Part shown: positions 1 through 32,085 of the stretch, one piece after another
Position numbering within the stretch: the first letter of the stretch is position 1
Layout of the letters: every line of letters starts with the position of its first letter
Assembly: GCA_007131755.1 (NCBI GenBank)
Contig: SLPW01000486.1
Span: forward strand, 1-32,085
Direction: 5' to 3'
DNA length: 32,085 nucleotides
DNA from: Myxococcales bacterium
GTDB taxonomy: Bacteria > Myxococcota_A > Bradymonadia > Bradymonadales > Bradymonadaceae
Position numbers and translations under genes: made by a program
Notes under the pieces: model-generated
What the model was told of the DNA's origin: nothing
Database searches by the model: none
The model's input: the letters and a program-made list of their open reading frames with translations, nothing else

Positions 1-2
1 AT

Positions 3-413
3 GAACCACAGAGAGCGAGCCGGGGGTGGGTCTTGGCGTCGGTGGTGTGGGGGACTGTTGTGGCGGTACCGAAGGTGGGGGAGGCAGCGCAATTTGGTGA
101 AGCCCCGTCGGTGGCCACCTATACGGCGATTGCGCTGGGATTGGTCGTGGTCAGTGCCGTGCTGGCGATGTTGGCGCTGAATCTGGTCCATCATTTTCGC
201 TTCGTCGGTGAAGAAGTGCATATGCGCATACGCCGACATTTTCAGGTAATCTTCGGAAGCGCTTTCTTATTGGCGCTGGTGACTCCCTATGTGGCGCTGA
301 ATTTCTCGCCCATGGCATTGCTCCCCTTTTTGGCAGCAGCAGGGCTCGTGGTCTCCGCCTGGGCGTGGGCCGCCGGCGGGAGCGACGGGGACCTGGTGGT
401 GGGTGACGGGTGA
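3..413 (+). CDS. small integral membrane protein, 5' end probably outside the window
   Basis: The reading frame is open from base 3 to a TGA at 411-413, so the gene probably begins upstream of the window. The only internal start near the left edge is a TTG at 33, and it would cut into a hydrophobic stretch (WVLASVVWGTVVAV) that reads like the end of a membrane helix. Two or three further hydrophobic segments follow, counted from the TTG at about residues 29-50, 72-90 and 93-112, separated by a basic His/Arg-rich loop around residues 51-70. No domain is recognised. The stop lies 39 nt before the peptide-binding protein gene, so the two may share a transcript. The function is unknown. The alternative is a complete 126-residue protein starting at TTG 33. 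Confidence 0.6.
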   Translation, partial: EPQRASRGWVLASVVWGTVVAVPKVGEAAQFGEAPSVATYTAIALGLVVVSAVLAMLALNLVHHFRFVGEEVHMRIRRHFQVIFGSAFLLALVTPYVALNFSPMALLPFLAAAGLVVSAWAWAAGGSDGDLVVGDG

Positions 414-452
414 ATTGACCGATGGGGTCCGGCGTCGTATCGTGGAGAGGAC

Positions 453-2297
453 GTGCAGTCGACCTTTTCCGGTTCATCGCCGGACACTTCTTCACCATCG
501 GGGTCCATGCAGCACTTCTTCTGGCTCGTCAACAAATACTGGGGAATGATCCTGGCCGCAGTCATCGCCCTGAGCGTGATCTTGTGTGCCGGCAAGTGGG
601 CCTGTCCGGGCGACGAGGTGGTCGCCGACGGGGAGACCTTCGTGGTGTTGCTGGACTCCTCTCCGGCAGGGCTGGATCCGCGGTTTTCCACCACCCATGC
701 CAGCGCGCAACTGGTGGGATTGCTCCACGAGGGGCTCATCTCGACGGACACACCGGATGGGACGATGGAGCACCGGCTGGCCGAAGAGATCGAGCAGACG
801 AGCCCGACCCGATACGAGGTGAGACTTCGCGGCGACGCCCTGTTCCACGACGGGGTGCCTGTGACGTCGGATGACGTGGAATATACGTATATGACTCTGC
901 CGGAGGTCCGATCGCCGCTGGCGGGGACGGCGGCACATATCAAGCGCTTCGACATCATCGACGAGTACAATTTCGTCATCACCCTTCACGATGTGCACGC
1001 CCCTTTTATGAACGATCTTAGCATGGGGATTTTGCCACGCCATCGCTGCGAGGAGGAGCCGGTGGTGACGCCCTTTCCCCAGATCTTTCCCTTCTACGTA
1101 TCGAGCGGCCTTTGTTTCGAGCCCGTCATGTCGCCCGTGGAGCGAGGAGCGGGAATCGTGCCCGTAGAGGGCGACGCGCCATATCAGGGGCGCTGGGCGG
1201 GGTATACGGATCGGCTGTGGGCGCCGGGATGTTCGGTGGTCTACAATATCCAGCGAAGCAATGTCTGTCCGGGCGATCCGGTGGGGGCGGGAGCCTTCGA
1301 ATTCGTAAGGCGCGAAGGCGGGTTGTACGTCGAGTTCAAGGCCTTCGACGACTACCTCGACGGCCGTCCCCATATCGACCGCCTGGCCTTTCGGGTGATC
1401 CGCGACGACAACGCCCGGATTCTGGCCCTTCTGGGAGGGACGGCCGATCTGGCACAAAACGCGGTGTCGCCGATGATGATGCCCGTCGTCGAGGATACGC
1501 CGGGTCTGCAGGTGGAGGGGGCGCCGTCGTTTAAATACACCTATCTGGCGTTCAACCTGGAGGACCCCCATCTAAAACACCAAAAAGTGCGTCAGGCCAT
1601 CGCCCACGCCATCGATCGAGAGCGGATCATCGAGTACAAATTCGCGGGCACGGCGAGGCTATCGACAGGGATCTTCGTGCCCGAGCATTGGGCCTATGAG
1701 GGGGACGTGGCCACCTACGACTACGATCCGGAGAGGGCGCGACAATTATTGGACGACGCCGGGTTCCTGGCCCAGGAAGGCGAACCACGCTTTGAGTTGG
1801 AATTTAAGGTCTCGGCCAATAATTTTCGTCGCTCCCTGGCATTGTTGATCGCTCAACAGCTTGGCGAGGTGGGCATCGACGTGCGGGTGCGGGCCTATGA
1901 GTGGGGGACGTTCTTCGACGATATCCGAAGCCGAAATTTCCAGCTCACCACCTTGCAGTGGCCCTCCGTGCAGGAGCCGAATCTCTTGCGATGGATCTTT
2001 CACTCCGACAATATCCCCACTGCCGATGCTCGGGCCGCCGGGGCAAATCGGGGCGCCTATCGAAATGATCGGGTCGACGAATTGTTGGACAGGGGGAAGC
2101 GCGAGCCCGATCGGGAGCGTCGAAAAGAAATTTATGCCGAGGTCCAGCAGATCCTCGCCGAGGAACTTCCCTATATTTCACTGTGGCATGAGGACAACGT
2201 GGCCGTGTTGCGCGAAGGGGTGGAGGGATATTATACGACGCCCAACGCCTATTTCGACGCCCTTCGCACGGTGAGACCGGCTCCAACGGATCGTTGA
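453..2297 (+). CDS. membrane-anchored peptide/nickel-type ABC substrate-binding protein (SBP family 5)
   Basis: This 614-residue protein reads as an OppA/DppA-like extracytoplasmic solute-binding protein. A hydrophobic segment at about residues 30-47 would act as signal or anchor. The body has the family order: a start like LLDSSPAGLDPRFSTTHAS, the LAEEIEQ/VRLRGDALFHDG region, and the AIAHAIDRERIIE segment near residues 385-398. The GTG at 453 has GGAG at 444-447 with 5-nt spacing. An ATG at 507 (MQHFFW) directly before the hydrophobic helix is a reasonable alternative start. Between the usual LPRH and PVGAGAFEF segments (about residues 196-276) there is an insertion carrying four cysteines (C199, C221, C260, C272), not typical of the family. 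No ABC permease or ATPase gene is nearby, so this is an orphan binding component. A thioredoxin-like gene follows after 24 nt. Confidence 0.85.
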   Translation: MQSTFSGSSPDTSSPSGSMQHFFWLVNKYWGMILAAVIALSVILCAGKWACPGDEVVADGETFVVLLDSSPAGLDPRFSTTHASAQLVGLLHEGLISTDTPDGTMEHRLAEEIEQTSPTRYEVRLRGDALFHDGVPVTSDDVEYTYMTLPEVRSPLAGTAAHIKRFDIIDEYNFVITLHDVHAPFMNDLSMGILPRHRCEEEPVVTPFPQIFPFYVSSGLCFEPVMSPVERGAGIVPVEGDAPYQGRWAGYTDRLWAPGCSVVYNIQRSNVCPGDPVGAGAFEFVRREGGLYVEFKAFDDYLDGRPHIDRLAFRVIRDDNARILALLGGTADLAQNAVSPMMMPVVEDTPGLQVEGAPSFKYTYLAFNLEDPHLKHQKVRQAIAHAIDRERIIEYKFAGTARLSTGIFVPEHWAYEGDVATYDYDPERARQLLDDAGFLAQEGEPRFELEFKVSANNFRRSLALLIAQQLGEVGIDVRVRAYEWGTFFDDIRSRNFQLTTLQWPSVQEPNLLRWIFHSDNIPTADARAAGANRGAYRNDRVDELLDRGKREPDRERRKEIYAEVQQILAEELPYISLWHEDNVAVLREGVEGYYTTPNAYFDALRTVRPAPTDR

Positions 2298-2321
2298 CGC
2301 TACTCTGGAGGAATACAGCGC

Positions 2322-2909
2322 ATGGATGGCGAAGACAGTGCTCAACAGCCAGAGGAGATGGCGAGTCCGCGCCCCGGGTCGATGAGTCGCGATGTGATGA
2401 CCGTTGCCATCGTCTCCATCGTGGCTTTGATGCTGGGGTTGAATCTATTCTTATTTTTCGATGATGGCGAAGGGGTAGAAGGTGAAGAAGCGCCGAATTT
2501 CGTACTCCCCGTGCTGGACAGCGAGGAGTCGAAGGAGTTGGCGCAGTACCGAGGTCAGGTGGTGTTGATGGATTTCTGGGCCACCTGGTGTCCTCCTTGC
2601 TACGATCAGGTGCCGGCGCTGGATGAGGTGGCCCGGGACCCGCAGTTCAAGGATCGGGTGGAGATTTTTTCCATCAACGTCGATCCCCCGGCGGAGGAGC
2701 GCGAGGAGTTGATACGCAGCTTTATGGACGAAGTGGAGGCGACGTTGCCACCACTTATCGACGACGGAGAGGTCCAGCGATTGTACGGCGCGACGACGAT
2801 TCCCACCCTTGTCGTGGTGGATCCGACGGGACGGGTGGTGCACGTCAGTCAGGGAGTGCACGACGCGCAGCGCCTGGGCGAGCTCATAGGCGAAGCGGAG
2901 AGCCCATGA
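2322..2909 (+). CDS. membrane-tethered TlpA/ResA-like thiol-disulfide oxidoreductase
   Basis: This 195-residue protein has a single N-terminal membrane helix (about residues 26-46) and then a thioredoxin fold facing the periplasm. The redox motif WCPPC lies at residues 89-93 (C90, C93) within DFWATWCPPCYDQVPAL, and the cis-proline loop is GATTIPTLVVVD. This arrangement is standard for TlpA, ResA and CcmG relatives, which reduce or shuffle disulfides in exported proteins. A strong ribosome site (TGGAGGAA, about 2305-2312) precedes the ATG. The gene starts 24 nt after the peptide-binding protein, whose unusual insertion contains four cysteines, so that neighbour is a possible substrate (inference). 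No cytochrome-biogenesis genes are visible, so a dedicated CcmG role is not supported. Confidence 0.9.
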   Translation: MDGEDSAQQPEEMASPRPGSMSRDVMTVAIVSIVALMLGLNLFLFFDDGEGVEGEEAPNFVLPVLDSEESKELAQYRGQVVLMDFWATWCPPCYDQVPALDEVARDPQFKDRVEIFSINVDPPAEEREELIRSFMDEVEATLPPLIDDGEVQRLYGATTIPTLVVVDPTGRVVHVSQGVHDAQRLGELIGEAESP

Positions 2910-3036
2910 GAAGTCGTGATTTCACTGCCGAGGAGCGGAGGTGCGTAAATTATGGTGACGAGCTTGGCCTGATGGCGCATCGTGGAGTAAGCTGGAGTCC
3001 CTCGACCGCAAAATATGCACCCGTGGAGTAGAGCGA

Positions 3037-4974
3037 ATGGGCGAACAAGAAGTAAAGGGTAAGGTCGACGGCGAAGAGCTTCGCCATTTTATGCGAAAGC
3101 TTCTTCGCGACGTCCACGCCCTGGAGAAGATGCTCGATGAGGGGATGATCGAGTCCGATGTTCGTCGCATCGGGGCGGAGCAGGAGATGTTCCTGTTGGA
3201 CTCAAGCTTTCATCCGGCGCCGCTGGCGTTGAAGTTGTTGGAGCACGTCGACGACGAGCGGCTGACGACGGAGCTGGCGATCTTCAATCTGGAGTTCAAC
3301 CTCGAGCCCCTTCCCTACGGAGGAGACTGCCTGAGAAAGATGGAAGAGTCCATCGACGAGGTGCTGCAGTCGGTGCGCCAGGCGGCACACAAGGAGAACG
3401 GGCATGTGGTGCTGACCGGGATTTTGCCCAGTCTTCGCAAGTCCGATTTGAGCCTGGACAGCATGACGCCCATGCCCAGGTACCGGGCCTTGAACGACGC
3501 TCTGACTCGATTGAGGGGAGGGGATTACGAATTTTATATCAAGGGGGCCGACGAGTTCATCGTCAAGCACGATTCGGTGATGCTCGAGGCCTGCAATACG
3601 TCGTTTCAGGTTCATTTTCAGGTGGGGCCCGACGAATTCTCGAAGCTATATAATATCGCCCAGGCCGTGGCCGGTCCGGTGATGGCCGTGGCCTGCAACA
3701 GCCCCCTCTTATTCGGAAAGAGGTTGTGGCACGAAACGCGGATCGCTCTGTTTCAGCAATCCATCGACACCCGGCCCACCCGTCATCATCTGAGGGAAAA
3801 CAACCCGAGGGTGACCTTCGGAAACGAATGGATCAACGACTCGGTGTTGGAGATCTTTCGAGAGGATGTCGCCCGTTTTCGCCTCCTCTTCGCCATGGAT
3901 ATCGAAGAGGATCCCATCGATGTGATCGAGGCCGGGGGAGTTCCGGCGCTGAAGGCGCTGTGTCTGCACAATAGCACCGTCTACCGCTGGAATCGGCCCT
4001 GTTACGGAATTCTGGACGGAAAGCCCCATCTTCGTATCGAGAACAGAGTGCTTCCTTCGGGGCCGACGCCGGCCGACGAGGTGGCCAACGCGGCGTTCTG
4101 GTTCGGTCTGATGGCGGGGACGGCCGGGGCCTATCCAGATATCCGCGAACATCTGGCCTTCGACGAGGCCAAGAATAATTTTTTCACCGCCGCTCGCCAC
4201 GGTCTGGACGCCCCCATGACCTGGATAGGTGGCGAGAGCGGAACGGCCCGCGAGGTCATTCAATCCACGCTGATTCCCCTGGCGAGAGAGGGGTTGGAGT
4301 CCAGCGGGATCGACAGTGGGGATATCGATCGCTACCTGGGGATGATCGAAGAGCGCGCCAAGCGGCGGCGTACCGGGGCGAGCTGGCTTCTGGAGTCGTT
4401 CAACGAGTTGAGCGACAGTCTTCCCATGAGCGAAAAGCTCAGCGCCCTGACGTCGGCGATGGTCAAGCGCCAGACCGACGGGCAGCCCGTTCACGACTGG
4501 GCCCCGGCGTCGGTAGAGGAGCGAACCACCTGGCGCGACAATTATCTTCGCGTCGAGCAATATATGTCCACCGATCTGATCACCGTCAACGAGGACGAGC
4601 TCATCGACCTGGTGGCCAGCGTGATGGACTGGCAGCACCTGCGCCATGTTCCGGTGGAGGACAACGAACAGCGGCTGGTGGGTCTGGTGACGCGGCGCAC
4701 GATGATGCGCACCCTGGCGAGCGGAAAGTTCCGAGAAGACGAACCGGTGCCGGTGTCGTCGATCATGTTGGAGGACGTCATCACGGTGACCCCCGAAACC
4801 CGCAGTCTGGAGGCCATCAAGCTCATGGCGGAAGAGCAGATCTCCTGTCTGCCCGTGGTCCAGGACGATCGGCTGGTGGGAATCGTCACCGAAAGAGACT
4901 TTATGGACATCGCCCGCGATCTGCTGGAGGAGAAGCTTCGGGGCAATGATCCGAAGGAAGACGGGGATGAATAA
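3037..4974 (+). CDS. GCS2-family glutamate-cysteine ligase-like enzyme fused to a CBS-domain pair
   Basis: The 645-residue protein has two parts. Residues of about 40-430 match the glutamate-cysteine ligase family 2 (carboxylate-amine ligase) fold: an acidic motif IGAEQEMFLLD near residues 46-56, then NLEFNLEP, and the NTSFQVHFQV strand near residue 188. Residues of about 507-635 form two consecutive CBS motifs (EQYMSTDLITV..., SSIMLEDVITV...) that end in LVGIVTERDFMDIA. CBS pairs usually bind adenine nucleotides and regulate the enzyme they are attached to, so ligase activity sensitive to energy charge is a reasonable inference. The substrate is uncertain: GCS2 enzymes can make gamma-glutamylcysteine or other amides, and no glutathione synthetase gene is in view. 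GGAG at 3025-3028 supports the ATG. The gene converges with the RND pump gene across 6 nt. Confidence 0.9.
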   Translation: MGEQEVKGKVDGEELRHFMRKLLRDVHALEKMLDEGMIESDVRRIGAEQEMFLLDSSFHPAPLALKLLEHVDDERLTTELAIFNLEFNLEPLPYGGDCLRKMEESIDEVLQSVRQAAHKENGHVVLTGILPSLRKSDLSLDSMTPMPRYRALNDALTRLRGGDYEFYIKGADEFIVKHDSVMLEACNTSFQVHFQVGPDEFSKLYNIAQAVAGPVMAVACNSPLLFGKRLWHETRIALFQQSIDTRPTRHHLRENNPRVTFGNEWINDSVLEIFREDVARFRLLFAMDIEEDPIDVIEAGGVPALKALCLHNSTVYRWNRPCYGILDGKPHLRIENRVLPSGPTPADEVANAAFWFGLMAGTAGAYPDIREHLAFDEAKNNFFTAARHGLDAPMTWIGGESGTAREVIQSTLIPLAREGLESSGIDSGDIDRYLGMIEERAKRRRTGASWLLESFNELSDSLPMSEKLSALTSAMVKRQTDGQPVHDWAPASVEERTTWRDNYLRVEQYMSTDLITVNEDELIDLVASVMDWQHLRHVPVEDNEQRLVGLVTRRTMMRTLASGKFREDEPVPVSSIMLEDVITVTPETRSLEAIKLMAEEQISCLPVVQDDRLVGIVTERDFMDIARDLLEEKLRGNDPKEDGDE

Positions 4975-4980
4975 ATAAGA

Positions 4981-7900
4981 TTAGCCAGAGGCTCGATCTT
5001 TTTTGGCGAAGTGGCCAATCAAGAGGCGGCGGGCGTCTTCGAAGATCAGGAATGTACAGGGGACGAAGAAGAGGCAGATGACGGCTCCGAAGAGGATGCC
5101 GAAGCCGAGGCTGATGGCCATGGGAATTAGAAATTCGGCCTGAACACTCCGCTCGAAGATCATGGGGGTCAGCCCGATGAAGGTGGTGGCAGCGGTGAGG
5201 ACGATGGGGCGAAATCGGCGGCAGGCGCCATCGATGATCGCCTCCTCGGGGCCGGCTCCTTGCTCGGAGAGCTGGTTGGCCTTGGAGAGCAAGATAAGTG
5301 AGGCGTTGACCACTACACCGGCGAGGGCGATCATTCCCATAACGCTCATAAAGCTCAGTCCGTAGCCCATCAAGATGTGGCCCACCACGGCGCCGATGCA
5401 GCTAAAGGGGATGACCACCATCACCACCAGGGGCTGGAGATAGGAGCGGAAGGCAAAGCTCAGCAGGATATAGATGGCAAAGAGAGCCAGGAACATGGCA
5501 AAGAGCAGTTGGCTCATCGCCTGTTCCTGTTCGCGTTGCTCTCCGCTGACCGACCATTGCAGGCCGGGATATCGCTCGGTGATCTCGTCGATGGGGCCGG
5601 CGCCAAGGGTTTGCATTACCTCGTTGCCCGTGGTCACTCCGTCTTCGAGAGAGGCGGTGACGTTGACGATACGCCGACCCTCGAAGCGCTGGATACTCAC
5701 CGGCCCGCGCCCGCGATGAATTTCGGCGGCCTGCGATAGGGGGACCTCGCCGCCGCTGTCGGTGCGCAAGATCATATTTTCGATGGAGTGCTCCGATTGA
5801 CGCTCTTCGGCGGGCCGGCGTACGTAGACACGGATTTCGTCGCGGTCGCGCTGAAGTCGAAGGGCCTCGACGCCGAAGAAGGCCGCACGAAGCTGGCGCC
5901 CCATCGACGCCTCGGTCAGTCCCAGATGGCGGGCCTCGGGTCGTAGCTTGAGGTCGAGCTGCTCTTTGCCCTCGCTGACGCCACTGTCGACATCGGTGAC
6001 TCCCTGTAAGGAGTACAGATGGGAAGCCAACTCTTCGGCGGCCAATTCCAGAGCATGGGTATCGCTATGATGCAGGTCGATGCTGATCGGCGGCCCCGTG
6101 TCCAGGCCGGAGGAGTATTCGAAGATCAGCGCCTCGACGCCGGGGATTTCGCCCACCTTTTCGCGCCAGACCTCGGTGAATTCGGTGGTGGTGAAGTCGC
6201 GCTGGTCGCTGGAGACGAGATCGACGGACATGCGCGCCAGGTGGCTGCGGGCGCCGGGGGCGTTTCCGGTGGGCCCGGATCCGGGGAGGCCGCGGCCATG
6301 TTCGATGAGGATGCCATGGTGGATGGTCTCGTCGTCGCCCATCTCCTCAATGGCGGCCAGCGCCGCCTGATGGACCCGATGGGCGACCTGGTGGGTCTGT
6401 TCGGCGTCGGTGCCAAAGGGCATTCGGATGTTGGCGGCCGCCGTATCGCCCTCGACGGGGGGAAAGAATTGAAAGGCGATGCGTCCGCTGAAGACCACGG
6501 CGGCGATGAGCATCAACACCGCAATGCCCGTGGCCATGGTGAAATATCTCAGGGAAAGAGCTCGGTGCAGGGCGGGACGAAAGCGGTGGACGATAAAGGA
6601 GTCCAGGCCATCTCCAAAGCGGCTCTGTGCCTTCATGACAGTCGCCAAAAAACCCTTCCACTCCCCGGGCTTCGATCGAGCCAGGTGGGCAGGCAGGATC
6701 ACCAGCGCCTCCACCAAGGACAGCACCAATACGAGGATGACCACCACGGGGAGTACGGCGAAGAGGTTGCCCGTGGTGCCGGGGATGGCGAGCAGGGGGA
6801 GGAAGGCGACGGCAGTGGTCATCAGGGAAATGCACAGCGGCCCGGCCACCTCACCGACGCCGGCGATGGATGCCGAAAGGGGCTCCATGCCCTCCTGACG
6901 TTTGCTGTAGATCGATTCGCCGACGACGATGGCGTAGTCGACGACGATCCCCAGGGTGAGGATGAAGGCGAAGAGGCTGATCATATTAAAGGACACGCCG
7001 AATAAGGGCATGAAGATCAGCGATCCCAAAAAGGCGATGGGGATTCCCAGGGTGACCCAGAAGGCGAGTTTAATTTTGAGGAAGAGTCCGAGGACGATGA
7101 GGACCAGAATGAGCCCGAGGTAGCCATTCTTCAGCAGAAGGTCGATGCGCTCGGCGAATTCCTGAGACTCGTCCTCGCGGATCTGAAAATAGACTCCCGG
7201 CGGCAGATCGTCCTGGTGGGCATCGACATACTCCTGGACGGCCCGGGAGACGTCGAGCGGACTCTGGTCGCCGACGCGGGCGACGATGAGACGGGCGGCG
7301 CGATTGTCGTCGTAGAAGGTGTGGCGGTTGAGTTCGCGAAAGTCGTCTTTGATATCGGCGATATCGCCGAGATAGACGGTAGAGCCGTCGGCGTCGGCGA
7401 TGATGGGGATATCTTCGAAGTCCTGGACGGAGTCCTTTCGTTCGTCCGTGCGAATCAGGATTTCACCGCCCGGGGTGCGAAGGCCGCCGCCGGGCATCTC
7501 GACGGCGGCATCTCCGATGGCGTTGGCCACCTGGTGGAGGGTGAGGTCGTAGGCCTGCAGGGCGGACTCGGAGATCTCGACGGAGATCTCGGGAGGGCGC
7601 ATGCCGGCCAGGGCGATGCGGGTGATGTCGGGGTGGTCGAGGAGTCCTTCGCGGGTCTGGGCGGCGATCTCGCGAATGGTGCGTTCGTCGGCGTCTCCGT
7701 GGACGACGAGGGTCAAGACGTTGGCCCGGGCGGTGCGCAACATGATGTTGGGGCGGTCCACGTCGTCGGGGAATGTGGAGATGCCGTCGACGGCGGTCTG
7801 GATCTCGCTCATGACCATCTCCTCGTTGGCACCTGCGACCACTTCCACGGTCACACGGCCGCCGCCTTCGCGGCTGATGGAGGAGAGGTTGTCGACGCCG

Positions 7901-8178
7901 GCGATATTCTGGACGGCGTCTTCCACGGGGCGGATCACCGCCTGCTCCACGTCCTCGGGACTGGAGCCGGAATAGCTCATATTGATGCGGATTTCGTGGA
8001 GCTGGTAGTCGGGGAAGACCTTCTGACGGATCTCCTGGGTCATGACGACGCCGCCGACCAGGAAGATGACCATCAACAGGTTGGCCGCCACGGGATGGGC
8101 GGCCATGAAGGTCAGAAAGCGATTCGTGTTGTGACCGTCACCCCCGGAAGGATAGGTGTCGCCGGTGCTGCTGTTCAC
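4981..8178 (-). CDS. RND-family efflux pump, inner-membrane permease subunit
   Basis: This 1065-residue protein has the duplicated AcrB-like layout: an N-terminal helix (about residues 22-45), a large periplasmic loop, helices from about residue 345, a second helix near 540, a second periplasmic loop, and a final helix block from about residue 880. The start is a GTG at 8178 that overlaps the adaptor stop (GTGA), so the two are translationally coupled. The pump would export small molecules using the proton gradient with the adaptor and outer-membrane factor encoded just upstream. The proton-relay residues are altered: TM4 reads VDYAIVVGES (D414, Y415), where AcrB has an Asp pair, and TM10 reads GVVVNASLILL with V957 where AcrB has the essential Lys. 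The Arg and Thr of TM11 (RFRPIVLTAATT) are kept. Substrate cannot be told from sequence. Confidence 0.95.
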   Translation of the reverse strand: MNSSTGDTYPSGGDGHNTNRFLTFMAAHPVAANLLMVIFLVGGVVMTQEIRQKVFPDYQLHEIRINMSYSGSSPEDVEQAVIRPVEDAVQNIAGVDNLSSISREGGGRVTVEVVAGANEEMVMSEIQTAVDGISTFPDDVDRPNIMLRTARANVLTLVVHGDADERTIREIAAQTREGLLDHPDITRIALAGMRPPEISVEISESALQAYDLTLHQVANAIGDAAVEMPGGGLRTPGGEILIRTDERKDSVQDFEDIPIIADADGSTVYLGDIADIKDDFRELNRHTFYDDNRAARLIVARVGDQSPLDVSRAVQEYVDAHQDDLPPGVYFQIREDESQEFAERIDLLLKNGYLGLILVLIVLGLFLKIKLAFWVTLGIPIAFLGSLIFMPLFGVSFNMISLFAFILTLGIVVDYAIVVGESIYSKRQEGMEPLSASIAGVGEVAGPLCISLMTTAVAFLPLLAIPGTTGNLFAVLPVVVILVLVLSLVEALVILPAHLARSKPGEWKGFLATVMKAQSRFGDGLDSFIVHRFRPALHRALSLRYFTMATGIAVLMLIAAVVFSGRIAFQFFPPVEGDTAAANIRMPFGTDAEQTHQVAHRVHQAALAAIEEMGDDETIHHGILIEHGRGLPGSGPTGNAPGARSHLARMSVDLVSSDQRDFTTTEFTEVWREKVGEIPGVEALIFEYSSGLDTGPPISIDLHHSDTHALELAAEELASHLYSLQGVTDVDSGVSEGKEQLDLKLRPEARHLGLTEASMGRQLRAAFFGVEALRLQRDRDEIRVYVRRPAEERQSEHSIENMILRTDSGGEVPLSQAAEIHRGRGPVSIQRFEGRRIVNVTASLEDGVTTGNEVMQTLGAGPIDEITERYPGLQWSVSGEQREQEQAMSQLLFAMFLALFAIYILLSFAFRSYLQPLVVMVVIPFSCIGAVVGHILMGYGLSFMSVMGMIALAGVVVNASLILLSKANQLSEQGAGPEEAIIDGACRRFRPIVLTAATTFIGLTPMIFERSVQAEFLIPMAISLGFGILFGAVICLFFVPCTFLIFEDARRLLIGHFAKKDRASG

Positions 8179-9716
8179 GGCGGATCCCCTTGCGCGTCGT
8201 CGCTGTCATCGTCGTCGCCATAGCTGCCATCGTCGTCGTCATCGTCGTCATCATCGTCGTCGTCGCTGTCGCCGTCGCCGTCGCCGTCGATTCGACTATC
8301 GTCGTCGTATTGCTCCTGGTCGTCGTCTTCGGGGTCGGCGACGTCCAGGGCCTCGTCGTCGTCGACGGGAGCCAGCTCAACGGGCTCGGCAGGGTCATCG
8401 GCGGCGACGACGGCCCCTTCGAGTTCGTCGTCGGCGTCGTATTCCGCGGCGAGGAGTTCGTCCTTCGGTTTCTCAGGGATGTCCATGAAATGTTCGAGCG
8501 GCGCGGCCTCTACGTTCAGGGGCATGCCCTCGACGGGGGCCGCGAGGCCGCTGACGATGACGCGCTCGCCATCTTCGAGGCCGCCTTCGATGGCCACCGT
8601 ATCGGACTGACGCCAGGCGATGTCGACGTCGCGGATCTCCAGCTCGTCTTCGTCGGTGGCGACGAAGATCTGGTCGCCGTTTCGAATGGCCAGGCGTGGA
8701 AGTTTGATGACCGACCGGGATTCATCGCCGAAGAGGTGGACGGTGACGAAGGAGCCGAGCAGAAGGGGAGCGTCGCGAAGTACGGGAGTGTCGGGAGCGG
8801 GTTCATCGATCTCAGCGATTTCGACGATCTCTTCTTCGGAGATCGAGAATGGATCGGAGACGCTGACCAGAAGTTGAGCGGTGCGGCCGGCGGCGTCCAG
8901 ATCACCGAGCAGTCGGATGATGTGCCCGTGGTGCTCCACGGCTTCGGCTCCCGATCGATAGTGGATGAAGGCGGCAGATCCCAGGTCGCCGTCGCGTCCC
9001 GGGATGGCCAGACGGCCCAGAGCGTCGACGGGTACGGAGACTCGGACCCAGAATTCGTCGAGCGCCACCAGGGTCGCCGCCGCCGTGGAGGGAGAGACCA
9101 ACTCTCCGGGCTCGATCTCGGCCTGTTGGACAAGGGCCGTAAAGGGAGCCCGGATGCGCGTTCGCTCCAGGTCGAGACGGGCCTGGCGCAGTTTTTGGCT
9201 GGCTCGTTCAATCTCGAGCTTGGCCTGTTGTTGTTGCGGTTTGCGAAGGGCCAGGGGAGCCGGTTCTCCATCGGGATTGCCGAAGCGCTGCCACTCCTGT
9301 TCGGCCACGACCTGACGGCCCTGCTCCATCTCCAGGTCGGCCCTGGCGAGTTCGACCTCCGTCTCGGCCATCTGCAGGGCGATCTGGTAGTCGCGGGGGT
9401 CGATCTGGAGGAGTTCTTCGCCCTCCTGGACCACGCCGCCTGTGACCAGGCCGGGATGGCGTCGGGTCACCCGTCCCGAGACCTGGGGTTGGACGGTGAT
9501 TTTTCGGGCAGGGACGACGGTGCCCGAGGCCTCGATGAGGGGGCTTGCGGTGACGGTCTGGGCCTCTACGGCGGTGACGACCTGGGCGACCCGGGCGTCC
9601 TCGTCGCGATCGGTCTCCACGCCGGACATCAGCAGCAGGGTGCCGATGATGATGCCGATGGCGAGCACGGCGGTGGCGATGAGTCCGTTATAGAGTTTGA
9701 GCTGGGCGCTTTTCAT
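8175..9716 (-). CDS. RND efflux periplasmic adaptor (membrane fusion protein) with a poly-Asp C-terminal tail
   Basis: This 513-residue HlyD/AcrA-family adaptor has an N-terminal membrane anchor (about residues 10-32), the lipoyl-type half-motif (ASGTVVPARKITVQPQVSGR), a helical hairpin rich in Gln, Glu and Arg (about residues 110-190), the second lipoyl half (RIRAPFTALVQQAEIEPGE), and beta-barrel and membrane-proximal domains to about residue 420. From about residue 426 to the end the chain is extremely acidic: a DGDGDGD run, a run of 12 Asp, then DDDDSDD. This tail is not part of the family. Its DxDGDGD pattern recalls calcium-binding Asp loops, but it could equally be a disordered polyanion. 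The ATG at 9716 overlaps the outer-membrane factor stop (ATGA), and its own stop overlaps the pump start, giving a tightly coupled three-gene operon. Confidence 0.93.
   Translation of the reverse strand: MKSAQLKLYNGLIATAVLAIGIIIGTLLLMSGVETDRDEDARVAQVVTAVEAQTVTASPLIEASGTVVPARKITVQPQVSGRVTRRHPGLVTGGVVQEGEELLQIDPRDYQIALQMAETEVELARADLEMEQGRQVVAEQEWQRFGNPDGEPAPLALRKPQQQQAKLEIERASQKLRQARLDLERTRIRAPFTALVQQAEIEPGELVSPSTAAATLVALDEFWVRVSVPVDALGRLAIPGRDGDLGSAAFIHYRSGAEAVEHHGHIIRLLGDLDAAGRTAQLLVSVSDPFSISEEEIVEIAEIDEPAPDTPVLRDAPLLLGSFVTVHLFGDESRSVIKLPRLAIRNGDQIFVATDEDELEIRDVDIAWRQSDTVAIEGGLEDGERVIVSGLAAPVEGMPLNVEAAPLEHFMDIPEKPKDELLAAEYDADDELEGAVVAADDPAEPVELAPVDDDEALDVADPEDDDQEQYDDDSRIDGDGDGDSDDDDDDDDDDDDGSYGDDDDSDDAQGDPP
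8190..8320. repeat. GTC/GAC-rich trinucleotide repeat region inside the adaptor gene
   Basis: The top strand reads as imperfect CGTCGTCATCGTC-type triplets, roughly 8190-8275, followed by GTCGCC triplets to about 8290 and more CGTCGT to about 8312. These encode the Asp and Asp-Gly run of the adaptor on the opposite strand. The array is interrupted (GTC, ATC, GCC and CTG units mixed), but it is long enough to be prone to slippage, which would lengthen or shorten the acidic tail in steps of one residue. Confidence 0.85.
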
Positions 9717-11176
9717 CGATCTTCTTTTTCCTGCTGGTCGTCGTCGCTATCATCGCCTCGGGCGGGCCAGTCGCCACCGGCGACGCGACAAAGCTGAATG
9801 CGCTGGGACAGAAGGGCGCGGCGGCTGTCCAACTCGGCCGATTGAAGTTGTTGAATACTCTGCAGGGCTGTCAAAACGCGCAGATAATCGAGCATTCCCG
9901 CCCGGTAGTGGTCCTGGGCGAGTTCCAGAGCTTCCTCGGCGGCTTCGAGTTGGCGGCGCTGGATCTCGAGGATCTCGTAGATGGCCTGACCTCGAGCCAA
10001 TGTGTCCTCCACTTCTCGGATCGCCGTGAGCAATACCGACGAGAACTCCAACAGATGGCGTTGCATCACCGCTGCTTCCTCGTCGACGCGGCCCTGAACG
10101 CGTCCACCGTCCCACAAAGGTTGGATAATGGTACCGACCACGGAGGCGAAGAGAAAGTCCAGCAGTTCCCCGGGGCTCGTGGCCCGCAGGGCGAGCTCGG
10201 AGCCGATGATGAGGCGGGGCAGTTGTTCCTTTAATGCTGCGTCGAGGCGGTGGTTGGCGGCGGTGACGCGCATGCGTGAGGCGGCGACGTCGGGGCGGCG
10301 CTCGAGAAGGTCGGCGGGGATGAAGTCAGCGACGGGAGGTGGCTTCTCGGGAAGGCGCCGGGCAAAGGGGGCTTGTGTGAAGCCCGGAGGCTGGCCCATG
10401 AGAGTCGCCAGAGCGTGAAGCGTAAGTTCCTCGGCCAGTTCAGCGCTTCGGCGCGATTCGTGAAGCTCCTCGATCTGCTGCTCTTGCTGGACGACGTCGA
10501 TGGCGCTGGCGATGCCCTGAGCGTGGCGGACCTTGGTCAGTTCGAGGAACGTCTCGGCCACCTCGAGCTGGTCGTCCAATAGACGCAATTCGGTTCGAAT
10601 GCGGGCCAATTCGTAATATTGTTCCGCCGTCTCCGTGGCCAGGACCATCTTCAGAGCGAAGAGCTCGGCGCCCAGGGCCTCCAGATCGATCTCGTCGGCC
10701 GAAAGCTCGGAGCTGATTCGACCCCACAGATCGACCTCGTAGGCAGCGGGAGCGGAGATCTCGAAGCTCGGCTCCCAGCCATCCGGGCTTCGCTCGACCT
10801 CCGCTTCGGCCTGAAGATCGATGCTGGGGTAGCGTCGGGAGCGGTTCTGGGCCAACAGCGCCCGCGCCTCGTCGATGCGGCTACGAGCGATGCGAATGTC
10901 CAGATTGTGGGTATAGACGATCTCTAGGATCTCTCCCAACCTGGGATCGCCGAAGTCGGTGCACCAGTTGTGGTCGAACTCTTCTCCCTCTTCGACCTCG
11001 TGGTGCCAGTCTTCGGGAAGTTCGAAGGTTGGCTCCACTTCCTGGGGCTCATAAGTAGGGGTGGAGCAGGCCGCGACAGACGTGACAAATATTGCGGTGA
11101 GAAGCCATGCCAGCGGATTCGCTCGATGTCTCCATCTTTCGCAGCGGCGGGTCGTTTCGGGATACGGCGAATTCAT
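9713..11176 (-). CDS. outer-membrane efflux lipoprotein (TolC/OprM/NodT family)
   Basis: This 487-residue protein begins with a basic N-terminus, a hydrophobic segment (about residues 21-36) and a lipobox ending at C37 (VAAC), so it is an outer-membrane lipoprotein like OprM and NodT. Two outer-membrane efflux repeats follow, at about residues 90-255 and 290-470, with typical helical features (LDIRIARSRIDEARA, ERRPDVAASRMRVTAANHR, HYRAGMLDYLRVLTA). It forms the channel through which the adjacent RND pump exports substrate. It is the first gene of the minus-strand operon, and its stop overlaps the adaptor start by 4 nt. The last 15 residues are acidic (DDSDDD), a weaker version of the adaptor tail. 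No clear ribosome site precedes the ATG at 11176. Divergent from dnaE. Confidence 0.95.
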   Translation of the reverse strand: MNSPYPETTRRCERWRHRANPLAWLLTAIFVTSVAACSTPTYEPQEVEPTFELPEDWHHEVEEGEEFDHNWCTDFGDPRLGEILEIVYTHNLDIRIARSRIDEARALLAQNRSRRYPSIDLQAEAEVERSPDGWEPSFEISAPAAYEVDLWGRISSELSADEIDLEALGAELFALKMVLATETAEQYYELARIRTELRLLDDQLEVAETFLELTKVRHAQGIASAIDVVQQEQQIEELHESRRSAELAEELTLHALATLMGQPPGFTQAPFARRLPEKPPPVADFIPADLLERRPDVAASRMRVTAANHRLDAALKEQLPRLIIGSELALRATSPGELLDFLFASVVGTIIQPLWDGGRVQGRVDEEAAVMQRHLLEFSSVLLTAIREVEDTLARGQAIYEILEIQRRQLEAAEEALELAQDHYRAGMLDYLRVLTALQSIQQLQSAELDSRRALLSQRIQLCRVAGGDWPARGDDSDDDQQEKEDR

Positions 11177-11312
11177 GACTGCGCTGGCGTGGAGACGGTA
11201 AAAGCAGGGGGGCAGGTTTAGCTGCGTACCTTCGAGATGTCCAACTACTACCGCACCGGGGCCGGCTTCATCAAGAAAACTAGAGTTTACGGCGGTGGGA
11301 TCGGCGAACTAT

Positions 11313-11342
11313 CATCGCCGCGTTCGGCGATGGATAATTTTT
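11313..11342 (+). terminator. hairpin plus T-tract in the dnaE leader (terminator or attenuator-like)
   Basis: A perfect 8-bp stem (CATCGCCG 11313-11320, CGGCGATG 11325-11332) with a CGTT loop is followed after a few bases by five Ts at 11338-11342, 22 nt before the dnaE ATG. In the plus direction this has the form of an intrinsic terminator, yet no plus-strand gene lies upstream. GATAAT at 11333-11338 and TATCAT at 11310-11315 could instead be -10 elements, so the site may be promoter rather than attenuator. Confidence 0.42.
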
Positions 11343-11363
11343 ACTGTCAGCGGTTGATCATCG

Positions 11364-14300
11364 ATGAAAGACTTCGTCCACCTCCACGTACATACTCATT
11401 ACAGTCTTCTGGACGGCGCGATCCGGATCCCCGATTTGATGCAGCGGCTCGACGAGCTGGGGATGAAGGCCGTGGCCATGACCGATCACGGCAATATGTA
11501 CGGAGCGGTCAATTTTCAAAAGGCGGCCGAGAAAGCGGGGATAAAGTCCATCATCGGCTGCGAGATATACCTCAATGACGACGCCTTCGACGAGGAGGCG
11601 ATCCTGTCGGAGAATTATCACCTGACCTTATTGGCGAAGAATCTTCAGGGCTATAAAAACCTGATGTACCTCAACAGCATGGGGTGGCTTCGGGGCCACG
11701 ATCGGCGCCGGGGCGTCCCGAGTATCGACTTCGAGATCTTGAAGGACAATTGCGAGGGGATCATCTGCCTGTCCGGCGATCTGGGCGGGGAGATAAATCA
11801 GGCAATCCTGCGCGGCGATCGGGAGCAGGCAGTACAGATCGCCCGCCGATATAAAGAACTCTTCGGGCCGCAGCACTACTATCTGGAGGTGATGGACAAC
11901 GCCCTTCCGGAGCAGCAGAAGTGTAACGAGGCGTTGGTGGAATTGGGCGCGCAGTTGGATATCGAATTGGTGGCCACCAACGACTGCCACTATCTGCGCC
12001 GCGAGGACGCCCGTGCCCACGGGGTGCTGATGTCCATTCAGCTCGGAAAGACGGTGGATCTAGACAGGATCACCGATCACGGCGTCGATCAGCTCTATGT
12101 GCGCAGCGCAGAGGAGATGTGGGAGGCTTTCAGTCATCTGCCACAGGCCTGCGAGAATACGGTGAAGATCGCCGAGATGTGCGACGTGGAGATCCCCCTT
12201 GGGGAGATCTACCTTCCTCAATACGACGTGCCCCAACAGTTCGCCGCCCAACACGATATCGACGATCCCAAACAGGGGATTCACCTGTATTTCGAGCATG
12301 TGGCTCGGCAGGGATTGGAGGAGCGGTTTCGTGAGCTCGACGAATTGGGCGAAGACTACGATCGCAAGGTCTATGAGGAGAGGCTGCAAGAAGAGATCGA
12401 TATCATCTGCCAGATGGACTTTCCGGGCTATTTCCTCATCGTTTGGGATTTTATTGACTGGTCCCATCAACAGGGGATCCCCGTCGGGCCCGGACGGGGT
12501 TCGGGAGCGGGCAGCCTGGTGGCCTATTCGATGCGGATCACCGACATCGATCCCATGCCCTACGATCTCCTCTTTGAGCGCTTCTTGAATCCGGAGCGGG
12601 TGTCGATGCCGGACTTCGATATCGACTTTTGCATGAACCGCCGTGGGGAGGTGATCGACTACGTCACCGAAAAATACGGAGAGGACAATACGGGGCAGAT
12701 CATCACCTACGGTCAGATGAAGGCCCGGGCATGCATCAAAGACGTAGGAAGGGCCCTGAATTTCAGCTTCGGAGAGACCAATCGCATCGCCAAGCTGGTG
12801 CCCGACGAGTTGGGGATAAAACTCGATGAGGCCCTGGAGAAGGAAAAGCGGCTTCGCCAGTTGTGCGACGAAGACGAGCAGGTCGATGCCTTATTTGACA
12901 TCGCACTGGCGCTGGAGAATTTGAACCGCCAGGCGGGCATCCACGCCGCCGGCTTGGTGATCTCCGAAGATCCCCTGTGGGAGTACGTCCCGGTCTGCCG
13001 GGGAGCCAACGGGGAGTACGTCACCCAATACGCCAAGAATGAGGTGGAGGAGGCGGGGCTCGTCAAATTCGACTTTTTGGGCCTGAAGACCTTGACCGTC
13101 ATCGACGACGCGGTGCGTCTGGTCAATCAACAGCGGGCCGACCGTGGCGAGGAGGCCTTCGAACTCAAGGCCATTCCCCTCGACGACCCGAAGGTCTTCG
13201 AACTCATCAGCGCCGGCGACACCACCGGGGTCTTCCAGCTCGAATCGTCGGGATTCCAGGAGCTGTTGAAGAAGCTCAAGCCCTCGACCTTCGAGGATAT
13301 CGTGGCCGCCGTCGCCCTGTATCGACCCGGCCCCCTGGGGAGTGGCATGGTGGACGATTTCATCGACCGCAAGCACGGCCGAAAGGAGGTGGAATATCCC
13401 CATCCCTGGTTGGAGGAGGTTCTGGAACCCACCTACGGAGTCATGGTCTATCAGGAACAGGTCATGAAGACCGCCCAGATCATGGCCGGGTATACCCTGG
13501 GGGGCGCCGATCTTCTGCGACGGGCGATGGGCAAGAAGAAGAAGTCCGTCATGGACCAGCAAAAGAAGATCTTCGTCGACGGCGCCGTCGACAAGGGGGT
13601 CGATGAGGGTACGGCCAAAGAGGTCTTCGATTTGATGGCCTATTTTGCGGGCTACGGCTTCAATAAATCCCACTCCGCGGCCTATGGGCTCATCACCTAT
13701 CAGACGGGATATTTGAAGGCCCACTTTCCGGTGGAGTTCATGGCGGCGCTGATGACGAGCGACCGGGACAATACGGACAAGATCGTCCGCTTCATCAACG
13801 AAGCCAAGCAGATGGGCATCGAGGTGTTGCCGCCGGACGTCAACGAATCCCTTCTGGACTTCAGCGTCGTCGACGAAAAGATCCGCTTCGGTCTGGCCGC
13901 CATCAAGGGCGTCGGCGCCGGGGTGATCGAGGTGATCCTCGAGGAGCGCCGGAAGGGAGGTCCCTTCGAAAGTATTTTCGATTTTTGCGGGCGAGTAGAT
14001 CTGGATCGCATAAATAAGCGGGCCATCGAGGCCATGGTCAAGTCCGGAGCCTTCGACTCCATCGGCCCCCAAATGCAGGAGCAGCACGTGGCGGCGATCT
14101 GTGAGGCCCGGGCCTCTCTATTCGAAGCCATCGAGGCCGCCGTCGAACGGGGTCAGCGCGCACAGCATGACGCCGCCGTAGGGCAGTCGAGTCTATTCGG
14201 CATGATGAGCCAGGAAGCCCGCGAGGTCGTGCTCGATGACACCTATCCCGAGGCCAGGCCCTGGCCGGAGCGCACCCTTCTCGGGTTTGAGAAGGAATTG

Positions 14301-14933
14301 CTGGGCTTTTACGTCACCGGCCATCCCCTTGACCGCTTCGAAAGCGAGCTCGGCATGTATGGGGTCACCGATACCAATGAGCTGTCCAAGGGGAGCGGCC
14401 TCGGTCAGTACGAGACGGTGGTGGCCGCCGGTGTGGTCAGCGCCATGCGAGAGATCAGCCTGAAGAGTGGCAACGGGCGCATGGCTTTCGTCACCCTGGA
14501 GGACAAGACCGGAGAGGTGGAGATCATCGTCTTCAGCTCGGCTTTCGAGGAGTACGAAGAGGTGCTCAAGAGCGGCGATCCACTCCTTGTGCGGGGGATG
14601 GTACAGGAGGAGGGACCTCCGGAGAATAAGACGCGGCGTATCAAATGTGACGAAGTCACCACCTTGATGGCCCAGCGAGAAGAGAAGATAAGTCGGGTGG
14701 AGATCGAGGTCGAGGCCGACGAGGTGGAAGACAGCCAGTTGAGCAGTCTACGAAAGGTGTTGCAGAGCTTTCCCGGAGATTGTCATACGGAGCTGGTATT
14801 TCGAGTCAAGAATGAACAGGGGAGCGGGCGGGCCGTGGTGCGCCTGCCCGAGGACTACTCGGCCTATCCGGGAGACGAGTTGCTGACCTCCATCGAGCGG
14901 ATCTTTGGGCGCGATGCGGTTCGGCTGAGGTAG
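11364..14933 (+). CDS. dnaE: DNA polymerase III alpha subunit (replicative polymerase)
   Basis: At 1189 residues this is the usual DnaE length and order. An N-terminal PHP domain (about residues 1-270) keeps the metal-type motifs HLHVHTHYS and MTDHGN. The polymerase palm carries PGRGSGAGSLVAY near residue 375 and the catalytic pair D419/D421 in PDFDIDF. The third Asp is D570 in GLVKFDFLGLKTL. A helix-hairpin-helix region follows, then a clamp-binding-type motif QSSLF at 941-945, and an OB domain at about 1016-1085. It synthesises the chromosome as part of the holoenzyme. The PHP motifs are closer to the metal-binding consensus than in E. coli, where they are degenerate. The ATG at 11364 has no recognisable Shine-Dalgarno sequence but is the only start consistent with the conserved N-terminus. 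Confidence 0.98.
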   Translation: MKDFVHLHVHTHYSLLDGAIRIPDLMQRLDELGMKAVAMTDHGNMYGAVNFQKAAEKAGIKSIIGCEIYLNDDAFDEEAILSENYHLTLLAKNLQGYKNLMYLNSMGWLRGHDRRRGVPSIDFEILKDNCEGIICLSGDLGGEINQAILRGDREQAVQIARRYKELFGPQHYYLEVMDNALPEQQKCNEALVELGAQLDIELVATNDCHYLRREDARAHGVLMSIQLGKTVDLDRITDHGVDQLYVRSAEEMWEAFSHLPQACENTVKIAEMCDVEIPLGEIYLPQYDVPQQFAAQHDIDDPKQGIHLYFEHVARQGLEERFRELDELGEDYDRKVYEERLQEEIDIICQMDFPGYFLIVWDFIDWSHQQGIPVGPGRGSGAGSLVAYSMRITDIDPMPYDLLFERFLNPERVSMPDFDIDFCMNRRGEVIDYVTEKYGEDNTGQIITYGQMKARACIKDVGRALNFSFGETNRIAKLVPDELGIKLDEALEKEKRLRQLCDEDEQVDALFDIALALENLNRQAGIHAAGLVISEDPLWEYVPVCRGANGEYVTQYAKNEVEEAGLVKFDFLGLKTLTVIDDAVRLVNQQRADRGEEAFELKAIPLDDPKVFELISAGDTTGVFQLESSGFQELLKKLKPSTFEDIVAAVALYRPGPLGSGMVDDFIDRKHGRKEVEYPHPWLEEVLEPTYGVMVYQEQVMKTAQIMAGYTLGGADLLRRAMGKKKKSVMDQQKKIFVDGAVDKGVDEGTAKEVFDLMAYFAGYGFNKSHSAAYGLITYQTGYLKAHFPVEFMAALMTSDRDNTDKIVRFINEAKQMGIEVLPPDVNESLLDFSVVDEKIRFGLAAIKGVGAGVIEVILEERRKGGPFESIFDFCGRVDLDRINKRAIEAMVKSGAFDSIGPQMQEQHVAAICEARASLFEAIEAAVERGQRAQHDAAVGQSSLFGMMSQEAREVVLDDTYPEARPWPERTLLGFEKELLGFYVTGHPLDRFESELGMYGVTDTNELSKGSGLGQYETVVAAGVVSAMREISLKSGNGRMAFVTLEDKTGEVEIIVFSSAFEEYEEVLKSGDPLLVRGMVQEEGPPENKTRRIKCDEVTTLMAQREEKISRVEIEVEADEVEDSQLSSLRKVLQSFPGDCHTELVFRVKNEQGSGRAVVRLPEDYSAYPGDELLTSIERIFGRDAVRLR

Positions 14934-14988
14934 GTGGGAGGTGTGCGACGGGCCCCCTCCGCCTCACAGTCGTTCGGCACCTCCCCAC
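14934..14988 (+). terminator. stem-loop directly after dnaE
   Basis: GTGGGAGGTG (14934-14943) pairs with CACCTCCCCAC (14978-14988) with one bulged C. A short GAC/GTC pair continues the stem. It starts at the last base region of the dnaE stop. There is no T-tract, so it may protect the 3' end or act with a factor rather than as a classic intrinsic terminator. Confidence 0.35.
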
Positions 14989-15239
14989 TGCGCACAGCTT
15001 GTGGACAGGAACATCGTGGCTCTACCAACGGCAAATGCCTTAGGACGTAAAGCACTTCTGGTGGATCAACGCTCGAATCCTTCCCCGTGAGGTGTACCGA
15101 CAAGGGCGATCTTGACAATTTATTACGCAAAGGATCGCCCCCAACTTTCGACAACAAAATAGTGGGGCGGCACCGGGGACTTTATCGCGAAGAGCGGTGG
15201 TTTTCGGGAATCTGATCGTATGGCGAGGATGGTCACCGG

Positions 15240-15278
15240 TTGACGACCCTCGAATCGTGCATTATACGTTTGTTCAGT
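15240..15278 (+). promoter_or_regulatory. recA SOS promoter with overlapping LexA box
   Basis: TTGACG at 15240-15245 and TATACG at 15263-15268 are separated by exactly 17 nt, a good sigma-70-type promoter. Bases 15262-15278 match the LexA box reported for Myxococcus xanthus (CTRHAMRYBYGTTCAGS, recalled from the literature) at 15 of 17 positions, with GTTCAG at 15272-15277. The box covers the -10 element, so bound LexA would block polymerase and DNA damage would derepress recA. Confidence 0.65.
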
Positions 15279-15334
15279 AGTCGCCGCTGGTATTGGTTTA
15301 TTGGGAAGTGCGATCTGAACTGCACACAAGCTAC

Positions 15335-15357
15335 GCCCGGTCGCCGAGTTGCCGGGC
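15335..15357 (+). other. hairpin in the recA 5' leader
   Basis: GCCCGG (15335-15340) and CCGGGC (15352-15357) form a 6-bp stem with an 11-nt loop, 14 nt before the ribosome site. It might stabilise or modulate the leader. No function is shown. Confidence 0.3.
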
Positions 15358-15378
15358 CACAACGACAAAGGGGAAGCG

Positions 15379-16431
15379 ATGGGAAAGAAGAATCTGCAGA
15401 ATAAGGAAAAAGCTCTCGACATGACCGTCAAGGCCATCGAGAAACAATTTGGAAAGGGTGCGATCATGCGCCTGGGAGAGGATGATTCGCTGATCGAGGT
15501 CACCGATCCCATTCCGTCCGGTTCGATTGCTCTGGATATAGCCCTGGGGATCGGAGGCTATCCGCGAGGCCGAATCGTCGAGATCTACGGTCCAGAATCG
15601 TCGGGAAAGACGACGCTGGCCCTGCATGCGCTGGCCAACGCCCAGAAGGCGGGAGGAGTGGTGGCGTTCGTCGATGCCGAACACGCCCTTGACGTCAGTT
15701 ACGCCCGGAATCTGGGAGTCAATATCGATGAGCTCCTCATCAGCCAGCCCGATACGGGAGAGCAGGCCCTGGAGATTGTGGACATGTTGGTGCGGTCGAA
15801 CGCCATTGATCTGCTGGTGGTGGATTCGGTGGCAGCCTTGACGCCACGGGCCGAGATCGAAGGTGAGATGGGTGATTCCCACATGGGATTGCAGGCCCGG
15901 TTGATGAGCCAGGCCCTGCGCAAATTGACGGGAACGATCAGCAAGTCCGACACCTGCGTGATCTTCATCAATCAGATTCGGATGAAGATCGGAGTGATGT
16001 TCGGAAATCCGGAGACCACCTCCGGAGGAAGAGCGTTGAAGTTCTACAGCTCCGTACGTCTGGACATCCGGCGCATCGGTGCCATCAAGGACGGTTCGGA
16101 CATCAACGGAAACCGCACCCGTGTCAAGGTGGTCAAGAACAAGGTGGCGCCCCCCTTTAAGCAGGCGGAGTTCGACATCATGTATGGAGAGGGGATCAGC
16201 CTGCAGAGCGATCTGGTGGAGTTGGGTTCGGAGTTGGGGATCGTAGACAAGGCCGGCTCCTGGTACAGCTATGGCGACGATATACGCCTGGGACAGGGAC
16301 GGCAGAACGCCAAGGATTTTCTGAAGGACAATCCGGAGATCCAGAGCGAGATCGAGGCCAAGATTCGCGAGCACTACGGGCTGAAGGTGGCGGCAAAGGC
16401 AGAACAGAAGGAGGAGCAGGCGGCGGATTGA
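15379..16431 (+). CDS. recA: recombinase RecA
   Basis: The 350-residue protein matches RecA throughout. The Walker A motif is GPESSGKTT at residues 71-79. [12 protein letters not shown] forms Walker B, and the L2-type segment ([19 protein letters not shown]) and [18 protein letters not shown] follow. The C-terminus is short and charged. RecA binds single-stranded DNA, catalyses strand exchange and triggers LexA self-cleavage in the SOS response. The start at ATG 15379 is chosen because GGGGAAG (15370-15376) lies just upstream and [11 protein letters not shown] is a normal RecA N-terminus; an upstream ATG at 15349 lacks both. A LexA-type box and promoter lie about 100 nt upstream. Confidence 0.99.
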
Positions 16432-16595
16432 GGGGGCGTGCAGTGGGTTGAGTTTGTGGGGCGGCCATGCGACAATCTGGCGAGTTGACTTGCGTTTTGT
16501 AACATTAGGCGCAGTGCGGCGCGCCGTGACCGGAGAGGTCGGGGGATCCGGAGGAGGCCGCCGACCGCATCTCCACCACAGACCGGGACTCGCCG

Positions 16596-17810
16596 ATGAG
16601 TTCGAAGAGCCATTCCGCAAGAGACGCCAAGAGGGGGCTGAACAAGATCTTGAAGGTCGCCGTCAAAGGGGGGGCAAGTGATATCCATATCAAGGCGGGG
16701 TTGCCGCCGGTATTTCGGGTCGACGGCTCGCTGATGCCGTTGCGGGACTCCAAGCGCCTGAGTCCGGAGGAGATCGGACAGATGGCGGCGGCGATCATGA
16801 CCAAATATCAGCGCGAGCAGTTCGAGCGCGATCTCGATCTGGACCTTTCCTACGGGGTGCCAGGGGTGGGCCGATTTCGAGTCAACGTCTTTCAGCAGCG
16901 AGGCTCGATCGGGCTGGTCTTTCGGATCATCCCCTTCAAGGTGGGAAGTATCGAGGAGCTATTATTGCCGGAGGTGATCTCGGAGTTGGCGGAGTCGCGG
17001 CGGGGGCTGATTCTGGTCACGGGAGCGACGGGAAGCGGCAAGTCGACGACTCTGGCGTCGATGGTGGACTATATCAACCAGACGCGCACTGCCCATATCA
17101 TCACCATTGAAGATCCCATCGAATTCTTGATCCGCGACAAGCGCAGCATCATCAACCAGCGGGAGGTGGGAAACGATACCGGTGATTTTTCGCGAGCTCT
17201 CAAGGCGGCGCTGCGTCAGGATCCGGACGTGATCATGCTCGGGGAGATGCGCGATCTGGAGACGATCGAGATTGCCATGACGGCAGCGGAGACGGGGCAC
17301 CTGGTGATGTCGACGCTGCACACGGTGGACGCCGCGGAGTCGGTCAACCGGATCGTCACCGCCTTTCCTCCCCATATGCGCGACCACGCGCGCTACCAAT
17401 TCGCCAATCTGTTCAAGGGGGTCGTCGCCCAGCGCCTGGTGCCGAGAGCCGACGGCAAGGGAAGGGTGCCTGCAGTGGAGGTGATGATGGGCACAGCGCG
17501 AATTCAGGAGATGATTCTGGAGGAAGAGTCGGCGCGCAGTCTGACGGAGCAGATCGCTCAGGGGTTCGACAATTACGGGATGCAGACCTTCGATCAGTCT
17601 CTGATGTGGCTGCTGCAAAACGGCTATATCACCTATGAGGAGGCGTTGGTTCAGTCAACGAATCCCGACGACTTTGCGTTGCGGGTCAGCGGTGTGGCGT
17701 CGTCGACGAATGACGGACAGTGGGACGATTTCGAGGGGCCCGGCGATTCGAGTTTCGACGATGACGATGATGATTTTAATCTCGACGAGTTTGAGATCGA
17801 CCGGTTCTGA
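16596..17810 (+). CDS. pilT: type IV pilus retraction ATPase (PilT/PilU family)
   Basis: This 404-residue secretion-superfamily ATPase has a PAS-like N-domain (residues 15-115, with GGASDIHIKAG and PPVFRVDG), Walker A GATGSGKS at 143-150, the Asp box IEDPIEF, Walker B DVIMLGEMRD at 211-220 and the His box TGHLVMSTLHT. It would sit as a hexamer under the pilus base and power retraction. The segment YGMQTFDQSLMWLL is shared with PilT and PilU, so the exact paralogue is uncertain. After the family's usual DFALRVSGV ending there is a 40-residue acidic extension containing six consecutive Asp. No other core pilus gene is in the window. The ATG at 16596 has only a weak ribosome site. Confidence 0.92.
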   Translation: MSSKSHSARDAKRGLNKILKVAVKGGASDIHIKAGLPPVFRVDGSLMPLRDSKRLSPEEIGQMAAAIMTKYQREQFERDLDLDLSYGVPGVGRFRVNVFQQRGSIGLVFRIIPFKVGSIEELLLPEVISELAESRRGLILVTGATGSGKSTTLASMVDYINQTRTAHIITIEDPIEFLIRDKRSIINQREVGNDTGDFSRALKAALRQDPDVIMLGEMRDLETIEIAMTAAETGHLVMSTLHTVDAAESVNRIVTAFPPHMRDHARYQFANLFKGVVAQRLVPRADGKGRVPAVEVMMGTARIQEMILEEESARSLTEQIAQGFDNYGMQTFDQSLMWLLQNGYITYEEALVQSTNPDDFALRVSGVASSTNDGQWDDFEGPGDSSFDDDDDDFNLDEFEIDRF

Positions 17811-17903
17811 AGCGGCGACGGGCACGATGAGTAGAGTCGAAAGCCGCGCCGACGGTGAACAGGAGATGAGGACAATGATCGTGATCTGGCATCTAGGATT
17901 GTC

Positions 17904-19271
17904 ATGACGACAGGCTTGTGGCGAGGATTGTTGGTGGGGTTGGCGGCCCTGGGGGCGGTGATGGTGTCCACTCCGGCTGTGGCGAGCGAGGAGGATGGAG
18001 AAAGTCTCCGGGTGGTGATCGCCAAGGTCTCCGACGGCAGTGACCAGGTCATCGAGCAGGCACTTCGCGATCTAGAGGGGCTCGAGTTTCGCTCCTACGA
18101 CTGGTTCGTCGACCAGGCTCGGTCTCGAGCCTTGAATCCGGAAGGAATACTGACGAATCCGTCGGATTTGATGTGGGCCATGGATGGCGGCGCGATCGGG
18201 CTGATCATCGATATCGTCGAAGAAGACGATCAGGATTACCGGGTGCGGTTCATCACCGATGAGGAGGCGGTGGCGGAGCACGAATTTCTGGCCGATCGTG
18301 GTCACGACGGAGCGATTCGCCGTGGGGGGGCGACGGTGATAAAGGTGGAATTGGAGCGGTTTTTGGGGCGCGACGCCGATCGGTGGACGGCGGCGATGGC
18401 GGCGGGACGAGAGGATTCGCAGCCCGCAGAGGAAGACGAAGAGAGCACGCAGGAGGTCGATCTCAGTGATCCACAGGCGATGCGGGATGCCGCTGCGGCC
18501 GATGATGAGGAGTTGCTTCAGATCTTGAGTCGGGACTGGCTGTGGTTGCGCGCTCATCTACGCATCTTTAACAAAGACGTGTCCGTGGCGGCGGAGAACG
18601 CCGTATTTACCCACAACTCCGGACAGTTTTTCGGCTACGAGTTGGACGTGGAGGCCTTTCCCTTCGGTCAATCGAATCCGGAGTTGATGGAGGCGGGCTT
18701 TTACGCCACCTTCAGTCATGGATTTTATGATATGACGGTCACCGATGTCTCCAATGGGGACGATCCGCAGTCCGTGGCGGTGTCGGTGACGAATTTGACC
18801 GTGGAAGGGGGAGCCCTCTATCGTCTCGACACGCCGCTGGAGGATAGTAACCGCCAGGTGCGGTTTAAGTTGGGCGGTCGATACGACAGCTACTCTTTGA
18901 CGGAGAATCCGGCGGTGCCAAATATGAGCATGATCTCGCTGGTGCTGGGAACACGGCTGGTGATGCCTGTAGCGACCGAGGAGTTTGCGGTGACGGCGGG
19001 ACTCGATATCTCGCCATTGGCCTTTTTTGGTGCCGGTTCGGACATCTTCGGGGCCGACTCGTTTAGCTTCGGATTCGGTTCGGAGTTGGGTGTGTTGGTG
19101 GAGGTGATGGACAACGGCTTTTTGTCAGCGGGCTATTCGTTTCGGCTCATGAGAAGCGACTTCAGTGACGCCGGGGAGCCGATTCACGAGGGAAGCGAGC
19201 TGGTGTTTAGCGATTCGGAGGTCTTCGATCTCAATCACGGGTTGCGCGCCGGGTTTGTGTACCAATACTAA
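17904..19271 (+). CDS. exported two-part protein with a probable C-terminal outer-membrane beta-barrel
   Basis: The 455-residue product starts with a signal peptide (hydrophobic core about residues 7-22, probable cleavage after AVA at 27). Residues of about 30-135 form a small alpha/beta-looking domain. Residues of about 140-180 are an acidic linker. From about residue 185 to the end, alternating hydrophobic/polar strands rich in Gly, Tyr and Phe suggest a beta-barrel, and the chain ends LRAGFVYQY with a terminal aromatic residue, as many outer-membrane proteins do. No named family is recognised. AGGA at 17893-17896 supports the ATG at 17904. It sits between a pilus ATPase and a PilZ-like protein, which suggests an envelope or motility role, but that is inference only. 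Confidence 0.75.
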   Translation: MTTGLWRGLLVGLAALGAVMVSTPAVASEEDGESLRVVIAKVSDGSDQVIEQALRDLEGLEFRSYDWFVDQARSRALNPEGILTNPSDLMWAMDGGAIGLIIDIVEEDDQDYRVRFITDEEAVAEHEFLADRGHDGAIRRGGATVIKVELERFLGRDADRWTAAMAAGREDSQPAEEDEESTQEVDLSDPQAMRDAAAADDEELLQILSRDWLWLRAHLRIFNKDVSVAAENAVFTHNSGQFFGYELDVEAFPFGQSNPELMEAGFYATFSHGFYDMTVTDVSNGDDPQSVAVSVTNLTVEGGALYRLDTPLEDSNRQVRFKLGGRYDSYSLTENPAVPNMSMISLVLGTRLVMPVATEEFAVTAGLDISPLAFFGAGSDIFGADSFSFGFGSELGVLVEVMDNGFLSAGYSFRLMRSDFSDAGEPIHEGSELVFSDSEVFDLNHGLRAGFVYQY

Positions 19272-19323
19272 TACGTCGCCCACCAGGGGCGGCGCATCAA
19301 TCAGTAACACGAGAGGACGTCAG

Positions 19324-21177
19324 GTGTCGGATCCAAACTACTCAGCAATACGGGCCCGCCTTCGGTACGAGAATGTCGAAGAGTTCGTCGACAGCTACGG
19401 CCGCTATATTTCGCGGCGCGGAATGTTCTTGCCGATGGCAGCGAGCAAATTGAAGCCGGTGGGCACAACGGTTCGCTTTCAGTTGCTGTTGGCCGACGGG
19501 ACATCGGCGATGCTCGGTGAAGGGGTGGTGCGCAAATTGAAGGGGTTGGACGACGCCTCCACGGACGGTCCGGTGGGGATGTTGGTGAAATTCTCCAAAC
19601 TCAGTCCGGACTCCAAGAAGCTTGTCGACCGGGTGGTCAAGGAGAAGGAGGAGGCGAAGAGAACGATTCGTCAAACGCAGCCTACACCGGGCGGGCAACC
19701 GGCGGTGACGGCCGAGGCTGCGAGCAGTGCGACCACGGGAGTCCTGGCAGCGGAACAAGCCGATCAGTTGGTCAGTGAGGCCGGTTCCGATTCTGAGGCA
19801 TCACTGGCAGAGACCAATCAACCCGATCATGGTCCGAGGACCCGCGAAGTGGAGCTTCCCGTTGATGACGAGTCAGACACCATGACCTCAGGCGATGAGG
19901 TCTTCGGCGGCGCGACGTCACAGGCCGCTGTCGACGGTGACCCGGCTGAGGCAGTAGCGGAGGCGCTGGACAGCGGTACCTACGAAGCGGCGGCGCAGTC
20001 GACTCCGTCCGTGAGCGCAGAGACACTGCAAGAAGAGAGCGATCCCTTTGCGGGATTGGCAGATGAAATGCTGGAGGGATTCAATCAATCTTCTCAGGAG
20101 CAAGAGTCGGACTACCTGGGTGGAAGTGCTGATGAACTGGAGGACGATGCAGATTTTTTCTCCGAGCCGCAGGAACCCGCCGGCGATGAAGGTGCTGCGT
20201 CTGAGGAGGACGTCGCCTCCGGTGGCGCCGATGGCGATCTTCAGCAGTCACAGGAAGAAGCAAAGGAGGCCCACGAACCGAAGGCGCTCGCGCAGTCTGA
20301 AGGTGGCCTGAAGGTGATGGCCTACGACGAGTCGGACTACGATGAAGCGGCCACCCGAGATTTCGAACAATTCGCCCTTGCTGGTGAAGAGGGCGAGGTG
20401 GACGAGATGTTCGACAATATCTTCGGCGGTGGAGGGGACGACGGTCTCTTCGGAGGCGGCGGGGGTGATGACGACGGGATAGACGATTTCTTCGGCGCTG
20501 AAAGTGACGGGGCAGCCGAAGAACCGGGATCTGAGGATGTCGAAGAGGAGAGCGAAGCAGGCCTGGAAGTGGACAGTGAATTTGTGGCCGAAGAAGAGGA
20601 GGTCGCGCAGGTGGGGCCACCGCCGGCTGCCGAAGCTCAGGAGGCATCTGACGAGGAAGGCCCGGATATTCCTGGCGATGAGGAAGCACAGAAGGACTCG
20701 GACCTCGATCTGGCCGATGACGATGGCGACGAGGAGTGGGGCTGGACTTCCGAAGAGGACGACGATGACGACGAGGTGGAGGATTCGATCTCGATTCGGG
20801 AGGTCGAAGGCGACTCCACTGACCATATCCAATCGCTATTGTCCATGGATGACGAGGATGACGATGAGGAGCCAGAGCTGACCCTGAATATCGGCGGAGG
20901 AACCCTTCAGGAAGAATCTTCGGAGGTAGAGGACGAGCCCGATCCAGACGACAGCATGGAGATGCTGTTGGCGACGGCGAAGCAGGACCTGGAGAGCAAG
21001 AAGGAAGCGGAGACGGAAGAGGATGACGACCGCGATATCCTCGATGAACTCCTCGGTGAGGACGATGACCTCCCGCCGCCGATAGCCGGTCCCGTGCCGC
21101 TGGATCTTCCCGATCCGGGCCAGTCCAAGAAGAAGAAAAAGGGCTTTATCTCCAAATTCTTCGGCGGAGATGACTGA
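19324..21177 (+). CDS. PilZ-like domain protein with a very long acidic disordered tail
   Basis: The GTG at 19324 follows GAGAGGA (19311-19317) with good spacing, giving 617 residues; longer open sequence upstream overlaps the previous gene and looks non-native. Residues of about 5-105 resemble the atypical PilZ domain common in myxobacterial paralogues (YISRRGMFLP, then ADGTSAMLGEGVVRKL and PVGMLVKFSKLSPDSKKL). The canonical (D/N)xSxxG motif is partly kept (S30, G33), but Y28 replaces the Asp/Asn, so c-di-GMP binding is uncertain. Residues of about 110-600 are low-complexity and dominated by Glu, Asp, Ser and Ala. The last residues switch to a basic amphipathic end (KKKKKGFISKFFGG). The design suggests a scaffold with one folded domain and a membrane- or partner-binding tail. 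The gene starts 52 nt after the outer-membrane-like protein gene. Confidence 0.85.
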   Translation: MSDPNYSAIRARLRYENVEEFVDSYGRYISRRGMFLPMAASKLKPVGTTVRFQLLLADGTSAMLGEGVVRKLKGLDDASTDGPVGMLVKFSKLSPDSKKLVDRVVKEKEEAKRTIRQTQPTPGGQPAVTAEAASSATTGVLAAEQADQLVSEAGSDSEASLAETNQPDHGPRTREVELPVDDESDTMTSGDEVFGGATSQAAVDGDPAEAVAEALDSGTYEAAAQSTPSVSAETLQEESDPFAGLADEMLEGFNQSSQEQESDYLGGSADELEDDADFFSEPQEPAGDEGAASEEDVASGGADGDLQQSQEEAKEAHEPKALAQSEGGLKVMAYDESDYDEAATRDFEQFALAGEEGEVDEMFDNIFGGGGDDGLFGGGGGDDDGIDDFFGAESDGAAEEPGSEDVEEESEAGLEVDSEFVAEEEEVAQVGPPPAAEAQEASDEEGPDIPGDEEAQKDSDLDLADDDGDEEWGWTSEEDDDDDEVEDSISIREVEGDSTDHIQSLLSMDDEDDDEEPELTLNIGGGTLQEESSEVEDEPDPDDSMEMLLATAKQDLESKKEAETEEDDDRDILDELLGEDDDLPPPIAGPVPLDLPDPGQSKKKKKGFISKFFGGDD

Positions 21178-21198
21178 AGGAAGCGTTAGGTAGCCCCA

Positions 21199-21245
21199 GG
21201 AGCGCGGCGAGCTTGGCCGCATTGCGGGCTGGTAGCCCGCGCTCC
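21199..21245. repeat. palindromic element, candidate dispersed intergenic repeat
   Basis: A perfect 9-bp inverted repeat (GGAGCGCGG 21199-21207, CCGCGCTCC 21237-21245) encloses a second perfect hairpin (GCGGGCT 21224-21230, AGCCCGC 21234-21240, loop GGT). The two pairings compete. The composition differs from its neighbours and resembles the GC-rich palindromic units that are scattered between genes in many bacterial genomes. It may also terminate transcription after the PilZ-like gene, although no T-tract follows. Confidence 0.45.
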
Positions 21246-21316
21246 GATTGTAGGTGTCGATGCTCATGAGGGTCGGGGCTTCGTGTTTAGATTGGGGACC
21301 GACGAAGGAGGCATTC

Positions 21317-21472
21317 ATGCTGTACTCCATCGACGATCCCCGGAGAGACCCGCCGCGTCTGTCTGCCGGCATTCGGGCCGTCCTGGTGATCACCTTTTTA
21401 TTGGCGGTAATCGTGGCCGCTCTGTACTTCCTCGACCGCTTCGCAGGGGTGGCGATGGTGTTGGGGGGATAA
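21317..21472 (+). CDS. 51-residue single-pass membrane protein
   Basis: The ATG at 21317 follows a strong ribosome site (AAGGAGG, 21305-21311) with 5-nt spacing. The product has a charged N-terminus with several Asp, Arg and Pro (residues 1-20), then one hydrophobic helix (about residues 21-43, IRAVLVITFLLAVIVAALYF), then a short Gly-rich end. An upstream in-frame ATG at 21254 lacks a comparable ribosome site. No homologue is recognised. The good translation signal and clean membrane helix argue that it is real. Confidence 0.6.
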   Translation: MLYSIDDPRRDPPRLSAGIRAVLVITFLLAVIVAALYFLDRFAGVAMVLGG

Positions 21473-21529
21473 GCGATATCCATACCCCGAGGTCGTGTAA
21501 AGCCAATGATCGCGCCGTTTGAGAGGGAT

Positions 21530-21550
21530 ATCGATCGAGGATCGATCGAT
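21530..21550. promoter_or_regulatory. GATC-rich palindrome upstream of the methyltransferase gene
   Basis: ATCGATCGA (21530-21538) and TCGATCGAT (21542-21550) are perfect inverted repeats around a 3-nt centre. Three overlapping or adjacent GATC sites lie inside, with others at 21508 and 21585. This could be an operator or a methylation-sensitive switch for the downstream gene. Both the function and the methyltransferase specificity are inferred. Confidence 0.4.
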
Positions 21551-21632
21551 TAAGGGGGCTCAAATGGGTTGACAGCTTGACACCGATCGTGGGGAAGCTT
21601 AGCCTCGACTCGACCTTGATCAGAGATACGGA

Positions 21633-21683
21633 CCCGTCAAAAAAGCGAGGCAGTCCCCACGGATGGGGAAGCGAGACGACGGG
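21633..21683. other. nested inverted repeat in the methyltransferase upstream region
   Basis: The outer arms are CCCGTC (21633-21638) and GACGGG (21678-21683). The inner arms are CCCCA (21655-21659) and TGGGG (21664-21668) with a 4-nt loop. A run of six As sits inside the left arm, so on the minus strand a T-tract follows the inner hairpin. It may be a minus-strand terminator or a structured leader of the methyltransferase mRNA. Confidence 0.3.
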
Positions 21684-21868
21684 AGCCATCGCTGAGAGGA
21701 TTTCCGTTGGAAGCGTCCTTACCGGCGCCGACGATGGATGCTGAGCAGCACCTGTCCGGGCGCTGTGACGGCGAAGACAGGGATGTATTTTCGCAACTGG
21801 CCACGGATGGCCCACTTCAGACTCCGCGCTTTGAGGAGTCATGAGGTGCGACACGACAGGGATGTCAT

Positions 21869-22684
21869 ATGGAAGCGACGAAGTTGGAAGCACGCACGTT
21901 CGACCGAAAACCCTATTATAAAGACCAGCGGGGATTTACCCTCTTTCAGGGGGATTCTCTCCAATTGTTGGCCGAGATGGAGTCGGAGCAATTCGACATG
22001 ATCTTTGCCGATCCTCCCTATTTTCTGTCCAACGACGGTGTCACCTGTAAGTCGGGCAGAATGGTATCGGTCAACAAAGGCCGATGGGACAAGTCGAAAG
22101 GGGTGGAGAATAATCACGCCTTCAACCTGCAGTGGCTCGAGCAATGTCAGCGTCTGTTGAAGCCCAATGGGACGATCTGGGTCAGCGGGACCTTCCACGT
22201 TGTCTTCTCGCTGGGCTTCGCGATGCAGCAGTTGGATTATAAGATCTTGAACGATATCTCTTGGTTCAAGGTCAATCCACCGCCGAATCTGTCGTGTCGC
22301 TACTTCACGCACAGCACGGAGACGGTGATCTGGGCGGCGAAGAACAAGGACAGCCGTTATACCTTCAATTATAAGAAGATGAAGGAGATGAACGGCGGCA
22401 AGCAGATGAAAAGCCTGTGGCATATCATGTCGCCGCGAAAGGCGGAGAAGAAGCACGGCAAGCACCCGACGCAAAAGCCCATCAAGCTGATGAACCGGAT
22501 CGTTTTGGCGGCCTCCGATCCAGGCGATCGCATCCTCGATCCCTTCTGCGGATCGTCGACGACGGGACTGGCGGCGGTGGATCAGGGACGGCAATTCGTG
22601 GGAATCGATCAGAGCGAGGAATATCTCGATCTGTCCATCAAGCGCTTTGAGGACCTGGTCGCCGAGGGAGCAGAACAGGAATGA
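21869..22684 (+). CDS. beta-class DNA adenine methyltransferase, DpnA (M.DpnIIB)-like
   Basis: The 271-residue protein has the amino-methyltransferase motifs in beta-class order: catalytic motif IV DPPY (48-51, in FADPPYFLSN) comes before SAM-binding motif I DPFCGSSTTG (224-233, then GRQFVGIDQSEEY). The stretches SVNKGRWDKSKG, NLSCRYFTHSTET and GKHPTQKP closely resemble the pneumococcal GATC methyltransferase DpnA as I recall it, so N6-adenine methylation of GATC is the most likely activity. DpnA also modifies single-stranded DNA during transformation. No restriction endonuclease is adjacent, so this is probably a solitary enzyme. The ATG at 21869 follows AGGGAT with moderate spacing. A strong hairpin separates it from the helicase gene downstream. 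Confidence 0.93.
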   Translation: MEATKLEARTFDRKPYYKDQRGFTLFQGDSLQLLAEMESEQFDMIFADPPYFLSNDGVTCKSGRMVSVNKGRWDKSKGVENNHAFNLQWLEQCQRLLKPNGTIWVSGTFHVVFSLGFAMQQLDYKILNDISWFKVNPPPNLSCRYFTHSTETVIWAAKNKDSRYTFNYKKMKEMNGGKQMKSLWHIMSPRKAEKKHGKHPTQKPIKLMNRIVLAASDPGDRILDPFCGSSTTGLAAVDQGRQFVGIDQSEEYLDLSIKRFEDLVAEGAEQE

Positions 22685-22716
22685 TCCTCCGTTCTTCGCA
22701 GTTGGAAGCAGGGAAG

Positions 22717-22749
22717 CGGCCGTACTCGCCAGGAGGGCGAGTGCGGTCG
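22717..22749 (+). terminator. 14-bp hairpin between methyltransferase and helicase genes
   Basis: Bases 22717-22730 pair with 22736-22749 around a 5-nt loop (AGGAG). All 14 pairs form, with two G-T wobbles (22719/22747 and 22723/22743). There is no T-tract downstream. This is one of the strongest hairpins in the window. It could end the methyltransferase transcript or protect and expose mRNA ends. Confidence 0.45.
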
Positions 22750-22823
22750 TCGCCGTTGTGGCTTGTGGTTCAGAATGCGACAGTGGGCCGACGGCACCGA
22801 GAATCGAAGATCGAGGACATACC

Positions 22824-24980
22824 ATGGTATATCGCGGATTGAAGCTCGATCCTTTCCAGCGCCAGGCGATGGATTATATCGAGGAGGGAAAGAGCGTACT
22901 CGTGGCGGCGCCCACGGGGACGGGCAAGACACTGATCGCCGACTACCTCATCGAGGAGGTGCTCGAAGAAGGCGGGGAGGTGGTGTATACGGCGCCGGTC
23001 AAGGCGTTGTCCAATCAGAAGTATCGCGAATATTGCAGCTATTTCGGCCGCGACAAGGTGGGGCTTGTAACGGGGGACCTGGTGATCAACCGGGACGCGC
23101 CGATTCGAATCATGACCACCGAGATTTTGCGCAACATCCTGTTGGAGGGACCGCGGCTGATGGCCGAACAGGAACAGACGCCACAGGACGTCGATGAAAA
23201 GACCGGGCTAGATATCGATGTCTTTTCGCCTTCCGACGTGGTGCTTCCGGACCTGGAGGAGTTGGAGGCGGTGATCATCGACGAGATTCACTTTCTGGAC
23301 GATGAGGACCGGGGGACGGTGTGGGAGGAGTTGTTGATTTATCTTCCCTCGAGCATTCGGATCCTGGGGCTTTCGGCGACGCTGTCGAATCTGGAGGAAT
23401 TCGCGGACTGGTTGACTCAGATCCGGGAGGCGCAGGTGGAGGTGGTGCTGGAGACGGAGCGGGCGGTGCCGCTGGAGTTGAGGGTTGCCTGCAAAGAGAT
23501 CGGAAGCCTGGTGGACACCGGAACCTTCGAGAAGCAATACGGCCGCTGGAAGAGCGGGCAGCAGGGAAAAAAGAAGAAAAAGAACAACCGGCGAGGCGGG
23601 ATGACGCGTCACGTCGACATTCTGCGCATGATGAGCAGCGACCATTATCCGGCGCTGTACTTCATCTACAGTCGAAGGATGGTGGAGATGCTGGCCCGAA
23701 AGCTGGCCCGCCATCCCCTGGGGAGGAGGCTCAACGGGAAAAAGGACACCCGTCAGATCGACGATCATCTGCGTCGCTTCGAAGAGGAGTTTCCGGGGGT
23801 GCTGACGCGAGATCTGCGCAAGATGTATCGAAAGGGAATTGCCTTTCACCACGCCGGGCTTCACGTGGCGCTGAAGGCGCTGGTCGAGGAGTTATACGAG
23901 TCCAAATTGCTCAAGATCCTGTACTGCACCTCTACCTTTGCGCTGGGCATCAATATGCCGGCTCGAACGGTGATCTTCGACGCGTTGACGAAGTTCAATG
24001 GTACGGACTTCGTGCCACTTACCATTCGGGAATTCATGCAGATGGCCGGCCGCTCCGGGCGTCGAGGCATCGACGAGGTGGGGACGGTGGTGATTCGGCA
24101 GGACTTCGAGCACTTCCACGAGGTTCGCCCTCTTCTCCACAAATTGTTGACCGAGGAGAGCGAGCCGGTGACGTCGTCGTTCAATCTCTCCTACCACTCG
24201 GTGGTCAATCTGGTGGAGCGCTTCGATGAGGTGCAGATTCGCTACATGCTCGACCAGAGCTTCAGGGCCTATCAAGACGAGCAGATGGCCGGTGTGGTGG
24301 AAGATCGCATCGAGGAATTGATGGATAAAGGAGGCACAGACAACCGGGAGAAGCGAAGGAGGTTGGCTGCATTGCGCCGTGAGTTGGCTTATCTGGAGCG
24401 GCCACGGCTGTGGGAGGCCTTCTCGCGTAAGGTGGCTCTCTTGAAGCGCCATGGATATCTGGGCGACGATAATTGCCTCAACGCGCCGGCGAAGGTGTTG
24501 AGCCATATTAAGATCGAGGAGATCTTCGTCACGGAGTTGTTGATGAAAGGAGTGTTCGAAGATCGAACTCCAGAGGAGTTGTTCGGCATCATGGTGGGGC
24601 TTGTGCAGAGGTTGCCCAGGAAGGCGAAGGTCTTTTATCCGGAGGACGACAAATGGTTCGCCATCTTCGATCGAGTAGAGAAGGTCTATGAGAGCCAGAT
24701 CGTGCAGGAGGCCCAGGAGTTGGTAGACCAGGAGACGGTGTATACACCGGAGTTGATGCCCCTTGGCGAGCGGTGGGCGAAGGGAGAAGAGCTGGCTTCG
24801 ATACTACGAGACATCAAGAGTCGCACCGATCTGTCCGGCGATCTGGTGGGCGGTTTTCGCCGCGCCAAGGACCTGGTCAGCCAGATTCGACAGGTCCATC
24901 ACAGAGACGAGGCGCGATGGAAGGCGTTGACGACCCTGTTGCGCCAGGTCACTCGCGATGAAGTGCAGGTGCTGGATTGA
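22824..24980 (+). CDS. Ski2-like superfamily 2 helicase
   Basis: The 718-residue protein has the Ski2/Mtr4/HelY helicase motifs in order: Q-like FQRQAMDYI, Walker A APTGTGKT (29-36), the DEIH box (D153-H156) in place of the DEVH of yeast Ski2, motif III LSATLSN, FHHAGLH, GINMPARTVIFD and motif VI QMAGRSGRRG from residue 406. The C-terminal third is helical and resembles the DSHCT domain (GDLVGGFRRAKDLVSQI). The chain is shorter than Mtr4 or actinobacterial HelY, and I see no arch domain. A basic patch (KKKKKNNRR) sits between the RecA-like lobes. ATP-driven unwinding of RNA or RNA-DNA structure is expected; the substrate is unknown. ATG 22824 is chosen because GAGGA (22813-22817) precedes it; the upstream open sequence has no homology-like character. 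It converges with htrA across 4 nt. Confidence 0.9.
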   Translation: MVYRGLKLDPFQRQAMDYIEEGKSVLVAAPTGTGKTLIADYLIEEVLEEGGEVVYTAPVKALSNQKYREYCSYFGRDKVGLVTGDLVINRDAPIRIMTTEILRNILLEGPRLMAEQEQTPQDVDEKTGLDIDVFSPSDVVLPDLEELEAVIIDEIHFLDDEDRGTVWEELLIYLPSSIRILGLSATLSNLEEFADWLTQIREAQVEVVLETERAVPLELRVACKEIGSLVDTGTFEKQYGRWKSGQQGKKKKKNNRRGGMTRHVDILRMMSSDHYPALYFIYSRRMVEMLARKLARHPLGRRLNGKKDTRQIDDHLRRFEEEFPGVLTRDLRKMYRKGIAFHHAGLHVALKALVEELYESKLLKILYCTSTFALGINMPARTVIFDALTKFNGTDFVPLTIREFMQMAGRSGRRGIDEVGTVVIRQDFEHFHEVRPLLHKLLTEESEPVTSSFNLSYHSVVNLVERFDEVQIRYMLDQSFRAYQDEQMAGVVEDRIEELMDKGGTDNREKRRRLAALRRELAYLERPRLWEAFSRKVALLKRHGYLGDDNCLNAPAKVLSHIKIEEIFVTELLMKGVFEDRTPEELFGIMVGLVQRLPRKAKVFYPEDDKWFAIFDRVEKVYESQIVQEAQELVDQETVYTPELMPLGERWAKGEELASILRDIKSRTDLSGDLVGGFRRAKDLVSQIRQVHHRDEARWKALTTLLRQVTRDEVQVLD

Positions 24981-24984
24981 GGCG

Positions 24985-26385
24985 TTATTCAGATTCTGTG
25001 AGCAGGCGCACGGCGACGTAATGGGGTTCGCCATCGCGGTGGATGAGGATCCGGATCGGTTCATCTCGGGGTTGTTCGCGAAGTAGAGGGGGGACATCGG
25101 CGGGGGCGCGAACCTGGGTTTCGCCGATGCTCAGGACGATATCGCCCTGGCGCAACACGCCGGAGGCCGGGGAGCCGGCCTCGATGCGGTCGACGTAGAC
25201 GCCGACACCACGGGGGAGGTCGTAGCGCTCGGCCATATCGCGGGTCACGGAGCGCAGGACGACGCCGAGCCGTCCGGGCTCGATCGGTTCGGGCTGCAGA
25301 GTTTGTTCGACCTCCTGGCGAGCCGGATCGGGCCTTTCTCCGACCTCGATCTCGGTATGGCGACGTTCTCCGTCGCGCAGCAGATCGACGCGCACGGAAT
25401 CACCGGGTTGAAGGCGTGCCACCGAAGAGAGGAGTTCTACAGAGTTTCGGGTACGCTCGGTATTGATGTGGGTGATGACGTCGCCTTCGGCGAGGCCCGC
25501 CTCGTCGGCAGGACCGTCGGGCTCGATGGAGCGCAACAGGACGCCATCGCGGGGATCAAGGCCGAAGGTCTCGGCCAGATCGGGGCTCATATCCTGAATA
25601 CCGGCGCCGATATAACCACGCACGACGTGACCGTCGTCGCGAAGCTGAGGCAAGATGTCCTGAACGGTGTCCACGGGAACGGCGAAGCCGATCCCACCGC
25701 CGAAGGGAATGATGGCCGTATTTACGCCCACCACTTCGCCGTCGAGGTTATAGAGGGGGCCGCCGGAATTTCCGGGGTTGATGGAGGCGTCGGTTTGCAA
25801 GAAATCATCGTAGGGACCGAGTCCGATCTGTCGGCCTTTGGCACTGATGACGCCGACGGTGACCGATTGTTCGAGGCCGAAGGGACTGCCCACGGCGATG
25901 ACCCAGGTGCCCGGGTCGAGGTCTTCCGTGGAGCCCAGGCGGGCGACCTCCATGGGCTCGTCGGTGTCGACCTCGAGCAGAGCGATATCCGTGGAGGGAT
26001 CGGCGCCGATGAGGCGGGCCGGGTGACTCTGGCCGTCAGCGGTGGTGATCTGAATGGACTGAGCGCCGGCGACGACGTGCCAGTTGGTGACTACCAGCCC
26101 CTCTTCGTCGACGACAAATCCCGAGCCCTCGCCACGAACGGGCTCTCCGTCGGGCCCCTGAAAGAGCTCGCTCAGCGCTCCCGTCGGAGGAGCCATCTCG
26201 GTCTGCACGGAGACGACCTGATGGCGAAGGGTCTCGAAGAGTTCGTGGACCCCGAGCAGTTGGGCCGCTTCCTCGGCGGAGCGCACCTCCTGGCGAGGAG
26301 GTTCGTCGGCCTGCAGTGGAGTCAGGGCCAGGGAGGAGGTGGAGAGAAAGGCGACGGTGGACAATATCGCGAGAAGGCGTCTCAT
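24985..26385 (-). CDS. htrA: periplasmic HtrA/DegP-family serine protease with two PDZ domains
   Basis: The 466-residue protein has a signal peptide (about residues 1-26, ending LQA), a trypsin-like domain with the catalytic triad H103 (VVTNWHVVAGA), D133 (STDIALLEV) and S207 (NPGNSGGPLYN), a first PDZ domain at about 258-345 (RGYIGAGIQDMSP, DGPADEAGLAEGDVITHIN) and a second at about 370-460. This is the layout of DegP/DegQ, which degrade or refold misfolded envelope proteins. The ATG at 26385 follows AAGGA with 5-nt spacing. Upstream on the same strand are a cyclophilin, a START-like protein and a membrane protein, so this may be the last gene of an envelope-maintenance group, although 106 nt separate it from its neighbour and it likely has its own promoter. 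Confidence 0.95.
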   Translation of the reverse strand: MRRLLAILSTVAFLSTSSLALTPLQADEPPRQEVRSAEEAAQLLGVHELFETLRHQVVSVQTEMAPPTGALSELFQGPDGEPVRGEGSGFVVDEEGLVVTNWHVVAGAQSIQITTADGQSHPARLIGADPSTDIALLEVDTDEPMEVARLGSTEDLDPGTWVIAVGSPFGLEQSVTVGVISAKGRQIGLGPYDDFLQTDASINPGNSGGPLYNLDGEVVGVNTAIIPFGGGIGFAVPVDTVQDILPQLRDDGHVVRGYIGAGIQDMSPDLAETFGLDPRDGVLLRSIEPDGPADEAGLAEGDVITHINTERTRNSVELLSSVARLQPGDSVRVDLLRDGERRHTEIEVGERPDPARQEVEQTLQPEPIEPGRLGVVLRSVTRDMAERYDLPRGVGVYVDRIEAGSPASGVLRQGDIVLSIGETQVRAPADVPPLLREQPRDEPIRILIHRDGEPHYVAVRLLTESE

Positions 26386-26491
26386 CGAAATCCTTATTGC
26401 CGGAAGCTGTCACGGAGACCCGGCCGTCGAGTCTGTGCAGCATAATCTAAGCAATAGGTGGCATCAGGCATAATGGAGAGCCTCTTCGCGA

Positions 26492-26950
26492 TCACGGTTC
26501 CAACAACTTCATGGGGTCTTCGGCTGTGGCCTTATCGTCTTCCAGAAGTCCCTGGAAGACATAGACCATGGACCCGCTGTCGGAGACCCAGGTGTCGGCC
26601 GCCCCCTGTTGAACGAGATTGTCGAGCAGAAGTTTTGCCTGTTCGACGGAGAGATTGCATTCGACGGCGGCCTCCTCGGCGGTGAGGCGGCCGGCGCTGT
26701 GGTTGGCCAGGTTGAGGATGCGGCGCTGTTCCTGGCGTCCGACGCCGCTTCCCTCGAGACCGGTGCGCCCCTGGCGAAAACTCTTGAACAGAACCAACCC
26801 CGAAAAGAGGGTCAGGCCACCGAAGACGAGGGCAAAGAAGCTTCCCGCAAGGGGCGCCATCAACAGAGCCACCACCAGCATCGCCACCGTCATCAGGGCA
26901 AAGACGATGGTGGCGAAGAGGGCGGCAAATGTGCGCAAATTGTCCGGCAT
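26492..26950 (-). CDS. two-helix membrane protein with a C-terminal winged-helix-like domain
   Basis: This 152-residue protein has two membrane helices (about residues 8-33 and 36-57) followed by a cytoplasmic part of about 90 residues. Residues of about 75-132 look like a winged helix: RRILNLANHSAGRLTAEEAA, then SVEQAKLLLDNLVQQGA as a recognition-type helix, then a beta wing ending GSMVYVFQG. The gene starts 6 nt after the stop of the START-like protein gene, so the two are probably co-transcribed. A membrane-tethered regulator is one reading. A purely structural winged helix is another. The family is not recognised. Confidence 0.75.
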   Translation of the reverse strand: MPDNLRTFAALFATIVFALMTVAMLVVALLMAPLAGSFFALVFGGLTLFSGLVLFKSFRQGRTGLEGSGVGRQEQRRILNLANHSAGRLTAEEAAVECNLSVEQAKLLLDNLVQQGAADTWVSDSGSMVYVFQGLLEDDKATAEDPMKLLEP

Positions 26951-26956
26951 GAGGGC

Positions 26957-27670
26957 TCAGTCGTAGCTATGGGGTGCCCAATAAAGAGGGTCGGAGCGCG
27001 TGCCATTTTCGTCGAGTTGTTTGCGAATGCCCCATATCGTGGCCGGAAGGGTGTTGCGGGTGGCCCATCGAATGAGAAAGCTCGGGATCCAGCTTCCGAT
27101 ATCGACGTTGAGGACATGCTTGAGCATGGTGTGTTCTTCGTTTTCCCCATAGGGAAAGGCCACCCAGTAGCCGAACATATCGGCCAGGTTTCCGGTGTCT
27201 TCGATATATTGAAACGTAGAGACGAAGCTTCGCTGCCCATCGACCTCGGTGATGCGGTTGTGGACGCGGAAGTGTCCGTCGCGGTCGGAGGCTGGAAAGG
27301 GGGTCTCGGCGGTGCCGCTGCAGATGATGACGCCCGCTTCGTCGTTGAGGGGATCTACGAGGCGGGTGTTGGAGATATTGTCTCGCCAGGAGGCGTATTC
27401 CCAGCACTCGGCGATCAGAGGTACGACCTTGTCCAGCGGATCCTGGATGATGCCGACGACCACCCCGCGGTTGATATCGTCGCTCTGATCGACGTCGACG
27501 TAGATCTCACCCTGTTGGAGCTTACGGATCTCGGAATTTGGGAGCTCCGGCAGGGCCGGCTCCTCCTGGGCCAGGGCAGTAGATGTGGCCAGCACCAGCA
27601 AGCTGAGCACGATGAGAGCGGACAGTCCGCGTCGAATCGGGAGAGTAGCGAGAGTTGTCAAGCAGCGCAT
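26957..27670 (-). CDS. exported START/SRPBCC-family lipid- or ligand-binding protein
   Basis: The 237-residue protein has a signal peptide (hydrophobic residues about 15-30, cleavage after ALA at 34), followed by one SRPBCC/START-like domain (about residues 45-225). Supporting features are the opening strand EIYVDVDQSDDINRGVVVG, the helix PLDKVVPLIAECWEYASW, a run of strands with FRVHNRITEVDGQRSFVSTF, and the long C-terminal helix SFLIRWATRNTLPATIWGI. Such domains enclose a hydrophobic ligand; exported bacterial members may carry lipids across the periplasm. GAGGT upstream supports the ATG at 27670. It probably forms a two-gene operon with the downstream membrane protein. The ligand is unknown. 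Confidence 0.85.
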   Translation of the reverse strand: MRCLTTLATLPIRRGLSALIVLSLLVLATSTALAQEEPALPELPNSEIRKLQQGEIYVDVDQSDDINRGVVVGIIQDPLDKVVPLIAECWEYASWRDNISNTRLVDPLNDEAGVIICSGTAETPFPASDRDGHFRVHNRITEVDGQRSFVSTFQYIEDTGNLADMFGYWVAFPYGENEEHTMLKHVLNVDIGSWIPSFLIRWATRNTLPATIWGIRKQLDENGTRSDPLYWAPHSYD

Positions 27671-27839
27671 TCTGGGACCTCATTTCGGTGACAAACGATT
27701 GGTCAGATGTAAGGAGTGTCGCAGCAGGTGGCGAAGATGAGCATCCGTTGTCGACCACTGCCGCAATCTGCCAGTTCGACGGGACATCCTACAAGATTAT
27801 TCGATGGTTTTTTAGTGTTGTTGTGTCAAGGACTGCGAA

Positions 27840-27861
27840 GAGGGTGCCGTTTTCGGCCCTC
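27840..27861 (-). terminator. hairpin at the cyclophilin gene stop codon
   Basis: GAGG (27840-27843) pairs with CCTC (27858-27861) and GCCG (27846-27849) with CGGC (27854-27857) around a 4-nt loop, with a 2-nt bulge. It overlaps the stop codon and has no clear T-tract in the minus direction, so it is only a possible terminator. Confidence 0.3.
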
Positions 27862-28615
27862 AAGGATCGGTGACGGTGACGGACTCGATATAGTCCAGAT
27901 TCTCGAATTGCTCGCGAAGATAGTCATTGCCCTGTTGCTGGATGCGGCCCTGGTCGGGACCTCGGCCCATGGGCGGTCCGTCGCCGTATCCGGAGTAAAG
28001 AGAGTCGACGACGTCCATCCCGTCGATGACCTCACCGATGGGCGCGAAGCCGTCACCGTCAAGCTGGCTGTTGTCACCGTAATTGATGAAGATCTGGGTG
28101 GTGCGGGTGTCGGGGCCCGCCATGGCGTAGGTGACTTTTCCACGGGTATTGGAGCGTTGGACTTCGTCATCGGGAATCTGAGCGGCTCTCCAGGCCTGAT
28201 TGACCTCCGGTTGTCCGTGAAGTCCAAATTGGACCATAAAGCCGTCGACGACGCGAAAGAAGGCGACGTCTTCGAAGTAGCCAATGCGAGCTAGATTGTA
28301 GAGACGGTCGGCGCCGTTGGGAGCCCACTCTCGATGGACGGCGATGGTGAATTCACCCTGGGTGGTCTGGAATTGGACGTGAAATTCCTCGGGCGCCCGG
28401 TCCTCAACGAGGGTGGGATCGGTCAGGGCCTGCTGGCGTGTCTCCTCATCGAGCTGTTCCACCGTAAGGCGTTGTTGTTGCTCGACCTCGGCCTGTTGGG
28501 CCTCGGCTTGTTCGCCTTCGTTTTCATCGCCGTTGGCTTCGGCCGGGGAGTCGCAGCCGGCGGTGAAGGCCAGGAGAGCGGTGAGGAGTGCAATATAGGA
28601 GGTGTATCGGTTCAT
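27860..28615 (-). CDS. lipoprotein cyclophilin-type peptidyl-prolyl cis-trans isomerase
   Basis: The start at ATG 28615 gives a 251-residue protein with a lipoprotein signal (LAFTAGC, lipidated C21). A Glu/Gln-rich linker covers about residues 28-60. A cyclophilin domain covers about residues 80-245, with TTQGEFTIAVHREWAPNGA, FFRVVDGFMVQFG, the FINYGDNSQLDGDGFAPIGEV region and VVDSLYSGYG. Cyclophilins speed proline isomerisation and here would help fold envelope proteins from a membrane anchor. GAGG lies 5 nt before this ATG; the longer frame upstream (to 28726) lacks a signal peptide. It is divergent from the AtoE-like transporter gene, with a 6-bp hairpin in its leader (28636-28651). Confidence 0.92.
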   Translation of the reverse strand: MNRYTSYIALLTALLAFTAGCDSPAEANGDENEGEQAEAQQAEVEQQQRLTVEQLDEETRQQALTDPTLVEDRAPEEFHVQFQTTQGEFTIAVHREWAPNGADRLYNLARIGYFEDVAFFRVVDGFMVQFGLHGQPEVNQAWRAAQIPDDEVQRSNTRGKVTYAMAGPDTRTTQIFINYGDNSQLDGDGFAPIGEVIDGMDVVDSLYSGYGDGPPMGRGPDQGRIQQQGNDYLREQFENLDYIESVTVTDP

Positions 28616-28635
28616 GACGGCCTCGTGTCGAGTTG

Positions 28636-28651
28636 GTGACCTCTCGGTCAC
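28636..28651. promoter_or_regulatory. small palindromic hairpin in the cyclophilin/transporter divergent region
   Basis: GTGACC (28636-28641) and GGTCAC (28646-28651) form a perfect 6-bp stem with a 4-nt loop, 20 nt upstream of the cyclophilin start. It could be an operator half-site pair or a leader hairpin. Confidence 0.25.
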
Positions 28652-28769
28652 GGGATGGAGTTTGTGCGACCGACTTCGGCACCGTAAGCTATCGCGGATG
28701 AACAGAACGTCAAGAGGCACGATCATGGAATGGGTGTGACGAAACCTGCCGGAGGACGAGGACGGGACG

Positions 28770-30179
28770 ATGATTTCAGCCCTGGGAGAACGTCTTAGCC
28801 GATGGTCGGAGCGCTATGTGCCCGATCCCTTCGTATTGGTGTTGGTGCTGACGCTGATCACAGCGGTGGTGGCACTCTTTTTCGGAGCCGCCTTTCAGGC
28901 GCAGACCGTCGACGGGGTCGAGGTTGCCGCCGCGTCGTATCCGCAGCGGCTGACGGCGCTGGGATCGATGTGGTTTTCCGAATTCTACAATGTGGGGTTG
29001 ATGCGTTTTGCCCTGCAGATGGTGATCGTGCTCGTCACCGGTCATGCCTTGGCCATGGCCGCTCCGGTGAGGCGGGGGATCCGCAAGATGGCGCTGTGGG
29101 CCGGCTCACCGGGAGCGGCGGTGGTGCTGGTGGCGCTGGTGGCCTGTACGGCGAGCTTGTTGCAGTGGGGGCTGGGTGCGATCGCCGGAGCGTTTATGGC
29201 CCGCGAGGTCGGAAGGGTCTTTGCCGAAAAGGGAATCCCCGTACACTACCCGCTCTTGGGAGCGGCGGGGTATGCCGGGTTTCTGGTCTGGCACGGGGGA
29301 ATGTCGGGGACGGCACCTCTGGCCGTGGCACAGTCGGAGCATGATCTCGTGGATGTGCTGGGACAGGTGCCCGTGTCGGAGACTCTGTTCAGCAGTCTGA
29401 ACCTGGTGGTCACGGGTTCGCTTCTGGTGATCATCCCCCTGTTGTTCTGGTTGTTGATGCCAAAAGACCCGGAAAAGATGCGGGCTATCCCGCAAGATCA
29501 ACTCCTGGATGATGAGGACGCAATCGAGCTTCCAAAGCTCAGCGAGAAGGTCCACCCCATCATTCGAGTTCTGGAGGACAGCCGACTTCTCAATATGATC
29601 ATCGGTGTGGCGATGCTGGGCGTATGCGCCATGTATTTCTACGAGTACGGAAGCGACGGATGGCATCTGGACTCGCTGAATCTCGTCTTTCTCACTCTGG
29701 GCATCCTCGCCCACCCGTCGCCGCGCAGCTATGCAAATGCCATCATCGACGGCGTAAAGGGCGCAGGGGCGATCGTATTGCAATTTCCCTTTTATTTCGG
29801 GATCCTGGGCATTCTGCGCGAAAGTGGACTCATCGGTCAGATCTCGGAGATGTTTCTGGCGGTTTCTACGGAGACCACCTACCCGTTGTTTACGTTTTTG
29901 TCGGCAGGAGTGGTTAACTTCTTCGTGCCCAGCGGTGGGGGGCAGTGGGCGGTGCAGGGTCCGATCATGGTGGAGGCCATCGACGATCTGGGCGTGTCGG
30001 CAGAGCGGGTGATCATGGCGCTGAGCTACGGAGACGCCTGGACAAATATGCTCCAGCCCTTCTGGGCGCTTCCCCTGCTGGGAATCATGGGCCTGAAGGC
30101 CCGAGATATCATCGGCTATACGGGGTTCGTCTTCCTCGTCGTCGGGCCCTGGATCATGTTTTTGTTGCTTGTGTTGTGA
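28770..30179 (+). CDS. atoE: short-chain fatty acid transporter, AtoE family
   Basis: The 469-residue protein has about 11-12 hydrophobic segments. Features of the AtoE family include the start RLSRWSERYVPDPFVLVLVLTL, the GLMRFALQMVIVLVTGHALA segment near residues 76-95, LQWGLGAIAGAFMARE, the GYAGFLVWHGGMSGTAPLAVA loop, and NFFVPSGGGQWAVQGPIM near residues 381-398. AtoE in E. coli is associated with acetoacetate and butyrate use, so uptake of short-chain fatty acids is the likely role. No ato catabolic genes are in the window. A GAGG at 28758-28761 precedes the ATG. It is divergent from the cyclophilin gene, sharing a 154-nt intergenic region. Confidence 0.92.
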   Translation: MISALGERLSRWSERYVPDPFVLVLVLTLITAVVALFFGAAFQAQTVDGVEVAAASYPQRLTALGSMWFSEFYNVGLMRFALQMVIVLVTGHALAMAAPVRRGIRKMALWAGSPGAAVVLVALVACTASLLQWGLGAIAGAFMAREVGRVFAEKGIPVHYPLLGAAGYAGFLVWHGGMSGTAPLAVAQSEHDLVDVLGQVPVSETLFSSLNLVVTGSLLVIIPLLFWLLMPKDPEKMRAIPQDQLLDDEDAIELPKLSEKVHPIIRVLEDSRLLNMIIGVAMLGVCAMYFYEYGSDGWHLDSLNLVFLTLGILAHPSPRSYANAIIDGVKGAGAIVLQFPFYFGILGILRESGLIGQISEMFLAVSTETTYPLFTFLSAGVVNFFVPSGGGQWAVQGPIMVEAIDDLGVSAERVIMALSYGDAWTNMLQPFWALPLLGIMGLKARDIIGYTGFVFLVVGPWIMFLLLVL

Positions 30180-30294
30180 TTGGGGTGTTTGGTGTCCGGT
30201 AGCAGAAGGAGCGGGACAGGTGGACGGTTGGAACTGGCGAGGATTGAATCGGAGTGGTATTCGCGTGGGGGCGTCGGAAGTTGAGGTAAAGAAG

Positions 30295-31047
30295 ATGAAG
30301 AAGCGGTGGAAAATCCTGGGTGTGGCGTCGGTGGGGCTATTTTTCAGCCTTGCGGCGGGCTGTGACGAGGTATCGGAGCCCTCGGACCCACTGGCGGAGT
30401 TCGAACGTCCCGAAGCCCTGGTGGAGCCCGCGGCGGAGACTCCGGAGGAAGAGTTCGAGGAGTTTGATCCGGTGGTGGTAGAGTTTCCGGGGTGGCCGGG
30501 GCAAGACGAGCAGATGACCTTCGAGTTGATGTGGCTCGGAGGCAACGAGCAATTGGAGCTTCGTGAAGCTCCGAAGGTGGATGCTCAGGTGGCAGCCGGG
30601 GGAAGTTGGTTTGACGGAGATCATTTCGACTGGTTGCAATCCCTGGTCGTGGTGCAGACACCCAGGCCTCTGGTGGTGGTACAGGACTACGAGATGACGG
30701 TGACGCCCTTCGATACGGAGGAGGGTGAGTTGGAAGCTGCAGACGAGAGGATCAGGCTCGAACAGGGAGAGAGGATCTTTTTGTATCGCTATCAGGACGA
30801 GGGGAGTTGTTATCTGGGAATCCGGGACGGAGTGGTCCTGGGAAGTTGCCCGAGATCCAGACTCGAGCCTGAGGAAGAACCGCAGGAGTTGGACGATCCC
30901 TGGACATCCATCGACGAAAAGTGGTGGGTGAAGGTGGAGGGAGACGACGGCGTGGGATGGTTCGTCGTAAGCGAAGCACCGGTGGAGGTCCATCCTCGCG
31001 AGATCGAGGGATACGACGAGTTCGATGGCGCCGGCGGGCACTACTGA
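30295..31047 (+). CDS. lipoprotein of unknown function with a possible SH3-like module
   Basis: Starting at ATG 30295 (GAGG at 30283-30286) the product is 250 residues with a lipobox ending at C23 (LAAGC). Residues of about 25-60 are an acidic, Pro- and Glu-rich spacer. The middle (about residues 75-160) contains ELREAPKVDAQVAAGGSWFDG, and the end has WWVKVEGDDGVGWFVVSEAP near residues 210-230, a pattern seen in bacterial SH3-type domains that bind cell-wall peptides. Five tryptophans and a Cys pair (SCYLG, GSCPRS) are present in the second half. No named family is recognised. It is 115 nt downstream of the AtoE-like gene and converges with a minus-strand membrane protein gene. Confidence 0.82.
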   Translation: MKKRWKILGVASVGLFFSLAAGCDEVSEPSDPLAEFERPEALVEPAAETPEEEFEEFDPVVVEFPGWPGQDEQMTFELMWLGGNEQLELREAPKVDAQVAAGGSWFDGDHFDWLQSLVVVQTPRPLVVVQDYEMTVTPFDTEEGELEAADERIRLEQGERIFLYRYQDEGSCYLGIRDGVVLGSCPRSRLEPEEEPQELDDPWTSIDEKWWVKVEGDDGVGWFVVSEAPVEVHPREIEGYDEFDGAGGHY

Positions 31048-31067
31048 TTTGCCAGGCTGGATGTGTA

Positions 31068-31904
31068 TCAGAAGAAAAGCAGGGGCAGGGCGAAGATCCA
31101 GGGGATGCTGGAGAGCGCTGCGGCGGCGATGAAGAGCAGTGTCGCCGGAATGAGGGTTGCCCGACGGGTGCGGCGGGCGATGACTTCGATCCGTTCTCGC
31201 ATGAGGTCGAGGTGAGAGTCGGCCGTCGCAGTGAGCTCGGTGGACGGCGTGGCTTCGTCGGCAGTGGCGGCGTGCGCCGGGGCAGGTTCTTCGGTGACGT
31301 CCGGGAATTCGCCGGCAGCGCGGGTCTTGTCCTTGAGGTTTTTGGTCATCTTCTTTGCGCTTCGGTCGAGCAATTTGTTGAGCACGAAGCCGATGGGGGC
31401 TTTGAGAAGGCCCATCTTGACGGTGACGGCGCTTTTGACGGCGGGCATGATGGCGCCGTGGACGAGGGCGGCGATCAATTCGGCGCGCACGTCGGGATCG
31501 CCGATATTTTTGATGTCCGCAAAGGCCTGTTTGAGCGTCTGGAGGGTGATGTCCAGCACGGCCGTAAGTTGTTGGAAGATGCGAGCTATGACCAGCAGGG
31601 CGCCAGCCAATAATCCCAGAAATAGGCCCTGAGAGCCCATATATACGAAGGCCAGGACGGCGACGCCGGTGGGGGCCTGGGGCAGAAAGAGGACCGCCCA
31701 GGTGGTCAGAGTCATGACGACACATCCGCCCAGACCTGCCGCCGCCCAGGGCAGGAGGTGGACGACGCCGAAAAGTTGTTGGAAGCGCTCGGTCAACTCC
31801 TTTGTTTTGTATCGGGTTACGTCGACGTCTTCCACGTTCTGCAGGGTCGCCAGTGGGCCGTCGGCTTTTGGGGCCTGCGAGGAGTCTGGCGAGTGTTCAC
31901 TCAT
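31068..31904 (-). CDS. multi-pass membrane protein of unknown function
   Basis: The ATG at 31904 gives 278 residues. An upstream in-frame ATG at 32012 would add 36 basic, unlikely residues and overlap the neighbouring gene. Residues 1-46 are polar. Hydrophobic segments lie at about 47-74, 79-109 and 250-278 (the last perhaps two short helices). Between them residues 110-190 form a mostly helical, amphipathic region (QQLTAVLDITLQTLKQAF, VKMGLLKAPIGFVLNKLLD) and residues 195-230 are an Ala/Glu/Thr/Pro linker. No family is recognised. It is divergent from the partial hydrolase gene at the right edge. Confidence 0.78.
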   Translation of the reverse strand: MSEHSPDSSQAPKADGPLATLQNVEDVDVTRYKTKELTERFQQLFGVVHLLPWAAAGLGGCVVMTLTTWAVLFLPQAPTGVAVLAFVYMGSQGLFLGLLAGALLVIARIFQQLTAVLDITLQTLKQAFADIKNIGDPDVRAELIAALVHGAIMPAVKSAVTVKMGLLKAPIGFVLNKLLDRSAKKMTKNLKDKTRAAGEFPDVTEEPAPAHAATADEATPSTELTATADSHLDLMRERIEVIARRTRRATLIPATLLFIAAAALSSIPWIFALPLLFF

Positions 31905-31940
31905 GGTGGTTGTCCGTGGTAGTTGGACGCTCGAGGACTT

Positions 31941-31980
31941 CGGGGATGCCCCGTTTGACGTCGGGCGCAACAAGGCGCCC
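31941..31980. other. two adjacent hairpins in the divergent region at the right edge
   Basis: CGGGG (31941-31945) and CCCCG (31949-31953) enclose a 3-nt loop and are followed by TTT. GGGCGC (31963-31968) and GCGCCC (31975-31980) enclose a 6-nt loop. TTTGACG occurs twice (31954-31960, 31994-32000). These may be operator or leader elements for either neighbouring gene. Confidence 0.28.
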
Positions 31981-32010
31981 CGAGGGCGATCAGTTTGACG
32001 AGAGAGTACC

Positions 32011-32085
32011 ATGAATTGCCGAAAACGTTGGACCCTATCGGGTGATGGCGCATCGCTGGCCTTCTGGGACGAGGGTCAGGGCCCG
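32011..32085 (+). CDS. probable alpha/beta hydrolase, first 25 codons only
   Basis: An ATG at 32011 with GAGAG just upstream opens a frame with no stop to the right edge. The 25 residues include ASLAFWDEGQGP, which resembles the common start of alpha/beta-hydrolase proteins, where a strand is followed by an E-x-G-x-GP turn just before the HG oxyanion motif. The rest of the gene lies outside the window, so the call rests on this short match and position alone. Confidence 0.45.
   Translation, partial: MNCRKRWTLSGDGASLAFWDEGQGP

Follow-up and report, generated by a model that had tools for sequence, protein, structure and literature searches.

GATC sites at the putative promoter of an orphan Dam-like methyltransferase gene in Bradymonadales: a candidate for methylation feedback and CsrA control

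Introduction

Does a group of GATC sites in front of a gene for a putative GATC methyltransferase form a switch through which the enzyme sets its own level, or is it an accident of sequence composition? The question arises from a 32-kb window (32,085 nt, the whole stretch of DNA that was analysed) of a 5.6-Mb metagenome-assembled genome from Bradymonadales, an order of halophilic bacteria in which the members brought into culture are predatory. The textbook picture of GATC epigenetics is drawn from a part of the Gammaproteobacteria, with Dam, SeqA and MutH as its players, and discussions of MutH usually treat it as a trait found in some members of that class. Here we analysed the GATC sites, the gene behind them, its orthologues and its mRNA leader.

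Results

GATC density within the genome

Analysis of the window bore out the first-pass annotation in its counts. The five GATC sites that it had placed within about 80 nt start at 21508, 21533, 21540, 21544 and 21585, all within 21508–21588, and the 21-nt palindrome that it had credited with three of them is an inverted repeat, ATCGATCGA-GGA-TCGATCGAT, at 21530..21550 (unstranded), with 9-bp arms, a 3-bp centre and three GATC. The repeat occurs as a single copy in the whole genome, which rules out a repeated genomic element, and CGATCG showed no over-representation.

The local density, from which a switch had been suspected, proved to be ordinary here. The window carries 301 GATC in 32 kb versus 285 ± 15 in shuffles, a cluster of five in 81 nt arises in 44–65% of Markov-simulated windows of matching composition, the methyltransferase gene itself contains a denser cluster (five in 57 bp, 22498–22554), and seven clusters of the 5-in-81 type were found in about 180 kb sampled from the same genome. 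Density alone was therefore rejected as evidence, since chance accounts for the cluster in this genome. The wider reading that the cluster is nothing but chance in a GATC-rich genome agrees with its lack of significance when this genome is taken alone, but the enrichment and its position are both conserved over 17 genera, relatives poorer in GATC among them. Judged by this sequence comparison, chance is refuted as a full account, and we regard it as highly improbable.

GATC conservation upstream of the orthologues

The comparison covered the 400 bp before the start codon at 21 orthologous loci, each oriented by strand. These regions hold 190 GATC, where dinucleotide shuffles predict 71.3 (z = 16.8); the figures do not represent independent draws, as the 21 orthologues are kin. 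The runner-up among the 16 palindromic tetramers was GGCC (z = 5.5), whose excess probably comes from the leader hairpins described below. GATC density reaches 22.8 per kb in the upstream 400 bp versus 6.8 per kb elsewhere in the same loci. G011 and G014 are finished genomes with 4.9 and 4.7 GATC per kb; in each of them the upstream cluster is the sole non-repetitive one at its density in 400 kb, and the other clusters of matching density are low-complexity repeats (background rates in this study come from samples of 180–400 kb per genome). Simple repeats of the form (GATCGT)n, forming a large inverted repeat, were also seen in a Persicimonas-like genome at L101:8384-8490.

The individual GATC sites turn over among the orthologues, while density and position stay. 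Compared with loci L004–L006, the repeat at 21530–21550 is a degenerate form of the dyad kept there, GATCGATC-N7-GATCGATC, whose lasting core consists of two GATC 11 bp apart. The 21-nt palindrome as written is not what is conserved, and the most conserved site, 21585, lies outside it.

The long dyad in L004–L006 looks like the operator of a dimer, and this gives rise to the main rival explanation, a methylation-blind operator, in which the GATC sites form part of a binding site for a DNA-binding regulator and methylation has no role. A plain operator would, however, keep its flanks and not gain extra copies, whereas only GATC itself is kept: the flanking bases vary freely, with all 16 combinations present, the sites turn over at high density, and L018–L022 retain 6–22 upstream GATC without the dyad. 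In addition, the predicted target of the downstream enzyme is the identical word, GATC. We therefore consider this operator reading unlikely, though it is the strongest of the alternatives.

Promoter architecture

Conservation among the orthologues points to a promoter of the methyltransferase gene inside the GATC-rich region. Its -35 box, TTGACA at 21577..21582 (+ strand), belongs to a conserved TTGAC-GATC arrangement and is followed, after a 17-nt spacer, by a putative weak -10 box, TAGCCT at 21600..21605 (+ strand), inferred from conservation and matching TAnnnT in most relatives. A simple sigma-70 consensus scan missed this promoter. In 19 of 20 aligned promoters a GATC starts at +6 to +12 from the first T of the -35 box, most commonly at +8; the alignment anchors were picked partly for a nearby GATC, and hence an additional count was made without selection. 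In this count over the 400-bp upstream regions, 18 of 21 orthologues, from 14 of 17 genera, have a TTGAC with a GATC at most six bases behind it, compared with TTGAC-N1-6-GATC in 0.5–0.8% of background 400-bp windows. Counted by box, 20 of the 28 upstream TTGAC have a GATC no more than six bases on, as do 2.5–4.7% of TTGAC in the background. The exact motif is missing from L013, L014 and L018; L018 carries CTGACA-cgc-GATC, and no promoter could be recognised in L014. The upstream cluster has disappeared from L016 and L017, and in L016, a GATC-poor locus (3.5 per kb), the sole GATC in 400 bp is the one in the promoter spacer.

Relative to this putative promoter, the GATC sites (all unstranded) take up recurring positions. 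The most conserved, 21585..21588, sits in the spacer just past the -35 box. The sites at 21533 and 21544 form a pair with a spacing of exactly 11 bp (21533..21547), at -44 and -33 from the -35 box. L002 and L004–L012 likewise have a pair with this spacing ahead of the -35 box (L003 is cut by a contig end), one to three helical turns away in the relatives. A sixth GATC at 21618..21621, +41 from the -35 box, falls just downstream of the inferred transcription start, with counterparts at +37 to +41 in L004, L005, L007, L009–L013 and L015. The site at 21508..21511 is 69 bp upstream of the -35 box. A 51-aa open reading frame with one apparent transmembrane stretch (21317–21472) lies just upstream of the GATC sites. 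The earlier proposal of a methylation-sensitive switch candidate in this upstream region gains support from GATC kept at fixed promoter positions across orthologues; the region would act as a promoter, and its sites may be methylated.

Identity and predicted specificity of the methyltransferase

The gene at 21869..22684 (+ strand) encodes an orphan beta-class N6-adenine methyltransferase of 271 aa, of M2/DpnA type and with predicted GATC specificity. The protein matches PF01555 (E = 2.5e-57) and shows the motifs of the beta class: DPPY is invariant, within an ADPPYFLSN stretch invariant in 24 of 24 aligned sequences, and DPFxGSxTTG is present in all of them. It shares 54% identity over 248 aa with M2 of the Lactococcus plasmid pSRQ700, whose gene sits between a D12 methyltransferase gene and that of the DpnII nuclease (PF04556). 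Homologues in Bacteroidales were found beside DpnII at the two loci tested, with a D12 methyltransferase also present in the one checked, and these loci avoid GATC (0.4–0.75 per kb). The identity to pSRQ700 M2 and the DpnII genes beside the Bacteroidales homologues favour the first-pass assignment as a GATC methyltransferase, and GATC is accordingly the specificity predicted here.

The best-scoring solved structure was CcrM (6pbd), with an alignment ending at residue 261 of 366. Membership of the CcrM family was ruled out, because the C-terminal specificity domain is missing and the protein has 271 aa versus about 360 aa. The score against NCBIfam NF050803 was 239.7 bits versus a cut-off of 830. 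A phage or plasmid origin was dismissed. Phage matches stay below 60% identity and the near-full-length ones are at about 30%, plasmid matches reach 54.5%, and there is synteny: a Ski2-like DEAD/DSHCT helicase gene lies directly downstream (22647–24980) and adjoins the methyltransferase gene in 10 further orthologous loci, which argues for a chromosomal core gene. Downstream of a pilT-family gene, the frame at 19165–21177 encodes a 670-aa protein that has a long acidic tail and is rich in lysine at its end; its match to TIGR02266 (PilZ-like paralog domain) is below the cut-off.

Distribution in Bradymonadales and partner genes

The methyltransferase gene is present as a single copy in 21 of 26 Bradymonadales genomes and in 13 of the 13 best assembled. 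The sample of the class outside the order yielded no orthologue of comparable identity, only a split copy at 55% in G048. No DpnII nuclease (PF04556) was found in the 26 genomes, and a remnant of a DpnII-type restriction-modification system was rejected on this ground. A Dam-type D12 gene was likewise absent from 21 of the 26. The genome studied here does encode a D12 enzyme, right after prfA (L053:1432-2337, G000:C112), which scores 183 bits against a Dam-family model, and PF02086 also occurs in two other genomes of its genus, one other genome of family f1 and one of f2. This Dam-family enzyme may also methylate GATC, so that two enzymes may share the task in the genus.

MutH is encoded in 13 of the 26 genomes. 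Three examples tested passed the cut-offs of the two MutH equivalog models and fell far short of the Sau3AI one; that of the genome studied here reached 277.5 bits in the equivalog model versus a cut-off of 243 and matches E. coli MutH structures along its length. True MutH proteins are encoded at L127:6041-6712, L134:4687-5361 and L128:4758-5585, with the L134 copy adjoining apaH. Across the phylum, PF02976 (MutH) matches were found in 74 of 189 sampled genomes. Since most of the MutH-bearing Bradymonadales genomes have no Dam-type gene, the methyltransferase described here would be the natural supplier of GATC marks. True MutH and a predicted GATC methyltransferase thus appear to co-occur as in Dam-MutH methyl-directed mismatch repair. 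Half of the genomes are without MutH, and GATC methylation is therefore not tied to repair everywhere.

These distributions bear on two further readings of the upstream region. Switches of the pap and agn43 type have GATC clusters beside the promoter, and three to five GATC beside the putative promoter, two of them 11 bp apart, resemble them. The region could accordingly form a positive or bistable epigenetic switch, in which methylation favours transcription or blocks a repressor and yields ON and OFF cells. The sign of the feedback is not readable from sequence; universal single-copy conservation and MutH in many genomes suggest steady housekeeping methylation and not phase variation. We rate the bistable switch as improbable, just behind the operator. 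The other reading is that the region is a replication origin or a SeqA-type sequestration site and not a promoter element. Dense GATC with helical spacing is a feature of E. coli oriC, which the locus recalls, and L006 contains one perfect DnaA box. On the other hand, the other 20 upstream regions have no DnaA box, none of the 26 genomes encodes SeqA, and the GC skew climbs steadily through the window with no turn. On these three grounds we rejected an origin or SeqA site, to which we assign only a very slight chance.

CsrA-type hairpins in the mRNA leader

SELEX gives RUACARGGAUGU as the CsrA consensus and places GGA in a loop of six bases (PMC7652899). Analysis of the leader of the methyltransferase mRNA revealed several elements of this kind, all on the + strand. 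A hairpin CCCC[ACGGAT]GGGG at 21655..21668 is present in the predicted fold, and a match to the SELEX core ACARGGAUGU, ACAGGGATGT at 21776..21786, is without a 3-bp stem. A further hairpin, GGCC[ACGGAT]GGCC at 21799..21812, lies about 60 nt before the start codon; its 14-mer is unique within 180 kb sampled from the same genome, and GGCC[A(C/A)GGAT]GGCC is found in 12 of 16 family f1 orthologues. The second CsrA-type site, the hairpin GAC[AGGGAT]GTC at 21855..21866, covers the Shine-Dalgarno sequence and leaves two bases between itself and the ATG. It is the only place at which ACARGGAWGTC occurs in about 360 kb of strand sampled from the same genome, and the same hairpin precedes the ATG in most f1 orthologues. 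In the last 300 nt before the orthologue starts, stems of 4 bp or more enclose 22 of 60 ANGGAW, compared with a background of 2.2–3.6%.

The leader is mildly more stable than its shuffles (z = -1.6). In its best predicted fold, the two GGA hairpins with long stems are formed and the Shine-Dalgarno one is not. An Rfam search of the window returned no match, which places the leader in no known RNA family. Of the 26 genomes, 24 encode CsrA, among them 13 of the 13 best. Taken from these motifs, CsrA may bind the leader.

Discussion

Proposed mechanism

The gene family, its single-copy conservation, the GATC positions, the hairpins, the presence of CsrA and the absence of DpnII and SeqA are computed observations. 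The reading that we favour, and hold to be rather probable, is that the GATC sites belong to the promoter of a Dam-like orphan methyltransferase gene, which would be subject to methylation feedback on its own promoter and to translational control by CsrA. In this model, the enzyme would methylate GATC at its own promoter, at 21585 in the spacer, 21618 near the start and 21533/21544 upstream. Full methylation would lower the binding of RNA polymerase or of an activator, resulting in negative feedback, and replication would leave the promoter GATC hemimethylated, allowing a pulse of transcription. A negative sign, together with the pulse after replication, is favoured in view of the housekeeping behaviour of the gene. 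In the mRNA, a CsrA dimer would bridge the Shine-Dalgarno hairpin and the hairpin about 60 nt upstream, blocking translation as for glgC.

A broader proposal, which we offer tentatively and with less than even confidence, is an independently built Dam system. An enzyme derived from restriction-modification would have become the GATC maintainer of the order, partly together with MutH, timed through its promoter without SeqA and tied by CsrA to the metabolic or predatory state. Another lineage thus appears to maintain GATC methylation through an enzyme other than Dam, with MutH in half of its genomes, no SeqA and a promoter that is itself crowded with the predicted target. The order would also provide a culturable setting in which to study self-regulation of a maintenance methyltransferase, and it may connect CsrA to the epigenome. 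SMRT libraries have been made for Bradymonas sediminis FA350 and Persicimonas caeni YN101 (PMC7460792), and B. sediminis, with a finished genome and PacBio data generated, is hence a clean test case.

Comparison with known systems

Self-methylated methyltransferase promoters are known already. For CfrBI, control of the own promoter by methylation is an established finding, and there are reports of it for AhdI and LlaDII (PMC12707154). As at the present locus, the target site of these enzymes lies in the promoter of their own gene; however, they are restriction-modification systems, whereas here the gene is an orphan found order-wide, and the 400 bp before it can contain as many as 22 sites.

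CcrM of Caulobacter is likewise an orphan beta-class adenine methyltransferase of one lineage with its own target in the promoter; ccrM is most probably regulated by methylation (PMC3973325) and is described as transcribed from hemimethylated DNA (PMC2217572). The CcrM target is GANTC and that predicted here is GATC; in contrast to CcrM, the present enzyme has no C-terminal domain, and its gene has many more sites, a CsrA-type leader and MutH in half of the genomes. The M2/DpnA enzymes of DpnII/LlaII systems (pSRQ700) are similar over their whole length at 54% identity and share the motifs, but in Bradymonadales the DpnII nuclease is missing, as in most cases is the M1 Dam-type partner, and GATC is not avoided.

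The leader resembles that of glgC, which has one CsrA hairpin site and one Shine-Dalgarno site (PMC7652899), in combining an upstream GGA hairpin with a site over the Shine-Dalgarno sequence; unlike glgC, the gene here encodes a DNA methyltransferase. A limited search of open-access text found no report of CsrA control of a DNA methyltransferase, and none of a self-methylated promoter for an orphan, order-core M2/DpnA-type enzyme found with MutH and linked to CsrA. Finally, the Dam-MutH pair of Gammaproteobacteria has in common with Bradymonadales a GATC methyltransferase, here predicted, and a true MutH. It differs in that the Bradymonadales enzyme is a non-orthologous one of the beta class, accompanied by no SeqA and by MutH in part of the order.
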